Shown here piece after piece: positions 1 to 64,000 of a DNA stretch of 64,000 nucleotides. How positions within the stretch are numbered: the stretch's first letter is position 1; each line of letters starts with the position of its first letter. Both the position numbers and the translations under genes were made by a program. The DNA is from Acidimicrobiales bacterium. Its GTDB lineage: Bacteria > Actinomycetota > Acidimicrobiia > Acidimicrobiales > JAVJTC01. Location: positions 124,001-188,000 of the forward strand of contig JAVJTC010000020.1 in the NCBI GenBank assembly GCA_040219085.1, read 5' to 3'. Below the pieces are notes generated by a model. That model did no database searches, was not told the DNA's origin, and was given only the letters and a program-made list of their open reading frames with translations.

Positions 1-929
1 TCCACGTGGGCCTCCCCCTCGGCGGTGCCACCGAGGGAGATCTCGGAGAGCCCGTCGTCCCCGATAGAGCCCCCCCACAGGGTGCCGTCGAGGTCGGTGA
101 CCAGGCACTTGCGCGCGAGCCCGAGTCGGGCGGCGACGACCACGGCGATACTGCGCGCCAGGGAGGGGACCGCGGGGATCGCGGGGTCGTGCTTCGCGAC
201 GAACCACCAGCGGGGATCGAACCACCCATCGCGACCGAGACGGGCGGCGATCGAGGCCGCGTCGACGCACGCGACGTCGGCCCCGGCGGCCGCGACGGCG
301 AGACGGGCGTTCAGCGCACGGATCATCGACAGGCGGGATCCGGGCAGGCCCGCCGCGAGGTGACCGAACGGATCCGAGTCGGGCGGGACGAACCCCACCT
401 GGACGACGTGGCGCGCCCGGTCCTCGCGCAGCCGATCCCACGCCGAGGACCAACGGGCGACTTCGGCCTCCACCACCTCGTCGTGGTCGTCGCGGAAGCC
501 GTCGATCGAAGTCGCGCCGAGGTGAGGAACCAGCACCACGACGTCCGGGTCGGCGCGGTGAAGGGTCGACGACGGGTCGAGGATCTCTTGCCAGTAAAGC
601 CCGAAGCCGGTCTGGTCGACGGACGCGGCGACCCGCTCCCGGGCGAGCGCGGCCGGCAGGACCGCCGTCAGCACGTCGGTCGTCGCGGTCCCAACCACCC
701 ACACCTTCGCTGTGCGGAGGTGGCCTGGCGCCGGGTTGTCGGCGAGAACCTTCGCCGCGGCGGTCCACGCCGTGGCGTCCTCGCCTCCGTCGACGGCACG
801 CACCGCCCAGGCGGCGGCACCCTCCCTGTCGCCGCCGGATAGGAGGCGCCGGGCGATTCGTGCGCACAATCGGGCGTCGGGCACCTCGACAGCCCGTGCC
901 CGGGTCAGGTCGTCGACGAGCGGGTCCAC
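1..929 (-). CDS. FkbH-like HAD-IIIC protein, C-terminus cut by window edge
   Basis: From the GTG at 929 the minus strand reads without a stop for about 309 codons and leaves the window at base 1, so this is the N-terminal part only. The last visible stretch, KCLVTDLDGTLWGGSIGDDG, carries the DxDGTLWGG nucleophile motif typical of HAD subfamily IIIC (FkbH-like). The roughly 270 residues before it look like the N-terminal domain of that family. Characterised FkbH enzymes move a glyceryl unit from 1,3-bisphosphoglycerate to an acyl carrier protein; homologues also occur in polysaccharide loci. The start lies 7 bp after the stop of the acetyltransferase gene, so the two are probably one operon. 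The carrier protein, if any, must lie outside the window. The family is clear; the substrate is unknown. Confidence 0.82.
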   Translation of the reverse strand, partial: MDPLVDDLTRARAVEVPDARLCARIARRLLSGGDREGAAAWAVRAVDGGEDATAWTAAAKVLADNPAPGHLRTAKVWVVGTATTDVLTAVLPAALARERVAASVDQTGFGLYWQEILDPSSTLHRADPDVVVLVPHLGATSIDGFRDDHDEVVEAEVARWSSAWDRLREDRARHVVQVGFVPPDSDPFGHLAAGLPGSRLSMIRALNARLAVAAAGADVACVDAASIAARLGRDGWFDPRWWFVAKHDPAIPAVPSLARSIAVVVAARLGLARKCLVTDLDGTLWGGSIGDDGLSEISLGGTAEGEAHV

Positions 930-935
930 CGGGAC

Positions 936-1532
936 CTAGTCTCCATCCGGGCCACCGGGCATCTTCATCGCCTTCGCCGGCGGGCCGCTCACGACCATGC
1001 CGGCGGGCACGTCACGCATCACGACGGCATTCGGTCCGATGCGGACGTCGTCGCCGATCGTGATCTGCCCGATGATGGCGGCACCGGCACCGACTCGGAC
1101 ACGGTCGCCGAGGATCGGACCGTTGTGACGATCGTCGAACGTCGCCGCACCGATCGTGACGTTCTGGCGGATCATGCAGTCCGAACCGATGCGGGCGTAG
1201 GGATGGATGACGATGCCGCCCTGGTGAGCGATCCAGAACCTGGGGCCGATCGTCGCCGTCTCGTGGATCTCGATCCCGTAGTGGTTCCGCACGAACCGGT
1301 GCAGCGTGCGGTAGACGGCGAACAGGGGCACCCGCACCCAGCGGGACTCGGCCGTGCGTCGCCAGGCACCGAAGCGGTACACGGCCAACGCGCGGAAGCC
1401 GGGCTTCGTCCAGTCCCGGCGGTTGCAGCGGTAGTCGGATCGTACGGCCCCGACGAGGGTCGAGAGTGGCTCCACGTTCGGCGCCTCCCGGCGGTTGATG
1501 ACCTTGGCGGACGGTGATGTCACTCTAGACAT
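936..1532 (-). CDS. CysE-like hexapeptide acetyltransferase
   Basis: A 198-residue protein. Residues from about 95 to the end form a left-handed beta-helix with repeated I/V-G-x hexapeptides (GIEIHETATIGPRFWIAHQ, then GRVRVGAGAAIIGQITIGDD-type turns) and a closing NAVVMRDVPAGMVVSGPPAK, as in serine O-acetyltransferases and related sugar or serine acetyltransferases using acetyl-CoA. The frame stays open upstream to 2030, but that part runs antisense to the oxidoreductase gene, so I use the ATG at 1532. Its neighbours are FkbH-like and nucleotide-sugar genes rather than cysteine genes, which favours acetylation of a polysaccharide precursor. A true serine acetyltransferase cannot be excluded. 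Confidence 0.8.
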   Translation of the reverse strand: MSRVTSPSAKVINRREAPNVEPLSTLVGAVRSDYRCNRRDWTKPGFRALAVYRFGAWRRTAESRWVRVPLFAVYRTLHRFVRNHYGIEIHETATIGPRFWIAHQGGIVIHPYARIGSDCMIRQNVTIGAATFDDRHNGPILGDRVRVGAGAAIIGQITIGDDVRIGPNAVVMRDVPAGMVVSGPPAKAMKMPGGPDGD

Positions 1533-1568
1533 CGGCGACGTCACGGGAGCGTTGAGGTATTGCCGATA

Positions 1569-1574
1569 TAGGCT
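1569..1574 (+). promoter_or_regulatory. -10 box TAGGCT, leaderless type
   Basis: TAGGCT ends 6 nt before the ATG at 1581. That spacing would place the transcript start at or beside the start codon. No Shine-Dalgarno sequence precedes this ATG, and no convincing -35 is seen. Confidence 0.5.
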
Positions 1575-1580
1575 CCCGCG

Positions 1581-2867
1581 ATGGGTTGGACACGCCGCAT
1601 GGCCGAACGAGCTGGTACCCACGGCGACGTGCAGGTCGCCGTCGTCGGCGCCGGCTTCATCGGCCGTGGCCTCGTCTCCCAGCTCGGAATCGCGCCGGGG
1701 ATGCGCTGCGCCCTCCTCGTCAACCGCAGCGTCGAGCGGGCGCTCGACGCGTGGCGCGCTGTGGGAGTCGAGCCGGACGGCGTCGTCGTCAGCGACGAAC
1801 CGGCGAAGCTCGCCGCGGCCATCGACGAGGGTCGACCGACCGTCACACGCGACGCGGCGATCCTGCCGGAGCTCGCCCGCATCGACATGGTCGTCGAGGC
1901 GACCGGCGCCATGGACCACGGCGCCACGGTCATTCTCGACGCGCTCACCGCCGGCCGCGACGTCGTGTCGATGAACGCCGAGGTCGACGCCACCATCGGC
2001 ACCCTTCTGCGGGCCGAGGCCGAACGCCACGATGCCGTCTACACCCTCGGCGACGGTGATCAGCCCGGCGTGCTACTGCGCCACCTCGAGTTCGTTTCGG
2101 CGATGGGGTTCGAGGTCGTCGCCGCGGTGAACTGCAAGCGCAACCTCGACATCCACCAGAATCCCACCGACAGTCGGCCCTATGCGGAACGAGACGGCAC
2201 CAGCGTGCTGATGACCACCGCGTTCGGCGACGGCACCAAGATGCAGATCGAGAACGCCTGCGTCGCGAACCTCAGCGGGCTCGTCCCCGACCGTCGGGGC
2301 ATGCACGGGGTCGAGACGAGCCTTGCGGATGCTGTCGATGACATCTGCGGGGTGCTGTCGTGCCGCGGCGTCGTCGAGTACACGCGGGGCGGTGACTTCG
2401 GCGGCGGGGTCGCCGTCATCGGCCACGGGGAGGGTGAGCTGATCCAGCCCTACATGCGGTACTCCAAGATGGGGGACGGCCCCGACTACCTGTTCTTCCG
2501 CCCCTACCACCTGTTGCACTTCGAGGTTCCGTGGACGATCGCGGAGGTCGTCCTGGACCGTCAGATCCTCGGCACGGCCCGTGCGGCACCGGTGGCCGAT
2601 GTGGTCGCGGTCGCGAAGAAGCCGCTCGAGGCCGGTGAGCGCCTCGACGGCATCGGTGGCTTCGGCGTGTACGGGCACATCGACACCGCCGCCGGTGCTG
2701 ACGGGTTCCTGCCCGTGGGACTGGCCGAGCACGCCATCGTCACCCGCGCCGTGCACGCCGACGAACCCGTACCACTCGATGCCGTCGAGTTGGACGAGGA
2801 CGCGCCGCTCGTGGCCCTGCGACGTCGCCAGGACGCCGAGGTCGCTTCGGCGACTGCTTCCGGGTAG
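1581..2867 (+). CDS. SAF-domain NAD(P)-dependent oxidoreductase (DRL/homoserine-dehydrogenase-like)
   Basis: A 428-residue protein. The N-terminus has a Rossmann motif (VAVVGAGFIGRGL, about residues 19-31) followed by a homoserine-dehydrogenase-like NAD domain. The C-terminal 100 residues (VAVAKKPLEAGERLDGIGGF) look like a SAF domain. This architecture is that of the DRL family; Brucella DRL converts deoxyxylulose 5-phosphate to methylerythritol phosphate, and other members act in sugar or aminoglycoside pathways. It is not an ordinary homoserine dehydrogenase, since no ACT domain is present. The next gene is a nucleotidyltransferase 11 nt downstream, so the pair may make and then activate a reduced sugar or polyol phosphate. 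A TAGGCT box 6 nt upstream supports this ATG. Confidence 0.78.
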   Translation: MGWTRRMAERAGTHGDVQVAVVGAGFIGRGLVSQLGIAPGMRCALLVNRSVERALDAWRAVGVEPDGVVVSDEPAKLAAAIDEGRPTVTRDAAILPELARIDMVVEATGAMDHGATVILDALTAGRDVVSMNAEVDATIGTLLRAEAERHDAVYTLGDGDQPGVLLRHLEFVSAMGFEVVAAVNCKRNLDIHQNPTDSRPYAERDGTSVLMTTAFGDGTKMQIENACVANLSGLVPDRRGMHGVETSLADAVDDICGVLSCRGVVEYTRGGDFGGGVAVIGHGEGELIQPYMRYSKMGDGPDYLFFRPYHLLHFEVPWTIAEVVLDRQILGTARAAPVADVVAVAKKPLEAGERLDGIGGFGVYGHIDTAAGADGFLPVGLAEHAIVTRAVHADEPVPLDAVELDEDAPLVALRRRQDAEVASATASG

Positions 2868-2878
2868 GGGTTGAGGCG

Positions 2879-3688
2879 GTGTCGGTCCCGGCGCTCGTGG
2901 GAGTCGTCCCGGCCGCGGGGCGCGCGACACGACTCGGTGCCATCCCGTGCAGCAAGGAGATCCTGCCTGTCGCCGGAGCGGCCCCGTCTGGTGTCGCCGT
3001 GCGGGTGGCGTGTCACTCGCTGCTCGAGTCCATGGCCCTGGCGGGCGTCCGGCGGTGCTTAGTGGTCGTCGACGTCTCGAAGTGCGACGTCGTGGAGTTC
3101 CTGGGCGACGGCGGTCCCCTCGGGATGGACCTCGCCTTCCTCGCCGTGCGCGACTCGCCCGATACTCCGACGACGGTGGACCGGGCGCGCGGTCACGTCG
3201 GCGACGCCACGGTCGTGTTCGGGTTCCCCGACATCCAGATCGAACCCGTCGACGCGCTTGCCCGGGTCACACGACGCCGGCAGACAGGTGGTGCCGACAT
3301 CGTCCTAGGCGTGCTGCCCGCCACCGATGTGACACGGGTCGACATGGTCACGCTCGACGGCGAGCGGGTCGTGTCGATCCTGCCGAAGCCGGCCGAGACA
3401 GATCTCACGCTGACGTGGCTGCTCGCAGCGTGGGGGCCGACCTTCACCGAGTTCCTCCACATACAGGTCTCGAGGGGGCTTGACGGCCGGGGAGAGGTGT
3501 TCATCGGCGACATCGTGCAGTCGGCAATCGACACCGGGCTCGTCGTCGAGGCGGAGGTCATCGCCGACGGCCGCTACCGGGACGTCGGCACGCCAGAGGA
3601 CCTCGCCGCCGCGCAGCGCGCAGACCTGCTCGGTCAGCCCGGGCCGGTGGCTCGGGGACCCCGACCGACAGCGAGAACCCGGTTCTGA
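2879..3688 (+). CDS. Sugar-phosphate nucleotidyltransferase
   Basis: A 269-residue protein starting at a GTG. The N-terminus, VVPAAGRATRLGAIPCSKEI, is the G-x-G-T/A-R-x(n)-K loop of the NTP-transferase family, with Lys in the SKEILPV segment. VFGFPDIQIEP takes the place of the usual D-x-D metal site, and the protein lacks a C-terminal left-handed helix. It resembles RmlA-type glucose-1-phosphate thymidylyltransferases but is divergent, so I do not assign a base or a sugar. It follows the SAF oxidoreductase by 11 nt and is probably co-transcribed with it. Its last 55 bases overlap the 3' end of the convergent UDP-glucose dehydrogenase gene. Confidence 0.78.
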   Translation: MSVPALVGVVPAAGRATRLGAIPCSKEILPVAGAAPSGVAVRVACHSLLESMALAGVRRCLVVVDVSKCDVVEFLGDGGPLGMDLAFLAVRDSPDTPTTVDRARGHVGDATVVFGFPDIQIEPVDALARVTRRRQTGGADIVLGVLPATDVTRVDMVTLDGERVVSILPKPAETDLTLTWLLAAWGPTFTEFLHIQVSRGLDGRGEVFIGDIVQSAIDTGLVVEAEVIADGRYRDVGTPEDLAAAQRADLLGQPGPVARGPRPTARTRF

Positions 3689-4968
3689 TCCGTCGCGGGT
3701 AGCAGACGCCTCCCGTCGATCACCAGGGGAGCCGTGGTGCCCGTGAGCTCGGCGACCTCGGCGAACTCGGGCGCGAGGGTGGTGAGGATGCACGCGTCGC
3801 AGCCTGAGATTGCGTCGAGGAGTGACCCGACCACCTCGACGCCCTGCTCTCGTTGCTGCGAGAGCGCGTCGGCGCCCACGAGCGGGTCGAAGATCGTCAC
3901 CGACGCACCCCGTGCCAGCAGCTCGTCGACGATTCGCAGTCCGGGCGAGGATCTCAGGTCGTCGGTACCGGCCTTGAAGGCCACGCCGAGTACCGTGACC
4001 CGACGCCCCTCGAGTGTGTCGCCGAGCGCGCTGGCGGTCATGTCGATGACGCGGCGCGGCTGGTCGTCGTTCACGGCCCGCACGGCGTCGAGGAGCGGAT
4101 GGGTGTGGCCCCGGCGCTTCTGGTGGGCGAGTAGAGCCGAGAGGTCCTTCGGCAGGCAGCTGCCGCCATACCCGCAGCCGGCCTTGAGGTACGACAGGAT
4201 CCCCGGACGTATCGTCTGCCCGTCGACGTTCGGGGTGAGGCGGCGGTCGCGGTGGATGATGCCCAATACGTCCTCGACGTCGACGCCGGGCAGCGTCTCG
4301 GCGATCCGCCCGATCTCGTTCGAGAACGAGATCAGCGTCGCCAACAGGGCGTTCGACGTGTACTTCGCAAGCTCGGCGGTGGATGGTGACACGGCGACGA
4401 TCTCGGTACCGAGCGGTTCGTACAGCTCGACGAGCATCGCGCGACCCCAGTCGGTGTTGCAGCCCACAACGACCCGGTCGGCTTCGAGGAAGTCCGGCAC
4501 CGCGGAGCCCTCGGCTAGGAACTCCGGGTTCGACGCCACGGCCGTGGTGGAGCCATCGAACAACGGGGCGAGCACCGTCTCGACCGTTCCTGGAACGACC
4601 GTGCTGCGAACCGCCACGACGCGCCGGCGTGGCGGTTCGCCCAGCGCGGTGTGGAGTGCAGTAGCGGCCGAACGAAGCGGCTCCAGGTCGATGCCGCCGT
4701 CGCCGGTCGGCGGGGTCTGCACCGCGAGGAGAACGACGTCGGACTCCGAGGCGGCCCCGATGTCACCGGTCACGGTGAAGGTCCCGTCGGCGAGCGCCGA
4801 GGCGAGTAGATCCTCGAGGCCTGGCTCGAAGAACGGTGCTCGGCCCGACGCGATGGTGTCGCGCCGGCCGCCGTCGCTCTCGATCCCCGTCACGGCGTGC
4901 CCGAGTGACGCGAGTCCCACGCCGGTGACGAGGCCTACGTACCCGCATCCCACGACGGCCACCCTCAT
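3634..4968 (-). CDS. ugd: UDP-glucose 6-dehydrogenase
   Basis: A 444-residue protein, normal for the family. It oxidises UDP-glucose twice with NAD+ to UDP-glucuronate. The N-terminal Rossmann motif is MRVAVVGCGYVGLVTGVGLA; the SNPEFLAEG motif and the catalytic Cys in GCGYGGSCLPKD (about residue 271) are present, followed by the C-terminal UDP-binding domain. The ATG at 4968 overlaps the stop of the upstream SDR gene (ATGA), so the two are translationally coupled. Together they would give UDP-glucuronate and then UDP-xylose or a related sugar. An in-frame extension upstream of 4968 lies inside the SDR gene and is rejected. Confidence 0.93.
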   Translation of the reverse strand: MRVAVVGCGYVGLVTGVGLASLGHAVTGIESDGGRRDTIASGRAPFFEPGLEDLLASALADGTFTVTGDIGAASESDVVLLAVQTPPTGDGGIDLEPLRSAATALHTALGEPPRRRVVAVRSTVVPGTVETVLAPLFDGSTTAVASNPEFLAEGSAVPDFLEADRVVVGCNTDWGRAMLVELYEPLGTEIVAVSPSTAELAKYTSNALLATLISFSNEIGRIAETLPGVDVEDVLGIIHRDRRLTPNVDGQTIRPGILSYLKAGCGYGGSCLPKDLSALLAHQKRRGHTHPLLDAVRAVNDDQPRRVIDMTASALGDTLEGRRVTVLGVAFKAGTDDLRSSPGLRIVDELLARGASVTIFDPLVGADALSQQREQGVEVVGSLLDAISGCDACILTTLAPEFAEVAELTGTTAPLVIDGRRLLPATDQNRVLAVGRGPRATGPG

Positions 4969-6035
4969 CGGTCGTCGCTCTCGCGGTAGTGGCGCAGCGT
5001 GCGCTCGATCCCGGTGCGCAGGTCCACCTTCGGTACCCACGTGATGGCCGCTTTCGTCTTCGTCAGGTCCGGGCAGCGACGGTTCGGGTTGTCTGTCAGG
5101 TAGTCGGGGTCGTCGCTCGTTTCGAAGCGGACGCCCGACGTGCCACCTGCCACGTCGTCCACGAGGCGGGCGGCATCGGCGATCGTCACCTCCTCGTCGT
5201 TGCCGACGTTGAAGGCCTCGCCGGCGACGTCGTCGACCATCAACAGCAGCGCCGCCACGATGAAGTCAGCCAGGTAGCAGAAGCTGCGCGTGACGTTCCC
5301 GTCGCTGTGTAAGACGATCGGTTCGCCCACCAGCGCGGCTCGGAGGAGGTCGGGGATCACCCGGCCGTCGTCTAGCCGCAGTCGCGGTCCGTACACGTTG
5401 AACGGCCTGATGACCTTGACCGGGATGTCGTGGAGCCGGTGATAGGTGAACGCAAGCGTCTCGGCGAGCCGCTTCGACTCGTCGTAGCAGGCCCTCGGGC
5501 CCGTGCACGAGACGTGGCCCCAGTAGGTCTCGGGGGTGGGGATCTCCTCGGGAGGCGGGTCGCCGTAGACCTCGCTCGAGCTGAGGAGTACGAAGCTACG
5601 CGTCGGGTGGGCACGGGCCATCTCCAAGAGGTGGCGGGTCCCGCTGACGTTCACGTCGATCGTCTCCAGTGGGAAGCGCCGATACCAGACCGGCGACGCG
5701 ATGCTCGCGCCGTGGAAGATGAAGTCGACCCGCTCGTCCACGGCCACGCCGGCAGCGACGTCAGCGTTCACGACGACTACGTCGTCGCGGCCCTCCAGGT
5801 GCGCCAGACGTGCCGCGGTGCCCGTCGACAGGTTGTCGACGCACAGCACCCGGCAGGGGTCGTCGCTCTCGTCGTTGAGGTGGGCGAGGAGGTCTACCAG
5901 ATAGCTCGGGAGGAACCCCGCAGCACCCGTCACCAGGACAGTGGCACCCCGCAGCGAGCCGACGGCTTCGCCGACGCGTGCCGCCATTTCGGCGAGGTCG
6001 TCGCGGATCACACCGCCGAGTCGTGAAGTGCTCAT
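4965..6035 (-). CDS. UDP-glucuronate decarboxylase (UDP-xylose synthase)-like SDR
   Basis: A 356-residue extended short-chain dehydrogenase. Cofactor motif GAAGFLPSYLVDLL is near residue 37; FIFHGASIASPVWY and SSSEVYGDP match UDP-xylose synthases. The catalytic YxxxK sits in CYDESKRLAETL, and RPFNVYGPRLRLDDGRVIPD and TRSFCYLADF are also family signatures. The expected reaction is NAD+-dependent decarboxylation of UDP-glucuronate to UDP-xylose; UDP-apiose or 4-keto products are possible in this family. About 30 extra N-terminal residues precede the Rossmann fold. UDP-glucose dehydrogenase, which makes the substrate, follows with a 4-nt overlap. A TATCGT box 9 nt upstream supports a leaderless start. 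Confidence 0.83.
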   Translation of the reverse strand: MSTSRLGGVIRDDLAEMAARVGEAVGSLRGATVLVTGAAGFLPSYLVDLLAHLNDESDDPCRVLCVDNLSTGTAARLAHLEGRDDVVVVNADVAAGVAVDERVDFIFHGASIASPVWYRRFPLETIDVNVSGTRHLLEMARAHPTRSFVLLSSSEVYGDPPPEEIPTPETYWGHVSCTGPRACYDESKRLAETLAFTYHRLHDIPVKVIRPFNVYGPRLRLDDGRVIPDLLRAALVGEPIVLHSDGNVTRSFCYLADFIVAALLLMVDDVAGEAFNVGNDEEVTIADAARLVDDVAGGTSGVRFETSDDPDYLTDNPNRRCPDLTKTKAAITWVPKVDLRTGIERTLRHYRESDDR

Positions 6036-6044
6036 GTGGGTGAG

Positions 6045-6050
6045 ACGATA
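6045..6050 (-). promoter_or_regulatory. -10 box TATCGT, leaderless type
   Basis: On the minus strand TATCGT ends 9 nt before the ATG at 6035 of the UXS-like gene. It is divergent from the box at 6111-6116. Confidence 0.4.
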
Positions 6051-6110
6051 GAGCGCCGCGGCGGTCTCGGATTGCTCAATCTTGGGGAGGGGAACCGAGA
6101 CCGGACGATC

Positions 6111-6116
6111 TACTGT
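6111..6116 (+). promoter_or_regulatory. -10 box TACTGT, leaderless type
   Basis: TACTGT ends 8 nt before the GTG at 6125 and supports that start codon for the cytidylyltransferase gene. Confidence 0.45.
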
Positions 6117-6124
6117 GAAAAGCC

Positions 6125-6901
6125 GTGAAAGCAGTGATACTTGCCGGAGGGTTCGGCACGCGCCTGTCCGAAGAGACCGGTGTGCGCCCCAAGCCCATGG
6201 TCGAGATCGGCGGCCGGCCGATCCTCTGGCACATCATGAGGATCTGCTCGCACTTCGGCATCAACGACTTCGTCGTGTGCTGCGGCTACAAGGGTCACCT
6301 CATCAAGGAGTACTTCGCTTCGTACCACCTCCACGCGTCAGACGTCACCTTCGATCTCGCAAGCGGCGAGATGGCGGTGCACCGTTCCGAGACCGAACCG
6401 TGGCGTGTGACGCTCGTGGACACGGGCGACGCGACGATGACCGGCGGACGGCTCAAGCGTGTCGCCCATCATCTCGGCGACGAGCCCTTCCTGTTCACCT
6501 ACGGAGACGGTGTGGCGTCGATCGACCTCGATGCTCTGCGGGCGTTCCACCAGCAATCCGGGGTCCTGGCGACGATCACGGCGGTCCAACCGCCCGGACG
6601 GTTCGGCGCCTTCCGTCTCGAGAACGGTGCGACGCAGGTGCGCCACTTCCGGGAGAAGCCCCACGGCGACGGGGCGTGGATCAACGCCGGGTTCTTCATC
6701 CTCGAGCCGGACGTCCTTGCCTTCATCGACGGCGACGACACTGTCTGGGAGCGTGATCCGATAGAGCGGCTCGCTGCTGAGGGCCAGCTGAGCGCGTATC
6801 GCCACCAAGGGTACTGGCAGCCGATGGACACCCTCCGGGATCGGATGGTCCTGGAGGAGGCCTGGGAGAGCGGATCGCCGCCATGGAAGCTCTGGGACTG
6901 A
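6125..6901 (+). CDS. rfbF: Glucose-1-phosphate cytidylyltransferase
   Basis: A 258-residue protein, the usual length for RfbF. It makes CDP-glucose from CTP and glucose 1-phosphate. The opening MKAVILAGGFGTRLSEETG, the following VRPKPMVEIGGRPILWHIM and the VVCCGYKGHLIKEYF segment are diagnostic for RfbF against RmlA. The metal-site D appears in LFTYGDGVASIDL, and WINAGFFILEPDVL is also typical. The GTG start at 6125 is backed by a TACTGT box 8 nt upstream. An RmlC-like epimerase follows after 10 nt. A CDP-glucose 4,6-dehydratase, the usual next enzyme, is not in the window. Confidence 0.92.
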   Translation: MKAVILAGGFGTRLSEETGVRPKPMVEIGGRPILWHIMRICSHFGINDFVVCCGYKGHLIKEYFASYHLHASDVTFDLASGEMAVHRSETEPWRVTLVDTGDATMTGGRLKRVAHHLGDEPFLFTYGDGVASIDLDALRAFHQQSGVLATITAVQPPGRFGAFRLENGATQVRHFREKPHGDGAWINAGFFILEPDVLAFIDGDDTVWERDPIERLAAEGQLSAYRHQGYWQPMDTLRDRMVLEEAWESGSPPWKLWD

Positions 6902-6911
6902 ACCAGGCGCC

Positions 6912-7463
6912 GTGATCGTCCACGACCTGCCGATCCGAGGCGCGAAGATCGTCGAGATCGAACCGATCGGCGACGAGCGGGGGTTCTTCGCCCGGGCCTG
7001 GGACCGCGACGAACTCGCAGTCGCCGGGATCGAGATGACCATCGTGCAGGCGAACCTGTCACGCACGGCGAGCGCCGGCACGATACGCGGACTCCATCAT
7101 CAACTTGCGCCCACCGAAGAGGACAAGTACATCCGTTGCACGAGGGGAGCCGCGTGGGAGGTCGTGGTCGACCTGAGACCGTCCTCGCCGACATACCGCC
7201 GGTGGCACGGTGTCGAGTTGTCCGACGAGAACCATCTCGCCTTGTTCGTGCCGAAGGGGTGCGCCCGGGGATTCCAGACCCTCGTCGACGATGTCGAGGT
7301 CTCCTACTCCGTGTCCGCGCCGTACACCCCGGCGAACGAGGCGGGGATCCGCTTCGACGACCCGGCGTTCGGGATCGACTGGCCGCTCGAGGTGACCGTC
7401 GTCTCCGACAAGGATCGTTCCTGGCCCAACTTCGACGGCGACCTCCGTGACCACCACAGGTAG
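6912..7463 (+). CDS. dTDP-4-dehydrorhamnose 3,5-epimerase-like (RmlC family cupin)
   Basis: A 183-residue RmlC-type cupin. It has the entry motif DERGFFARAWDRDE, the catalytic His in TIRGLHHQLAP, and VPKGCARGFQTLVDDVEVSY in the second half of the barrel. Enzymes of this family epimerise C3 and/or C5 of 4-keto nucleotide sugars. It starts with GTG 10 nt after the cytidylyltransferase, so its substrate may be a CDP- or UDP-bound ketosugar instead of the dTDP sugar. A second RmlC homologue (42047-42619) sits inside a complete rml operon and is the better candidate for rhamnose synthesis, so this copy probably has a different task. Confidence 0.82.
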   Translation: MIVHDLPIRGAKIVEIEPIGDERGFFARAWDRDELAVAGIEMTIVQANLSRTASAGTIRGLHHQLAPTEEDKYIRCTRGAAWEVVVDLRPSSPTYRRWHGVELSDENHLALFVPKGCARGFQTLVDDVEVSYSVSAPYTPANEAGIRFDDPAFGIDWPLEVTVVSDKDRSWPNFDGDLRDHHR

Positions 7464-7870
7464 GTTCGATCCTCGAGATGGCCGCGGTGGACCTTGATGC
7501 ATTGAGTCAGAGGGTTCCAGTCGGGTGCATCTCCCACTGCGGTCGTGCCCCATGCCCCGTGTGGGATGTCCCTCTTGCGGACGGGGAACTGGCTTCGTTC
7601 GGAAACGGTAGAGCGCTGTCGATCGTCGGCAGGATCATCTCCGCAATGGCTCATGCCAGGTCGGCGATCTCGTCGACGATCGGGTTCGGGTTGCACTCTC
7701 GGGCAGGGGCGCGGTCTGGGGAGCCGTCCGTAGTCGCCGTCGGAGGCGAACACGGTCGCACCGTGGCATGTAATGACCTCAATGGGCTCCGGCACCTGCC
7801 GATGGGAGTAGGCAAGTAGCCTTTAGGCCACGCGTCCACCGGACGCGCATGCCGGTAGGGAAAGCCCAGC
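7464..7870. other. 407-bp non-coding gap
   Basis: I find no gene here. The open frames on both strands have no recognisable motif, no ribosome site and no codon pattern like the neighbours. The sequence is less GC-rich than the flanks. Near its right end are a TAGCCT box and an inverted repeat, described separately, that probably belong to the chain-length gene. Confidence 0.5.
7817..7847 (+). promoter_or_regulatory. -10 box followed by a perfect inverted repeat
   Basis: TAGCCT lies at 7817-7822. It is followed at 7831-7847 by CGCGTCC-acc-GGACGCG, a perfect 7-bp inverted repeat with a 3-nt centre. The repeat sits 24 nt before the GTG of the tyrosine-kinase gene. It could be an operator or a 5'-UTR hairpin. 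Confidence 0.4.
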
Positions 7871-9913
7871 GTGGAACTCGTCACCTACATCCGACTTCTC
7901 CGGCGCCGCTGGAAGGTTCTGGTCGCATTGACCGTCATCGGCGCGCTCGCGGGTTTCGGCTTCTCGATGCTCGGCGAGGACGAACCCCGCCCGGAGGAGA
8001 TCCAGACCTACTACGCCGCCAACGAGACCCTGCTCGTTCGCTCCGGGGACTCGGTGAACCTGCAACAGACCGCCTTCTTCGTCACGGCGGGCGCGGTTCC
8101 CGACCGGGCACTCGAGATCCTCGACACCGACGACGAGTCCGTGGTGGACCTCGTCCAGACCGTCTACGACAACTCGACCGACACGATCGTCGTCTCGGCC
8201 GCCGGGAGCACCCCCGAAGAGGCGTTCGAGCGGACCCAGGCCTTCGCCGACGCGCTCCTGCTCCAACTCCAGGCCGACCGCCAGACCGACTACGACGCCC
8301 AGGTCGACGCCGTGGAGAGCGAGATCGAGCGCCGTCAGGCGAGCATCGTCGGCTTCGACGAGCAACTTCGCGAGAAGAACGACGAACGCGTCGACCTCTC
8401 CGTGCAGCTCACCGTCCTCGAGGGCCAACTCGAGGCCCTCGGGGGTGCTCCGCTCCCGGCCGAAGGCGAAGCCCCCCCGACTGTTGACACCGCGGCGGAG
8501 GAACTCGCCCAGTCCATCGCTCAGGTCGAGGGTCAGATCGCCGCCATCGACTCCGAGATCGCAGTCCTCAACATCCAACGCGAGTCGGACTTCAGCGCTC
8601 TGCAGAGTGCATTCTCCACCCAGGAGACCCTCGTCGACCAGGGCGCACCGTTGGCTCCGCTGGAGAAGCTCGAGGTGCGGGACCCCTACGAGATAAGCCA
8701 GGGCGAGTTCAACGAGCGCCGCCGCGCCGGTGAGCTCGGCACCGCGAGCTACGGACTCGGCGATGCGGAGATCCCCCGTAGCTCGGGCGGTGGCGGTGGT
8801 GTCACCCAGTCACTCACCGACAACCCGCCGCTCCTCATCGCCGGTGGCGGCATCGTCGGGCTGCTCCTCGGCGTCCTGCTCGTCATCCTGCTCAGCCGTC
8901 TGGACTATCGCATCCGAACCAAGGAGGAGGCCGAGGAACACTTCGGTCTCCCCGTCGTCGCCGAGATCCCGGCGGTGGCCAAGGAGTATCGGAACTCCAC
9001 CGAGGTGCTCGTACAGGTCGAGCCGATGTCGCGTTTCGCCGAGGCCTACCGGTCGCTGCGGTCGGCACTCGTCTATGCCCGGATGATGGGCGAGACCGCC
9101 GACCACGCCAGCTCCGCAGCCGTGGATCCGGTCGACGAGGAGGAAGGTGAGCGGGGCCTCGAGGTCGTCATGGTCGCCTCCCCCGGACCGGGTGAAGGCA
9201 AGACGACCACGGTCGCGAATCTGGCCGCGGCACTCGCGGAACAGGGCTATCAGGTGCTCGCCGTGAACTGCGACTATCGCCGCCCCCGCCTCGTGCACTT
9301 CCTCCAGGGCTCCCACAGCCCCCGCGAGATCTCCGAGACCATCATCCCCGGCGTCTCGATGATCAACCATGTGACCGCCGAGGGCTCCGACGCGCGCCCG
9401 GCTGACGCCCTGGCGGCGCAGCGCCGGGTCATCGAACGTGCCCGCGGGAAGTTCGACGTCGTCCTGTTGGACACAGCACCACTTCTCGCCACCAACGACG
9501 CCAACGAACTCCTGCCGGTGGTGGACCTCGTGCTCGTCGTCGGCCAGGTCGGCAGGACCACCAAGGAGATGGCCGAGAAGGCCCGCGAGTTGCTCCTGCG
9601 CCGCGGCGCACCGGTCATCGGCCTGGCGCTCGTAGGTGTCACCGACACCGTGAGCGCAGCGGGCTACTACTACTACTCGAGTTCGGCCAAGGGTAAGGGC
9701 CGCAAGCGCGGCCCCACGGGTGAGACCATCGCGCGCAACGTCGCCGACGGGACGGGCGCTTCCGCCGATTCCGATGTCAGCCCCACCACGGCGAAAGCCA
9801 ACGGAGATCGGGCGGAGGAGGCCGACGCGGACGACGGTCCGGGCGGCGGTGAGGGCGACGCCCAGACGCTGGAAGGGGCCGAATCGTCGCGATGGTGGCG
9901 ACGAGGGGCCTAA
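7871..9913 (+). CDS. Polysaccharide co-polymerase with cytoplasmic tyrosine kinase (Wzz-BY-kinase)
   Basis: A 680-residue protein. Residues 1-35 hold a Wzz-type start (LVTYIRLLRRRWKVLVALTV) with the first membrane segment. Residues 40-315 are the extracytoplasmic loop, with a coiled-coil-rich part at about 155-250, and a second membrane segment lies at about 317-340. The kinase half carries a Walker A motif SPGPGEGKTTT (K444), a divergent Walker A' VNCDYRRPR and Walker B VVLLDTAPLL. A tyrosine cluster, Tyr599-602, followed by a basic and then acidic tail is the likely autophosphorylation site. Such proteins set chain length in Wzy-dependent polysaccharide export. The gene overlaps the next by 22 nt. 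Confidence 0.9.
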   Translation: MELVTYIRLLRRRWKVLVALTVIGALAGFGFSMLGEDEPRPEEIQTYYAANETLLVRSGDSVNLQQTAFFVTAGAVPDRALEILDTDDESVVDLVQTVYDNSTDTIVVSAAGSTPEEAFERTQAFADALLLQLQADRQTDYDAQVDAVESEIERRQASIVGFDEQLREKNDERVDLSVQLTVLEGQLEALGGAPLPAEGEAPPTVDTAAEELAQSIAQVEGQIAAIDSEIAVLNIQRESDFSALQSAFSTQETLVDQGAPLAPLEKLEVRDPYEISQGEFNERRRAGELGTASYGLGDAEIPRSSGGGGGVTQSLTDNPPLLIAGGGIVGLLLGVLLVILLSRLDYRIRTKEEAEEHFGLPVVAEIPAVAKEYRNSTEVLVQVEPMSRFAEAYRSLRSALVYARMMGETADHASSAAVDPVDEEEGERGLEVVMVASPGPGEGKTTTVANLAAALAEQGYQVLAVNCDYRRPRLVHFLQGSHSPREISETIIPGVSMINHVTAEGSDARPADALAAQRRVIERARGKFDVVLLDTAPLLATNDANELLPVVDLVLVVGQVGRTTKEMAEKARELLLRRGAPVIGLALVGVTDTVSAAGYYYYSSSAKGKGRKRGPTGETIARNVADGTGASADSDVSPTTAKANGDRAEEADADDGPGGGEGDAQTLEGAESSRWWRRGA

Positions 9914-11376
9914 CGCCGGGACCGCCGGCTCCGAGACCCACGACGACCCGGGATCGGCTCTCGGGTTGGTGGAGCCTCGGGATCGTCCTGCTCGTCGTCG
10001 CGTTCGTGCTGTTCGGCTACGGACAGGTCAACGGGAACCGGACGATCACGGGCTTCCTTGCAGCTCCCGCCCTGTTGCTGATCACGTGGCCGATCATCCG
10101 GTCCCAACAGAAGCGGGATCTGGGCTTCGACCTGGCCGGCATCATGTTCGCCGGTCTCGCCGCCAAGTTCATCGGCGTCTTCGTCCGCCTCTGGGTCGTG
10201 GAGGACGTCTACGACGGCAACGGCGACTCGACCCAGTACCACATCATCGGGCGTTCGTTCGTAGACCAGATCCGCAGTCTCGACTTCGACTTGGAGACGA
10301 CCCGACCTGTCCCCGGTACCGGCTTCATGCAACTCCTCACCGGGTACATCTACGCTGTGGTGGGCAGCTACAAGTTCGTCGGCTTCATGGTGTTCGGGTT
10401 CTTCGCCTACCTGGGCGCTTTCTTCTTTTACAAGGCCTTCGAGACGGCCATCCCCGACGGCGACCGCAAGAAGTTCGCGATCCTCGTGTTCTTCTGGCCT
10501 TCTCTCTTGTACTGGCCTTCGGCGATCGGTAAGGAGGCGTGGGTCCTCTTCGGTCTCGGCATTGCGGCATACGGACTCGCTCGCGCCTACACCGGTCGAC
10601 GGGGTGGTTTCCCGCTTCTCATGTTGGGCGCCCTCATCGCCTACGGGCCGCGCCCCCACATCGCGATACTGGTTGTGACAGCGGGCGCCGTCGGCTTGAT
10701 GATGTCGTGGATCTTCAAGACCGAGGATCATGTCCGTTCGGCGAGCCTCTTCTCGAAGGTGCTCGGGGTGATCGTGATCGTCGGTTTCGGAGCTTGGTTG
10801 GCACCCCAGGTCGCCTCGTTCCTCAACGTCGACGACGTCGGCGGCTCGGGGTTCACCGAAGCGCTCGACGCGGCCGAGGTGCGCACCGACGAGGGTGGAT
10901 CCTCGTTCGCCGCGGCCCGGGTCGAGAGCCCCGCCGACTACCCCTGGGCCTTCGTGACCGTTCTGTTCCGGCCCCTGCCGTTCGAGGTCAACAACGCCCA
11001 GTCGGCGGTCTCGGCGCTCGAAGGTCTGATGCTGCTCGGGCTGTTCTTCGTGTCGACCCGCCGCCTGCTGCGCCTGCCGGCATCGGTGATGCGGAGCCCT
11101 TACGCCGCGATGGCGGTCGGGTTCGTGTTCTCGTTCGTCTACGTCTTCTCGACGATCGGCAACTTCGGGATCCTCGCCCGCCAGCGCACCCAGGTGATCC
11201 CGTTCCTGTTCGTGCTCGTCTCGCTACCGCTGGCTGAGGAGGTGCGGATCAAGCGGGAGGAGTACCGCAAGCGGCAGGCTGAGGCGCGCATGGCTCGCAG
11301 GAAGGAACGTTCCATCGTCGAGCATCCGAAGCTCGACGTCGTGACCCGGGGGCTAGGCCCGCCGAGAAAGCGCTGA
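9892..11376 (+). CDS. Multi-spanning membrane protein, candidate Wzy-type polymerase
   Basis: A 494-residue integral membrane protein with about ten hydrophobic segments, a long extracytoplasmic loop (about residues 95-140) and another at about 310-370, and a basic cytoplasmic C-terminus rich in R/K. Sequence motifs do not identify it: polymerases are poorly conserved. The polymerase idea rests on topology and on its 22-nt overlap with the chain-length kinase gene, which implies coupled translation. It could instead be a flippase accessory or an EpsG-like protein. The start at 9892 is an ATG inside the kinase gene; a later start near residue 20 cannot be excluded. Confidence 0.65.
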   Translation: MVATRGLTPGPPAPRPTTTRDRLSGWWSLGIVLLVVAFVLFGYGQVNGNRTITGFLAAPALLLITWPIIRSQQKRDLGFDLAGIMFAGLAAKFIGVFVRLWVVEDVYDGNGDSTQYHIIGRSFVDQIRSLDFDLETTRPVPGTGFMQLLTGYIYAVVGSYKFVGFMVFGFFAYLGAFFFYKAFETAIPDGDRKKFAILVFFWPSLLYWPSAIGKEAWVLFGLGIAAYGLARAYTGRRGGFPLLMLGALIAYGPRPHIAILVVTAGAVGLMMSWIFKTEDHVRSASLFSKVLGVIVIVGFGAWLAPQVASFLNVDDVGGSGFTEALDAAEVRTDEGGSSFAAARVESPADYPWAFVTVLFRPLPFEVNNAQSAVSALEGLMLLGLFFVSTRRLLRLPASVMRSPYAAMAVGFVFSFVYVFSTIGNFGILARQRTQVIPFLFVLVSLPLAEEVRIKREEYRKRQAEARMARRKERSIVEHPKLDVVTRGLGPPRKR

Positions 11377-11379
11377 CGA

Positions 11380-11895
11380 TCAGTCGTCGTCGGGCAAACA
11401 GAAGGTGACGACGATGTGGCTGATGTCGTCTGCTGTCAGCGTGACGACTTTGTCACCGGAGGTCGACACCGTGGTCGATGCGTTGCGGTGAGTGGTCGAG
11501 CATTGGGGTCCGCCGCCACCAGGAGTCCCCGACTTGTTGTAGGCGATGATGTTCGATGCCGTGCTCGGCAACGTAATGGTGTGACTGGTCGAGGTCAGGG
11601 TGCCAACGGTCACGTGTGGGCAACCGTCGGCCCACGAGCTCTGTGCGTTCGGGGGCGACGACGGTGCACAGGGATGATTGTCGGCGTCGTCGCAGGGGGG
11701 CGAGTCACCACGGTCGATCTTGACTCGGTAGTAGGTGTCGCATTGGGGCTCGCCGCCGCCACCGGTCTGAGCCGCAGCGGGGGTGACTACCGAGGAGACG
11801 ACCGGAGCAGCCCACACGATGGCGGCACCGACGCCGGCCTTCTTGAGGAGGTCTCGGCGTGATTCACGGTGCGCTTCGAAGTCTTCGTTTTCCAT
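11380..11895 (-). CDS. Tat-exported small Ser/Thr/Cys-containing protein, unknown function
   Basis: A 171-residue protein with a clear twin-arginine leader: ESRRDLLKKAGVGAAIVWAA, then a hydrophobic stretch and an AAAQ cleavage region near residue 43. The mature part (about 128 residues) has six Cys, two Gly-rich linkers, many Ser and Thr, and an acidic end (CLPDDD). I know no domain for it. It ends 3 bp from the convergent polymerase-like gene. Upstream lie a TATGAT box and a nested hairpin, then an HprK-PqqD gene on the same strand. The context suggests a possible substrate of that kinase, but export by Tat would require modification before transport. That link is inference. Confidence 0.72.
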   Translation of the reverse strand: MENEDFEAHRESRRDLLKKAGVGAAIVWAAPVVSSVVTPAAAQTGGGGEPQCDTYYRVKIDRGDSPPCDDADNHPCAPSSPPNAQSSWADGCPHVTVGTLTSTSHTITLPSTASNIIAYNKSGTPGGGGPQCSTTHRNASTTVSTSGDKVVTLTADDISHIVVTFCLPDDD

Positions 11896-11943
11896 CGGTC
11901 CGTCCGGGTCTGTGCGAGGTCGATCGTTGGAATCAACAGGTGC

Positions 11944-11973
11944 ATCATACGCCTCTCTGTGGCCGGGAAGCCA
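11944..11973 (-). promoter_or_regulatory. Promoter of the Tat-protein gene
   Basis: On the minus strand TGGCTT (11968-11973), an 18-nt spacer and TATGAT (11944-11949) resemble a housekeeping promoter. It would leave a leader of roughly 40 nt before the ATG at 11895. Confidence 0.5.
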
Positions 11974-11981
11974 CCCCCAAC

Positions 11982-12025
11982 CTCTCTGCGTGAGGCGTCC
12001 GCCTCACCCGTCACCACTCAGAGAG
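11982..12025 (-). terminator. Nested hairpin after the HprK-PqqD gene
   Basis: The inner stem is GTGAGGCG-tc-CGCCTCAC (11990-12007, 8 bp perfect). The outer arms CTCTCTG (11982-11988) and CAGAGAG (12019-12025) also pair. It starts 21 nt after the kinase stop and lies upstream of the Tat-gene promoter. There is no U-tract, so it may act as a terminator or as a regulatory structure. Confidence 0.45.
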
Positions 12026-12045
12026 AGCATGCAGTCCCGTGCCGC

Positions 12046-13203
12046 TCACTCAGAGTAGCGATCGACGACTCCTTCGTGGCTCAGCGAGTTCAAGAGGGCC
12101 ACTACGTCGTCGCCGATGTCCCTGCTTGCGAGCCCGGTGGCCGAAGCCACCGCGTGCGTGACGGCGCCCACATCGCGGGTTCCGTCGAGCGCCTCCCAGA
12201 AGCCGACGGGCATCGGCTCGATCCGCACGAGGCGGTCGGATCCCTCGGTGCACAGCACAGCGCAGCCTTCGACGACGACGCCACCGACCCCGCGGGCCCA
12301 GTGCACCCCGGCGTCATCGCGGACCACGTCGCGCGCCGCCAGCCGGGCCACCGACCACGCGGGGCGGGCTGCGACCCAGGCGGTCCCGATCGCTGCGATC
12401 CGCTCGTCGATGGAACCGCCTCCGATTTCCACGACCGGGCAGGCGGCGGCGAGATCGGCTGCGATCGACAGGCCCGCGGGACGACCCAGCCGTGCCATGT
12501 CGAAAGCGTGCTCGACGATCGCCATGACCGCATCTCCGGGCCCGAGAACCGTCGGGCCCGGTCCCGTAGCGGCTTCCCCGGGGACCTCGGCTCGCAGCAC
12601 GACCACCGAGCGCGGCGTCATGACGCCTTTCGCCGTGGCGGCGATGGTGTCGGCGCGTACGTAACGCCTCGGGGGCTCGGGATCCTCGACCCCGGGTATC
12701 TCCCCGACCAGCAGCCGCGTCCCGGGTTTGATCGTGAGAGGTTTGTACAGCGCGGTGACCGCCTCGGCGCCGGGCGCCACCCACGCGATCTCATCGGTCA
12801 TGTAGCGCCATCCCCGGCGGGCGAGGGCGAGCGCCGTCGTGGTCTTGCCCGCGCCCGTGTCGCCGAGTACCAACAACGCCTCGCCGTCGCGCTCGAGGAC
12901 CGCGGCGTGCAGGCTGAGTCGGTCACCGGCGTGATCCACAGCTGCCCGGTTGATGCCTGCGATCAGCCGGTCGAGCACCACCGGCAGCGACAACCCGTTC
13001 TGGTGTCCGTGACCGACTCCGCTCAGCGAGAAGGAGTCTCCGTCGCCGCTGATGCGCACGTCGAGATCGGGCTTCTCGGTTTCGGGTGGTGCGACGGCGT
13101 CGACGAACAGATCGCGCACGACGGCGGCCGCATCGGGCCTCGCGACGACTCCCACGACCATCACGGGGAACCGAAGCTCGAAGGCATCCGTTTCCGATTC
13201 CAC
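12046..13203 (-). CDS. HprK-like kinase fused to a PqqD-like domain
   Basis: A 385-residue protein from the GTG at 13203. Residues 90-300 match HPr kinase/phosphorylase-like P-loop proteins: LHAAVLERDGEALLV, Walker A GDTGAGKTTT (K120), then RGWRYMTDEIAWV with the acidic D137-E138 pair. Residues about 305-385 resemble PqqD (FWEALDGTRDVGAVTHAVAS), a peptide-binding fold that presents precursors to modifying enzymes. HprK relatives phosphorylate Ser residues, including in some lasso-peptide clusters. A minus-strand TATCCT box 7 nt before 13203 fixes this start; the frame is open further upstream to 13269. It is divergent from a free PqqD gene, and the Tat-exported protein lies downstream. Confidence 0.8.
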   Translation of the reverse strand: MESETDAFELRFPVMVVGVVARPDAAAVVRDLFVDAVAPPETEKPDLDVRISGDGDSFSLSGVGHGHQNGLSLPVVLDRLIAGINRAAVDHAGDRLSLHAAVLERDGEALLVLGDTGAGKTTTALALARRGWRYMTDEIAWVAPGAEAVTALYKPLTIKPGTRLLVGEIPGVEDPEPPRRYVRADTIAATAKGVMTPRSVVVLRAEVPGEAATGPGPTVLGPGDAVMAIVEHAFDMARLGRPAGLSIAADLAAACPVVEIGGGSIDERIAAIGTAWVAARPAWSVARLAARDVVRDDAGVHWARGVGGVVVEGCAVLCTEGSDRLVRIEPMPVGFWEALDGTRDVGAVTHAVASATGLASRDIGDDVVALLNSLSHEGVVDRYSE

Positions 13204-13210
13204 CGGGCGG

Positions 13211-13216
13211 AGGATA
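13211..13216 (-). promoter_or_regulatory. -10 box TATCCT, leaderless type
   Basis: On the minus strand TATCCT ends 7 nt before the GTG at 13203 and decides the start of the HprK-PqqD gene. Confidence 0.5.
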
Positions 13217-13264
13217 GGTGCCCGCACGGATCGGACTGTCGACCGGGGCGGTGCTGCGCTTTCG

Positions 13265-13270
13265 TACACT
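13265..13270 (+). promoter_or_regulatory. -10 box TACACT, leaderless type
   Basis: TACACT ends 7 nt before the GTG at 13278 and decides the start of the PqqD gene. It is divergent from the TATCCT box about 50 bp to the left. Confidence 0.5.
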
Positions 13271-13277
13271 TGTCACC

Positions 13278-13667
13278 GTGATCGACAGCGACCATCGGCC
13301 CCGTCCCACGGCCGAAGCGACCCTCCTCGAGGTCGATGGGGCAACCGTGGTCTTCGACAGGGGATCGGGAGCGGCCCATGCGCTCAATGAGACCGCCGCC
13401 TTGTTGTGGCGGGTGTTCGACGGCGAGGGGACCATTGCGGAGATCGCAGCGGACGTGGCCGATGCCTTCGACGTACCCGCCGAGGCCGCTCTCGACGACG
13501 TCTCGAACCTGGTCGACCAACTCGGTCGGATCGGCGCGCTCGAAGGGATAGGTGCCCGCCACCCGGCAGACCCCGTCGCCCCCGACGACTGCGATGACGA
13601 CGAGACGCCCGTCGAGCGCGACCCGTTCAGTGAACCGCCCTACATCGCCGTACCGCCCAACAACTGA
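13278..13667 (+). CDS. PqqD family protein with acidic tail
   Basis: A 129-residue protein from the GTG at 13278. Residues 10-90 are PqqD-like: LLEVDGATVVFDRGSGAAHA, LNETAALLWRVFDGEGTIAE and a final helix ending near GRIGAL, matching the wHTH-like RiPP-recognition fold. The tail (about 95-129) is acidic and then Pro-rich. The frame closes with UGA followed by C. The next gene continues in the very same frame with no start codon for 23 codons, so readthrough or a recent fusion break is possible. Such PqqD proteins sit beside HprK-like kinases in exopolysaccharide and lasso-peptide loci. Confidence 0.78.
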   Translation: MIDSDHRPRPTAEATLLEVDGATVVFDRGSGAAHALNETAALLWRVFDGEGTIAEIAADVADAFDVPAEAALDDVSNLVDQLGRIGALEGIGARHPADPVAPDDCDDDETPVERDPFSEPPYIAVPPNN

Positions 13668-14435
13668 CTCGAGGGAAGCTTCCGCACCGGGAGTGCGGTC
13701 ACGGACAGCTTCGAGGTCGGCGCGCACCTGCTCGGAGTGCGATGGAGCACCGACGAGTGCGCCCACCTGCTGCGTGATGTTCTCGGCGGGGCACACCGGG
13801 CCGACGTTCCCGCGCCGGCGAACTTCGGCGTCGTCGTCGGCGGAACCGTTGACGGCGTCACGACCAAGCACACGCTGTACCGGGCGAACCGACGCGTGTT
13901 GCGCACCAGGTCGATGTCCCGGGTCGCTCGCGCACTGGTTCGCGGGCTCGGCGAACACGCAATGGCGGCGCCAGGCGACGAATGCGTGGACCTGGAGGCC
14001 GTGGTCGTCGTGGCGGGGGACACCGCCACCCTTGTCGACCGCCGCCTCGCGTGGGTTCTCGACGACCACGCTGCGGATATCGCAAAGGCCGGCCTGAAGA
14101 TGGTGGACACCGGTGTGGTGCGGGTGGACCTCGGGACCTCGGAGGTCGATCTCACCCTCCCGGGCGAGTGGGACAGGCGTTGGCGCAACGTCGACGTCGA
14201 CCGCCCGGACCGCCTGGAGATGCGCCACCCGGCCGCCCGCTACCCGCTGTCCGGTGTCATCATCGGCGGAATCATCGACAGCGCCGTGCCCCTTGTGGTG
14301 TCGGCGATGTCACTGTGCGCCCTCACCGAACCGATCCCTCTTGCCGCCGTCGAGCGGTGGGTCGAAGTCGGCGCCGGTATCGACATCGCCACCTACCCGG
14401 GCGTCGATGAGATGGTCGCCGCCCTCACGGCCTGA
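13668..14435 (+). CDS. HprK-like protein without P-loop (unknown function)
   Basis: The first usable start is GTG at 13737 (232 residues), but the frame is open from 13668, directly after the PqqD UGA, and those 23 codons (SFRTGSAVTDSFEVGAHLLG) look like a natural beta-strand start. I therefore give the whole open region. No ribosome site or TANNNT box precedes 13737. The middle part, DLEAVVVVAGDTATLVDRRL then AGLKMVDTGVVRVDL, follows the layout of HprK-like kinases (HA-strand, loop, helix, D-containing strand) but lacks GxxxxGKT. I infer a degenerate, non-ATP-binding relative. It may be a partner or scaffold of the HprK-PqqD kinase across the divergent promoter. Confidence 0.55.
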   Translation, partial: LEGSFRTGSAVTDSFEVGAHLLGVRWSTDECAHLLRDVLGGAHRADVPAPANFGVVVGGTVDGVTTKHTLYRANRRVLRTRSMSRVARALVRGLGEHAMAAPGDECVDLEAVVVVAGDTATLVDRRLAWVLDDHAADIAKAGLKMVDTGVVRVDLGTSEVDLTLPGEWDRRWRNVDVDRPDRLEMRHPAARYPLSGVIIGGIIDSAVPLVVSAMSLCALTEPIPLAAVERWVEVGAGIDIATYPGVDEMVAALTA

Positions 14436-14469
14436 CCTTCGCCGTGGTTTCGGCGACCACCGCGGCCGG

Positions 14470-14475
14470 TACCTT
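14470..14475 (+). promoter_or_regulatory. -10 box TACCTT, leaderless type
   Basis: TACCTT ends 8 nt before the GTG at 14484, the start of a 29-codon frame. It is the main support for that small gene. Confidence 0.42.
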
Positions 14476-14483
14476 GTTGCGTC

Positions 14484-14573
14484 GTGAGCACCCGCATGCT
14501 GATCGCGCTGGCCCTCGCCTGCGGCGTGGCGATCCTGATCGCCTTCACCGTCCAGTTGATGCTCGCCCGCTGA
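14484..14573 (+). CDS. 29-residue single-span membrane peptide
   Basis: The frame GTG(14484)-TGA(14573) encodes 29 residues: a short polar start (STR), one hydrophobic span of about 20 residues (LIALALACGVAILIAFTVQL) and a final Arg. A TACCTT box stands 8 nt upstream, the same arrangement as at larger leaderless genes nearby. It falls between the HprK-like gene and the first beta-helix gene promoter. It could be a small membrane regulator or partner of the kinase/PqqD cassette. No homologue is known to me, and short frames arise by chance, so confidence is moderate. Confidence 0.45.
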   Translation: MSTRMLIALALACGVAILIAFTVQLMLAR

Positions 14574-14598
14574 GCAGTGGGCCGCCCCGGGCCGATCC

Positions 14599-14627
14599 TT
14601 GGCACGGAATCCATCGCCGCGTAGGGT
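14599..14627 (+). promoter_or_regulatory. Promoter of beta-helix gene 1
   Basis: TTGGCA (14599-14604), a 17-nt spacer and TAGGGT (14622-14627). The same layout precedes the two paralogues. The leader before ATG 14664 is about 30 nt and contains TTGGAG as ribosome site. Confidence 0.65.
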
Positions 14628-14663
14628 GTGACAGTTCGGGTGGTCGAGAGCTTTGGAGTGAAC

Positions 14664-16499
14664 ATGCGCAGGTTGGCCGCATTGTTGTTGGGGGCTGCGG
14701 CGGTTGTCGTTGCGGTCCTGTTCCTGGCGGGCTCGTCGGCCTCGGCGTTGACGTCGTATGTGGTGACGACTGACGCGGATTCGGGTCCGGGCTCGCTGCG
14801 GGCCGCGCTCGACCTCGCCGACGACGACGCTGATGACTCGGTGATCACCTTCGCCGACGGTGTCGACGTGATCGAGTTGGGCGACGGTCTCGAGTTCGAG
14901 GAGGCCGGCTATTCCCTGACCATCCTCGGCGGCGGGGTGACGATCACCGACGTCGATGACAGCAGCTGCTGCGTCGCCCTCCTCTGGATCAATGACGCGT
15001 CGGCGGTGACGTTGCGCAACATCACCTTCGACGACGGCCCCAACGACGGCCTGTACATCTCGGATCCGACGAGCGATTTCACGCTCCTGCTCGACGGTTT
15101 CACGGCTTCCAACAACGAGAGCAACGGCCTCGCGCTCAACCAGGACGACGACGACTACGCCCTGGACGTCACGATCAAGAACAGCTCGTTCACCGGCAAC
15201 GGCGACGACGGCGCCTCCCTCGTCCAGTACTACGACGAGCCGATGAGTGTGTACGTCGTCAACTCCACCTTCTCCGGCAACGGCGACGATGGTCTCGACG
15301 CCGCGCACGAGGGAGTCGCAGACTTCTTCGACGACTTCACAGTGACACTGCGGAACTCGGTGTTCACCGGGAACGGGTCCGAGGGGGCTTACCTCTACCG
15401 CGACGAGGACTACTTGATCGACGCGATCGTGGACGGTTCACACTTCGACGGCAACGGCCTCGTCGACTCCGACGCGGCGGGGCTCTGGGCGTACGCGGAG
15501 TACGGCGGCGTCGACATGGCGGTGACCGGCTCGACCTTCGACGACAACCCGTGGGGCCTCTACATCGAGGCGGGCGACGACGAGGAGACCTCGGAGGACA
15601 CGGTTGTGTCGATCTCGGGATCCCAGGCGAACGGGAACGTCGAAGACGGATTCACCGTCGAGTACTACGGCGAGGACGACGAGACCGTGTCGGTCACGGT
15701 CACGAATTCGGAGGCGAAGGGCAACGGTGACGACGGCCTCGACTTCTACGCCGAGTACTACGTCGACGACATGACGCTCGACGTGGCCGGATTCGACGCC
15801 TCCGGCAACGGCGATTCCGGGATCGAGATGGACAACGACACCGAGGACGGCGAGAGCTACGTCACCATCACCGGCTCCCAGTTGGTCGGCAACGAGTGGG
15901 GCGCCTGGATCAACCAGGACTACGCGATGCTCGAGGTCACCGTGACCGGCTCGAACTTCGCGTCGAACGGCGATGACGGTCTCGAAGTGGAGAACGACGA
16001 GGGCGAAATCCTCCTGACGGTCGTGGCGTCGAGGTTCGTGAACAACGGTGACGACGGGTTGTATGTGGACAACGAGGACGAGCCGACGACGGCGACGCTG
16101 ACGGCGTCGCAGTTCTCGGGCAACGGTGACGACGGTGCTGACTTCTTCAGCGACTACGACGGTGGGAGCTTCGATGTGACCGCACGGTTGTCGAAGTTCG
16201 AGGACAACGGCGAGGACGGTCTCGACGTCGAGGCTGAAGACTGCGACGACGTGGAGATGCGGGTGCTGTTCTCTCAGGCGAACGGCAACACGGAGTCGGG
16301 TTTCCAGCTCGATGCGTGTGAGTTCGAGGAAGCCACCGGTTTCTTCCTTGTGGCTACCGCGACGGGCAACGGTGGGCCGGGTGTGGAGATCTCTGGCGGG
16401 TCCGGTCTGGTCTGGCTCCTGTTCTCGGATCTTCTGGGCAATTCGGGTGGCAAGTTCACCGCTGATCCTGGTGTGACGGTGCTGCCGATCGGTTCCTGA
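14664..16499 (+). CDS. Secreted Asp-rich right-handed beta-helix protein 1
   Basis: A 611-residue protein with a signal peptide or N-terminal anchor (MRRLAALLLGAAAVVVAVLF, SSASA region near 25-29). The mature start SYVVTTDADSGPGSLRAALD is typical of parallel beta-helix surface proteins. The body is a chain of imperfect repeats built on S-x-F-x-GNGDDGL-x-V, one per 30-40 residues, strongly acidic. The end (LVWLLFSDLLGNSGGKFTAD) is shared by all three paralogues. The repeats suggest Ca2+-dependent stacking, by analogy with other Asp/Gly-rich repeats; no lyase active site is evident. ATG 14664 follows TTGGAG by 5 nt. It is probably an adhesin or matrix protein, with function not proven. Confidence 0.78.
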   Translation: MRRLAALLLGAAAVVVAVLFLAGSSASALTSYVVTTDADSGPGSLRAALDLADDDADDSVITFADGVDVIELGDGLEFEEAGYSLTILGGGVTITDVDDSSCCVALLWINDASAVTLRNITFDDGPNDGLYISDPTSDFTLLLDGFTASNNESNGLALNQDDDDYALDVTIKNSSFTGNGDDGASLVQYYDEPMSVYVVNSTFSGNGDDGLDAAHEGVADFFDDFTVTLRNSVFTGNGSEGAYLYRDEDYLIDAIVDGSHFDGNGLVDSDAAGLWAYAEYGGVDMAVTGSTFDDNPWGLYIEAGDDEETSEDTVVSISGSQANGNVEDGFTVEYYGEDDETVSVTVTNSEAKGNGDDGLDFYAEYYVDDMTLDVAGFDASGNGDSGIEMDNDTEDGESYVTITGSQLVGNEWGAWINQDYAMLEVTVTGSNFASNGDDGLEVENDEGEILLTVVASRFVNNGDDGLYVDNEDEPTTATLTASQFSGNGDDGADFFSDYDGGSFDVTARLSKFEDNGEDGLDVEAEDCDDVEMRVLFSQANGNTESGFQLDACEFEEATGFFLVATATGNGGPGVEISGGSGLVWLLFSDLLGNSGGKFTADPGVTVLPIGS

Positions 16500-16528
16500 C
16501 CCGGGCCGACCCACCAAAGACTCGATTC

Positions 16529-16563
16529 ACGGGCCGCCACCCCTCCGGGGGGTGGCGGCCCGT
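16529..16563 (+). terminator. Hairpin after beta-helix gene 1
   Basis: A 13-bp perfect stem, ACGGGCCGCCACC and GGTGGCGGCCCGT, with a 9-nt loop, starts 29 nt after the stop. There is no long U-tract. Almost the same hairpin follows both paralogues. Confidence 0.7.
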
Positions 16564-16580
16564 TGCGATTCCGGTAGTCC

Positions 16581-16609
16581 TTGGCAATCGCGCTACTGCG
16601 CTCTATGGT
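16581..16609 (+). promoter_or_regulatory. Promoter of beta-helix gene 2
   Basis: TTGGCA (16581-16586), a 17-nt spacer and TATGGT (16604-16609), 17 nt after the preceding hairpin. Confidence 0.65.
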
Positions 16610-16646
16610 CCACACGTCCACGTTCGGCGGTCGAGGAGATCCCCAA

Positions 16647-18563
16647 GTGCGCAGGTTGATGGTTCTGGTGATGGCTGCTGGTGCAGCGATCGTGGCGGTA
16701 CTGGTCCTGGCGGGTTCGTCGGCGTCGGCGTTGACGTCGTATGTGGTGACGACCGATGCCGATTCGGGTCCGGGTTCGTTGCGCGCTGCGCTCGACCTGG
16801 CCGACGACGATGGTGACGATTCGCTCATCGCGTTCGCTGACGGTGTGGAGACGATCGAGTTGGGCGACAGCCTCGAGTTCGAGGAGGCGGGTTACTCGCT
16901 GACCATCCTCGGTGGTGGCGTGACGATCACCGACGTCGACGACACCAGCGACAGCGGCACTGCGATGCTGTCGATCTACGACGCGGCGGCCGTGACGCTG
17001 CGGAACGTCACGCTCACCGACGGGCCCAACGACGGCGTGTACATCGAGGATCCGGGGAGCGACTTCACGCTCCTGCTCGACGGTTTCACGGCCTCGGACA
17101 ATGAGAGCAACGGGGTCGCACTGAACCAGGACGACGATGACTACGACGTGGACGTCACGGTCAAAGACAGCACGTTCTCGGGCAACGGCGACGACGGGCT
17201 GTACCTTTATCACAACTACGACGCAGCGATGACCGTGTACGTGGTGGGATCCACGTTCTCGGGCAACGGCGACGACGGACTCGATGCCAATCATTCCGAC
17301 ACCGGCGATCTCGCCGTGACCCTGCGGAACTCGTCCTTCACGGGCAACGGCGACGACGGCGCCGAGATCGAACGGGACAACGACTACAAGGTCGTCCTGA
17401 CCGTCGACGGTTCGCACTTCGACGGCAACGGCCTGGACGGGTTCGACGAGGATGGCGATGGCCTCGAAGTCGACGCGGAGTATGGAGGCGTGGACGCGAC
17501 GATCACGGGTTCGACTTTCGATGACAACTTCGCGTGGGGTTTGCGCATCGACGCAGGCGAGGACGGCGAGGACAGCGAGGACACGGATGTGTCGATCTCG
17601 GGTTCTCAGGCGAACGACAACGGCGAAGACGGGATCCTCGTCCAGTTCGAGGGCGACGACTACGAGTCGGTTGCGGTGACGGTCACGGATTCGGAGGCGA
17701 ACGGCAACGCCGATGACGGCTTGGACTTCTACGCCGAGTACTACGTCTCGACGATGGACCTCACGTTGACCGGGTTCGCGGCTTCCAACAACGGCGACGA
17801 CGGCGTCGACATGGACAACGACACCGAAGACGGTGAGAGCACGGTGTCGATCCGCGGGTCAGAGATCATCGGTAACGCCGACGACGGCGTGACGCTGAAC
17901 CAGGACTACGCCGATCTCACTGTGGATGTGTCGGCGTCGCTGTTCCTCAACAACGGTGGCGAAGGTCTCCAGGTCGAGAATGATGAGGGTGACATCTACC
18001 TGACCGTCACGGGGTCGCAGGTCAGGGGCAACGACGGAGACGGGCTCGCCGCACAGAACGACTACGACGACATCTATTTGACGGTTACGGCGTCGCAGTT
18101 CAAGAACAACGTCGGTGACGGCTTGTACACCGACAACGACTACGGCGACACGATGGCGACGTTGACGGCGTCGGAGTTCTCGGCCAACGGTGACGACGGG
18201 GCGGATCTCTACAGCGACTACGACGGCCTGGTCGACGTGTCGGTGCGGTTGTCGAAGTTCGAGGACAACAGCGGCGATGGTCTCGACATCGAGTCCTTTG
18301 ACTGTGATGACGTCGAGGCGAGGGTGTTGTTCTCGCAGGCCAATGGCAACGCGGGGAACGGTTTCGAACTCCAGGCGTGTGATGAGGTCAGTGGGTTCTT
18401 CCTGGTGGCCACCGCGAATGGCAACGGCGGGGCTGGTGTCGGTGTCGAGGTGGATCCGGGTGGCGGCGGCCTCGTCTGGCTGTTGTTCTCGGACCTTCTG
18501 GGCAACTCGGGTGGCAAGTTCACCGCTGATCCGGGTGTGACGGTGCTGGCGATCGGGTCCTGA
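16647..18563 (+). CDS. Secreted Asp-rich right-handed beta-helix protein 2
   Basis: A 638-residue paralogue of proteins 1 and 3. I start it at GTG 16647 (RRLMVLVMAAGAAIVAVLVL signal), which aligns with the other two and follows a GAGGAG site by 8 nt. An upstream in-frame start would begin inside the promoter. The mature region repeats the SYVVTTDADSGPGSLRAALD start and GNGDDGLYLY, GNGDDGLDAN, GNGDDGAEIE-like units. One extra repeat near residues 445-470 (GNDGDGLAAQNDYDDIYLTV) explains its greater length. The C-terminal module is nearly identical to the others. Export is by Sec or with a retained anchor. Function is inferred only as surface or matrix protein. Confidence 0.78.
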   Translation: MRRLMVLVMAAGAAIVAVLVLAGSSASALTSYVVTTDADSGPGSLRAALDLADDDGDDSLIAFADGVETIELGDSLEFEEAGYSLTILGGGVTITDVDDTSDSGTAMLSIYDAAAVTLRNVTLTDGPNDGVYIEDPGSDFTLLLDGFTASDNESNGVALNQDDDDYDVDVTVKDSTFSGNGDDGLYLYHNYDAAMTVYVVGSTFSGNGDDGLDANHSDTGDLAVTLRNSSFTGNGDDGAEIERDNDYKVVLTVDGSHFDGNGLDGFDEDGDGLEVDAEYGGVDATITGSTFDDNFAWGLRIDAGEDGEDSEDTDVSISGSQANDNGEDGILVQFEGDDYESVAVTVTDSEANGNADDGLDFYAEYYVSTMDLTLTGFAASNNGDDGVDMDNDTEDGESTVSIRGSEIIGNADDGVTLNQDYADLTVDVSASLFLNNGGEGLQVENDEGDIYLTVTGSQVRGNDGDGLAAQNDYDDIYLTVTASQFKNNVGDGLYTDNDYGDTMATLTASEFSANGDDGADLYSDYDGLVDVSVRLSKFEDNSGDGLDIESFDCDDVEARVLFSQANGNAGNGFELQACDEVSGFFLVATANGNGGAGVGVEVDPGGGGLVWLLFSDLLGNSGGKFTADPGVTVLAIGS

Positions 18564-18592
18564 GCCGGCCGGATCCGCCGCAGAGTTCGTTT

Positions 18593-18628
18593 CACGGGCC
18601 GTCTTCCTTCCGGGGGAGGCGGCCCGTG
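18593..18628 (+). terminator. Hairpin after beta-helix gene 2
   Basis: The outer stem CACGGGCCG (18593-18601) pairs with CGGCCCGTG (18620-18628), with further inner pairing of TCTTCC and GGGGGA. It is the same family as the hairpins at 16529 and 20569. Confidence 0.65.
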
Positions 18629-18644
18629 GCGTTTCCGGTATTCC

Positions 18645-18673
18645 TTGGCGTAGGAGCGCCCCTCCTCTACAGT
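18645..18673 (+). promoter_or_regulatory. Promoter of beta-helix gene 3
   Basis: TTGGCG (18645-18650), a 17-nt spacer and TACAGT (18668-18673), 16 nt after the preceding hairpin. Confidence 0.62.
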
Positions 18674-18706
18674 GCACCCGGTCCGAACTCGATCGTTGGG
18701 GTGATG

Positions 18707-20539
18707 ATGCGCAGGTTGATGGTTCTGGTGATGGCTGCTGGTGCAGCGGTCGTGGCGGTGGTGATGTTGGCTGGTTCGTCGGCGTCGGCGTTGACGTCGT
18801 ATGTGGTGACGACCGATGCCGATTCGGGTCCGGGTTCGTTGCGCGCTGCACTCGACCTCGCGGACAGTGACGGCGACGACTCGATCATCACGTTCGGGCC
18901 GGCTGTCGATGCCGTGACGGCGCTGAGCCAGCTCACGTATGCGCCGGATGAGTCACCGAGCTACGACCTTACGATCCTCGGCGGCGGGGTCACGATCGAC
19001 CGGCCCCTGGAGCTGGACACCGTCGGCGACGTCACGATCCGCAACATGACCGTCGACCTCACCACGCCGGGCACGGGCATCGATATCGAGATCTACGACG
19101 GCCCAGCCGCTGTTGTCCTCGACCGTGTCACGGTCACCGGTGCGACGGGTGAGGGTGTGTTCATCGGCCAGGATGACGGTGCCCAGCCGCTGACCGTGTC
19201 GATCCTGTACAGCGCGTTCACGGGCAACGGGAGTGATGGTGTCGAGGTCTACGCCGACCAGAACGGGTCCGTGGACGTGACGGTGAGGAGTTCGACGTTC
19301 GTGGGTAATGGCACGTTCGGCCTCGAGGTGGCTCAGGAGAACGATCCCGGGGGAGCGATCTCCGAGGTGACCATCCTCGACAGCAGCTTCACCGGCAACG
19401 GCGAGGACGGTGCCCACCTCTACAACTACTGGTCCACGCTGGACGTCGACATCACCGGCTCGCACTTCGACAGCAACGGCACCGGTGGTGAAGGCGATGG
19501 GCTGCTGGCCCGCAATGAGAGCGGCGGGGTCACACTCGCCGTCTCCGGTTCGACGTTCGACGGCAACTCAGACGACGGGTTGCGCCTCGGCGTCGGCGAT
19601 GTCGACGAAAGCCGTGACACGTCCATCACCGTGCGCAGCTCGCAGATGGTGGGCAACGACGACGAGGGTGCCGAGATCGACTTCGAAGGTTGGGACGGCG
19701 AGGAGTTCACGCTGAGCTTCACCGATGTCCGCGTGGCTGACAACGGCGAGACGGGACTCGAGGTGGACGTGGATGACGAGATCGGTGCTGCGACGGTGAC
19801 ACTGACCAGGGTCGAGGTCATAGGGAACAACGCATCCGGAAGCGAGGACGGCGGCGTCGACATCGACTTCGACGAGACGGACGGGGCGACCACGTCGGTG
19901 TCGGTCCGTCAGTCGACCTTCTTGGGTAATGGCGAGGACGGTCTGTCCATCAATCAGGACTACGACGACATCACCGTGGACGTGTCCACGTCGGTATTCC
20001 GCAACAACGGTGACGACGGTCTCGAGGTGGAGAACGACGAGGACGACATCTACCTGACCGTGACGGCATCGCAGTTCGCGAACAACGGTGACGATGGCTT
20101 GTACATCGACAACGACTACCGCGACACGATGGCGACGCTGACGGCGTCGCAGTTCTCCGGCAACGGTGACGACGGAGCGGATCTCTACAGCGAATACGAC
20201 GGCTCCTTCGACGTGTCGGTGCGTCTGTCGAAGTTCGAGGACAACGGCGAGGACGGTCTCGACGTCGAGTCCTATGGCGATGACGGCTGTGGCGATGTGG
20301 ACATGCGGGTTGTGTTCTCGCAGGCGACTGGCAACGTCGAGTCGGGGTTCCAGCTCGATGCGTGTGACGAGGCGTCGGGGTTCTTCCTGGTCGTCACGGC
20401 GACCGGTAATGGCGGACCGGGTGTGGAGATCGAAGGTTCGTCGGGTCTGGTGTGGTTGTTGTTCTCTGATCTTCTCGGTAATTCGGGCGGAAAGTTCACC
20501 GCTGATCCGGGTGTGACGGTGCTGGCGATCGGTTCCTGA
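18707..20539 (+). CDS. Secreted Asp-rich right-handed beta-helix protein 3
   Basis: A 610-residue paralogue. ATG 18707 is used because it aligns the signal sequence MRRLMVLVMAAGAAVVAVVM with copy 2; ATG 18704 or GTG 18701 are alternatives. The first 60 codons are almost identical to copy 2 at the DNA level. Residues about 65-250 differ from both other copies (no EFEEAGYSLTILGGG block, other repeat spacing), while the last 200 residues again match closely. This mosaic pattern points to gene conversion or exchange between the copies. The repeats (NGDDGLEVEN, NGDDGLYIDN, NGEDGLDVES) are strongly acidic. Probable surface protein; ligand unknown. Confidence 0.78.
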   Translation: MRRLMVLVMAAGAAVVAVVMLAGSSASALTSYVVTTDADSGPGSLRAALDLADSDGDDSIITFGPAVDAVTALSQLTYAPDESPSYDLTILGGGVTIDRPLELDTVGDVTIRNMTVDLTTPGTGIDIEIYDGPAAVVLDRVTVTGATGEGVFIGQDDGAQPLTVSILYSAFTGNGSDGVEVYADQNGSVDVTVRSSTFVGNGTFGLEVAQENDPGGAISEVTILDSSFTGNGEDGAHLYNYWSTLDVDITGSHFDSNGTGGEGDGLLARNESGGVTLAVSGSTFDGNSDDGLRLGVGDVDESRDTSITVRSSQMVGNDDEGAEIDFEGWDGEEFTLSFTDVRVADNGETGLEVDVDDEIGAATVTLTRVEVIGNNASGSEDGGVDIDFDETDGATTSVSVRQSTFLGNGEDGLSINQDYDDITVDVSTSVFRNNGDDGLEVENDEDDIYLTVTASQFANNGDDGLYIDNDYRDTMATLTASQFSGNGDDGADLYSEYDGSFDVSVRLSKFEDNGEDGLDVESYGDDGCGDVDMRVVFSQATGNVESGFQLDACDEASGFFLVVTATGNGGPGVEIEGSSGLVWLLFSDLLGNSGGKFTADPGVTVLAIGS

Positions 20540-20568
20540 CCCGGGCCGACCCGCCAAAGAGTCGATTC

Positions 20569-20603
20569 ACGGGCCGCCTCCCCTCCGGGGGGAGGCGGCC
20601 CGT
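20569..20603 (+). terminator. Hairpin after beta-helix gene 3
   Basis: A 13-bp perfect stem, ACGGGCCGCCTCC and GGAGGCGGCCCGT, with the same 9-nt loop as the hairpin at 16529-16563. Two compensating changes keep the pairing, so the structure itself seems to be maintained. Confidence 0.7.
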
Positions 20604-20648
20604 TGCCATTCCCGGCGCGGGCTGAGCGAACAACACGAGCAACAGTGG

Positions 20649-20654
20649 TAACAT
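20649..20654 (+). promoter_or_regulatory. Probable -10 box TAACAT of the M23 gene
   Basis: TAACAT lies 28 nt before the ATG at 20683, with AGGTGA just before the start as ribosome site. No clear -35 is seen. Confidence 0.35.
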
Positions 20655-20682
20655 AATCCCCGGCAAGCGGGCTGCCAGGTGA

Positions 20683-21924
20683 ATGAACCGACCCCGGACA
20701 GCCCTTGTCGTCTGCATCGTCTCGCTGGCACTTGTCGCGCCCGCGGCCGCTCAGGTGGACGTCGACGCCGAGCTGGACGATGCCCTCTCCTCGGATGGCG
20801 AGATCCAGGGACGCCTCTCCGAACAGGACGCGCTCGCCGGGCGTCAGGCGGAGCTCGAGACGACCATCGACGTCCTCTCCCTCGACGCCGAGGAGATCAC
20901 CGCGGAGATCGCCCGCCTCGAGCTCGAGATCCGCGCCACGGAGTCCCAGCTCGAAGCCGCCCGGGCGGACCGGCTCGCGGCGCTCGACGCCGAGGTGGCG
21001 GCGATCGAAGGGGCGCGGGAGGCTGAAGCCGACGTTGCGACGCTGACCGAGCTGGTGAAGGACCGCGCCGTCGCCGCGTTCATCCAACCGCACGATGAAC
21101 AGGAGCTGTTGGGGCTCACCGACGCCGCCGCTGCGAGGGCGCCCATCCGGCGGGTCCTGCTGGCGGCCGTGGCCGAACGTGACGACGCCGTCCTCCATGA
21201 GCTCACGGCGGCACGGGCGGCCGTCGACGACCTCCGCGCCGATGCCGACGCGGCGTCACATGACGCGGCCGCACTCGCTCAGACCACCTCGGAACTGCTG
21301 GTCGACCTCGAGGCCTCGACCGCCGAACAGGAGGCGCTCAAGGCCGAACTCGAGGCGCGCATCGCGGCCTATACCGACGAGGTCGTCGCACTGGAGGCCG
21401 CCCGCGCCGAGGTCGCCGCGCTGATAGCAGCGCGCGAGGCGCAGCTACGTGACCAGGTCGAACGACGAGCGCGCCAGGCCGAGCGCTGCGCGGCGGGATT
21501 CGCAACCGATGTGGACGGGACCCCGCTCGCCTGTGGCCTCGCCACAGGGACCCGGCCGGACTCGATCGGGTGGCCCGCGATCGGGCCGGTCACCTCGGAG
21601 TTCGGCCCCCGTTGGGGGCGGATGCACGAGGGGATCGACATCGCCGCCGACAGCGGCGCCCCCGTCGTGGCGGCCGCTTCGGGAGAGGCCTACTTCGTCG
21701 GCTGGATCTCCGGATACGGCAACACGGTCCTCGTCGATCACGGTGGGGGAGTGCACACGCTGTACGCGCACAACTCGGCCTTCGCAGTGGATCCCGGCAC
21801 CGTGGTGACGGCGGGTCAGCTCATCTCCTACATCGGCTCCACCGGAAACTCGACGGGGCCCCATCTGCACTTCGAGGTGCAGGTGGACGGCGTTGCCCAG
21901 GACCCCCGCCTCTGGCTCGGCTGA
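20683..21924 (+). CDS. Secreted M23 (LytM) peptidase with coiled-coil N-terminus
   Basis: A 413-residue protein. Residues 1-24 are a signal peptide (VVCIVSLALVAPAAAQ). Residues 30-270 are Ala/Glu/Leu-rich coiled coil, as in EnvC and other cell-separation factors. Two Cys bracket a short linker near 270-285. The C-terminal domain has the zinc sites H315-x3-D319 (RMHEGIDIA) and H394-x-H396 (PHLHFEV), so it should be an active peptidoglycan endopeptidase. It lies after the beta-helix array behind a hairpin, so it is probably a separate unit. The role may be cell separation or wall remodelling for export. ATG 20683 follows AGGTGA. Confidence 0.88.
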   Translation: MNRPRTALVVCIVSLALVAPAAAQVDVDAELDDALSSDGEIQGRLSEQDALAGRQAELETTIDVLSLDAEEITAEIARLELEIRATESQLEAARADRLAALDAEVAAIEGAREAEADVATLTELVKDRAVAAFIQPHDEQELLGLTDAAAARAPIRRVLLAAVAERDDAVLHELTAARAAVDDLRADADAASHDAAALAQTTSELLVDLEASTAEQEALKAELEARIAAYTDEVVALEAARAEVAALIAAREAQLRDQVERRARQAERCAAGFATDVDGTPLACGLATGTRPDSIGWPAIGPVTSEFGPRWGRMHEGIDIAADSGAPVVAAASGEAYFVGWISGYGNTVLVDHGGGVHTLYAHNSAFAVDPGTVVTAGQLISYIGSTGNSTGPHLHFEVQVDGVAQDPRLWLG

Positions 21925-21963
21925 TCGCGACACGCTCCGGCTGGGGCATACCGGCTCGGCCGA

Positions 21964-21969
21964 TAGGCT
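21964..21969 (+). promoter_or_regulatory. -10 box TAGGCT, leaderless type
   Basis: TAGGCT ends 7 nt before the ATG at 21977 and decides the lpd start against an upstream in-frame start inside the M23 gene. Confidence 0.5.
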
Positions 21970-21976
21970 CGGGCCA

Positions 21977-23371
21977 ATGGCTTCCCATGACCTCGTGATC
22001 ATCGGCGGCGGGCCAGCGGGCTACGCCGCCGCACTGTACGGAGCGAGCGCCGGCCTCGATGTCGGCCTCGTCGAGAAGAACAAGCTCGGTGGCACGTGCC
22101 TCAACGTCGGGTGCATCCCGGCGAAGGAACTGCTCGAGACGGCCCATGTGCGGCGAACCATCATGCACGCCGCTGAGTTCGGGTTGAACGTGGACGAGCC
22201 CACGATCGACATGACCGTGGCCCAGGAACGCAAGCAGGGCATCGTCGACAAGCTCGTCGGGGGCCTCGCCTCGATGCTCAAGGGACGCAAGGTCACCGTC
22301 TACGACGGCGTCGGCACGCTCGGTGCCGATCGCACCGTCACCGTGACCGGGGCCGACGGAGAGGCGACCGAGCTCACCGGCACGCACGTCGCTCTCGCGT
22401 CGGGTTCGGTGCCCCGGACCATTCCCGGATTCGACTTCGACGGGGACAAGGTCTGGAGCTCGGACCACATGTTGTCGCTGGACCACGTCCCCGGCCGGGT
22501 TGCGATCATCGGCGGCGGCGCCATCGGCTGCGAGTTCGCGTCGATGCTCGTGGACCTCGGCACGGAGGTCACCCTTCTCGAGGCGATGCCCCGGATTCTC
22601 GCCCTCACCGACGAGGACGTCTCCAAGGCGGTCAGCAGGGCGTTCTCCAAGCGTGGCATCGATGTGAAGGCGGGCGTTGCCGTCACAGGCCACGAACCCC
22701 ACGACGGTGGGACCACCGTGCACTTCGGCGACGACGACTCCGTCGACGTGGACTTCGTGTGCGTCTCGGTCGGTCGGCGCCCGTATTCGGACGAGCTCGG
22801 CCTCGACGGCACCAATGTGGTCACGACCGAACGCGGTTTCGTCGAGGTCGACGAGTACTGCCAGACAGCCGAGCCCGGTGTCTACGCCCTCGGTGACCTC
22901 ATCGACACCGGCCAGTTGGCCCACGTCGCCTTCGCCGAGGCCATCCTGGCCGTGAAGCACATGCTCGGGGAGAACCCGCTGCCGATCGACCACTCCCGGG
23001 TCCCGTGGGGCATCTACTGCAACCCCGAGGTCGCCTTCGCCGGACTGAGCGAACAGGCCGCGAAGGACGCCGGCTACGACATCATCGTCTCCAAGCACCG
23101 CTATGCGGCCAACGGGCGGGCGATGATCGTGGGCGACACCGAGGGGCTCGTCAAGGTCGTCGCCGAGAAGAAGCCCGACGGCACCGGCGGCGTGATCCTC
23201 GGCGTCCACATGGTCGGTCCGTGGGTGACCGAACAGCTGGGACAGGGCTACCTGTCGGTGAACTGGGAGGCGACTGTCGACGAGGCGGCTCAGTTCATCC
23301 AGCCTCATCCCACCATGTCCGAGGTCTTCGGAGAGACGGTCCTGTCCCTGACGGGCCGCTCGCTCCACTGA
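21977..23371 (+). CDS. lpd: Dihydrolipoyl dehydrogenase (E3)
   Basis: A 464-residue flavoprotein, normal E3 length. It reoxidises dihydrolipoyl groups of 2-oxoacid dehydrogenase complexes with FAD and NAD+. FAD motif VIIGGGPAGYAAAL, redox disulfide GGTCLNVGCIP (C41, C46), NAD motif VAIIGGGAIGCEFASML, FAD motif PGVYALGDLI and the C-terminal catalytic His in QPHPTMSE are all present. The E2 gene follows 13 nt later, then fused LipB-LipA, forming a lipoate-complex operon. The frame is open further upstream, but a TAGGCT box 7 nt before ATG 21977 supports this start. Confidence 0.95.
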   Translation: MASHDLVIIGGGPAGYAAALYGASAGLDVGLVEKNKLGGTCLNVGCIPAKELLETAHVRRTIMHAAEFGLNVDEPTIDMTVAQERKQGIVDKLVGGLASMLKGRKVTVYDGVGTLGADRTVTVTGADGEATELTGTHVALASGSVPRTIPGFDFDGDKVWSSDHMLSLDHVPGRVAIIGGGAIGCEFASMLVDLGTEVTLLEAMPRILALTDEDVSKAVSRAFSKRGIDVKAGVAVTGHEPHDGGTTVHFGDDDSVDVDFVCVSVGRRPYSDELGLDGTNVVTTERGFVEVDEYCQTAEPGVYALGDLIDTGQLAHVAFAEAILAVKHMLGENPLPIDHSRVPWGIYCNPEVAFAGLSEQAAKDAGYDIIVSKHRYAANGRAMIVGDTEGLVKVVAEKKPDGTGGVILGVHMVGPWVTEQLGQGYLSVNWEATVDEAAQFIQPHPTMSEVFGETVLSLTGRSLH

Positions 23372-23384
23372 GAGGAGAGATTGA

Positions 23385-24764
23385 ATGGCTGATGTCGTGA
23401 TGCCGCAACTCGGCGAGACGGTCACCGAGGGAACCATCACGCGGTGGTTCAAGCAGATCGGTGACGAGATAGCGGCCGACGAGGCCCTCTTCGAGGTGTC
23501 CACCGACAAGGTGGACTCGGAAGTCCCGTCGCCCTCGGCTGGGGTTCTCACCGAGATCGTTGTCGCCGAGGGCGAGACGGTCGACGTCGGCACGAAACTC
23601 GCCGTGATCGGCGACGCCGGGTCCGCCCCCGCGACGGACTCCGCCGGCGACGAAGCCGCCGAGCCCGAGCCCGAGCCCGCAGCCGAACCGGAGCCCGAGC
23701 CTGCAGCAGAAGCTGAGCCCGAGCCCGAGGCGGAGGCCCTCCAGTCTGCTCCCGCCGCGTCGGACAACGGATCGGGCGAAGCCTCCGATTCGTCCCATCT
23801 CCTGTCCCCGGTCGTGCGTCGACTCGTGAACGAACACGACCTCGACGTCGATGCCATCACCGGCACCGGTGTGGGTGGTCGCATCACCCGTTCCGACGTC
23901 GAGAAGGCCATCCAGGGCGGCACCGCGGCCCCGAAGGCATCGGCGCCCGCGGCCCAGGCCGCCGCCTCGGCCCCGGCGGAACAGGCAGCGGCACCGGCTC
24001 CCGCCCCCGCGGCGAAGAGCGCACCGGCACCCGCAGCCACCGCAGGCGAGGGCGACGAGGTCGTTCCCTTCAACACCATCCGGCGGGTGACCGGCGACTA
24101 CATGGTGAACTCCAAGGCCACCTCGCCGCACGTGTTGACCGCCGTCGAGGTGGACTTCGAGAACGTCGAGAAGGTCCGAAAGGCCCACCGGGGCGAGTGG
24201 AAGTCCGAAGAGGGCTTCAGCCTCACCTATCTGCCATTCATCATCCGGGCCGTGTGTGACGCCCTGCATGAGTTCCCCCACATGAACGCCTCGGTCGCCG
24301 ACAAGGGACTGATCGTCCACAAGGGCGTGAACATGGCGATCGCGGTGGACCTCGACTTCGACGGGCTGCTGGCGCCGGTCATCGCCGGTGCCGACGGCAA
24401 GCGCCTCCGCCAACTGTCACGCGACATCGTCGACATCGCCGGGCGAGCCCGCGAGAAGAAGGTCACGCCGAACGAGTTGACCGGCGGGACCTTCACCATC
24501 ACCAACCCCGGCCAGTACGGCACGATGATGCAGTTCCCGATCATCAACCAGCCCCAGGTGGCCATCCTCTCCACCGACGGGATCAGCCGCAAGCCGGTGG
24601 TCGTCACCGACGACGAGGGCAACGAGGCGATCGCCATCCACTCGGTCGGTGTGCTCGCGCTCGCCTGGGACCACCGTGCCTTCGACGGCGCCTACGCGGC
24701 GGCGTTCCTGGACCACTTGCGCACGATCATCGAGACCCGCGACTGGGAGGCCGAGATCTCCTAG
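23385..24764 (+). CDS. 2-oxoacid dehydrogenase E2 (dihydrolipoamide acyltransferase)
   Basis: A 459-residue protein. There is one lipoyl domain (residues 1-78) with the lipoylated K42 in STDKVDSEV, then a long Ala/Pro/Glu linker. The E3/E1-binding domain is at about 137-175 (LSPVVRRLVNEHDLDVDAI), followed by a second Ala/Pro linker and the catalytic domain from about 220 with H430 and D434 in DHRAFDG. The substrate (succinyl, acetyl or branched acyl) cannot be told from sequence; in actinobacteria such proteins are often annotated SucB. No E1 gene is in the window. An AGAGGAGAG ribosome site precedes ATG 23385. Its stop overlaps the GTG of lipB-lipA by 1 nt. Confidence 0.9.
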   Translation: MADVVMPQLGETVTEGTITRWFKQIGDEIAADEALFEVSTDKVDSEVPSPSAGVLTEIVVAEGETVDVGTKLAVIGDAGSAPATDSAGDEAAEPEPEPAAEPEPEPAAEAEPEPEAEALQSAPAASDNGSGEASDSSHLLSPVVRRLVNEHDLDVDAITGTGVGGRITRSDVEKAIQGGTAAPKASAPAAQAAASAPAEQAAAPAPAPAAKSAPAPAATAGEGDEVVPFNTIRRVTGDYMVNSKATSPHVLTAVEVDFENVEKVRKAHRGEWKSEEGFSLTYLPFIIRAVCDALHEFPHMNASVADKGLIVHKGVNMAIAVDLDFDGLLAPVIAGADGKRLRQLSRDIVDIAGRAREKKVTPNELTGGTFTITNPGQYGTMMQFPIINQPQVAILSTDGISRKPVVVTDDEGNEAIAIHSVGVLALAWDHRAFDGAYAAAFLDHLRTIIETRDWEAEIS

Positions 24765-26485
24765 TGGTCGCGCTCGAGCCGGCACCCGGCGCGCCGCAGG
24801 CGCCGACGCAACGCACCCTGAGGGTCCGCTGGCTCGGCCGGGTCGCCTACCGGGATGCCTGGGCTCTTCAACGCGGGCTGTTCACGACGTCGCCCGACGA
24901 CCATCTGCTCCTGCTCGAGCACCCCCACGTCTTCACGCTCGGCCGTAGCGGGAGCGCCGACAATCTCCTCGTGGATGCCGCCACTGTCGGCGCCGAGATC
25001 CATCACGTCGACCGCGGCGGCGACGTCACCTACCACGGCCCCGGACAACTCGTGGGCTATCCGGTGCTGCACGTCGCCGGCAAGCGGGGCGGGGGGATGG
25101 CCGACACCGTCGCCTACGTCCACTCCGTCGAGCAGTTGATCATCGACGTCCTCACCGATCTCGGCCTGCCCGACGCCGGGCGCCTCGAGGGACAGCCGGG
25201 CGTGTGGCTCGACCCCGACCGGCCGACCGCCCGCAAGGTCGCCGCCGTCGGCGTCAAGTTGAGTCGGGGCCGGTCGATGCACGGCTTCGCCCTCAACGTG
25301 AACCCGGATCTGGACTGGTTCGGGCGGATCGTCCCGTGTGGCATCGCCGACAAGTCGGTGACATCCCTTGCAGCCGAGGGGGTCGACGTCGAGATGCGCA
25401 CCGTGGTCGATGCCGTGGAACAGCGGGCCACCGCGTTGTGGGGCGACGCAGACGGGGTCGTCGCGACCGAACGGGCCGACGTCGTCTGGCGCAACCGTGA
25501 AACGGACCTCGCACCGTTCTCGCGTGGGGCGGGGCCGGGAGCAACGCCGGGCCGGCCGTCACGGTCGGCTGACGGGACGTCGTCGGTACGACTGCTGGGC
25601 CGCCTGGCCGAGGCAGGTGTGGCCGACGGGATCGACATCACGGAACGCAAGCCGGAGTGGATGCGGGTCCGGCTCGACACCGGACCCGAGTACCTGCGCC
25701 TCAAGAAGGTCATGCGGGACCTGGACCTCGTCACCGTGTGCGAGGAGGCAGGCTGCCCGAACATCTTCGACTGCTGGAACGACGGCACCGCCACCTTCAT
25801 GATCAACGGTGAGCGTTGCACCCGCGCCTGCGGTTTCTGTCTCGTCGACACCCGCCGGCCCGAACCGCTCGACGCCGCCGAGCCGGGGCGCGTGGCCGAC
25901 GCTGTCGACCGGATGGCGCTGTCCTACGCGGTCATCACCTCCGTCGCCCGCGACGATCTCGCCGACGGGGGCGCGCGGGGCTTCGCCGACACCATCGCCG
26001 CCGTACGTGCCCGCCGGCCCGACTGCCGTGTCGAGGTCCTCATCCCGGACTGTAAGGGCGACCCGGACGCACTCGAGGTCATCTTCGCCGCCCGCCCCGA
26101 CGTGTTGAACCACAACATCGAGACCGTGCCCCGCCTCCAACGGGCGGCACGGCCGTCGGCCGGCTACGCCCGGAGCCTGTCGGTGCTGGCGAGGGCCCAC
26201 GACGCCGGCCTCACGACCAAGTCGTCGATCATCGTCGGACTCGGCGAGACCCGCGACGAGGTGATCGCCACGATGGCGGACCTGCGCTCCGTCGGCGTCG
26301 ACATCGTGACGATCGGTCAGTACCTGCGACCGACCACGAACCACCTCCCAGTGGCACGCTGGGTCCATCCCGACGAGTTCGCCGACCTCGCCGAGATCGG
26401 CGTGGCGATGGGGCTCGGTCACGTCGAGTCCTCGCCGCTGACCCGCTCCAGCTACCACGCCCGTCAGGCCGCCGACGGCGTCTGA
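24764..26485 (+). CDS. Fused octanoyltransferase-lipoyl synthase (LipB-LipA)
   Basis: A single 573-residue frame joins both steps of lipoate synthesis. Residues 18-245 are LipB: RGGDVTYHGPGQLVGYP, Lys158 or Lys165 in ARKVAAVGVKLSRG, and nucleophile C192 in VPCGIADKSVTSL. Residues 246-275 are a Gly/Pro/Ser linker. Residues 276-573 are LipA: auxiliary cluster Cys C326, C331, C337 (CEEAGCPNIFDCW), radical-SAM C352, C356, C359 (CTRACGFC) and the C-terminal RSSY (S562/S563) cluster ligand. All catalytic residues are in place, so both halves should work. I see no internal stop or frameshift. The GTG start overlaps the E2 stop by one base, which ties lipoylation to its target protein. Confidence 0.92.
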   Translation: MVALEPAPGAPQAPTQRTLRVRWLGRVAYRDAWALQRGLFTTSPDDHLLLLEHPHVFTLGRSGSADNLLVDAATVGAEIHHVDRGGDVTYHGPGQLVGYPVLHVAGKRGGGMADTVAYVHSVEQLIIDVLTDLGLPDAGRLEGQPGVWLDPDRPTARKVAAVGVKLSRGRSMHGFALNVNPDLDWFGRIVPCGIADKSVTSLAAEGVDVEMRTVVDAVEQRATALWGDADGVVATERADVVWRNRETDLAPFSRGAGPGATPGRPSRSADGTSSVRLLGRLAEAGVADGIDITERKPEWMRVRLDTGPEYLRLKKVMRDLDLVTVCEEAGCPNIFDCWNDGTATFMINGERCTRACGFCLVDTRRPEPLDAAEPGRVADAVDRMALSYAVITSVARDDLADGGARGFADTIAAVRARRPDCRVEVLIPDCKGDPDALEVIFAARPDVLNHNIETVPRLQRAARPSAGYARSLSVLARAHDAGLTTKSSIIVGLGETRDEVIATMADLRSVGVDIVTIGQYLRPTTNHLPVARWVHPDEFADLAEIGVAMGLGHVESSPLTRSSYHARQAADGV

Positions 26486-26494
26486 GGAGGCATC

Positions 26495-27055
26495 ATGGGA
26501 ACAGTTCTCGATGGAATCGACCAGGACCTCGCCGAACGGCTCCACGCCGCGAAGGTGTTCTTCGTGGCGACGGCCCCGTCGGGCTCCGCCGGCCACGTCA
26601 ACGTGTCGCCCAAGGGATTCGACAGCTTCCGGGTGCTCGGCCCCCACCGGGTCGCGTTCGCGGACATGACCGGCAGCGGCATCGAGACGATCGCCCACGT
26701 GCGCGACAACGGCCGCATCACCTTCATGTTCTGTGCCTTCGACGGCGACCCGTCCATCATCCGCCTCCAGGGCGCCGCCAGCGTGCACCTCCCCGACGAC
26801 GACGGCTTCGCCGAGCTCGCGGACCGCTTCCCCCCGGTACCCGGCCTGCGGTCGATCATCACGGCCGACCTCGACCGGGTCTCGGACTCGTGCGGGTTCG
26901 GCGTGCCGTTCATGTCCTACGAGGGGATGCGCGGCGACCTGATCGACTGGGCCGACGAACAGGGCGACGACGGACTCGCGCAGTACCGGGTCCGCAAGAA
27001 CGGCACCAGCATCGACGGACTCCCCGGCTATCCGATGAACCGGGCAGCCAGATGA
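26495..27055 (+). CDS. Pyridoxamine 5'-phosphate oxidase-like flavin/F420-binding protein
   Basis: A 186-residue split-barrel protein. FFVATAPSGSAGHVNVSPKG, HRVAFADMTGSGIETIAHV and NGRITFMFCAFDGDPSIIRL match the general PNPOx-like fold that binds FMN or F420. It lacks the residues needed for me to call it PdxH, and this subgroup is usually annotated only as PNPOx family. A GGAGG site sits just before ATG 26495, 9 nt after the lipB-lipA stop, so it may be co-transcribed. Its stop overlaps the ATG of the M24 peptidase gene by ATGA. Confidence 0.8.
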   Translation: MGTVLDGIDQDLAERLHAAKVFFVATAPSGSAGHVNVSPKGFDSFRVLGPHRVAFADMTGSGIETIAHVRDNGRITFMFCAFDGDPSIIRLQGAASVHLPDDDGFAELADRFPPVPGLRSIITADLDRVSDSCGFGVPFMSYEGMRGDLIDWADEQGDDGLAQYRVRKNGTSIDGLPGYPMNRAAR

Positions 27056-28167
27056 GCGATCCGTTCGTCGGTCGTCTCGGCCGGGTCCGTGAGTCCATGG
27101 CGTCGCGCGACGTCGACGCGGTGCTCCTGTCGGTCGGTGCGGATCTCCCGTGGCTGTGCGGCTACGAGGCCATGCCGCTGGAACGTCTCACCATGCTCGT
27201 CGTGCGCCGTGACGAGAAGCCCAAACTGCTCGTGCCCCGGCTCGAGGCGCCCCGCGTCGTCGAGCGGCCCGACGTCTTCGACCTCGTGCCGTGGGACGAG
27301 ACCGACGACCCCCTCGACATGGTCGTCTCCGTCGTCGAGGGCGCCGACCGCCTGGCCATCGGCGACACGACGTGGTCCCGGTTCCTCGTCGGACTCATCG
27401 GGCGTCTCGACGGCGTCACGTGGTCCAACGCGTCCGAGGTCGTCGGACCGATCCGGGCGATCAAGACCCCCGATGAGGTCGAGCGTCTACGGGAGGCCGC
27501 TGCCGCCGCCGACCGGGTCATCGCCCGGCTACGCGGGGGCGAGATCCCGCTGGTGGGCCGGACCGAGGCGCAGGTGTCGGCCGAACTCGGCCGCGGTCTG
27601 ATCGAAGAGGGCCACGACCGGGTGAACTTCGCCATCGTGGCCGCCGGACCCAACTCGGCGAGTCCGCACCACCATGCCGGCTCGAAGGTGATCCAGCCCG
27701 GCGAAGTGGTGCTGTGCGACATAGGCGGGACCATGGTCGGCGACGACGGTGTCGGCTACTGCTCCGACATCACCCGCTGCGTGTGGACCGGCGAACCCGC
27801 CCCCGAGTTCCTCGCCCTCTACGACGTCCTGTTCGCCGCCCACGCCGCCGGTGTCGCCGCTGCGACGGTCGGGACGCCGTGCGAGGACGTCGACAGGGCG
27901 ACGCGTCGTGTGATCACCGAGGGCGGGTACGCCGGAGGGATCCTGCACCGCACCGGGCACGGCATCGGCTCCGAGGAGCACGAGGACCCCTACATCGTCA
28001 TCGGCAACACGGAGCCGCTCACCCCCGGCCACGCGTTCTCCGTCGAGCCGGGCATCTACCTGGCCGATCGCTGGGGCGCCCGCCTCGAGGACATCGTCGT
28101 CGCGGCGACAGACGGCCCCGACGTCCTCGGAACCCTCGATGGGGACCTCGCCGTCGTCGAGGCCTGA
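27052..28167 (+). CDS. Xaa-Pro peptidase, M24 family
   Basis: A 371-residue protein with two domains: a creatinase-like N-terminal domain (about 1-130) and a pita-bread catalytic domain. Metal ligands can be seen in VVLCDIGGTMVGDDGVGYCSD (two Asp), the His in LHRTGHGIGSEEHED, and two Glu in FSVEPGIYLADRWGARLEDI. It should cleave N-terminal Xaa-Pro peptides using two metal ions. ATG 27052 overlaps the stop of the previous gene, so translation is coupled. A longer in-frame extension upstream lies in the PNPOx-like gene and is rejected. Confidence 0.9.
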   Translation: MSDPFVGRLGRVRESMASRDVDAVLLSVGADLPWLCGYEAMPLERLTMLVVRRDEKPKLLVPRLEAPRVVERPDVFDLVPWDETDDPLDMVVSVVEGADRLAIGDTTWSRFLVGLIGRLDGVTWSNASEVVGPIRAIKTPDEVERLREAAAAADRVIARLRGGEIPLVGRTEAQVSAELGRGLIEEGHDRVNFAIVAAGPNSASPHHHAGSKVIQPGEVVLCDIGGTMVGDDGVGYCSDITRCVWTGEPAPEFLALYDVLFAAHAAGVAAATVGTPCEDVDRATRRVITEGGYAGGILHRTGHGIGSEEHEDPYIVIGNTEPLTPGHAFSVEPGIYLADRWGARLEDIVVAATDGPDVLGTLDGDLAVVEA

Positions 28168-28179
28168 CCGGACCCTTCC

Positions 28180-29034
28180 ATGATCGAGATCGAGGCAGCG
28201 ACGGTCCTGTTGCAGTGGGCCGTGGGCGGACTCCTGTTCGGCTGGGTGACGACGCGCCGGCGCGAGGTCGGCCTCGGCTACGGCTGGATGATCCGGATCA
28301 GCTTCGGGCTCATGGCGGTCCTGGCCGCGGTGGTCGGCTTCTCGGGTGATGACCCGGGCCTGCGCGAGGTCGGCTCGATCGGTGTAGCGGCCGCTGCCGC
28401 ATTGGCCCTGTTGTCTTCGGTCGTGCGCCGCCGGGCCGGCGTCGCCGGCCAGCGCGACGTCGTCGATAAGCGCACCGCCCGGGTGGCTGCGATGACCGGC
28501 ATCGACCGCGACGAGCAGCGGTTCGACCGGTCTGTCACCGAGTTCGACCCCCGCCTGGACCTGATCGCGCCCGCGATCGGACTGGTCGCTCTGATCGCCG
28601 CGGGGATGGACGCCGGCGATCCGGCCGCGCTGGCCGTCGCCCGCACGCTCATCGGAGCGGCGTTCCTCGGCGCGCTGACCGACGCGATGCTCCTCGGCCA
28701 CTGGTATCTCGTCCAGCCCGGCCTCGCCCGCTCCCCGCTGCTCGAGATCGTGCGCTGGACCGGGCTGCTGTGGCCGGTGGAGTTGATCGTCCTGTTGTGG
28801 CCGACCGGGATGGTGTCGGTCATCAACGGCGACATCGACGACGGCTACAACGGCCTGCTCGGATGGTTCTGGATCGCCTCGACGGTCACGACCATCGTCC
28901 TGGTCTTCGTCACCCGGGCGGCTCTGCGCGAGCGCCAGTACGCCGCTGTCATGGCCGCGACGGGGCTGTTGTATCTGGCGATCCTGACGGGATTCGGCAT
29001 GGATCTTGTCGCCCGCGTGCTCCTCGACACCTGA
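28180..29034 (+). CDS. Conserved membrane protein, unknown function
   Basis: A 284-residue protein with about seven or eight hydrophobic segments (near residues 8-25, 37-55, 65-80, 125-143, 152-172, 188-208, 225-245 and 255-275) and an Arg-rich cytoplasmic loop at about 80-118. I recognise no family motif. It starts at ATG 28180, 12 nt after the M24 peptidase, and may be the last gene of that operon. The next gene, ku, has its own upstream region. Enzymatic function cannot be inferred. Confidence 0.65.
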   Translation: MIEIEAATVLLQWAVGGLLFGWVTTRRREVGLGYGWMIRISFGLMAVLAAVVGFSGDDPGLREVGSIGVAAAAALALLSSVVRRRAGVAGQRDVVDKRTARVAAMTGIDRDEQRFDRSVTEFDPRLDLIAPAIGLVALIAAGMDAGDPAALAVARTLIGAAFLGALTDAMLLGHWYLVQPGLARSPLLEIVRWTGLLWPVELIVLLWPTGMVSVINGDIDDGYNGLLGWFWIASTVTTIVLVFVTRAALRERQYAAVMAATGLLYLAILTGFGMDLVARVLLDT

Positions 29035-29078
29035 CCCGCGACCGCCGCGCGTGCGGCTACGCCCGTGTCGGGCGAGGC

Positions 29079-29136
29079 CGGTGGAAGTCCACCGACGCTG
29101 TTGCCCTTGTTCGTGGAGTGGCTCATGTCGCATACT
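29079..29136 (+). promoter_or_regulatory. Inverted repeat and possible promoter before ku
   Basis: A perfect palindromic element CGGTGGA-ag-TCCACCG (29079-29094) stands 13 bp before TTGTTC (29107-29112), which is followed by an 18-nt spacer and CATACT (29131-29136). The ku ATG is about 98 nt further on. The palindrome looks like an operator; the promoter match is weak. Confidence 0.35.
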
Positions 29137-29233
29137 GGACAGCGGCTGGGGCGGAGCCGGGGTATTCCTGCACGTCCGTGACGCCGCGTTCGATGGCGCC
29201 CGGGACGGTCCCTGCCGCCGAGGAGGAGAAGCG

Positions 29234-30034
29234 ATGCCACGGGCCATGTGGAGCGGTGCGATCAGCTTCGGGCTGGTCACGATCCCCGTGCGTCTCTTCG
29301 GCGCGGTCAGCACGAAGTCCATCCGGTTCAACCAGATCGACACCCGTACCGACGCCCGTGTGAAGCGCAAGTGGGTGTCGGCGGCGGACGGGTCCGACGT
29401 TGCGAACGAGGACATCGTGAAGGGGTACGAGCTCGGCAACGGCAGGTTCGTGACCGTCACCGAGGACGAACTGGCCGCACTCGATCCCGATGCGTCGCGC
29501 AGTATCGACATCGTCGAGTTCGTCGACGGCGCCGAGATCGACCCCGTGTACTACGACAGCCCCTACTACCTGGCCCCCGACGAGCTGGGGGCAAAGGCCT
29601 ACCGGCTCCTGGCCGAGGCGCTCGAGCGCGAGAACAAGGTAGCCATCGCCCGTTTCGTCATGCGCAACCGCCAGTACCTCGCCGCGATCCGGTCCTCCCG
29701 CGGGGCGCTGGTCCTGTCGACCATGAACTACGCCGACGAGGTGCGCTCCGCCGACGAGATCGACGATCTCGAGCGGGTCGCGGACATCGAGGTCAGCGAC
29801 GCCGAGTTGACCATGGCATCCCAGCTGATCGACTCGCTGACCACGAGCTTCGAACCCGGCAAGTTCACCGATACGTACCGTGAGCGGGTCACCGAGTTGA
29901 TCGAGGCCAAGGCCGCGGGGGAGACATTCGAGGCCGGCGAGTCCGCCACGCCGAGTTCCGACGAGCTGGTGGACCTGATGGCCGCGCTCGAGGCGAGCGT
30001 CGCGGCGGCCAAGGAGTCCCGCAAGAGCGCATGA
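29234..30034 (+). CDS. ku: Non-homologous end-joining protein Ku
   Basis: A 266-residue bacterial Ku. MPRAMWSGAISFGLVTIPVR is the family start, KGYELGNGRFVTVTEDEL and KVAIARFVMRNRQYLAAIR are core-barrel motifs, and the C-terminus is a short Ala/Ser/Lys tail. It would form a ring homodimer that binds broken DNA ends and recruits LigD. ATG 29234 follows a strong AGGAGGAG site. LigD polymerase is encoded 31 nt downstream, which fits an NHEJ module. Confidence 0.93.
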   Translation: MPRAMWSGAISFGLVTIPVRLFGAVSTKSIRFNQIDTRTDARVKRKWVSAADGSDVANEDIVKGYELGNGRFVTVTEDELAALDPDASRSIDIVEFVDGAEIDPVYYDSPYYLAPDELGAKAYRLLAEALERENKVAIARFVMRNRQYLAAIRSSRGALVLSTMNYADEVRSADEIDDLERVADIEVSDAELTMASQLIDSLTTSFEPGKFTDTYRERVTELIEAKAAGETFEAGESATPSSDELVDLMAALEASVAAAKESRKSA

Positions 30035-30065
30035 GCGCGCACCGGCCCGCAGTCCGGCGGCCCAC

Positions 30066-30998
30066 ATGAGTCCGGAGCGGGTGGAGGTGGAGATCGACGG
30101 CCACACGCTCTCGCTGTCGAATCTGGACAAGGTGCTGTACCCCGAGGTCGGCTTCACCAAGGCCGAGGTGATCGACTACTACGCACGCGTGGCGCCGGTC
30201 ATGTTGCCCCACATCGCCGACCGGGGGGTCACCCTGAGGCGGTTCCCCGACGGCGTCGGGTCGGTCGGTTTCTTCGAGAAGCGCTGCCCCTCCCACCGCC
30301 CGGACTTCGTCGGGACGTGCGAAGGCCCGGGGGACCGCAGCGGGGGCATCGGCTACTGCCGACTGGACTCACCCGCGGCGCTCGCCTGGGCCGCGAACAT
30401 GGCGGCACTCGAGATACACGCCCCCATGGCGCGGTGCGGGGACATCGACTCGCCCGCGACCCTCGTGTTCGACCTGGACCCGGGAGCTCCCGCGACCATC
30501 ACGGAGTGTTGCGTGGTGGCGTTGGCCATCCGGGAGGTACTGGGGGCCGTCGGTCTCGTTGGCTGGCCCAAGACCTCGGGATCCAAGGGGCTCCAGCTGT
30601 ACGTCCCGCTCAACACGCCTCACACCCACGACCATGCATCGAGCTTCGCGCTGGCCCTCGCCCAGCTCCTGGAGAAGCAGCGGCCCGGCGACGTCACCGC
30701 CACGATGGCGAAGGCGGCCAGGCCGGGGAAGGTGTTCATCGACTGGAGCCAGAACTCCCGGCACAAGACGACCGTCGCGCCCTACTCGCTGCGGGCGAAG
30801 GATCGTCCCACCGTGTCGACCCCGCTGCGCTGGGAGGAGGTCGAGGCCGGGGCGGCCGGCGACCCGCTGGTCTTCGAGGCCGCCGACGTCGTGGACCGGG
30901 TGGAGGCCCTCGGGGACCTCTTCGCGGAGGTGGTCACGTTCGAGCAGTCCCTGCCGCGCCCCGACGGCTCGGGAGCCCCGTCCGGAGAGGGCGGGTGA
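30066..30998 (+). CDS. LigD-type primase-polymerase domain, stand-alone
   Basis: A 310-residue protein that is only the polymerase module of LigD. LSNLDKVLYPEVGFTKAEVI is the family start; catalytic Asp residues lie in VFDLDPG, and PKTSGSKGLQLYVPL and DWSQNSRHKTTVAPYSLR are nucleotide-binding motifs. It would fill in gaps at DNA ends aligned by Ku, preferring ribonucleotides. Ligase and phosphoesterase domains are missing here, so a separate ligase must complete repair. Ku lies directly upstream. The last codon overlaps the GTG of the WYL regulator (GTGA). Confidence 0.9.
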   Translation: MSPERVEVEIDGHTLSLSNLDKVLYPEVGFTKAEVIDYYARVAPVMLPHIADRGVTLRRFPDGVGSVGFFEKRCPSHRPDFVGTCEGPGDRSGGIGYCRLDSPAALAWAANMAALEIHAPMARCGDIDSPATLVFDLDPGAPATITECCVVALAIREVLGAVGLVGWPKTSGSKGLQLYVPLNTPHTHDHASSFALALAQLLEKQRPGDVTATMAKAARPGKVFIDWSQNSRHKTTVAPYSLRAKDRPTVSTPLRWEEVEAGAAGDPLVFEAADVVDRVEALGDLFAEVVTFEQSLPRPDGSGAPSGEGG

Positions 30999-31702
30999 AC
31001 CGCACCGACCGGCTCTACGCGCTCGTCGAGGAACTGCGGGCGGCCGCGCCTGGGAGCCGCAGCGCCCGCGAGCTCGCAGCGATCTTCGACGTGAGCACCC
31101 GCACCATCGAGCGCGACATCCTGGCGCTGCAGGAATCAGGTGTTCCGATACACGCCACGCCGGGGCGACGCGGCGGCTACGGGATCGATCCGACGAGGAC
31201 GCTCCCCCCGATCAACTTCACCGCCGCCGAAGCGGTCGCCGTGGCCGTCGCTCTGGCGGGTGCAGGTGGTCCCTTCGCGGCCGCCGGCCGACGGGCCCGC
31301 AACAAGGTCCTCGCTGCGATGTCGGAAGAGGACGCCGACGCCGCCCGCTCTCTCGCCCAGCGGGTGCGCCTGATGTCGCGGTGGGACCCGGACAGACGAC
31401 GCCCCGACGTGCTCGGAGGACTCCAGGACGCGATCGCGGATCACCGCGTCGTGGCCCTCGACTACGAGGACCGCAACGGCGCACGGACGCGCCGCGAGGT
31501 GGAACCGATCGCGGTCGTCGGGATCGACGACGACTGGTACCTGATGGCGTGGTGCCGGCTCCGTGACGACAACCGCATGTTCCGTCTGGACCGCGCCCGC
31601 AGCGCGACGGTGTCCGACGAGCGGGCGCCCGAACGGGATCCGGGCGAGGTGACGGCGTGGTTCGAGGACTTCCTGGCCCGCGGGCCACAGGTTCTCGGTT
31701 GA
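30995..31702 (+). CDS. HTH and WYL domain transcriptional regulator
   Basis: A 235-residue regulator. Residues 1-60 form an HTH of the DeoR/HTH_11 type (NRTDRLYALVEELRAA, ELAAIFDVSTRTIERDILAL, GRRGGYGI wing). Residues 140-225 are the WYL domain (VALDYEDRNGARTRREVEPI, DDWYLMAWCRLRDDNRMFRL), a fold that senses ligands, often nucleic acids. Its GTG overlaps the LigD-Pol stop (GTGA), so it is translated with the NHEJ genes and may control them or the VOC gene downstream. Direct and inverted repeats just after its stop could be its binding sites. Confidence 0.87.
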   Translation: MNRTDRLYALVEELRAAAPGSRSARELAAIFDVSTRTIERDILALQESGVPIHATPGRRGGYGIDPTRTLPPINFTAAEAVAVAVALAGAGGPFAAAGRRARNKVLAAMSEEDADAARSLAQRVRLMSRWDPDRRRPDVLGGLQDAIADHRVVALDYEDRNGARTRREVEPIAVVGIDDDWYLMAWCRLRDDNRMFRLDRARSATVSDERAPERDPGEVTAWFEDFLARGPQVLG

Positions 31703-31715
31703 CGGGGGAGAGTTC

Positions 31716-31784
31716 CGCGAAACATCGCGAAACACCGACATGGGGTTGTCGCCGCGGTGTCCGACGGTGGAGTCGTCCGACACC
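31716..31784 (+). promoter_or_regulatory. Direct repeat and inverted repeat before the VOC gene
   Basis: CGCGAAACA occurs at 31716-31724 and again at 31726-31734, exactly one helical turn apart. Downstream, GGTGTCCGAC (31756-31765) and GTCCGACACC (31775-31784) form an inverted repeat with one mismatch. Both lie in the 99 bp between the WYL regulator and the VOC gene. Confidence 0.42.
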
Positions 31785-31801
31785 GACCACAGGAGACACA
31801 G

Positions 31802-32215
31802 ATGAGCCCGAACACCACCACTTCGACCGATTCGACTGCCGCCGACGCCCCTGGGGCCGGGACCGCTCCGGTGGCCTGGTTCGAGATCGCCGGGCCCGAC
31901 ATGGCGGCCCTCGAAGGCTTCTACGCCGACGTGTTCGGCTGGAAGTTCGCCGACTCGCCGATGGGGGCGTCCTATCGCATCGCCGACAACGGTGGCCTGT
32001 CCGGGGGACTGACGTCGTCGGAGGACGGCCTGCCGGCGCACTACGCGATCTTCTCGCTGCAGGTCGCCGACGTCGCCGCCACCTGTGAGACGATCAGTGC
32101 CGCGGGTGGCTCGGTGCTCCTCGGGCCGGCCGAGACCCCCATGGGCCTCGTGTACGCGAACGTGACCGACCCCGCGGGGAACCACCTCGGGTTGTTCTCG
32201 GCCCCCGCCGGCTGA
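31802..32215 (+). CDS. VOC superfamily (glyoxalase/bleomycin resistance-like) protein
   Basis: A 137-residue protein with one VOC fold of the CFP30B type. VAWFEIAGPDMAALEGFYADVFGWKF is the beta-alpha start (quoted in part: FEIAGPDMAALEGFY), and VYANVTDPAGNHLGLF is the closing metal-site segment. The first 22 residues are a Thr/Ala tail. Members bind metals or small molecules; the substrate is not predictable. ATG 31802 follows CAGGAGA. It converges with metH, with 11 bp between stops. Confidence 0.82.
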   Translation: MSPNTTTSTDSTAADAPGAGTAPVAWFEIAGPDMAALEGFYADVFGWKFADSPMGASYRIADNGGLSGGLTSSEDGLPAHYAIFSLQVADVAATCETISAAGGSVLLGPAETPMGLVYANVTDPAGNHLGLFSAPAG

Positions 32216-32226
32216 TCCGCTACCCG

Positions 32227-35200
32227 TCAGCGGGCGATGAAGTACTTCGCCCGGGGGTGGTGACAGATCAGCGCTGAGGTCGTCTGCTCCGGCTGGTACT
32301 GGAAGCCGGTCTCCTCGGAGACCTCGATGCCGAGGCGGTCCGCGCCCAGGATCTCGGCGGTCGTCTCGTTGTCCGCCAGGTCCGGACACGCCGGGTAGCC
32401 CCACGAGTACCGGCCGCCGCGGTACTGCTGGCGGAACAGGCCCTGCAGGGTGGGGCCGTCCTCGTCGGCGAAGCCCCATTCCTCGCGGATCCGACGATGC
32501 CACAGCTCGGCGAGCGCCTCGGCCATCTCCACCCCGATGCCGTGCAGCATGAGGTAGTCCTGGTAGCGGTCGGCGGCGAACAGTTCGGCCGCGCGTTCGG
32601 AGACGGCGTGGCCCATCGACACGATGTGGAAAGCCGCGTAGTCCACCTCGCCCCGGGAACCGTCGGGGTTCGTCAGCGGGCGGAAGAAGTCCGCGATGCA
32701 CAGCCACGGCTCGCTGGACTGGCGGGGGAACGAGTACCGGGCCAGCTCCGTCGTGCGGGACTCGTCGGACCACACGACGAGGTCGGTGCCGTCGCCGTTC
32801 ACTGCGAAGTAGCCGTAGACGAGCTGGGGGACGAGCAGGTCGTCGGCCTTGGCCTTCGCCAGTTGCTCACGTAGCTGGGGGCGGATCCTGTCCTTGAACG
32901 TGGCGTCGTCCTCGCCATCGACCGGCCGGTACTGCCACTGGTTGCGGAACAGCGCGGTCTCGTTGACGTACCCGGCGATGTCGTCGACCGAGATGCCCTT
33001 GACGACGCGGGTTCCCAGGAACGGTGGCGTGAAGACGGGGTTGTCGGTGACGACCTCGGGCGACCGGGGCGGGCGATCCGCAACCGGCGTCCCGGTCTTC
33101 TCGCGCCGGGGGAGGCGCCGCTGTGTGGCCACCCGACCGAAGTCCTCGTCCTCGTCCTCGTCGTCGCCGCGGGTGATCTCCATCAGCCGCTCCATGACCC
33201 GGAGCCCTTCGAAGGCGTCCTTGCCGTAGAAGAGGCGGCCCTCGTAGACCGCACGCAGGTCGTCCTCGACGTAGCCACGCGTCAGCGCCGCGCCGCCCAG
33301 GAGGACGGGGATATGGGCCAGCCCCCGGTCGTTGAGCTCCTCGAGGTTGTCGCGCATGATCAGCGTCGACTTGACGAGCAGCCCCGACATGCCGATCGCG
33401 TCGGCGTTCACCTCGAGCGCGGTCTCGATCATCTCGTTGACGGCCACCTTGATGCCGAGGTTGTGAACCTCGTAGCCGTTGTTCGTCAAGATGATGTCGA
33501 CGAGGTTCTTGCCGATGTCGTGCACGTCGCCCTTGACGGTCGCCAGGACGATCGAGCCCTTCGCTCCGGTGTCGTCGAGCTTGTCCATGTGCGGCTCGAG
33601 GTAGGCGACAGCGGTCTTCATCGTCTCGGCGGACTGGAGCACGAAGGGCAACTGCATGTCCCCGGATGCGAAGAGCTCACCGACGACCTTCATCCCGGCG
33701 AGGAGGGGACCGTTGACGATCGCCAGGGGAGCGGTCTCGTGCATCGCCTCGTCGAGGTCCCCGGTCAGTCCCTCGCGGTCACCGTCGATGATGCGGTGCT
33801 TGAGACGCTCGTCGACGGGCCAGTCGGAGCGGTCCTCCTTCACCACGGTGGTGGCGTCGACGCCCGAGAAGACGTCGAGCAGCTTCGCCAGAGGGTCGTA
33901 GCCCGGATCGGTGCCGTCGCCACCGGCGATGCCGCGCCGGTCCCAGACCAGGTCTTCGCAGACCTTCCGCTGCTCGTCCGGGATCCGGTTGAGGGGCATG
34001 ATGCGGGCGGCGTGCACGATCGCCGAGTCCAGTCCGGCGGCGACCGCCTCGTGCAGGAACACCGAGTTCAGGACGTGGCGTGCCGCCGGGGACAGGCCGA
34101 AGCTGACGTTCGACACTCCGAGGGTGGTGTGCACCCCGGGCATCTCGGCCTTGATCCGTCGGATCGCCTCGATCGTGGCGATGGCGTCGCGGCGCAGGTC
34201 GTCATCGCCCGTCGACAACGGAAAGGTCAGCGCGTCGAAGATCAGGTCGGAGGACTCGAGCCCGTACCGCTCGACCGCGAGGTCGTGGAGGCGGTGCGCG
34301 ATGCGCATCTTCCACTCGACGTCGCGGGCCTGGCCCTCCTCGTCGATCAGCAGGCAGATCACGGCGGCGCCGTACTCCCTCGCCAGGCGGAACACCCGGT
34401 CACAGCGCGAGCCCTCGCCGTCGCCGTCCTCGAGATTGGCGGAGTTGAGAATCGACCGGCCACCGATGTGGCGCAGGCCGGCCTCCATGACTTCGGGCTC
34501 GGTCGAGTCGAGGACCACGGGCGCCGCCACCTGCGTGGCGAAGCGAGCTGCGAGGAGGTCCATGTCGGCGGCGCCGTCGCGGCCGACGTAGTCGACGCAC
34601 AGGTCGAGGATGTGGGCGCCTTCGGCGACCTGGTCGGTGCCCATCTTCACGCACGTGTCCCAGTCGGCCTCGAGCATCGCCTCGCGGAACTTCTTCGAGC
34701 CGTTGGCGTTGGTCCGCTCGCCGATCATGAGGAACGCGGTGTCCTGGTCGAAGGGGACGGCGCTGTAGATCGAAGTGGCGCCGGGCTCGTGGCGCTGCTC
34801 ACGTCCCGACGGAACGAGGCCCGCACACCGCTCGACGACCGCGGCGAGATGCTCGGGGGTCGTGCCACAGCACCCGCCGACGACGCTCACGCCGAGTTCG
34901 GTCACGTAGCGCTCGAGGAAGTCGGCCAACTGGTCCGGCGTGAGGTCGTAGTGCATCTCGCCGTCGACCACCGACGGGAGACCTGCGTTGGGGATACACG
35001 CGATGGGCATGCGGGACTGGTGGGCCAGCACACGGAGATGCTCGCCCATCTCCGCAGGGCCGGTGGCGCAGTTGAGCCCGATCACGTCAGGTCGCATCGG
35101 GTCCAGTGCCGTCAGCGCGGCGCCGATCTCGGTGCCGGGAAGCATCCGCCCGGTCAGCTCGATCGTGACCTGGACCTGGAGGGGCAACTCGACGTCGGCT

Positions 35201-35739
35201 GCCCGCATGGCACGACGGCAGCCGACGATCGCCGCCTTCGCCCCGAGGAGGTCGTACTGCGTCTCGATGATGAACAGGTCCACGCCGCCTTCGATCAGTG
35301 CGGCCGCCTGCTCGGCGTAGGAGTCGCGCAGATCCGGGTAGGCGATCTGGCCCAGCGACGCGAACTTGGTGCCCGGTCCGATCGATCCGGCGACGAAACG
35401 CGCCCTGTCGGGAGTGGACCACCGGTCTGCGGCCTCACGTGCGATGCGCGCCGCGGCGAGGTTGATCTCAGTCGCCCGGTCGGCGATCCCGTACTCGCCG
35501 AGGGGACCGGCGAACGCACCGAAGGTCGCCGTCTCGATCACGTCGACACCCAGCGCGAGGAACTTCTCGTGCATGCCGTCGATCACATCGGGGCGGGTGA
35601 CCGACAAGATGTCGGTGCAGCCCTCCAGCACGGCTCCCCCGTAGTCCTCCTCGGTGAGGTCCTGAGCCTGGACGTAGGTGCCGAAGGCGCCGTCGACGAC
35701 GACGACGCGGGAGTTGACGGCCTCGAGGTACGGGTGCAC
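32227..35739 (-). CDS. metH: Cobalamin-dependent methionine synthase
   Basis: A 1170-residue full-length MetH, which transfers a methyl group from methyltetrahydrofolate to homocysteine through B12. Domains in order: homocysteine-binding with zinc Cys in GLNCATGPAEM and VVGGCCGTTPEH (1-310); pterin-binding from about 325 (FLMIGERTNANGSKKFREAM); B12-binding with the cobalt ligand His in GDVHDIGKNLV (about residue 740); and an S-adenosylmethionine reactivation domain from about 880 (GYFAVNGDGTDL, SWGYPACPDL). I choose GTG 35739 because a minus-strand TAGCCT box ends 6 nt before it; GTG 35745 abuts that box. It is divergent from the B12 adenosyltransferase gene. Confidence 0.95.
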   Translation of the reverse strand: MHPYLEAVNSRVVVVDGAFGTYVQAQDLTEEDYGGAVLEGCTDILSVTRPDVIDGMHEKFLALGVDVIETATFGAFAGPLGEYGIADRATEINLAAARIAREAADRWSTPDRARFVAGSIGPGTKFASLGQIAYPDLRDSYAEQAAALIEGGVDLFIIETQYDLLGAKAAIVGCRRAMRAADVELPLQVQVTIELTGRMLPGTEIGAALTALDPMRPDVIGLNCATGPAEMGEHLRVLAHQSRMPIACIPNAGLPSVVDGEMHYDLTPDQLADFLERYVTELGVSVVGGCCGTTPEHLAAVVERCAGLVPSGREQRHEPGATSIYSAVPFDQDTAFLMIGERTNANGSKKFREAMLEADWDTCVKMGTDQVAEGAHILDLCVDYVGRDGAADMDLLAARFATQVAAPVVLDSTEPEVMEAGLRHIGGRSILNSANLEDGDGEGSRCDRVFRLAREYGAAVICLLIDEEGQARDVEWKMRIAHRLHDLAVERYGLESSDLIFDALTFPLSTGDDDLRRDAIATIEAIRRIKAEMPGVHTTLGVSNVSFGLSPAARHVLNSVFLHEAVAAGLDSAIVHAARIMPLNRIPDEQRKVCEDLVWDRRGIAGGDGTDPGYDPLAKLLDVFSGVDATTVVKEDRSDWPVDERLKHRIIDGDREGLTGDLDEAMHETAPLAIVNGPLLAGMKVVGELFASGDMQLPFVLQSAETMKTAVAYLEPHMDKLDDTGAKGSIVLATVKGDVHDIGKNLVDIILTNNGYEVHNLGIKVAVNEMIETALEVNADAIGMSGLLVKSTLIMRDNLEELNDRGLAHIPVLLGGAALTRGYVEDDLRAVYEGRLFYGKDAFEGLRVMERLMEITRGDDEDEDEDFGRVATQRRLPRREKTGTPVADRPPRSPEVVTDNPVFTPPFLGTRVVKGISVDDIAGYVNETALFRNQWQYRPVDGEDDATFKDRIRPQLREQLAKAKADDLLVPQLVYGYFAVNGDGTDLVVWSDESRTTELARYSFPRQSSEPWLCIADFFRPLTNPDGSRGEVDYAAFHIVSMGHAVSERAAELFAADRYQDYLMLHGIGVEMAEALAELWHRRIREEWGFADEDGPTLQGLFRQQYRGGRYSWGYPACPDLADNETTAEILGADRLGIEVSEETGFQYQPEQTTSALICHHPRAKYFIAR

Positions 35740-35745
35740 CCGCAC

Positions 35746-35751
35746 AGGCTA
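35746..35751 (-). promoter_or_regulatory. -10 box TAGCCT, leaderless type (metH)
   Basis: On the minus strand TAGCCT ends 6 nt before GTG 35739, and directly touches GTG 35745, so it favours the inner start of metH. No B12-riboswitch structure is evident in the short divergent region. Confidence 0.45.
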
Positions 35752-35831
35752 CCGGCGGCCCCCACCGGTGCCGGAGGAGGCGGAACGGTCACCGGGTGTC
35801 CCCCGAACACGACTCGGGGGGCCCGGGCCGG

Positions 35832-35837
35832 TACGTT
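35832..35837 (+). promoter_or_regulatory. -10 box TACGTT, leaderless type
   Basis: TACGTT ends 9 nt before ATG 35847 and supports that start for the adenosyltransferase. Confidence 0.4.
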
Positions 35838-35846
35838 TGGCGGGCG

Positions 35847-36443
35847 ATGAAGGTCTACACGCGCAAAGGCGACGACGGCACCACCGGGCTGCTCTTCGGG
35901 GGGAGGGTCCGCAAGGACGACCCCGCACCCGCGGCCTACGGCGACGTCGACGAGGCGCAGGCGTTCATCGGTCTCGCCCGCAGCGAGACCGAGCGGGGCT
36001 CCGAGCTCGACGCGATGCTCGTCGCCCTCGAGCGGGACCTGTGGATCCTCATGGCCGAGCTCGCGACGGCGCCGGACAAGCACGACAAGCTCGTGGCTGG
36101 TACCTCTCTGGCCACGCCGGAGATGGTCGAACGCCTCGAGACGCTGATCGACGACGTCTCCGACCGCTTCGACCCGCCCACCGAGTTCGTGGTGCCCGGC
36201 GAGAGCCGCGTCGCCGCCCGCCTAGACGTTGCACGCACGGTGGTGCGCCGTGCCGAGCGCACCTGCGTGTCGGCGGCCGTCGACGGCTCGTCGGTGGGGC
36301 CCTACCTCAACCGCCTCTCGGATCTGCTGTGGACCCTCGCCCGCTGGCAGGAGGGGACGTCGCTCGCCACCCGAACGGCCGCAGATCCCCGATCCACGGA
36401 CGTGGCCGACACTTCCGACCCCGCCGAAGAGGAGTCTCCGTGA
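35847..36443 (+). CDS. PduO-type cob(I)alamin adenosyltransferase
   Basis: A 198-residue ATP:corrinoid adenosyltransferase. MKVYTRKGDDGTTGLLFGGR is the ATP-binding start; KDDPAPAAYGDVDEAQAFIG and VVPGESRVAARLDVARTVVR-like segments (about 115-140) match the helical trimeric PduO family. It makes adenosylcobalamin. It is divergent from metH, which uses methylcobalamin, so the locus groups B12 users and processing. ATG 35847 has a TACGTT box 9 nt upstream. Its stop overlaps the GTG of leucyl aminopeptidase (GTGA). The last 30 residues are an acidic tail. Confidence 0.9.
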   Translation: MKVYTRKGDDGTTGLLFGGRVRKDDPAPAAYGDVDEAQAFIGLARSETERGSELDAMLVALERDLWILMAELATAPDKHDKLVAGTSLATPEMVERLETLIDDVSDRFDPPTEFVVPGESRVAARLDVARTVVRRAERTCVSAAVDGSSVGPYLNRLSDLLWTLARWQEGTSLATRTAADPRSTDVADTSDPAEEESP

Positions 36444-37900
36444 CCATCTCGTTCACCCTCGCCACGAAGCCGCCGGCCAACGTGGACCTGCGCGCCGTCG
36501 GCGTGACGACCGGGCAGTTGGATGAAGAACCCCACGGGCTCGACTGGGCCACCCTGCGGGCCCGGGGTTTCGAGGCGAAGGTCGCCCAGATCCAGATCGT
36601 CGGCGCAGACGACGGAGGTCCCCCGGTGGCTGCAGTCGGCCTCGGTCCCGCCGCCGACATCACACCGGTCGTCATCCGGCGTGCATCGGCAGCTCTCGCC
36701 CGCGCCTCACGACGCAGCGCCAAGCTGTCGAGCGCTCTGCTCGACGACATCGGCGACGCGGTGGAGCGGGTACCTGCGGCCCAGGCCCACGCCGAGGGTC
36801 TCGTTCTGGGTGCCTACGAGTACCGCGTCCACAAGTCCGAGGGCACCCCGCATTCTCTCACCAAGGTCACCGTCACGGGAGGTGGCGGCGCTCCGGTTCG
36901 CAACTCGCTCAAGCGCGGCGCCGCCATCGCCGACGCCGTCTGTTTTGCCCGAGACCTGGTCAACGAACCGGGCGGGACGCTCACCCCACCCGAGTTGGCG
37001 ACGCGGGCACAGGAGATGGCCGACAAGGTGGGGCTGAAGGCCAAGATCCTCGACGAGGCGGCCATCAGGAAGGCGAAACTGGGAGGCCTGCTCGGCGTCA
37101 ACCGTGGGTCGGAACAGCCGCCGCGGTTGATCGAGTTGACCTACACCCCAGCGAAGAAGGCGAAGGGTTCGCTCGCGCTCGTCGGTAAGGGCATCACCTT
37201 CGATGCCGGCGGCCTGTCCATCAAGACCGGCCAGGGAATGATGACCATGAAGATGGACATGGGCGGGGGAGCGGCGGTCCTCGGCGCCATGTCGGCGCTT
37301 CCCGGCCTGGCACCCGCGGTGAAGGTCACGGCCTACGTGCCCGTGACCGACAACATGCTCGGCGGTGACGCGACACGACCCGGCGACGTCCTCACGATCC
37401 GCAACGGCAAGACCGTCGAGGTCCTCAACACCGACGCCGAGGGCCGACTCGTCCTCGCCGACGCGCTCTCGCTGGCCTCCGAGGCCGAGCCGGACGCGAT
37501 CGTGGACCTCGCAACCCTCACGGGAGCGTGCCTGATCGCACTCGGTGGCGACATCGCCGGGCTGATGGGCAACGACGACGCCTGGGTGGACCAGGTTCGT
37601 GCCGCCGCCGACTCGGCGGGCGAAGAGGTGTGGCCACTGCCGCTTCCCGACGGTTACCGCTCGCAGCTCGACAGCCCGGTTGCCGATCTCAAGAACATCG
37701 GTGGGTCCCACGGCGGGGCACTGACGGCTGGTCTGTTCTTGAAGGAGTTCGTCGCAGACGGCATCCCGTGGGCCCACATCGACATCGCGGGCCCCGCCTT
37801 CAACGAGGCCGTCCGCAACGAGGCACCCAAGGGCGGTTCCGGTTTCGGGGTCCGCTTGCTGCTGCAACTCGTCGAGGACTTCTCACCGCCCGGTTCCTGA
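36440..37900 (+). CDS. pepA: Leucyl aminopeptidase, M17 family
   Basis: A 486-residue cytosolic aminopeptidase. The N-terminal domain (1-150) is variable. The catalytic domain shows the metal-site Lys and Asp in GKGITFDAGGLSIKTG, KMDMGGGAAVLGAM, the signature NTDAEGRL and LATLTGACLIALG. It would form a hexamer with two metal ions per subunit and release N-terminal residues from peptides. GTG 36440 overlaps the adenosyltransferase stop and follows GAGGAG; a longer upstream frame lies antisense to metH and across the adenosyltransferase and is rejected. Confidence 0.93.
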   Translation: MTISFTLATKPPANVDLRAVGVTTGQLDEEPHGLDWATLRARGFEAKVAQIQIVGADDGGPPVAAVGLGPAADITPVVIRRASAALARASRRSAKLSSALLDDIGDAVERVPAAQAHAEGLVLGAYEYRVHKSEGTPHSLTKVTVTGGGGAPVRNSLKRGAAIADAVCFARDLVNEPGGTLTPPELATRAQEMADKVGLKAKILDEAAIRKAKLGGLLGVNRGSEQPPRLIELTYTPAKKAKGSLALVGKGITFDAGGLSIKTGQGMMTMKMDMGGGAAVLGAMSALPGLAPAVKVTAYVPVTDNMLGGDATRPGDVLTIRNGKTVEVLNTDAEGRLVLADALSLASEAEPDAIVDLATLTGACLIALGGDIAGLMGNDDAWVDQVRAAADSAGEEVWPLPLPDGYRSQLDSPVADLKNIGGSHGGALTAGLFLKEFVADGIPWAHIDIAGPAFNEAVRNEAPKGGSGFGVRLLLQLVEDFSPPGS

Positions 37901-37930
37901 ACCTCCCGGGTCGACCGGGTACCTGGTGTC

Positions 37931-38629
37931 TCACGCGGCCTCGCGGCCGGCGCGCCGGTAGTCGTCGGCCCAACGGACCGCGGCGTGGGCCATGGCGGGG
38001 TGGAAGTGCCAACGGTGGAGCTGTCGTTCGACGGCTTCGACGTCGTCGCCACTCTCGAACAGCGCCAGCGCCACGCGCTTGGCCCTCTCGGCCAGTTCGG
38101 ACCCGTCAGGGCGAGGTGATTCCAGGCCCCACCTCTCGTGGAGGCCGATGAGTCTTTCGGGTAGGCGCCGTACGTGCCCCCGGTTCAGAGGTGGGAGGCG
38201 GCGGCGGACCTGTAGGCCGCTACGCCCGTCGCGCCGCATGAGCCCGAACTGGGCGCAGCGGTCCACGGTGCGGGCGAAGGTGGCGTTCTTGGATCGTGAG
38301 CCCCCGATTCCCAGCTCCGCGGCGCAGTGGTCCAGACGCATCTCGTACCCGTCGGGATGTGCGTCGAGGCCCGTCGTCACGCGGCGAATCAGCCAGGTGC
38401 ACGACGGGCCGATCACGGGCAGCCAGAAGGCCTCCACGTACGCCGAGCGCGGGTGGACCCCCAACTCGTCGACGATCGGGTCCAACCAGGCCTCCACCCT
38501 GACGATGTCGGGGTGGCCGGCGCCGCGCTGGGTGGCGCCGCCCACCGCGGCCGGATCACCGGACGGGGTGGCCGGCGGCGACTCCACGGAGGGATCGAGC
38601 AGGGAGACGATGTCGGATCGAAAAGGCAT
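37931..38629 (-). CDS. Conserved hypothetical, winged-helix-like
   Basis: A 232-residue protein of unknown function. Residues 1-45 are a low-complexity tail. The central part (VEAFWLPVIGPSCTWLIRRV, CAAELGIGGSRSKNATFART, VDRCAQFGLMRRDGRSGLQV) has the look of a winged-helix domain, with a basic wing, and resembles proteins seen in acidimicrobial genomes. The last 50 residues (ESGDDVEAVERQLHRWHFHP) are helical. A minus-strand TAGGGT box 6 nt before the ATG supports the start. It is divergent from SIR2. DNA binding is my inference. Confidence 0.6.
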   Translation of the reverse strand: MPFRSDIVSLLDPSVESPPATPSGDPAAVGGATQRGAGHPDIVRVEAWLDPIVDELGVHPRSAYVEAFWLPVIGPSCTWLIRRVTTGLDAHPDGYEMRLDHCAAELGIGGSRSKNATFARTVDRCAQFGLMRRDGRSGLQVRRRLPPLNRGHVRRLPERLIGLHERWGLESPRPDGSELAERAKRVALALFESGDDVEAVERQLHRWHFHPAMAHAAVRWADDYRRAGREAA

Positions 38630-38635
38630 GAAAGA

Positions 38636-38641
38636 ACCCTA
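38636..38641 (-). promoter_or_regulatory. -10 box TAGGGT, leaderless type
   Basis: On the minus strand TAGGGT ends 6 nt before the ATG at 38629. Confidence 0.42.
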
Positions 38642-38728
38642 GGAGACGGAGATGACGTTTACAAGTATGTCGATAACTTTCAATAAAGCCGAGTGTGGCC
38701 GGGCTGTGGTCCTGGTGGCGCCATCTCC

Positions 38729-38734
38729 TACTCT
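38729..38734 (+). promoter_or_regulatory. -10 box TACTCT, leaderless type
   Basis: TACTCT ends 7 nt before GTG 38742 and decides the SIR2 start against an upstream in-frame ATG near 38652. Confidence 0.48.
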
Positions 38735-38741
38735 GAGCCGT

Positions 38742-39536
38742 GTGAAGCCCGCCTCCGAGTTGACCTCCGAGATCGCCGCGGCCGCCGAGTTGGTTGCCGC
38801 GTCCGACGACGTCGTCGTGCTCACGGGCGCCGGAATCTCCACCGACAGCGGCATCCCCGACTTCCGGGGCCCGGACGGGATCTGGACGAAGGATCCCGAT
38901 GCCGAGAAGGCATCGAACATCGAGTTCTACGTGTCCGACGCGGATCTGCGGAAGCGCAACTGGCAGCGCCACGTGGAGGGTTCGCCCTACCTGGGGCGTG
39001 ACCCCAACCCGGGACACCACGCCCTGGTCGATCTGGAGAGCCAGGGGCGACTCCACACGCTCATCACCCAGAACGTCGACGGCCTCCATCTGGCGGCGGG
39101 GACCTCACCGCAACGCCTCGTCGAGATCCACGGGAACGCACGCAACGTGAAGTGCCTGGACTGCGGGGACGGGGCACCGCTGCAGGTCGCCATCGACAGG
39201 GTGGCGCAGGGGGAGGTGGACCCGCCGTGCCGCAGCTGCGGGGGGATCCTCAAGACCGCGACCGTCTCGTTCGGGCAGAGTCTCGACAACGACGACCTCC
39301 TGCGGTCCCAGCAGGCAGCCGGTGAGGCGGACCTGCTGCTCGCCGTCGGCTCGACGCTCACCGTCTACCCGGTGGCCGAGGTGGTCCCGATGGCCCACCG
39401 GCGCGGCGTGCCGGTCGTCATCGTGAACGGGTCGCCGACCCCGTTCGATGCCATCGCGACGGTGGTCCTGCGGGCCTCGATCTCCGAGGTCCTGCCCATC
39501 GTCGTGGCCGCCGGCGCCGCCGCTGGGCCCTCGTGA
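38742..39536 (+). CDS. SIR2 family NAD-dependent protein deacylase
   Basis: A 264-residue sirtuin. NAD-binding VLTGAGISTDSGIPDFRG and TQNVDGLH, the catalytic His in EIHGNARNVKC, and four zinc Cys in KCLDCGDG and PPCRSCGG are all present. It should remove acyl groups from lysine using NAD+. The frame is open 90 nt further upstream, but that would include the intergenic divergent promoter region; the TACTCT box 7 nt before GTG 38742 fixes the start. Targets are unknown. Confidence 0.9.
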   Translation: MKPASELTSEIAAAAELVAASDDVVVLTGAGISTDSGIPDFRGPDGIWTKDPDAEKASNIEFYVSDADLRKRNWQRHVEGSPYLGRDPNPGHHALVDLESQGRLHTLITQNVDGLHLAAGTSPQRLVEIHGNARNVKCLDCGDGAPLQVAIDRVAQGEVDPPCRSCGGILKTATVSFGQSLDNDDLLRSQQAAGEADLLLAVGSTLTVYPVAEVVPMAHRRGVPVVIVNGSPTPFDAIATVVLRASISEVLPIVVAAGAAAGPS

Positions 39537-39599
39537 GCAGGTGCGGGGAATCATCCGGCCATCCACGCGGTTGACGTAGGCGATACCTGACCAGTTCAC

Positions 39600-39605
39600 T
39601 AGGCT
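39600..39605 (+). promoter_or_regulatory. -10 box TAGGCT of the rhodanese-ThiF gene
   Basis: TAGGCT lies about 48 nt before ATG 39653, which has its own AGGAGAG ribosome site. TTGACG stands upstream but at 23 nt spacing, too far for a normal -35. Confidence 0.35.
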
Positions 39606-39652
39606 TTAGCGCGACTCATCACCAGAGCGTGCGCGCGAGGAGAGAAGAGATC

Positions 39653-40828
39653 ATGGCGAGCTTCAGGGACCTCCTGGCCGACACGAAGGCCCGTATCCGC
39701 GAGGTCGACACCGCCGAGGCCGACGAGATGCGCGCCGCGGGTGCTGTCCTGCTCGACGTCCGCGAGGCAGACGAGTTCGAGCAGGGTTCCATCCCCGGTG
39801 CCGTCTTCATCCCCCGGGGTCAGCTCGAGTCGAACATCGAGAACCGCATCGGCGACAAGGACGCCACCGTCGTCATCCACTGCGCCGGTGGGACACGTTC
39901 GGCCTTCGCCGCCGAGACGCTCACCCAACTCGGCTATTCCGACGTCGTATCCATGGCCGGCGGGTTCAACAAGTGGAAGGACGAGGGGCGCGACTGGAAG
40001 GTCCCCCGCACACTCGATCCCGCCCAGCGCAACCGCTACCAGCGCCACCTGCTTCTCCCCGAGGTCGGCGAGGAGGGGCAGTTGAAGCTCCTCGACGCCA
40101 AGGTGCTGCTGCTCGGTGCCGGTGGGCTCGGCTCACCCGCTGCGATGTACCTCGCCGCGGCCGGTGTCGGCACGATCGGCATCGTCGACATGGACGTCGT
40201 CGACGAGTCCAACCTCCAGCGCCAGATCCTCCACAACCTGGACCGCATCGGGGATCGCAAGGTCGACTCCGCCAAGAAGACGCTGTCGGCGATCAACCCC
40301 GACATCGACGTCGTCACCTACGACGTCCGCCTCGGCGCCGACAACGTGGTCGAAATCATCGAGGGCTACGACGTCATCGTCGACGGCACCGACAACTTCC
40401 CGGTGCGCTACATGGTCAACGACGCCTCCGTGAAGCTCGGAATCCCGGTGGTGCACGGTTCGATATTCCGTTTCGAGGGCCAGGTCACGGTGTTCGACCC
40501 GCTCACCGGCCCGACCTACCGCGACATGCTCCCCGAGCCGCCCCCCGCCGAGATGGCGCCGAGTTGCGCCGAAGCCGGTGTCCTGGGTGTCCTGCCCGGC
40601 ATCGTCGGGTCGATCCAGGCCCTCGAGGCGATCAAGTTGATCCTCGGTCACGGAGACTCGCTCGTCGGGCGCCTGCTCACCTTCGACTCCACCGAGATGT
40701 CGTTCCGCGAGTACAAGCTCAACGTGGACCCCGCCAACGAGATCACCTACGCCAACCGGGACCGCATCCAGGTCGTCGAACTCGACGGCCTGTGCGCCCC
40801 GGTGCCCCTCGCCGCCCCTGCCGCCTGA
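39653..40828 (+). CDS. Rhodanese-ThiF/MoeB-like sulfur-carrier adenylyltransferase
   Basis: A 391-residue protein joining sulfur transfer and E1-like activation. Residues 15-115 are a rhodanese domain with C77 in HCAGGTRSA. Residues 120-390 are a ThiF/MoeB domain: RYQRHLLLPEVGEEGQ, ATP loop LLGAGGLGSPAAMYLA, the Arg-containing ESNLQRQILH, and APSCAEAGVLG. It should adenylate and thiolate the C-terminus of a ThiS/MoaD-like carrier. The rhodanese stands at the N-terminus; in mycobacterial MoeZ it is at the C-terminus. The CxxC zinc pairs of E. coli MoeB are absent, as in MoeZ. No carrier gene is adjacent. A clear ribosome site precedes ATG 39653. Confidence 0.87.
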   Translation: MASFRDLLADTKARIREVDTAEADEMRAAGAVLLDVREADEFEQGSIPGAVFIPRGQLESNIENRIGDKDATVVIHCAGGTRSAFAAETLTQLGYSDVVSMAGGFNKWKDEGRDWKVPRTLDPAQRNRYQRHLLLPEVGEEGQLKLLDAKVLLLGAGGLGSPAAMYLAAAGVGTIGIVDMDVVDESNLQRQILHNLDRIGDRKVDSAKKTLSAINPDIDVVTYDVRLGADNVVEIIEGYDVIVDGTDNFPVRYMVNDASVKLGIPVVHGSIFRFEGQVTVFDPLTGPTYRDMLPEPPPAEMAPSCAEAGVLGVLPGIVGSIQALEAIKLILGHGDSLVGRLLTFDSTEMSFREYKLNVDPANEITYANRDRIQVVELDGLCAPVPLAAPAA

Positions 40829-40861
40829 GGCCGCAGTCGGTCACCCGGCGCCACAGGGGCG

Positions 40862-40867
40862 TACACT
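40862..40867 (+). promoter_or_regulatory. -10 box TACACT, leaderless type
   Basis: TACACT ends 8 nt before GTG 40876, the first gene of the rml operon. Confidence 0.48.
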
Positions 40868-40875
40868 CGGCCGCC

Positions 40876-41985
40876 GTGAAAGCCCTCGTCCTCGCCGGTG
40901 GAGCAGGGACACGGTTGCGGCCCATCACCCACACCTCGGCCAAGCAACTCGTCCCCATCGCCAACAAGCCGATCCTCTTCTACGGGATCGAGGACCTCGT
41001 CGCCGCCGGAATCACCGACATCGGCGTCATCGTCGGTGAGACGGCCGCGGAGATCCGCGCCGCACTCGGCGACGGTTCCGCGTTCGGGGCGACGATGACC
41101 TACATCCCCCAGGACGCGCCGCTCGGACTCGCGCACTGCGTGCTGATCGCGCGTGACTTCCTCGGCGACGACGAGTTCGTCATGTACCTGGGCGACAACA
41201 TGCTCGAGCAGGGCCTCGACGAGTTCGTCGACCAGTTCGTGAGTTCGCGGCGGGCGGCCGACGAGCCGGAGGTCGGATCCGAACCGCGCAGGCCCGTGGC
41301 CCAGATACTCCTCGCCCACGTCGACGATCCCACGGCGTTCGGGGTCGCGGAGATCGGCCCCGGCGGCGATGTGGTGTCGCTGGTCGAGAAGCCCGCCGAT
41401 CCGCCCTCGGACCTCGCTCTCGTCGGGGTGTACATGTTCGACAGCCTCATCCACGACGCGGTCGCCGCCATCGAACCGTCCGAACGCGGGGAACTCGAGA
41501 TCACCGACGCCATCGCATGGCTCGTCGACAACGGGCACCGGGTCGAGCACAGGGTCCTCGAGGGCTGGTGGATCGACACCGGCAAGAAGGACCCCCTGCT
41601 CGAGTGCAACAGGCTCGTTCTCGAGCGAGTGGAACCGGCGATGGCGGGCACGCTCGAAGGGAACTCCCGTCTCGAGGGGCGCGTGGTGATCGAGGAGGGT
41701 GCACGGATCGTGGACTCCATCGTGCGGGGGCCGGCCATCATCGGCCGCAACACCCTCGTGGAGTCCTCGTTCATCGGGCCATTCACCTCGGTCGGCGACG
41801 GCTGCGAGGTCACCGACAGTGAGCTCGACCACTCGGTGGTCCTCGCGAACAGCCGCATCTCGGGCGTCACACGCCTCGTCGACTCGCTCATCGGACGTAA
41901 CGCCGTGGTCGAACGCGGGCCGCGTCGGCCACGAGCCTCGCGCATGATGCTCGGAGACCACAGCGTGGTGGAACTCGAAGGATGA
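40876..41985 (+). CDS. Glucose-1-phosphate thymidylyltransferase, long form
   Basis: A 369-residue protein that should make dTDP-glucose. KALVLAGGAGTRLRPITHTS is the nucleotide loop, YLGDNMLEQGLDEF holds the metal Asp, and WWIDTGKKDPLLECN is typical. The C-terminal third (about 255-369) is a left-handed beta-helix of hexapeptides (GRVVIEEGARIVDSIVRGPA), as in the long StrD-type enzymes instead of short RmlA. GTG 40876 has a TACACT box 8 nt upstream. It begins the operon with RmlC, RmlB and RmlD genes, giving all four steps to dTDP-L-rhamnose. Confidence 0.9.
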   Translation: MKALVLAGGAGTRLRPITHTSAKQLVPIANKPILFYGIEDLVAAGITDIGVIVGETAAEIRAALGDGSAFGATMTYIPQDAPLGLAHCVLIARDFLGDDEFVMYLGDNMLEQGLDEFVDQFVSSRRAADEPEVGSEPRRPVAQILLAHVDDPTAFGVAEIGPGGDVVSLVEKPADPPSDLALVGVYMFDSLIHDAVAAIEPSERGELEITDAIAWLVDNGHRVEHRVLEGWWIDTGKKDPLLECNRLVLERVEPAMAGTLEGNSRLEGRVVIEEGARIVDSIVRGPAIIGRNTLVESSFIGPFTSVGDGCEVTDSELDHSVVLANSRISGVTRLVDSLIGRNAVVERGPRRPRASRMMLGDHSVVELEG

Positions 41986-42046
41986 CGTCTCCGATCGACC
42001 GCCGGAACGTCGACTCGCGCCATGCCGGTCGTGAGGAGCAGCGCCG

Positions 42047-42619
42047 ATGACCGAAGTGAGCCCCGCCGCCGAGATCGAGGGAGTCGTCATCGTCACGCCC
42101 TCCATCCATGGTGACGAACGGGGGGTCTTCGTCGAGACCTACCGGCGTTCGTGGGTGCCGGGAGGCCGCGAGATGATCCAGGCCAACCGTGCGGACCGCA
42201 CGGCGGGTTGTGTCGTGGGCCTGCACTACCACCTCCACCAGGCCGACTACTGGTACGTCCCGTTCGGACGTGCCCGCGTCGTTCTCCACGACCTGCGCGT
42301 GGGCTCGGCCACTGACGGCGCAACGATGTCGTTCGACCTCGGCGAGGATGCCGACGGCACCAACGCCCACCGCGGCGTCTACATCCCGCCCGGTGTCGCC
42401 CACGGGTTCGCATCGCTCACCGACATGACCATCACGTACCTCGTCGACGGCTACTACAACCCCGCCGACGAACTGGGTGTGGCCTGGGACGATCCTCAGA
42501 TCGCAGGGGACTGGGGTGTCGACACGCCGATCCTGTCCGAGCGCGACAGCCGCAACCCCCGCCGCGCCGACATCAGCGCCGATGTGCGACCGCACGCCGG
42601 TCTCCGGACCGGGCCGTGA
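42047..42619 (+). CDS. rmlC: dTDP-4-dehydrorhamnose 3,5-epimerase
   Basis: A 190-residue RmlC-type cupin. HGDERGVFVETYRRSW is the substrate-binding start, GLHYHLHQADYWYVPFGRAR carries the catalytic His, and GVYIPPGVAHGFASLTDMTI lies in the second half. It differs from the first RmlC homologue at 6912, with a longer N-terminus and a C-terminal RNPRR-type tail. It epimerises C3 and C5 of dTDP-4-keto-6-deoxyglucose. Its stop overlaps the GTG of rmlB by 4 nt; it lies 61 nt after the thymidylyltransferase. Confidence 0.87.
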   Translation: MTEVSPAAEIEGVVIVTPSIHGDERGVFVETYRRSWVPGGREMIQANRADRTAGCVVGLHYHLHQADYWYVPFGRARVVLHDLRVGSATDGATMSFDLGEDADGTNAHRGVYIPPGVAHGFASLTDMTITYLVDGYYNPADELGVAWDDPQIAGDWGVDTPILSERDSRNPRRADISADVRPHAGLRTGP

Positions 42620-43575
42620 AGATCCTCGTCACCGGCGGTGCCGGCTTCATCGGGGCGAATTTCGTCCACCATCTGCTCGCGACGAGCGACGACGATGTCA
42701 CGGTCTACGACGCCCTGACCTACGCCGGGAATCCGGCCAACCTCGATCCTGTCCGTGACGACGCCCGGTTCGCGTTCGTCCACGGCGACGTCTGTGACCG
42801 CGATGCGCTGACCGCAGCGATGGACGGCCATGACGCGGTTGTCCACTTCGCCGCGGAATCGCACGTCGACCGCTCCATCGTGTCGCCCGACGAGTTCGTG
42901 CGCACCAACTGTGACGGGACCAACGTCGTGTGTGACGTCGCCCGCACGGTCGGCGTGGAGCGTCTGGTGCACATCTCGACCGACGAGGTCTACGGGTCGA
43001 TCGTCGAGGGTTCCTTCTCCGAGGACGACCCGTTGGGTCCCCGCTCGCCCTATGCCGCGTCCAAGGCGGGGTCGGACCTCATCGCTCTCGCCTACCACAC
43101 GACCCATGACCTCCCCGTCGTGGTGACCCGCTCGTCCAACAACTTCGGGCCGCTGCAGTTCCCCGAGAAGGTCATCCCGCTGTTCGTGACGAACCTCCTC
43201 GACGGGCGCCGGGTTCCCCTCTACGGCGACGGCCTCAACGTGCGTGACTGGTGTCACGTGAGCGACAACTGCGCCGCCGTGGACCTCGTGTTGCGAGGCG
43301 GCGAGATCGGGACCGTCTACAACATCGGTGCCGGCAACGAGATCACGAATCGCGACCTCACCGGGCGGATCCTCGCGTTGTGTGGCGCCGACGGGTCGAT
43401 GATCGAACCCGTCGCCGACCGCCTCGGGCACGATCGTCGGTATTCGGTCACCACCGACCGGATCCGTGCGCTCGGCTGGACCCCGGAGCGCAGTCTCGAC
43501 GAGGCGTTGGCGGAGACCGTCGAGTGGTACCGGGCCAACCGCGCCTGGTGGGAGCCGTTGAAGGCGGCCGGGTGA
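42616..43575 (+). CDS. rmlB: dTDP-glucose 4,6-dehydratase
   Basis: A 319-residue SDR. KILVTGGAGFIGANFVHHLL is the NAD loop; HFAAESHVDRSI and STDEVYGSIVEG are RmlB signatures; the catalytic Tyr and Lys lie in SPYAASKAGSDLIALAYH; and TRSSNNFGPLQFPEKVIPLF and RDWCHVSDNC follow. It forms dTDP-4-keto-6-deoxyglucose. Its GTG overlaps rmlC and its stop overlaps rmlD (GTGA on both sides), so the three are tightly coupled. Confidence 0.94.
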   Translation: MKILVTGGAGFIGANFVHHLLATSDDDVTVYDALTYAGNPANLDPVRDDARFAFVHGDVCDRDALTAAMDGHDAVVHFAAESHVDRSIVSPDEFVRTNCDGTNVVCDVARTVGVERLVHISTDEVYGSIVEGSFSEDDPLGPRSPYAASKAGSDLIALAYHTTHDLPVVVTRSSNNFGPLQFPEKVIPLFVTNLLDGRRVPLYGDGLNVRDWCHVSDNCAAVDLVLRGGEIGTVYNIGAGNEITNRDLTGRILALCGADGSMIEPVADRLGHDRRYSVTTDRIRALGWTPERSLDEALAETVEWYRANRAWWEPLKAAG

Positions 43576-44423
43576 GGGTTATCGTCACCGGCGCCGGTGG
43601 CCAACTGGGCACCGAGGTGGCCGCGGCCTTCGCCCGGCGTTCCCACGACGAGCTCATCGCGCTCTCTCACGGGAGCCTCGACGTCACCGACCGCGACGCG
43701 GTCCTCGGTGTCGTCGGCACCCACCGGCCGGACGCGATCGTGAACTGTGCCGCGTACACCGATGTGGACGGGTGCGAGTCCGACGAGATCGGTGCCTATG
43801 CGCTGAACGCGTGGGCGGTCCGTCACCTCGCCGAAGCCGGGCGACGTTTCGACGCCCATCTGTGCCATGTCTCGACCGACTACGTCTTCTCCGGGGAGAA
43901 GCCGACCCCGTACCACGAGTGGGACCCGACCAGCCCACGGTCCGTCTATGGGGCATCGAAGCTGGCCGGCGAGTTCGAGGCGGGGGCGACCGCCACCGTC
44001 GTGCGCACCGCGTGGCTGTGCGGACCGACCGGCCACAACATCGTGAAGACCATCCTGCGTCTCGCCGCCCGGGACGACTCGCCGCTGCGGTTCGTCGATG
44101 ATCAGGTCGGGAGCCCGACTCATGCGGGTGACCTCGCGGCGACGCTGCGTCGCCTCGTGGTCGACCGTCGGCCGGGCACCTGGCACGTCACCAACGCCGG
44201 GTCGGTGTCGTGGTATGAGGTGGCGCGTCGCGTGCTGGCCGCAGGGGGACACGACCCCGGGCGGGTGCAACCGGTGACCACGGCGGAGCTGCAGCCACCC
44301 CGACCGGCGCCCCGTCCCACCAACTCGGTACTGGAGAACCGCGCGCTCAGATTGGCAGGCCTGGAGGGGCCGGGGGAGTGGGGCGACGCGTTCGACAGAC
44401 TCGTCGCGCAGATCGTCGCCTGA
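43572..44423 (+). CDS. rmlD: dTDP-4-dehydrorhamnose reductase
   Basis: A 283-residue SDR. RVIVTGAGGQLGTEVAAAFA is the cofactor loop, NCAAYTDVDGCESDEIGAYA and STDYVFSGEKPTPYHE are diagnostic for RmlD, and YGASKLAGE holds the catalytic Tyr/Lys. It completes dTDP-L-rhamnose with NAD(P)H. GTG 43572 overlaps the rmlB stop. The gene ends the rml operon, before a 9-bp hairpin shared with the convergent SpoIID gene. Confidence 0.93.
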   Translation: MRVIVTGAGGQLGTEVAAAFARRSHDELIALSHGSLDVTDRDAVLGVVGTHRPDAIVNCAAYTDVDGCESDEIGAYALNAWAVRHLAEAGRRFDAHLCHVSTDYVFSGEKPTPYHEWDPTSPRSVYGASKLAGEFEAGATATVVRTAWLCGPTGHNIVKTILRLAARDDSPLRFVDDQVGSPTHAGDLAATLRRLVVDRRPGTWHVTNAGSVSWYEVARRVLAAGGHDPGRVQPVTTAELQPPRPAPRPTNSVLENRALRLAGLEGPGEWGDAFDRLVAQIVA

Positions 44424-44425
44424 CT

Positions 44426-44452
44426 CGGCCCCGGTCCCGCCTGCCGGGGCCG
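44426..44452. terminator. Bidirectional hairpin between rmlD and the SpoIID gene
   Basis: CGGCCCCGG (44426-44434) and CCGGGGCCG (44444-44452) form a perfect 9-bp stem with a 9-nt loop in the 33 bp between two convergent stops. Confidence 0.62.
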
Positions 44453-44456
44453 CAGA

Positions 44457-46736
44457 TCACAGGCGGATACAGCCGATCCGGCGGCTCGTACCCGACGCCG
44501 TGTCACGGGCCGACACACACGCCTCGGAGCCGTCGGGCACGACGAACGAGAAACCGTGGTTCGAGCCGAGACCGAGCGCCGCGCCGACGTCGGGGCGGGA
44601 TGAACGTGCAGTGGTGTTGCCGACCAGGCGTCCGTCGACGCTGAAGTCCACGACCACCGGGGTCCCCGGTGTGTCGGCGTCGAGCGCCCAGCCGTCGATG
44701 CGGACGCCGTTGGCGACATCGGTCGCCCGGTCGACCCATCCGGTGGGCGCCGAACCCGACGTGTCGACGGTGCGACAGCCGAGCAGCGTGTCTCCCGCGC
44801 TCGTGCCGATGTTCTTGGCGTAGACGCACACCGAGTTCGTACCCGGCCCGGTCGGCGCGAAGAGCGAGAAGCCGTGGTTGGCGCCCAGCCCGGTCGCCGC
44901 GTCGACGTCGGGACGACTCGAGGCGGCCGTGGTCTCCGCTGCGAGCGCTCCGTTCACCCAGACACGTACACGGACGCTCGCGCCGGGATCGTCACCGTCG
45001 GCCGCCCAGCCGGCGAGGTTGACGCCGCCACTGCCGGGGAGGGCCCTGTCGAGCCAACCGACCGGCGGCGCGTCAGCGAAGGCCACGGTCTTGCAGCCCA
45101 GTGACGTGTCCGGCGAGGTCCTGCCGCTGCTCTTCGCCTCTACGCAGACCGTGTGGGTGCCCGGGGGGACCGCGACGCGGGTCGAGAAGCCGTGCCTGCC
45201 GCCGGTGCCGTAGGCGGCGGCGACGTCGGGTCGGTTCGAGCCGGCCGTGACCGAGGTGCGGAACACGCCGTCGACGAAGATCTCGACCTCGACGGGCAGG
45301 TTGGGCGTGTCGGGATCCAGAGCCCAGCCGGCGATGGCGATGTCCGAGCCGGCCCGGCCCGCCCGGTCGAACCATCCGCGCGAGGGGACCGAATCAGGGA
45401 CGGGTGTGGGAGCGGGCGTCGGCGTGGGCCTCGCGACCGGTTGGTTGACGGGGGTTCCGCCGCCCCCGCCGCCGCCGGGCGGGGCCACGGCAGCGCCTTC
45501 GATCGTGAACCACGTCGAGAGAAGGCGGCGGTCGTAGCCACCACCATCGACCCGGATGCCGTCGTTCACGACCGCCATGAACCGGCTGCCGGTGACGGTG
45601 CGGGTCCCCTTGGTTCCGGTGATGGTGATGTTCGCCTTGTCGAGACGGCCGCTGGCGCCGATGTTCCCCGAGACCGAGAATCCGGTCACGGTGCCCACCG
45701 ACGTGTCGCCGTAGCGACCCAACCAGCGGCTCAGGTCCGCCGTCGCGTACGTGCGGGTCCAGGTCGCGTTGGGATCGTCGACCGTGTCGAAGGGGTCCGG
45801 TTTCGCGGGCAGGTAGGGGAACGAGTTCGCGAAGACGTAGCCGGAATCCTCACTGTGACCACCGTGCGACGCCGAGTAGAAGGCCTCGATCACCCCGCCG
45901 CTGTAGGTCACGACGCGTTGGATCGTGCGGTCCACGGCGCCCTTCCAGCGCGGAACCTCCTGGTTGGTTCCCGCGTACGCCTGGTCCTGGACCGAGGAGT
46001 AGAGGTCGAACGGCGAGGTCCACGAGCCCGAGTTGCGTCGGCGTTCGATGGTCGCCATGGCGAACGAGCGACCCGCGATGGCCTGGGCGTCGAGCGCGGC
46101 ATTCGGCCACTCCGGTGGGACCTCGGCCAGCCCGTAGAGGTACTGCTGCATCGTCATTCCGTCGACGATCGTCCACAACTGTCCCGATGCGGTCCAGCGG
46201 ATCGAGAGCTCACCCCACTTGTAGGAGTAGCCGGTGCTCGAGACCTTGACCGGCTGGCCCTGGGAGAACTGGAGGTGGATGTGGTTGGACGAACACGGTC
46301 CGGGGCACACGTTCGCGCCGTTCACGGTGATGGAGTAGGTGCGGCCTGCGGTCACCGCCACCCGGACGCTCGATCCCGGCGGGGCCACGCTGATCGGCAC
46401 GTCGTTGTCGAGGATCGTCAATTGACCCGTCGGCGTGAAGGTCACCGAGTTCGTCGTCGACAGCAGGACCCTGATGTCGCGGGGCATCGTCGACGTCTCG
46501 AGGCGGGTGCCGGGGTAGTACGCCGAGAGGATCTGCTGGGTCGACTGCCCTGCCTCGGCGCGACTGAAGGCACCCCATTGGCTCATACCGACGCCGTGAC
46601 CCCAACCCTTACCGGAGAAGGTGAACGCGTCGTCGGCCGCGCCGGCGTCGCGGAATGCGAACACGGGCGTCGCGAGCATGACGAGGATGAGAGCGACTGC
46701 GACCGCGATCCTCTGGCGGCGGCTGACAGAATCCAT
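44457..46736 (-). CDS. Secreted SpoIID/LytB-domain protein with three C-terminal repeats
   Basis: A 759-residue protein. Residues 1-35 are a signal sequence ([19 protein letters not shown]). Residues 40-400 form a SpoIID/LytB domain: FSGKGWGHGVGMSQWGA, IVDGMTMQQYLYGLAEVPPE, AIAGRSFAMATIERR and FYSASHGGHSEDS, the fold of a peptidoglycan lytic transglycosylase. A Gly/Pro linker follows, then three repeats of about 100 residues starting near 452, 557 and 663, each with GWxDRA, (A)GWAxDxDxPxxPV, SxRPDV, GxxHGFS and VCVxAK. These are likely beta-sandwich wall- or glycan-binding units. I choose ATG 46736, 10 nt after GGAGGA. It may act in wall turnover during polymer attachment. Confidence 0.85.
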   Translation of the reverse strand: MDSVSRRQRIAVAVALILVMLATPVFAFRDAGAADDAFTFSGKGWGHGVGMSQWGAFSRAEAGQSTQQILSAYYPGTRLETSTMPRDIRVLLSTTNSVTFTPTGQLTILDNDVPISVAPPGSSVRVAVTAGRTYSITVNGANVCPGPCSSNHIHLQFSQGQPVKVSSTGYSYKWGELSIRWTASGQLWTIVDGMTMQQYLYGLAEVPPEWPNAALDAQAIAGRSFAMATIERRRNSGSWTSPFDLYSSVQDQAYAGTNQEVPRWKGAVDRTIQRVVTYSGGVIEAFYSASHGGHSEDSGYVFANSFPYLPAKPDPFDTVDDPNATWTRTYATADLSRWLGRYGDTSVGTVTGFSVSGNIGASGRLDKANITITGTKGTRTVTGSRFMAVVNDGIRVDGGGYDRRLLSTWFTIEGAAVAPPGGGGGGGTPVNQPVARPTPTPAPTPVPDSVPSRGWFDRAGRAGSDIAIAGWALDPDTPNLPVEVEIFVDGVFRTSVTAGSNRPDVAAAYGTGGRHGFSTRVAVPPGTHTVCVEAKSSGRTSPDTSLGCKTVAFADAPPVGWLDRALPGSGGVNLAGWAADGDDPGASVRVRVWVNGALAAETTAASSRPDVDAATGLGANHGFSLFAPTGPGTNSVCVYAKNIGTSAGDTLLGCRTVDTSGSAPTGWVDRATDVANGVRIDGWALDADTPGTPVVVDFSVDGRLVGNTTARSSRPDVGAALGLGSNHGFSFVVPDGSEACVSARDTASGTSRRIGCIRL

Positions 46737-46833
46737 CGAGAAGTGATCCTCCGAGCCGCCCGCTCGTACCGTCACGAAGTGTGGCTGCTGTGGCTGCTGT
46801 TTGCAACCACCCTAGGCCCTGTTTCTCGCCCGA

Positions 46834-48486
46834 TCAGGGCGCGCCCGGGATTCGTCGGTCCCGTTGCTCGGCCGCGGTCGCCAGACGTGGGCAGGCGTGC
46901 CAACGCGACAGCTGGGCCGAGAACACCGGGTCGTCGTCGAGGTAGGGCGCCAGGCGGGCCGTGAGCCGGTCGACGTCATGTGGGTGATCGGGGCCACTGC
47001 GGGTGGTGCGTTCGTCGTGTCGCACCGACGCCAGCCCGGTGCAGACGTTGCGCAGGCCGGCCTCGACGACGGCGACACCGAACGCGACGTCGCTGCCCGT
47101 CAGCTCGTACTCCTCGTCGAAGCCGCCGACGGCGTCGAAGGTCGCGGCGGTGACCGCGACGCACGCACCCGTGACCGCCAGAACGTCCCGGGGCCAACCC
47201 ACCGGGCCCACCATCTCGACACCGCGCGGATCGGCACCGCGCAGGAAGTGTTCGCACAGGTCGGCGAGCCCGGCGGCGATCCCCGCCTCGCCGACCCGGT
47301 CGCGTGAGTCGACGATCAGCGGCCCGGCCGCCCCCACCCCGGGGACGGTGAGCCACCCGCAGAGGTCGGCGAGCCAGTCGCCACGTACCGGAAGGGCGTC
47401 GTCGTTGCAGAATACGAGGATCTCGCCGCTGCCGAGCGAGGCGCCGAAGTTGTTGACCGCTGACCAGTTGAAGGGCCGGGTCCACCAGTGCACCGTCGTG
47501 CGGTCTGCGAAGGGTTGTGACGCGTACCAGGCCTCGTTGTCGCCGCTGCGTCCGCCGTTGTCGACGACGACGAGTTCGACCCCGTCGTGGGCCGTGTTGG
47601 CCAGCGCCGGCAGGAGCTGTCCCATGTTCTCGCGGTGGTGGCGGGTCGGCACGACGATCGTGACCGTCGGTCGGGGTGCGGTGTCGGCGAAATCGAGCCT
47701 GAGGCCCTCGCTGCCGGGACGGGCGTCGATGCCGCGGCGGGCGAGGGATTCCGCGACGGCGTCGGCGGGGAGACGGTCGGTGCGTCGGCGCGTGCGTGAC
47801 AGGAACCACGGGAGACGCAGGGTCCGGCCCGGATCCGGATCGACCGCCTCGACGAGTCGCCAGAGGTCCACGTCGGTGATGGTCACGGCGGCGGAAGCCA
47901 CCGGTGATCCCCCCGCAAGCGTCGGCCCGGCCCCGACGGGGTGCCACTGCGAGGTGGCGATCGCCCCGGCACGAACGGCGAAACAGCGGTGCAGGTAGGG
48001 CGCCACGCGGTGGGTGTCCGGCGACCAGCGGGGGCGGACCCGCGGTTCGGTGGGCCCTCCGTCGTCGCCGATCGTCACGTCGTCCCACGACACCAGGTCC
48101 AGCGACGGGTCGGTCGCCGCCAGGAGCGGTACGAGTTCGGGTTCGTGGACATCGCCGGGCGCAGCGAACACCACCAGGTCGTCCGCGGGGAGGTCGGCGG
48201 GATCGAAGCGGGCGTCGGACGTGTCGACCACGTGCACCCCCCGCTTCACACCGGCAGCGGCGAGCTGGGGCCGGTTGCGTGCGATGAAGCGCCGCAGGCG
48301 GCCGTCTTCACTCGTCGGGGTGTCTGCGAGCGCCTCGAGCAGGCCGACGCGCCCCGTCGCCGCGTCGAACATGTTCTTCGCGGCGATGCGACGGCGACTT
48401 CCCGGCGGAAGGAACAGCTTCGCGAACTCTGCCCGTCGTGAATTGGGCGGGATCAGGGCCCGTGTGACGGCGGGGCGCTCGGGCAC
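46834..48486 (-). CDS. Family 2 glycosyltransferase with N-terminal extension
   Basis: A 550-residue protein. The GT-A domain occupies about 274-510: VTIVVPTRHHRENMGQLLPA, LVVVDNGGRSGDN, FNWSAVNNFGASLGSGEILV and FCNDDALPVRGDWL, where DD is the metal site, and VGGFDEEYELTGSDVAFG. Residues 1-270 are an accessory region also seen in rhamnan or O-antigen transferases. It probably adds sugars to an envelope polysaccharide. GTG 48486 has a minus-strand TACAAT box 6 nt upstream. It is divergent from a second, double glycosyltransferase across a 35-bp tandem repeat. Confidence 0.87.
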   Translation of the reverse strand: MPERPAVTRALIPPNSRRAEFAKLFLPPGSRRRIAAKNMFDAATGRVGLLEALADTPTSEDGRLRRFIARNRPQLAAAGVKRGVHVVDTSDARFDPADLPADDLVVFAAPGDVHEPELVPLLAATDPSLDLVSWDDVTIGDDGGPTEPRVRPRWSPDTHRVAPYLHRCFAVRAGAIATSQWHPVGAGPTLAGGSPVASAAVTITDVDLWRLVEAVDPDPGRTLRLPWFLSRTRRRTDRLPADAVAESLARRGIDARPGSEGLRLDFADTAPRPTVTIVVPTRHHRENMGQLLPALANTAHDGVELVVVDNGGRSGDNEAWYASQPFADRTTVHWWTRPFNWSAVNNFGASLGSGEILVFCNDDALPVRGDWLADLCGWLTVPGVGAAGPLIVDSRDRVGEAGIAAGLADLCEHFLRGADPRGVEMVGPVGWPRDVLAVTGACVAVTAATFDAVGGFDEEYELTGSDVAFGVAVVEAGLRNVCTGLASVRHDERTTRSGPDHPHDVDRLTARLAPYLDDDPVFSAQLSRWHACPRLATAAEQRDRRIPGAP

Positions 48487-48492
48487 GCAGCG

Positions 48493-48498
48493 ATTGTA
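48493..48498 (-). promoter_or_regulatory. -10 box TACAAT, leaderless type
   Basis: On the minus strand TACAAT ends 6 nt before GTG 48486, the glycosyltransferase start. It adjoins the tandem repeat at 48504. Confidence 0.5.
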
Positions 48499-48503
48499 GC
48501 GAC

Positions 48504-48573
48504 GGCGTCCGGTGCCAGGGTCCGGTGATCGTCATCTCGGCGTCCGGTGCCAGGGTCCGGTGATCGTCATCTC
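48504..48573 (+). repeat. Perfect 35-bp tandem duplication between divergent glycosyltransferase genes
   Basis: The 35-bp unit at 48504-48538 is repeated exactly at 48539-48573, followed by the first few bases of a third copy. Each unit holds two GTCCGGTG boxes 13 bp apart, so there are four boxes at 48507, 48520, 48542 and 48555. It lies wholly between the divergent start signals and may be an operator or a slippage tract. Confidence 0.85.
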
Positions 48574-48582
48574 GGCGCCGGG

Positions 48583-48588
48583 TAGCCT
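48583..48588 (+). promoter_or_regulatory. -10 box TAGCCT of the double glycosyltransferase gene
   Basis: TAGCCT follows the tandem repeat by 9 bp. A transcript starting near 48595 would carry a GGAG site 7 nt before TTG 48623. Confidence 0.4.
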
Positions 48589-48622
48589 GTGGGCCGACCT
48601 CTCACGGTGTTGGAGATCGACG

Positions 48623-51538
48623 TTGGGTCTGATCGTCATCGCAACCCCCGGCTCGCAGCTGGTCGACGACGTCGTCGCCCTCCTCACCCGTCACCTGCGA
48701 CGGCCCGGAGATGTGCGCCGCGCCGCCGCCCGCGGCCCGCTCGGTGAGCCGGGCGTACTGCTCTCGGGAGAACCGTCCGCCACCGCGCCCGGTGGTACAT
48801 CGGACGCGTCCGGCGCGCCTGGGGGGAAGCGGCCGGTCCGGGTCGTGATCGTCGACCCGGAAGGCTCCCGGGACGCGCTGCGCACCGAGGCGCACGCGGC
48901 GGCCGCCATCGTCGGTGCGGCCGGTGGCCCGGTCCTCGTGGTCGTGCCCGGGATCCCCGTGGCCGGTGCCGACGTGAAGGCTGCTCTCGGCGCGGCATTC
49001 GACCCCGGAGCCGTCGTCGACGACGTCGGGGAACTCGTCGTCGGTCAGGCGGTGCACGGCGATGCAGCGGTGCTCAGTCGTCTCAGCGGATTCCACGACC
49101 GCACGGCGGAGGGTGTGCCGGGGGTGGACGCGATTCTCGCCCGGCTCGTCGCCGAGAACGACGGGCTGCGCGCCGCGATGCGAGACGCCGATGCCGCCAA
49201 CGCCCGACTCACCCACGAACTCGACCGTGAGCGCCGCCACGCCCTGGCCGCGGAGTCGGGCGCAGCCGACGTCGCCGGCCACTTCGAGGAGTTCCGGGAC
49301 CGTCGCCTCGTGCGTCTCGCGACCCGCACCGCCGATCGCTTCTATCCGGTGCTCGCCGGCCTGGCCGGGCGGCGTGACACCACCGAGCACGACGCCTCCA
49401 TCGAGCGCCTACGGACCGGTCCGCTGTCGGCGCGCACCGGGCTCGGCTCCGCCATCCGCGGGGGCGCGCTCGACAGGGCCCTGACGGTGATCATCCCGGT
49501 CTACAACGCGCCGGCCGAGGTTCGGCGTTGTCTGACGGCGGTGGCCGCGAACTCTCCGACCGACGTCGGCGTGATCATCGTGCACGACGCGAGTACCGAC
49601 CCCGATGTCGCCCCGCTGGTCGCCGAGGCGGCCCGCCGGGAGGGTTGGGTCCTACTGGAGAACGACGAGAACCTCGGGTTCACCCGCAGCGTGAACCGGG
49701 GTCTCACAGCGGCCCCCGCGGGCGACGTCGTCATGCTCAACGCCGACACGCGGGTGCCGCGGCGCTGGCTGTGGCGGCTGCGCAACGCAGCGCTCTCCGA
49801 CGAGAGGATCGGCACCGTCACCCCACTGTCGGATGCCGCCGGAGCATTCAGCTTCGCCTGCCCCCGACCCGACGGGCCCGCCGAGGTCGACCGCTACGCG
49901 TCCGCGGTGGCCCGTGGTTCGGCCTTCGTCCGGCCCCACGGTCCCACGGGCAACGGCTTCTGCATGTATGTGACCGCCGCCGCCCGTGAGGTCGTGCCAC
50001 TGCTCGACGAGGAGGCGTTCCCGCGCGGCTACGGCGAAGAGAACGACTACTGCATGCGCCTGTCCACATTCGGGTTCACCCACGTGGTCGCGGACGACTG
50101 TGTCGTGTTCCACGACGAATCGGCGAGCTTCGGATCCGAGAAGGCCGCGCTGGCCGAGGCGGGTAGTGCCACTCTCGAGCGACTGTGGCCGGACTACCAC
50201 GAGCGTGCGGTCCGCTTCGTCGCCTCCGACGACCTGCGGCGGGCCACCACCACCGCCGCGGCGAGCGTGGCCGCGCTCGCGGCCGGCGGTCCGCCGCCGG
50301 ACCGCCGCCGGGTCCTGGCCGTCGTGCACGACGGATTCGGCGGGACCCAGAACCACGTCGACGACCTCGCCCGTCACCTCGACGGCGACCACGAGACCTT
50401 CACGCTCGTCCCCGAGTACTCCGACGTCGCCGTGCGCCGGTTCACCGACGACCGTTGGGAGGTCGTGCACCGGTGGCATCCCGTGGACGGATGGCACATC
50501 ACCGAGATGACCGACGAGGACCGCTTCGACGCCTACGTCGACGTCCTCAGTCGCCTCGACATCGACGTCGTGCACATCCACCACCTGCTCGGCCAGACCT
50601 TCGACCTGGTGGAGGCGGCACGAGCTCTGGGCATCCCGGTGGTCATGTCCGCACACGACTACTACCTGGCCTGCCCGTCGTTGAACCTGCTCGACGAGAA
50701 CGGGAACTTCTGCGGTGGCACCTGCACCGCGGGTCCCGGGCCGTGTCCCACCATCGAGCGGTGGGTACCCGCCGACGTCCCGCTCAAGCACGGCTTCGTC
50801 GTGGACTGGCAGGCCGCGACCCGACGTCTCCTCGGATCGATCGACGCGCTGGTCGCACCGTCGCAGGCGGCGGTCGACGTCCTCGCGGGGGCGCTCGGTG
50901 ACGCCGTCGTCGAGCGTGCGCACGTCATCGGACACGGGACCGCGTCGTCAGGGCGTCGCAAGGGTGTCGCCCGCGCCGCGGGGCCCGAGGAGCGGGTGCG
51001 GGTCGTCGTCGTGGGGGTTCTCGCCCCGCACAAGGGGTCCGAGACCCTCCGCCGTCTCGTGGCTGCGGACGAGCGGCACGAGCTCGACCTGGGTGTGCTC
51101 GGGGTCGTCGACGCCGACCACATCACCGCCGTCGCGGACCTTCCCGTCACGTTCCACGGCGGCTACCGCCGCACGGACCTCGCCCGACGCCTCGGACGAC
51201 TCCGCCCCGCCTTCGTGGCGGTGCTGTCGCCGAGCCGCGAGACCTTCAGCTACGTCGTGTCCGAGGCGTGGAGCCTGGGGATCCCCGTCGTCGTGGGCGA
51301 GGGCGGTGCTCCGGCGGAGCGGGTACGTGCCGCGGGCGGCGGCATCGTCGTGGACCTGGACGATCCCGTCGGCGCCGTCGAGGCCATCGTCGCCGCGGGG
51401 CGTGACCGGAACCGGTGGGAGCTTCTCGCAGCGCAGGCATGCTCGGTGCCGCTGCGTGATGTCTCGGAGATGGCTACGGACTACCGGGACCTCTACGCGC
51501 AGCTGATCGACACGTCCGCTGCAGAGGAAGACCGATGA
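48623..51538 (+). CDS. Double glycosyltransferase (GT2 plus GT4)
   Basis: A 971-residue protein. Residues 1-285 are an Ala/Val/Arg-rich region with a probable coiled coil around 180-230. Residues about 287-540 are a GT2 domain (LTVIIPVYNAPAEVRRCLTA, NLGFTRSVNRGL, MLNADTRVPRRWLWR). Residues 560-960 are a GT4-like domain (VLAVVHDGFGGTQNHVDDLA, MSAHDYYLACPSLNLLDENG, VVGVLAPHKGSETLRRL, SPSRETFSYVVSEAWSLGIP). Two sugars could be added by one polypeptide. I choose TTG 48623, which has GGAG 7 nt upstream; the frame also stays open through the tandem repeat, but starting there would translate promoter sequence. The stop overlaps the ABC permease ATG. Confidence 0.87.
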   Translation: MGLIVIATPGSQLVDDVVALLTRHLRRPGDVRRAAARGPLGEPGVLLSGEPSATAPGGTSDASGAPGGKRPVRVVIVDPEGSRDALRTEAHAAAAIVGAAGGPVLVVVPGIPVAGADVKAALGAAFDPGAVVDDVGELVVGQAVHGDAAVLSRLSGFHDRTAEGVPGVDAILARLVAENDGLRAAMRDADAANARLTHELDRERRHALAAESGAADVAGHFEEFRDRRLVRLATRTADRFYPVLAGLAGRRDTTEHDASIERLRTGPLSARTGLGSAIRGGALDRALTVIIPVYNAPAEVRRCLTAVAANSPTDVGVIIVHDASTDPDVAPLVAEAARREGWVLLENDENLGFTRSVNRGLTAAPAGDVVMLNADTRVPRRWLWRLRNAALSDERIGTVTPLSDAAGAFSFACPRPDGPAEVDRYASAVARGSAFVRPHGPTGNGFCMYVTAAAREVVPLLDEEAFPRGYGEENDYCMRLSTFGFTHVVADDCVVFHDESASFGSEKAALAEAGSATLERLWPDYHERAVRFVASDDLRRATTTAAASVAALAAGGPPPDRRRVLAVVHDGFGGTQNHVDDLARHLDGDHETFTLVPEYSDVAVRRFTDDRWEVVHRWHPVDGWHITEMTDEDRFDAYVDVLSRLDIDVVHIHHLLGQTFDLVEAARALGIPVVMSAHDYYLACPSLNLLDENGNFCGGTCTAGPGPCPTIERWVPADVPLKHGFVVDWQAATRRLLGSIDALVAPSQAAVDVLAGALGDAVVERAHVIGHGTASSGRRKGVARAAGPEERVRVVVVGVLAPHKGSETLRRLVAADERHELDLGVLGVVDADHITAVADLPVTFHGGYRRTDLARRLGRLRPAFVAVLSPSRETFSYVVSEAWSLGIPVVVGEGGAPAERVRAAGGGIVVDLDDPVGAVEAIVAAGRDRNRWELLAAQACSVPLRDVSEMATDYRDLYAQLIDTSAAEEDR

Positions 51539-52428
51539 CCGTCAACGGGACCGGCGCCGGCGACGACGGCGTGGAGATCGTCGTGCGAGCGCCGGCGACG
51601 CGTGGATGGGCGCGCGTGGCCGAGCGGGTCGTGCAGCTGCGCGGATACGGGCCCCTGATCGTCAACCTCGCCCGCCGGGACCTCTCCACCCGCCAGAAGC
51701 GCAGCGCGCTCGGTTGGCTCTGGTCGTTCATCAACCCGGCAGCGAGCCTCGCGATCCTGACCCTCGTCTTCGGGACGTTCCTGCGCATCGCGCCCCCCGT
51801 GGCCGGCAACGGCGAGCTCGAGAGCTTCGCCGTCTACCTTTTCTGCGCGCTCGTCGTCTGGAACCTCTTCGACGGGGTCATCAAGGGGTCCATCACGGCG
51901 TTGACCGATGCCGGACCGCTCCTCAACAAGGTGTACTTCCCGCCGGAGGCGCCGGCGATGGCGAACCTCGCGGTGACGGCCACCCAGACGGCCTTCGAGT
52001 TCGTCGTCCTCGTCGTGGTCCTGATCGCCGTCGGCAACATCAGCTGGACGATCTTCCTGTGGCTCTACCTGTTCGTGCTCATCTCGCTGCTGTCGCTGGG
52101 GATCGGGCTGTTCGTCAGCGTCTTCAACGTCTTCTACCGCGACGTGGGCTACCTCGTGACCCTGGGCCTGCAGGTGGTCTTCTACGCCACCCCGATCATC
52201 TACCCGCTCGGCATCATCCCCGAGCGCGCATGGGGGCTCCCCGCGCTCGACATCATCAAGTTCAACCCGATCGCACAGCTCACCGAGATGTCACGGGACA
52301 TCCTCTACGACCTCGAGGTCCCCTCGGCGTTGCGCCTGGGATACGCCACGTGCGCGGCGGTGCTCGTATTCGCGGTGGGCTACACGGTCTTCGTCCGTCA
52401 GACCGAGAACATCGCGGAGGAACTGTGA
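51535..52428 (+). CDS. wzm: ABC-2 type polysaccharide export permease
   Basis: A 297-residue permease with six membrane segments. LIVNLARRDLSTRQKRSALG, WSFINPAASLAILTLVFGTF and VGYLVTLGLQVVFYATPIIY are typical of the Wzm/TagG family exporting O-antigen or teichoic-type polymers. The ATPase is encoded next with a 4-nt GTGA overlap, and the double glycosyltransferase ends 4 nt inside its start (ATGA). The three genes are therefore one coupled unit: synthesis, then export. Confidence 0.92.
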   Translation: MTVNGTGAGDDGVEIVVRAPATRGWARVAERVVQLRGYGPLIVNLARRDLSTRQKRSALGWLWSFINPAASLAILTLVFGTFLRIAPPVAGNGELESFAVYLFCALVVWNLFDGVIKGSITALTDAGPLLNKVYFPPEAPAMANLAVTATQTAFEFVVLVVVLIAVGNISWTIFLWLYLFVLISLLSLGIGLFVSVFNVFYRDVGYLVTLGLQVVFYATPIIYPLGIIPERAWGLPALDIIKFNPIAQLTEMSRDILYDLEVPSALRLGYATCAAVLVFAVGYTVFVRQTENIAEEL

Positions 52429-53648
52429 GAGCGGTCGGCGCCGGCGGCTCCCCGCAGTTGCCGTCGGGGGTCGCTGTCGCCGCCCGGGGGATCTCGAAGC
52501 GGTTCCGTCTCCAGAAGGACCGGCCGTCGAGCCTCAAGGAGGGACTGCTCAACCTGCGGCGGACCACCTACGACGAGTTCTGGGCACTCAACGACGTGGA
52601 TCTCGACATCCGTCGGGGAGCGGCGTTCGGGATCATCGGCCACAACGGTTCCGGGAAGTCCACGCTGCTGCGGCTGATCGCGGGGATCCACCGACCGACG
52701 ACGGGCACCATCGCCGTCGGCGGTCGGGTCTCGGCGCTGTTGGAACTCGGCGCCGGTTTCCACCCCGACCTCACAGGACGCGAGAACGTGTTCCTCAACG
52801 CGTCGATCCTGGGGATCCCACCGACCGAGATCCGCGAAAAGCTCGACGAGATCGTGTCGTTCGCCCGACTCGACGACTTCATCGACTCCCCGGTGAAGAT
52901 CTACTCGAACGGGATGCTCGTCCGTCTCGGCTTCTCGGTTGCCATCCACGTCGAACCCGACGTCCTGCTGCTCGACGAGGTCATCACCGTCGGCGACGAG
53001 GAGTTCCAGCGGGCCTGTCTCGAGGAGATCCTGCGGTTCCGCGAGCGTGGGGTCACCATCGTCGTGGTCTCCCACGACCTGGGGACCGTCCGGCGGTTCT
53101 GCGACGACGCCGCCTGGCTCGACCACGGGCGGGTCGTCACGACGGGCACCTCGGGCGACGTGGTCGACCGCTATCTCACCGACGTCGACGCGCACACCTC
53201 GTCGGACGCGGCGGACGTCGGCGCGACCGTACGCGTCGCCGACGTCGAGTTCATCGACGGCTCCGGTCGCTCGACGATCGCAGCGGCCACCGGCGAAGCA
53301 CTCACCCTGCGCGGGCATCTCGATGTCCAACCGGGGGTCGAGGGACTGCGCTTCCGCATGCTGTTCCACGGCCCCGGTGGTGTGAATTTCGCTGAACCGG
53401 TCGTCACACTCGACGCGGCCCGCACGAGGGGTGGGGGCCGCATCCAAGTGGACTACGTCATCGACCGGTTCCCGTTCCGACCCGGCTCCTACCCGTTGAC
53501 GGTCTTCGCCGAGAGCCCGGACGGTTCCGTCGTGCACCATCGACTGGAGCGGGTGTTCACCCTGCAGGTTCTCGCAGGAGCCGATCCCGACATGCCCGGC
53601 TGGGTGGATCTCGGTGGCCGCTGGGAGGACACCCCGCCGCAGCGATGA
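52425..53648 (+). CDS. wzt: Polysaccharide ABC exporter ATPase with Wzt C-terminal domain
   Basis: A 407-residue ATPase from GTG 52425. Walker A GHNGSGKST (about 72-80), signature IYSNGMLVRLGFSVAI and Walker B VLLLDEVITVGDE are intact. Residues about 255-395 form a Wzt-type C-terminal domain (RVADVEFIDGSGRSTIAAAT; GEALTLRGHLDVQP), which in O-antigen exporters binds the finished chain end. That suggests capped-chain recognition. A longer upstream frame lies in the permease gene and is rejected. The gene ends 14 bp from the convergent membrane-protein gene. Confidence 0.92.
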   Translation: MRAVGAGGSPQLPSGVAVAARGISKRFRLQKDRPSSLKEGLLNLRRTTYDEFWALNDVDLDIRRGAAFGIIGHNGSGKSTLLRLIAGIHRPTTGTIAVGGRVSALLELGAGFHPDLTGRENVFLNASILGIPPTEIREKLDEIVSFARLDDFIDSPVKIYSNGMLVRLGFSVAIHVEPDVLLLDEVITVGDEEFQRACLEEILRFRERGVTIVVVSHDLGTVRRFCDDAAWLDHGRVVTTGTSGDVVDRYLTDVDAHTSSDAADVGATVRVADVEFIDGSGRSTIAAATGEALTLRGHLDVQPGVEGLRFRMLFHGPGGVNFAEPVVTLDAARTRGGGRIQVDYVIDRFPFRPGSYPLTVFAESPDGSVVHHRLERVFTLQVLAGADPDMPGWVDLGGRWEDTPPQR

Positions 53649-53662
53649 GCCGCGACTCGGGT

Positions 53663-55897
53663 TCAGCCCCGGGTCCAGAAGGTGCAGATCTGGTCCACCT
53701 GTACCCGCTCGAATCCCGCGCCGAGCAGTACGGCGGTGGTCTCGTCACGGTTGCGGGGCTCGGGCGGTGGTGCCTCGAACAACGGATCGGCGACGTACTG
53801 GCACGCCGAATCCACCTCGAGCGTGTCCAGCGCGGCGGCGAAGCTCTCGCGTTCCCCCTCGGCGAGTCCCCAGGTGAGCGCATCGGTCACGAGGCGTCGT
53901 TCGGCGGCGTGGAAGGCCGGCACGTTCGCCAGGGGGCCCTCCACGTAGCGCACCAGCGGGTTGGTGGCGTGCACCTCACCCGACAGGACCGCCAGGGGGT
54001 AACCCACCCGCCACGGGGTCGCCGCGATTCCCTCCGGCGCTGTGAGCGAGATGAGAGTCTCGGCCGCAGGTGTCTCGACAGCCAGCAGGTCGCGCCGCGG
54101 GAAGTCCCACTCAGCGACGTTGAAACGGGACACGCTCGGGGTTCCGACGACCGCGGTCACGGCGAGTAGCACTCCCACACCGACCGTCCCGGCTCCCGCC
54201 ACGAGCCTCTGTGCCGGTAGTCGCAGGTCACCCCCCAGCGCCGCGAGGGGTGAGGCCAGCATCATCCCGACGGCGGCCCCGACCGGCAGGACCCACATCA
54301 CCCGCCAGATCACAGCATCGGCACCGGCGGCGTCGTCTGCTGCCGTCAACACGCCCGGGAACAGGACCAGTCCGATCACGACGGCCACTGAACCCGCGAG
54401 GGCGAACCGGGCCGACGCGTCGCGAACCCACAGCCAGCCGAGAATCGTGGCCGAGATCGTCACGAACGCCGCCGGGCCGTTCCCGAAGGCCGAGTAGAAG
54501 GTGAACGCGGACAGGTTCTGCGCTGAGAACGACGCGCCGGCGTCACCGATCTGAGCGAGGACGAAGCGTCCGACCACCAGCGGAGACGGGTCGGCCACCT
54601 CCCGTGCGAGGGCCGCACCGAGCGGGTACACGACCGCCAGAGCCGCCGGCAGGGCCCGCTCGCGCAGCGTCCCGATCACCACGTCGCTCCCGCTGCCGAG
54701 GGTCGTACCTGCCACGCCCGCTCCCACGGCGAGCGCGGCGACGAGCGGGGCGACGAACGCTCCGGTCGTGCTGAGGCCGATGGCTGCGATGCCACCGGCG
54801 ACGAGCAGCCACAGCGACCGCCGCTCGCCGTCGCGGGCCCAGCGCAGTCCGTGGTGCCACAGGAAGGGCACGACGACGATCAACAGGGCCGTCTTGCCGA
54901 GGTGGGCCCGAGACCAGTTGTTGTTGCCGATGTTCGTGTCGGACTGGCCGTCCCACAGGAAGAACAGGTACGTCATCGTCGTCGCGATGGCCGGCTGTAC
55001 GAACCCGAACGTACGCAGCAGGCGCCAGAGTGCGAGGACGCCGAGCGCGGAGATGAACGGGCTCGCGACCAGATGGGCCAGTGTCGTGGCGGAGATGGGC
55101 GCCAACGCTGCGATCGAGCCGTACAACGGCTCGATCGTCGTCTGGGGTACCGCCGTGCGGGTCTGGCGGAAGACCTGGTCGGCGAAGATCGTGTCGCGGT
55201 CGGGGAACGGGCCGTCGTGCTGTTCGATGTAGGTGGCCCGGTTGAGGACGAAGACGTCGTCGATCTCGGTACGCACGGTGAATGCCGACATGACCGCCAG
55301 TCCGGCGGTCACCGCCAGGATCAGCGCGACCGCGACCGCCCCCGGTGCACGTGGCGCGCCCGTGACGAGAGTCTCGTCGTGGTCGAGGGTCCCTTCGCCG
55401 TGGCCGGGCGGGGCGACGTCGGGCTCTCGGGCGTGCCCCCGGCAGGCCTGAACCACGAACCAGAGGCCGGCCCCGACGAGCGCGACGAGCGCCACCCAGG
55501 TCGGGGGCCACGCCGAGCGGGTGAGACGCCAACGCGACATGACGAAGGCCATGACCGCGACAGCGCCGATCCATGCGCCGATCCTCCCCAGCGAGCGCGG
55601 GTCTCTCGGGAGGGCGACCCTGCGGAGCCTCATCGGGTTGGCGCGACCGCCGACGACGACGAAGGCGAGAACAACTGGCAGCGTCGCGATCCACAGCGCC
55701 GTCGTCGGGTCCCGATCCCAGTCCGCGAGGAACGACAGATGCGCGATCACGGTCCAGGAAGCGAATCCGGCGACCACGAAGTCGACCGTCCTGTCGAGGG
55801 CCGCCGTGAGCACGGCCGGGACATCGTTCCCGGAGCCGCGGGGACGGACCCGGACGGCGTCCGGCGAGCCGGGGGACGGAGTAGGGGAGGAGATCAC
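53663..55897 (-). CDS. Large multi-spanning membrane protein, possible GT-C-like enzyme
   Basis: A 744-residue protein with about 14 hydrophobic segments and a C-terminal soluble part (from about 600) containing [20 protein letters not shown] and [20 protein letters not shown] loop after the fifth membrane segment holds [20 protein letters not shown], an acidic pair in the place where GT-C glycosyltransferases carry the catalytic Asp. It resembles actinobacterial membrane proteins placed in polysaccharide loci (DUF6077-like). I propose lipid-linked sugar transfer or polymerisation, unproven. The GTG start has a TACTCT box 11 nt upstream on the minus strand. It is divergent from the GDP-mannose dehydratase gene. 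Confidence 0.65.
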
Positions 55898-55908
55898 GAC
55901 GCGCGCCG

Positions 55909-55914
55909 AGAGTA
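55909..55914 (-). promoter_or_regulatory. -10 box TACTCT
   Basis: On the minus strand TACTCT lies 11 nt before GTG 55897, slightly longer than the usual 6-9 nt here. Confidence 0.3.
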
Positions 55915-55938
55915 CTCCCGGGAGTGAGCGGTGCCCGG

Positions 55939-55944
55939 TACCCT
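55939..55944 (+). promoter_or_regulatory. -10 box TACCCT, leaderless type
   Basis: TACCCT ends 9 nt before ATG 55954 and supports that start of the GDP-mannose dehydratase gene. Confidence 0.42.
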
Positions 55945-55953
55945 CTACCGCCC

Positions 55954-56925
55954 ATGCGGACAGCTTTCATCACAGGGATCTCCGGTCAGGACGGGTCGTA
56001 TCTCGCCGAGTTCCTCCTGGCACGGGGCTACACGGTTCACGGGCTCGTCCGCCGCTCTTCGTCGGTCACCACCTGGCGCCTCGACGGCATCTACGAGGCA
56101 CCTCAGGAGGCCGAGCGGCTGATCCTGCACTACGGCGACGTGACCGACGGGGTATCGCTCAGCCGCCTGTTCGCCGAGATCCGGCCCGACGAGGTCTACA
56201 ACCTGGCCGCGCAGAGCCATGTGATGGTCTCGTTCCAGTTGCCCGAGGCGACGGCGGACGCCACCGCGCTCGGGGCGCTGCGGGTCCTCGAGGCACTGCG
56301 CGCAGCCAGCGTCGACGCCCGCTTCTATCAGGCCTCGTCGTCGGAGATGTTCGGCTCCACGCCGCCCCCGCAGAACGAGATCTCGCGGCTGCACCCCCGT
56401 TCGCCCTACGGGGTCTCGAAGGTCTTCGCGCATCACGCCACGGTCAACTACCGCGAGGCGTACGACATGTTCGCCGTCTCCGGGATCCTCTTCAATCATG
56501 AGAGCCCCCGACGGGGCGAGACCTTCGTGACCCGCAAGATCACCCGGGCCGTCGCTGCTATCGAAGCCGGCCGTCAGGAGCACCTGTACCTCGGGAACCT
56601 CGATGCCCGTCGGGACTGGGGATTCGCGGGCGACTACGTGGACGCCATGTGGCGGATGGTGACGGCCGACGAACCTGCGGACTTCGTCATCGGAACCGGT
56701 GTCGCCCACTCGGTGAGGGAGTTCTGTGAGCTCGCGTTCGGACATGTCGGCCTGGACTGGGAACGCTACGTCCGTCACGACGACCGCTACGAACGTCCGG
56801 CGGAGGTCGAGAACCTCGTGGCCGACGCCTCGGCAGCCGAGGCTCAACTCGGTTGGACGCCCACTGTGGACTTCGCATCCCTCGTCGCGATGATGGTCGA
56901 GGCCGACCGGGCGCCGTACCGCTAG
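55954..56925 (+). CDS. gmd: GDP-mannose 4,6-dehydratase
   Basis: A 323-residue [23 protein letters not shown] is the family cofactor loop. [40 protein letters not shown], catalytic [20 protein letters not shown] and [20 protein letters not shown] match Gmd closely. It makes GDP-4-keto-6-deoxymannose, precursor of fucose, rhamnose or perosamine derivatives. No reductase or aminotransferase for that product is in the window. It is somewhat shorter than E. coli Gmd (373) but complete. ATG 55954 has a TACCCT box 9 nt upstream. Confidence 0.93.
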
Positions 56926-56994
56926 GGCGCGGCAAGCGCGCTCGAGGTCCACGCGCCGGATATCGGAGGGGCCGACGTCGCAGGCCGGGCCGTG

Positions 56995-57999
56995 TCAGGA
57001 AGGTCCGAGCAGGAACCCGACACCCCAGCTGAGATGCATGGTGGGGTAGATCGCCACGAGACGGACCGCCGTGCCCGGGCGGTCGGCCGACCCCCGGCCT
57101 TCGTGGTCGACGCCGAGAGCCGTCGACACGGCGGCAACGACGACCCCGGCGAGGTAGGCGGCCGGCACGGCCAGCGCGGCTCCCCGCCGGCCGACGAGGC
57201 CGAGCCCCACGGATCCGGCCAGGCCGGCCACCAGCAAGGGTGCGGCGAGTTGACGTGGCCGTATCGAGCGTGGGTGGCGTCGCAGGACTTCCCGCTTCCA
57301 CCGCCCGTAGCCGAGATACTGGCCTGCGAGCCCCGAGAGTGTCGATCGGGGCCGGTATACGACCCTCAGATCGGGATCGAACCAGACGGTCCCACCGGCG
57401 TCGCGGAGGCGCCAGTTCAGTTCGTAGTCCTGGTTGCGGATCAGCGACTCGTCGTAGCCGCCCACCGCGTCGAGCGCGTCACGCCGGAATGCGCCGAGGT
57501 AGACGGTGTCCACCGGCCCCTCGGATCCCCCGAGGTGCACCGCGCCGCCGCCGACGCCGAACCGGGAGGTCATCGCGGCGGCCACGGCCCGCTGGAACGG
57601 CGTCTCGCCCAGCGCGTCCTGGATCCCACCGACGTTGACCGCGCCTGTCTCCGTCAACGTGGCGAGAGCGATCCGCAGGTAGCCGGGCGGAACCTCCGAG
57701 TGGGCGTCGACACGTACGATCACCGGTCCGCTCGACGCGGCGATAGCGGCGTTGAGAGCGGCGGGAGTCGAACCCGCGGGGTTGTCGACGACCCGTACCG
57801 GTGGTCCGTCGGCGTCCAGTGAGGCCTCGGCCGCGAGGGCATCGGCGACCTCGCGCGTGCCGTCGGCGGACGGTCCGACCGCGATCGTGACGTCGAAGGC
57901 GACGTCGAGGTCCTGATCCACGACGGAGCGGACCGTCGCCGGCAGGTGAGCGGCGTCGTCGCGGGCGGGGATGACGACCGACAGGCCCGGTTCGTGCAC
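56995..57999 (-). CDS. Family 2 glycosyltransferase (ExoA-like) with membrane tail
   Basis: A 334-residue protein. The GT-A domain occupies 1-230: LSVVIPARDDAAHLPATVRS, GSTPAALNAAIAASSGPVIV, the DxD-type VRVDAHSEVPPGYL, and NQDYELNWRLRDAGGTVWF. Two or three hydrophobic segments (about 245-330) anchor it in the membrane. The pattern resembles succinoglycan ExoA-type transferases. It starts 6 nt after the stop of the initiating sugar transferase on the same strand, so the two form an operon for the first steps of a lipid-linked chain. GTG 57999 is the only reasonable start. Confidence 0.88.
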   Translation of the reverse strand: MHEPGLSVVIPARDDAAHLPATVRSVVDQDLDVAFDVTIAVGPSADGTREVADALAAEASLDADGPPVRVVDNPAGSTPAALNAAIAASSGPVIVRVDAHSEVPPGYLRIALATLTETGAVNVGGIQDALGETPFQRAVAAAMTSRFGVGGGAVHLGGSEGPVDTVYLGAFRRDALDAVGGYDESLIRNQDYELNWRLRDAGGTVWFDPDLRVVYRPRSTLSGLAGQYLGYGRWKREVLRRHPRSIRPRQLAAPLLVAGLAGSVGLGLVGRRGAALAVPAAYLAGVVVAAVSTALGVDHEGRGSADRPGTAVRLVAIYPTMHLSWGVGFLLGPS

Positions 58000-58005
58000 G
58001 TCGAC

Positions 58006-59391
58006 TCAGCCGCGGCGGGCGATCATCACCCAGAGCGTGCGCACGAGGATCTGCAGGTCGAGGACCGGCGACCAGTTGACGAGGTACTGGATGTCGTGCC
58101 CGAGCTTGTAGGCGGGGTCCAGGTCGTAGCGGCCCCTGACCTGGGCGAGGCCGGTGATGCCGGGCGGGATCTCGTGGCGACGTTCGTATCCGGGGATCAG
58201 CTCGGAGAACCGTTGCGTCATCTCGGGCCGTTCGGGGCGAGGTCCGATGATGGACATCTCACCGCGCGTCACGTTCCAGAACTGGGGGAGCTCGTCGAGG
58301 CGGGTGCCCCGTAGCCAGCGACACGCCGGGATCACCCTCGGGTCGTCGGTGCCGCTCGACATGACCGCTCCGGTGCGTTCCTCGGCATCGGGGTACATCG
58401 TGCGGAACTTCACCATCGAGAACGGGCGGCCCTGGAACCCGGTGCGTGCCTGGCGGTAGAACAGCGGCCGCCCGGCAACCGCGAGAACGTACAGCGCCGT
58501 CAGGCCGGTGACGACGATGAGTATCGGCGCCAGCGCCACGAGCAGCACGAGTTCACACGCCCGCTTGAAGCGCACCTTCGACGGAGGAAGCGTGTGCGAC
58601 AGCAGGGTCACGTAGGGCATCCCGCCGATCTGACGGACGTTGCGCAGCCCCATCAGGGCATTCTTCGCCGTCACCCGGAGGTAGACGCCCTTGCGTTTCG
58701 CCTCGAAGCTCGACAGCGGCTCCGGATAGATGTCCTCGAGCGATGTCTCCGACACGAGCATGACGTCGGTGACGGTGTGCGCCTCCGCCAGCTCGACGAG
58801 CCGCGAGGGGTCGGTCGTCTGGGCCACGACCTTTGCATCGCGGTCGGACTCCGCGAGGTGCTTGGCGGCGAGGGCCATGTCGTCGGGGTTGCCGACCAGC
58901 ATGACCCGCGGCGGTCCGTACCGGCTCGACCGCAGGATCCGTGACAGGTGGCGGTTGCCGGTCACGGCGAGCGCGACGAACGCACCGACGAAGGGAAGGT
59001 TGCCCCTCGGGATCGGGTACCGGTCGGTCGGCAGGATGACGAGAGCGCAGGCCGCCAGGGCGATGACGGTCAGGCCCGCGACGCGGCCGAGCCACATGCG
59101 ACGACCGAGGCGGAACGTCCGGTCGTACAGGCCGCCGAAGTAGTACACGACGAGGTGGACCGCGGTGGCGGCTCCGAAACCACCGAGATGGACCGCCAAC
59201 GAGGCGCTCGGCCAGGCCGTCCCGAAGCGTACGAGCATGACGAGGCACATGACGCCGAACAGGGCGACGGCATCGAGGACGTAGAGCCAGCGGAACCCGC
59301 GCGCCGCCAGAGCGCCGATTATCGGTGGTCCCGGGGCAGGGTCTTGTCCGGTCGCGCGCTGCGTCGCGATGTCGTTCGACCGATGTTCCAT
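58006..59391 (-). CDS. Initiating undecaprenyl-phosphate sugar phosphotransferase
   Basis: A 461-residue polyprenyl-phosphate sugar-1-phosphate transferase. Residues 30-150 hold four membrane segments, 155-250 a CoA-binding-like domain (PPRVMLVGNPDDMALAAKHL), about 275-300 the re-entrant helix, and 300-461 the catalytic core (FYRQARTGFQGRPFSMVKFR, TRLDELPQFWNVTRGEMSII, GPRPERPEM). It loads the first sugar phosphate on the lipid carrier. Which sugar cannot be told. ATG 59391 follows GGAGGA by 8-9 nt. A much longer open frame to 60819 lies antisense to the LpdA-like gene and is rejected. Confidence 0.9.
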   Translation of the reverse strand: MEHRSNDIATQRATGQDPAPGPPIIGALAARGFRWLYVLDAVALFGVMCLVMLVRFGTAWPSASLAVHLGGFGAATAVHLVVYYFGGLYDRTFRLGRRMWLGRVAGLTVIALAACALVILPTDRYPIPRGNLPFVGAFVALAVTGNRHLSRILRSSRYGPPRVMLVGNPDDMALAAKHLAESDRDAKVVAQTTDPSRLVELAEAHTVTDVMLVSETSLEDIYPEPLSSFEAKRKGVYLRVTAKNALMGLRNVRQIGGMPYVTLLSHTLPPSKVRFKRACELVLLVALAPILIVVTGLTALYVLAVAGRPLFYRQARTGFQGRPFSMVKFRTMYPDAEERTGAVMSSGTDDPRVIPACRWLRGTRLDELPQFWNVTRGEMSIIGPRPERPEMTQRFSELIPGYERRHEIPPGITGLAQVRGRYDLDPAYKLGHDIQYLVNWSPVLDLQILVRTLWVMIARRG

Positions 59392-59477
59392 GACCGCTTC
59401 CTCCGGCGGCGCGCGCCCTGATCGCTCGGCACGAACGCGGCAGGTGGGGGACAACCAGAGGGTAGCTGCCGAGTCGC

Positions 59478-59483
59478 TACGGT
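59478..59483 (+). promoter_or_regulatory. -10 box TACGGT, leaderless type
   Basis: TACGGT ends 7 nt before ATG 59491. Confidence 0.48.
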
Positions 59484-59490
59484 TGGCGCC

Positions 59491-60858
59491 ATGCGAAAGA
59501 CCCGGATGGTGATCATCGGCGGCGGTCCCGCCGGCAACACGTGTGCCACGACAGCTGCACGCCACGGCGCGGAGGTCACCGTCGTCGAGCGTGACATCGT
59601 CGGTGGTGCCGCCCACCTGTGGGACTGCGTGCCCTCCAAGGCGATGATCGCCACGGGTGGGGCGATGACATTTCTCCGTCGGGCCGACGGGATGGGTCTC
59701 GATCCCGTCGAGACCCACGTCGACACGGTCGCCCTGCGCGAGCGGATCGAGGCGATCGAGGATCGCCTGCAGCGTCAGGTCGTGGAACTCCTCACCTCCC
59801 AGGGCGTCCGCATCATCGAGGGATCGGGACGGTTCGTGACGCCGCACGAGGTGGCGGTCGACGGCAACGACGGTCGCGAGCACCTGCTCGAGGCCGACAT
59901 CGTCGTCTTGTCGACCGGTAGCCGGCCCCGCATCCCCGAATGGTGCGAGCCCGATGGCCGCCGCGTCCTCACCACCCGGCAGGCCTACCCGCCCGAGGAG
60001 ATCCCCGAACACCTCGTCGTCATCGGCTCCGGTGTGACCGGTGTCGAGTTCGTCAACATGTTCACGAGCTTCGGCAGCGCCGTGACCCTCGTCGTGAGCC
60101 GTCAACAGGTGCTCCCCCAGAAGGACCCCGAGGTCGCCGCCGCACTCGAGGAGACATTTCTCGACCGTGGGGTGAAGCTGCTCAAGGGGGCCCGGGCCGA
60201 GGGGCTCGCCGTCGACGGTGACGAGGTCACCGTCAGCTGCGACGACGGGCGTCGGGCCGTGGGATCCCACGCCCTGCTCGCGATCGGCTCGGTTCCCAAC
60301 TCGGAGTCTCTCGGGCTGGAACTCGCGGGTGTCGAGACCACCGGTGGATACGTGAACATCGATCACAACTGCGTGTCGTCGGCCCCCCACGTCTACGCGG
60401 CGGGAGACCTCTCCGGGAAGCTGCCGCTGTCGTCGGTCGCCGCAATGCAGGGTCGCAAGATCGCCGAGCACGCCCTGGGCCTGCACCACACGCGGCCCCA
60501 CCGCCACGTCGGCTACGACCGGGCGGCCTCGGCGATCTTCACCGAACCCGAGATCGCCGACGTCGGTCTGGCCGAAGCCGATGCCTTCGCATCCGGTCGC
60601 AAGGTCCGCGTCACGAAGGTGCCGTTCTCGGTCGCTCCCAAGGCGCTCATCGACAACGACCCGCGCGGCTTCGTGAAGATCGTCTCGGATCCCGCGACGG
60701 GCGTGATCCTGGGTGGGTCGATCGTGGGCCGTCACGCAGCTGAGCTGATCTCGGTGATCGCACTCGCTGTCAACGCCCGGTTGACCGTGACCGACATCGT
60801 CGAGTCCCTGCTGGTGCACCCGACGCTCGCCGAGGTCCTCGCCGAGGCGGCCGAGTAG
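59491..60858 (+). CDS. LpdA-like flavoprotein disulfide reductase lacking the redox disulfide
   Basis: A 455-residue FAD/NAD(P) oxidoreductase of the E3 fold. VIIGGGPAGNTCATTAARHG, VVIGSGVTGVEFVNMFTSFG and PHVYAAGDLSG are the cofactor motifs. Where true E3 has GGTCLNVGCIP, this protein has GGAAHLWDCVPS: the first Cys is Ala41 and only C46 remains. The same loss occurs in mycobacterial LpdA (Rv3303c), which reduces quinones. The C-terminal catalytic His of E3 is kept in VHPTLAE. I therefore expect NAD(P)H:quinone or similar reductase activity and not lipoamide turnover. A real E3 is at 21977. A TACGGT box sits 7 nt before ATG 59491. Confidence 0.88.
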   Translation: MRKTRMVIIGGGPAGNTCATTAARHGAEVTVVERDIVGGAAHLWDCVPSKAMIATGGAMTFLRRADGMGLDPVETHVDTVALRERIEAIEDRLQRQVVELLTSQGVRIIEGSGRFVTPHEVAVDGNDGREHLLEADIVVLSTGSRPRIPEWCEPDGRRVLTTRQAYPPEEIPEHLVVIGSGVTGVEFVNMFTSFGSAVTLVVSRQQVLPQKDPEVAAALEETFLDRGVKLLKGARAEGLAVDGDEVTVSCDDGRRAVGSHALLAIGSVPNSESLGLELAGVETTGGYVNIDHNCVSSAPHVYAAGDLSGKLPLSSVAAMQGRKIAEHALGLHHTRPHRHVGYDRAASAIFTEPEIADVGLAEADAFASGRKVRVTKVPFSVAPKALIDNDPRGFVKIVSDPATGVILGGSIVGRHAAELISVIALAVNARLTVTDIVESLLVHPTLAEVLAEAAE

Positions 60859-60875
60859 GTGAGCGGGCCGCGTCG

Positions 60876-61361
60876 GTGAGTGGCCCGGAGCCGGGTCGCG
60901 TCGACCTGCTCGCGACGGTCGGACAGCGGGCGATCGCGCGCGTCGTGGACTGGATCGTCGTGTTCGCGGTGTGGTTCGCGATCCTCGGGCCGGTCGCCGA
61001 GACGAACGGTGACGACGTGTCGGTGCCCGCCTGGGCCGCGGCTGTCGCCGTCGTGGTGGTCCTGGTGTACGAGACGCTCTTCGTCGCCTGGCGTGGTCAG
61101 ACGCCCGGCAAGATGCTCATGAGCATCCGCATCGTCGACATCGCCGACGGCGAGCCGCCCTCGGTGGTGATGGCGGTGCTCCGGGTCGCGCCGGTGGCGG
61201 GGATCGTCGCCGTACTACCCGGTCAGATCTTCCCGATCGTGCTGGTCGTCGTGCACTTCACCGCCGGGTTCGCACGGGACTCCCGGGGCGTTCTCGACCG
61301 GCTGGCGCGCACCGTGGTGGTGCAGACGAGGCGACCGGAGTTGGAGGCGGGGGCCCTGTGA
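60876..61361 (+). CDS. RDD family membrane protein
   Basis: A 161-residue protein with three hydrophobic segments (about 25-45, 52-72 and 100-130). The RDD signature appears as RAIARVVDWIVVF and the following FVAWRGQTPGKMLMSIRIVD is also typical. Function of the family is not established; some members affect ion exchange or stress. It starts at GTG 60876, 17 nt after the LpdA-like gene, and is probably co-transcribed. It converges with the carboxylase gene. Confidence 0.85.
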   Translation: MSGPEPGRVDLLATVGQRAIARVVDWIVVFAVWFAILGPVAETNGDDVSVPAWAAAVAVVVVLVYETLFVAWRGQTPGKMLMSIRIVDIADGEPPSVVMAVLRVAPVAGIVAVLPGQIFPIVLVVVHFTAGFARDSRGVLDRLARTVVVQTRRPELEAGAL

Positions 61362-61388
61362 CCGTCCCGCCCCGGGTCCGGACGCCCG

Positions 61389-63155
61389 CTACTCGATGAC
61401 GACGACGATGTCGCCGCCACCCACCGAGTCGCCGGGAGCCACGCGTACCTCCGAGATGGTTCCGTCCTTGTCGGCGTTGACGTTGTTCTCCATCTTCATC
61501 GCCTCGAGGACCACCACGGGTTCGCCCGCCGTGACCTCCTGGCCGACCTCGACGAGAACCTTCACGATCGTCCCCTGCATCGGCACGGCGACCTGACCGC
61601 TGCCTGCAGCCGGGCCGCCGCCGGCCGCCGCCGACGCGCGCCGTGGACGGGCGACACGGCCGCCGCCACCGCCGCCGCCGCCGACCTGGGACTCGGGCAC
61701 GTACATCTTCACGTCGAAGCGGCGCCCGTTGACCTCCACGGTCGAACGGCGTTCGACGGTCGCCTCGTCCTGGTCGCCGTCGGTGGTGGGCGCCGGGGCG
61801 GCCGACACACCGGTGAGGTCGAGATGTTCGGCGACCCAGCGCGTGGAGTGCTCGATCTCCTGGAACGTCTCGTGTTCGAGGATGGCGATGTCGGCCGGGA
61901 TCGTCGTGGCCACCCCGGTCACCCGCATCTCGCGCAGCGCGCGCAGCGTCCGGGCGATCGCCCGGTCACGGTCGCGGCCCCAGCAGATCAGCTTGCCGAT
62001 GAGGTTGTCGTAGTACTGGGAGATCTCGTCACCGGAGTCGTAGCCGGTGTCGAAGCGGGTACCGAAGCCGTCGGGGGCCTTGAGTTCGGTGATCGTCCCG
62101 GGCGAGGGCAGGAACTTCCCCTCGGCGGGGTCTTCGGCGTTGATGCGCACCTCGATCGCGTGACCGTTGAGGACGACGTCGTCCTGGCCGATCGGGAGTT
62201 CCTCGCCGGAGGCGATCCTGATCTGCAACTCGACGAGGTCGAGGTCGCTGACCATCTCGGTCACGGGGTGCTCCACCTGAAGGCGCGTGTTCATCTCGAG
62301 GTAGTGGAAGTCGCCGTCCTCGTAGAGGAACTCGACGGTCCCGGCGTTCACGTAGCCACAGCCCTCGGCGACCTTCACGGCGGCCTCTCCCATGCGGGTG
62401 AGGATCGCCGGGTCGATGCCGGGGGCCGGTGCCTCCTCGATGAGCTTCTGGTTACGGCGCTGAGCCGAGCAGTCCCGGGTGCCGACGTAGATGGTGTTGC
62501 CGTGGGCGTCGGCGACGACCTGCACCTCGACGTGGCGGGGCTTGGTCAGGTACCGCTCGACGTAGATCTCGTCGCGGGCGAAGTAGGCCAGTGCCTCACG
62601 TTGGGCAGACTCCATCTCGGAGGCGATGTCGTCGCCCTCGTTGATCACCTTCATGCCACGGCCACCACCGCCGTAGGCGGCCTTGATGGCCACGGGAAAA
62701 CCGTGTGCTGCGGCGAACGCCTCGATCTCGGCGGCCGTGGTCACCAGGCCGTCGGAGCCGGGCACCCCGTTGACGCCGACCTTCTCGGCGGCCTCCCGCG
62801 CGGAGATCTTGTCGCCCATGATCTCGATGGCCTCGGGGGGAGGGCCGATGAACGTCACGCCGAGGTCGGTGATGGCCCGCGCGAAGTCCGCGTTCTCGGA
62901 GAAGAAGCCGTAGCCGGGGTGGACACCGTCCGCACCGCTGTCGGTGATGGCGGCGATGATCGCCTCGGTGTTGAGGTAGCTCTCCGCCGCAGTCTGACCG
63001 CCGAGAGCGTAGGCCTCGTCGGCGATTCGGACGTGGAGAGCGTCACGGTCGAGTTCGGAGTAGACAGCCACCGTCGTGATGCCGAGTTCCTGGCAACCTC
63101 GGATCACGCGGACGGCGATCTCCCCGCGGTTCGCGATGAGAATCTTTGAGAGCAC
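61389..63155 (-). CDS. Acetyl/propionyl-CoA carboxylase alpha subunit (biotin carboxylase plus BCCP)
   Basis: A 588-residue protein close in size to mycobacterial AccA3. Residues 1-450 form the biotin carboxylase: SKILIANRGEIAVRVIRGCQ, the ATP-grasp loop KAAYGGGGRGMKVI, EAPAPGIDP and EMNTRLQVEHPVTEMV. A Gly-rich linker (GGGGGGGG) follows, then the BCCP domain with biotin-accepting K554 in EAMKMEN. It carboxylates biotin with ATP and bicarbonate; partner beta subunits are outside the window. The biotin ligase gene is divergent, 30 bp away, linking the protein to its modifying enzyme. GTG 63155 is the start. Confidence 0.94.
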   Translation of the reverse strand: MLSKILIANRGEIAVRVIRGCQELGITTVAVYSELDRDALHVRIADEAYALGGQTAAESYLNTEAIIAAITDSGADGVHPGYGFFSENADFARAITDLGVTFIGPPPEAIEIMGDKISAREAAEKVGVNGVPGSDGLVTTAAEIEAFAAAHGFPVAIKAAYGGGGRGMKVINEGDDIASEMESAQREALAYFARDEIYVERYLTKPRHVEVQVVADAHGNTIYVGTRDCSAQRRNQKLIEEAPAPGIDPAILTRMGEAAVKVAEGCGYVNAGTVEFLYEDGDFHYLEMNTRLQVEHPVTEMVSDLDLVELQIRIASGEELPIGQDDVVLNGHAIEVRINAEDPAEGKFLPSPGTITELKAPDGFGTRFDTGYDSGDEISQYYDNLIGKLICWGRDRDRAIARTLRALREMRVTGVATTIPADIAILEHETFQEIEHSTRWVAEHLDLTGVSAAPAPTTDGDQDEATVERRSTVEVNGRRFDVKMYVPESQVGGGGGGGGRVARPRRASAAAGGGPAAGSGQVAVPMQGTIVKVLVEVGQEVTAGEPVVVLEAMKMENNVNADKDGTISEVRVAPGDSVGGGDIVVVIE

Positions 63156-63159
63156 GCCA

Positions 63160-63165
63160 TATGGT
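63160..63165 (+). promoter_or_regulatory. -10 box TATGGT in the divergent accA3-birA gap
   Basis: TATGGT lies 5 nt before ATG 63171 and 20 nt before ATG 63186. It overlaps the palindrome CCATATGG, so it may serve both directions. Confidence 0.4.
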
Positions 63166-63185
63166 GACAGATGGAGGGGGGTCCC

Positions 63186-63962
63186 ATGCGAAACGAGAGC
63201 GATCGCCTTCCGGTTTCACCCCGCGGCGAGGGCCTCTTCAGCGACGTTCGCCATGTCGCCCGGACGGGTTCCACGAACGCCGACGTGGCCGCTCTGGCCC
63301 GCTCGGGAGCTCGTGAGGGCGTGGTCGTCGTCGCCGGACATCAAAGCGCTGGACGGGGTCGTCGGGATCGGCGCTGGTCGGCCGGTCCCGGTGACGCGCT
63401 CCTCGCGTCGATTCTCCTGCGCCCAGAGGTTCCGGTGGAGCGCTTCGGTCTGATCCCACTGGCCGTCGGTGTCGCGATCGTGGACGCCGCACGCGCCCTG
63501 GGGGTCGACGACGCCGGCCTCAAGTGGCCCAATGACGTCCTCGTCGGCGGGGCCAAGCTCGCAGGGATCCTGTCCGAGTTCATCGCAGAGGGAGGCGGCC
63601 GCAGCGGTGGCGCCGCGGTCGTCGTCGGCTTCGGTGTGAACCTGCGCGCGACCCCCGCCGAGGTCCCCGATGCCGTCTCACTGGCCGACCTCACGGGTGA
63701 ATCGGTGGACCGCGACGTCTTCCTGCGAGCGGTCCTCGACCGGTTCGCCTCCCACTACGCCACGCTTGGGGACGGTTCGATCGTGGCGCTGGCCACGGCA
63801 CGGATGACCACGCTCGGTCGCGAGGTGGATGTCGAACGTCCCGGTTCGCCACTGCGGGGGCGTGCGGTCGGACTCGACGAGGGTGGCCGTCTCGTCGTGG
63901 ACACGCCGTCGGGAGCCGTGGTCGTCGCCGCCGGCGACGTCGTCCACCTACGTCCGCGCTGA
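63186..63962 (+). CDS. birA: Biotin-[acetyl-CoA carboxylase] ligase, no HTH
   Basis: A 258-residue biotin protein ligase. GSTNADVAALARSGAREG, the biotinyl-AMP loop AGRGRRDRRWSAGPG, LKWPNDVLVGGAKLAGIL and GFGVNLRATP are family motifs, and an SH3-like C-terminal domain follows. No N-terminal DNA-binding domain is present, so it modifies proteins but should not repress transcription. Its obvious target, the BCCP domain, is encoded divergently 30 bp away. ATG 63186 follows GGAGGGGGG; ATG 63171 upstream is an alternative supported by the TATGGT box. Confidence 0.92.
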   Translation: MRNESDRLPVSPRGEGLFSDVRHVARTGSTNADVAALARSGAREGVVVVAGHQSAGRGRRDRRWSAGPGDALLASILLRPEVPVERFGLIPLAVGVAIVDAARALGVDDAGLKWPNDVLVGGAKLAGILSEFIAEGGGRSGGAAVVVGFGVNLRATPAEVPDAVSLADLTGESVDRDVFLRAVLDRFASHYATLGDGSIVALATARMTTLGREVDVERPGSPLRGRAVGLDEGGRLVVDTPSGAVVVAAGDVVHLRPR

Positions 63963-64000
63963 TCTGCGGGTGATCCGGCCGGGGCGGGTCACGGGTCCAG

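Follow-up and report, generated by a model that had tools for sequence, protein, structure and literature searches.

Genes of the locus

The window, a stretch of 64,000 nt of Acidimicrobiales DNA, contains a small cassette for which the initial annotation had listed five consecutive genes. Three genes can be retained: a predicted Tat-exported protein (11380–11895, minus strand), an HprK-related kinase (12046–13269, minus strand), and a gene on the plus strand (13278–14435) that runs from a GTG start at 13278 to a TGA stop at 14433–14435. The supposedly separate PqqD and P-loop-less HprK-like genes proved to be the two parts of this last frame, split by a single UGA. The fifth, a 29-aa ORF (14484–14573, plus strand) taken for a membrane peptide, has no relative in any related locus and is not counted in the cassette.

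The kinase carries the P-loop GDTGAGKT and a C-terminal PqqD domain, as first described, and its start codon is uncertain, lying at 13269 or downstream. It reaches 69.2 bits with TIGR04352, below the cut-off of 200, and matches PF07475 and PF05402 at sub-threshold level; the kinases of four relatives score 48–121 bits with TIGR04352. The Tat protein, likewise recognized correctly from the outset, has the signal SRRDLLKKAGVGAAIVWAAP and a beta-rich mature part with six Cys. Searches of NCBIfam and Pfam found no known domain in it, unrelated or otherwise, its structure model was too uncertain (pLDDT 61), and Foldseek returned nothing usable.

The homologs do not scatter independently. An active-type HprK kinase, PqqD, the P-loop-less HprK domain, and the Tat protein co-occur in distant families at the level of order, class, and phylum, and the Cys-bearing Tat protein with its distinctive signal is conserved among these families. 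PF14907 nucleotidyltransferase and Wzc genes are frequent neighbors of the cassette, and nucleotide-sugar genes are also frequent near related loci. Of 25 related loci, 15 contain NTP_transf_5; no profile match to it was obtained between positions 4000 and 24000 of the window. The Tat family has two members in this genome, each adjoining a PqqD gene, and the 18 kb around the second gave no profile match to HprK or Wzc. A role in anti-phage defense was considered and rejected, as PADLOC gave only meaningless P-loop matches.

One frame interrupted by UGA

The plus-strand frame encodes a PqqD domain (aa 1–90; 13278–13547), a disordered linker, a candidate selenocysteine at residue 130 encoded by the UGA at 13665–13667 (context ...AVPPNN-U-LEGSFRTGSA...), and an HprK-like domain extending to aa 385 (13698–14432). 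Both domains previously assigned to individual genes are real. The PqqD domain scores 58.4 bits with PF05402, and the ORF ending at 13667 passes the TIGR04353 cut-off of 35 with 38.4 bits (36.5 bits within the fusion); its predicted structure has the winged-helix fold of a RiPP recognition element (RRE) and resembles the lasso B1 protein 6jx3 with a Z score of 13.0 over 85 residues. The predicted structure of the downstream domain resembles the HprK/P C-domain 2qmh (Z 7.5, 108 aa). A Walker A P-loop was sought in this domain and is absent, and the domain is therefore termed a pseudokinase. Its status as an independent gene does not stand, since both domains lie in one frame, nor does that of the free PqqD, which ends in a UGA followed by a SECIS-like hairpin. 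We conclude, with a probability of about 85% and from sequence evidence, that the PqqD ORF and the HprK-like stretch form one protein in which the internal UGA is read as selenocysteine.

A single-sequence search of genome contigs found no relative, and a search with a two-sequence alignment recovered one named relative. Twenty genomes spread over the phylum contain the junction motif [YF]LxxPPxP-UGA-[LGM], with 22 copies in all. The stop-like codon at the junction is UGA in all 22 cases, against a UGA share of about 62% among the stops of the same loci. In at least seven loci (L014, L021, L015, L143, L008, L091, and L093), natural fusions exist in which Cys replaces the UGA, in contexts such as RP-C-M (L014), CLPC (L021), CSSC (L015), and CESC (L143). 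The junction column is among four nearly invariant columns of the alignment, and Sec and Cys forms are interleaved in the tree. The residue is not strictly required, since Gln takes its place in L020. A fused thioredoxin-like domain adjoins the Cys of the junction in two loci, L008 and L071, and is indicated by sequence in a third, L093; this may point to a redox role. The diversity of codon positions downstream of the UGA was uninformative as a coding test because third positions are nearly all G or C.

The UGA could instead be an ordinary stop, with a separate HprK-like protein produced by coupled re-initiation at a non-standard start right after it. The PqqD and HprK-like genes touch in every case, UGA stops are common in such GC-rich genomes, the codon after the UGA is CTG in many loci, and an ATG at this position in L090, L144, and L145 would permit a restart there. 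However, other loci have CTC, GGx, ACG, or CAG after the UGA, and conserved residues start immediately past it. Homology continues across the UGA through stretches free of ATG, GTG, and TTG that span 24 codons in the window, 54 in L007, 31 in L089, and 52 in L096, and a start at GTG 13737 would cost the domain its first strands in the predicted structure. Together with the stop-free Cys fusions (L014, L021, L143, and L008) and a hairpin kept at a fixed distance, these observations make re-initiation very unlikely.

A bSECIS-like hairpin downstream of the UGA

The hairpin CCGCAC-CGGGA-GUGCGG (13682–13698, plus strand) has a 6-bp stem, a 5-nt apical loop (CGGGA) that begins 20 nt past the UGA, and a folding energy of −8.7 kcal/mol. 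It conforms to all rules of the published bSECIS model, namely a loop of 3–9 nt with G within the first two positions, a stem of 4–16 bp, a loop 16–37 nt past the UGA, and a minimum free energy of at most −7.5. In 19 of the 22 loci, the hairpin has 6–8 bp and an apical loop containing G. RNAalifold recovered a common 6-bp stem with double changes in five of the six pairs. The covariation of this stem was 0.544 compared with 0.226, with 0 of 500 shuffles as high, and slid controls gave at most 0.18. In all six phylum-level loci found later through the protein profile, the hairpin lies at +20. The stem alone is weaker than −7.5 in L016, L022, and L090, and the L090 hairpin is weak. The selenocysteine-containing FdhA of the same genome has the loop GGUCU, which is shared by two members of the new family. 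A SECIS-like DNA pattern was also sought in viral contigs, and none was found.

Conserved RLGEA or RLGWA residues might by themselves produce such a hairpin as a by-product, and the motif alone does give a hairpin at the same place in 0–47% of shuffles, while the per-locus energy stands out only moderately from synonymous shuffles. With the protein sequence fixed, however, the loop starts at +20/21 nt from the UGA in 19 of the 22 loci against 4.4 expected from protein-preserving shuffles (P about 3e-14, uncorrected for the kinship of the loci), and the best hairpin of the Cys homologs lies at +22 to +35 rather than at +20/21. A by-product of the coding sequence is hence highly improbable, and the hairpin is better regarded as a candidate bSECIS element.

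Selenocysteine machinery

A tRNA-Sec, SelB, or both were found in 17 of the 20 genomes with the UGA form. The genome of the window itself (G000) has a tRNA-Sec with the anticodon UCA (64.9 bits) and SelB (283.8 bits), each above its cut-off, and also encodes a selenocysteine formate dehydrogenase. The complete genome G080, which has the Cys form, has neither tRNA-Sec nor SelB. Neither was detected in the UGA-bearing drafts G487, G896, and G924 (61–83% complete); G487 nevertheless has a Sec formate dehydrogenase. The machinery is present in 235 of 397 genomes of the order and, being common throughout it, constitutes weak evidence.

Leaky UGA-CU contexts are known from other systems, and many of the loci have this context, which would suit a programmed read-through that inserts an ordinary residue such as Trp. 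Many others have UGA-GG or UGA-AU, however, and the natural fusions substitute Cys, not Trp. Considered alongside the match of the hairpin to the bSECIS model and the machinery in most of the genomes, insertion of an ordinary residue appears most improbable. Natural fusions also mean that the UGA could be a disabling mutation or sequencing error in a single genome, but the same UGA and flanking motif recur in 20 genomes that belong to many families and sit on terminal branches of about 0.8 changes per site, which leaves practically no room for a broken fusion.

Comparison with known systems

The protein shares with bacterial selenoproteins such as FdhA the in-frame UGA, the downstream hairpin with a loop G, Cys homologs, SelB, and tRNA-Sec. 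It differs from most known selenoproteins, which are either metal-cofactor enzymes or proteins with a thioredoxin-like fold. The 87 selenoprotein families listed in PMC9312934 include no PqqD or HprK protein, and the words PqqD and HprK are absent from a 2026 review (PMC13188914). The PqqD-Sec-HprK pseudokinase looks like a previously undescribed selenoprotein family.

Several systems pair an HprK-like protein with PqqD. In the HPr-rel-A system (NCBIfam TIGR04352 HprK_rel_A and TIGR04353 PqqD), an HprK-related kinase and PqqD are adjacent, often with NTP_transf_5; the present kinase, at 69 bits, falls far under the 200 bits required by TIGR04352, and the family titles name neither selenocysteine, a pseudokinase fusion, nor a Tat protein. 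Lasso-peptide systems also bring together the RRE fold and a kinase of the HprK type at a single locus. In contrast to these, the proposed substrate here is a Tat-exported protein rather than a short leader-core peptide, and neither the B2 protease nor the C cyclase was seen among the scanned genes of 1.5–22 kb. The SynChlorMet cassette has the same pairing (ScmC HprK-like, ScmD PqqD), but the scores of 25.5 of 125 and 33 of 100 are well under the cut-offs and no radical SAM enzymes occur among the scanned neighbors.

Proposed function

On the basis of the gene neighborhood, the Tat protein is proposed as the substrate. The PqqD domains would hold it in the cytoplasm, where the selenol beside the pseudokinase might act on it, or on a partner resembling thioredoxin, through a thiol/selenol redox or exchange step, and the HprK kinase may phosphorylate the Tat protein; the folded, modified protein would then be exported by Tat to the envelope. 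As the most likely role, we tentatively suggest that the Tat protein is matured prior to export in a process guided by PqqD and dependent on the selenol. With the same reserve, this could represent an RRE-guided, Sec-dependent pathway in uncultured Actinomycetota, in which the Sec enzyme, a pseudokinase, and an HprK kinase would jointly modify one folded Tat substrate. Sec insertion in the cell, the identity of the substrate, and the reaction are all what we infer here.

Pairs of a pseudokinase and a kinase are frequently regulatory. The Sec protein may accordingly be a redox sensor of the kinase, serving to regulate exopolysaccharide, instead of a Tat-modifying enzyme, and Wzc-like, NTP_transf_5, and nucleotide-sugar genes often adjoin the loci. 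However, the most specific partner of the cassette is the Tat protein, and the second Tat peptide of this genome adjoins a PqqD gene without HprK or Wzc matches nearby, which makes a sensor role possible but slightly less likely than the maturation. The initial annotation had supposed that the cassette modifies or senses a peptide, perhaps the Tat protein, to control envelope polymer production. Handling by PqqD fits the position of both Tat members beside PqqD genes, and control of the polymer is a suggestion from the Wzc and nucleotide-sugar neighbors.

Sec in a PqqD/RRE-pseudokinase would extend Sec chemistry beyond the usual thioredoxin-like and metal-cofactor enzymes to substrate-guided protein modification. 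For the HprK/PqqD orphans found in polysaccharide clusters, it would supply a substrate open to testing, the Tat protein, and likewise a chemistry, that of the selenol. Because gene finders would split the protein at the UGA, with half of it hidden, the annotations of such loci are likely wrong throughout the phylum.

Identification of an in-frame UGA within a single PqqD–HprK gene

The cassette comprises a Tat-signal protein (11380-11895, minus strand), an HprK-like kinase (12046-13269, minus strand) that has a GDTGAGKT P-loop and ends in a PqqD domain, and a plus-strand PqqD ORF that stops at TGA 13665-13667 and is followed, up to 14435, by an HprK-like stretch without a P-loop. The PqqD ORF matched PF05402 (58.4 bits, Pfam) and TIGR04353 (38.4 bits, above the cut-off of 35, NCBIfam). 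The kinase scored 69 bits against TIGR04352 (NCBIfam), far below the cut-off of 200, and neither the P-loop-less HprK-like part nor the mature part of the Tat protein had any match in NCBIfam and Pfam.

The initial annotation treated the PqqD ORF and the P-loop-less HprK-like protein as separate genes, but the two share one frame, the second begins directly after the TGA, and homology runs across it. In the window (...VPPNN-TGA-LEGSFRTGSA), the 24 codons past the TGA include no ATG, GTG, or TTG, and the same arrangement occurs in two loci from other families, L007 (...VPPNA-TGA-LDRSFRLGEA) and L010 (...EPPNP-TGA-LDKSFPLGSA). Start codons are absent for 54 (L007), 31 (L089), and 52 (L096) codons, while homology starts at once. 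According to the structural model, a hypothetical start at GTG 13737 (residue 154) would remove strand 141-147 and cut into the following one. When the class, order, and phylum were searched with a profile of the joined protein, in which the TGA was translated as an amino acid, junction-spanning matches showed a single TGA at the junction or no stop at all, and never TAA or TAG. A total of 22 UGA junctions were detected in 20 genomes, including two pairs of near-copies, and most carry the motif [YF]LxxPPxP-UGA-[LGM]. Since UGA makes up only ~62% of stops in the related loci, junctions that are all UGA are unlikely to have arisen by chance. Computation shows that the PqqD ORF and the P-loop-less HprK-like stretch form one selenoprotein gene. 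We place the probability of selenocysteine at the UGA junction at roughly 85%.

Two genomes each carry two separate UGA-containing PqqD-HprK genes (L007/L098 in G052, L010/L100 in G004). Two variants (L009:10795-11661 and L103 9142-9975) place Sec in a short N-terminal extension of the HprK-like protein, with PqqD encoded separately or in a different frame.

Cysteine forms and phylogeny

Openly fused relatives carry Cys at the junction, as in L014 (ELPRP-C-MDSSFTLGDAG), L021 (CLPC-GSK), L015 (CSSC-IES), and L143 (CESC-MEA), and in L008, L091, and L093 this Cys follows a thioredoxin-like domain. A 17-sequence alignment has only four near-invariant columns, and the U/C position is among them. 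L020 carries Gln at the junction, and the Cys of L023 is displaced. UGA and Cys forms interleave on the tree with six label changes, at least two of them forced by well-supported branches; the deep forks are weak. PqqD, a thioredoxin-like domain, and an HprK pseudokinase occur in one protein at L008:8229-10154 and L071:1884-3542; the thioredoxin-like domain has CGYC in L008 and in L071 bears a weak resemblance to the NF041054 selenoprotein family (WAxxUGC).

Selenocysteine decoding machinery and a SECIS-like hairpin

The window's genome encodes a tRNA-Sec (64.9 bits), with the anticodon UCA according to ARAGORN, and a SelB (283.8 bits, above the cut-off of 242). It also encodes a formate dehydrogenase containing a UGA codon in frame (DSCNRT-U-HAPSVVG; L120, G000:C4:90985-92853), whose SECIS loop is GGUCU. 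tRNA-Sec is present in 15 of the 20 UGA genomes and SelB in a further two; the other three are drafts (61-83% complete), one with a Sec formate dehydrogenase. This is consistent with decoding but not decisive because the Sec trait is common in the order (235/397). Both tRNA-Sec and SelB are absent from G080, a complete genome with a Cys form, and from G139.

The bacterial SECIS model is a small hairpin that has a G at loop position 1 or 2 and its loop 16-37 nt past the UGA (PMC13188914). In the window, the hairpin is CCGCAC-CGGGA-GUGCGG and its loop lies at +20. Unguided RNAalifold on 16 loci predicts exactly this 6-bp stem, with both-sided changes in 5/6 pairs, an invariant loop G, and a covariation score of 0.544 vs 0.226 in shuffles (0/500) and at most 0.18 in slid versions; a second alignment with new loci repeated these results. 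Because the protein sequence is itself conserved at the hairpin, synonymous codons were shuffled, and the best hairpin (stem of at least 6 bp) had its loop at +20 or +21 in 19/22 loci vs 4.4 expected (P ~3e-14, uncorrected for kinship). The six loci from beyond the class, which were added later through the protein profile only, all place the loop at +20. A plain energy test was weaker (Fisher P 6e-4). In Cys homologues, the best hairpin lies elsewhere, at +22 to +35.

Neither a PqqD nor an HprK protein is among the 87 listed prokaryotic selenoprotein families (PMC9312934 Table 1), and a 2026 review mentions neither (PMC13188914). In open-licence papers, preprints excluded, a search for selenoprotein with PqqD found nothing and one for selenoprotein with HPr kinase found only an unrelated genome paper. 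We call the PqqD–Sec–HprK pseudokinase a new selenoprotein family.

Predicted structure, cassette conservation, and proposed function

In the AlphaFold2 model (pLDDT 76), residues 1-90 adopt a PqqD/RRE fold resembling the lasso B1 protein 6jx3 (Z 13.0 over 85 residues), followed by a disordered linker. Sec falls at the beginning of a short helix (129-133), and the P-loop-less C-terminal part resembles the HprK C-domain with a middling score (2qmh, Z 7.5, 108 residues).

The cassette is conserved: in profile searches of 25 loci, P-loop HprK and PqqD domains adjoin the selenoprotein or Cys form almost everywhere. An NTP_transf_5 gene (PF14907) is present in 15/25 loci and a Wzc-like gene in 11/25. 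The 29-aa ORF (14484-14573), initially counted as a member, had no relative in the related loci, and its membership was not borne out. At least 12/25 loci, some of which are truncated by contig ends, encode a small Tat protein whose signal is RRxxLKK...W[AST]AP, and the signal is absent from 154 kb of DNA taken from similar genomes as a control. The Tat protein also adjoins the selenoprotein or Cys form outside the order. The window's genome has only two members of the Tat family, the window copy and a Tat precursor encoded immediately downstream of another PqqD gene; the precursor's mature part of ~40 residues (EANSDFFGGNQTWGGNQTFGGNQKREPFFWLRALFNWLFRLFGR) looks like a Tat-exported RiPP-like peptide. 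This second pair (L114:9433-10045, G000:C34) lies beside glycosyltransferase-like genes. Mature parts are diverse, most contain Cys, and in many the last stretch is beta-strand-like and includes a Cys (VVTFC, EFAFC, SEIVVC, LIYC); the shared near-C-terminal Cys is a candidate modification site. Alternating hydrophobics with a near-terminal Cys were seen in the window, L007, L010, L075, L076, L078, L079, L107, L109, and L162.

PqqD/RRE domains have an established role in substrate binding, and those of the cassette may bind the Tat protein, which has to be folded before Tat export. The selenol would be held on a flexible arm beside a catalytically dead kinase domain. The fused thioredoxin-like domains, together with the CxxC motifs of the Cys forms, suggest a thiol/selenol redox or exchange reaction whose simplest target would be the Cys-rich Tat protein, and the active-type kinase would add phosphate. 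Taken as a whole, this function is speculative and somewhat more likely wrong than right. Its main rival is that the selenoprotein serves as a redox sensor for polysaccharide production.

On its left side, the cassette is flanked by sugar-nucleotide genes, a Wzc-like protein, and a membrane protein, and on its right side by three tandem beta-helix proteins and an M23 peptidase. The region at 7871-11376 encodes the Wzc-like chain-length determinant/autokinase and then a large polymerase-like membrane protein without a Pfam match. The three exported right-handed beta-helix proteins (14628-20539; 623, 660, and 637 aa; PF13229) adjoin the cassette and have near-identical N-termini (SSASALTSYVVTTDADSGPGSLRAALDLADDD).
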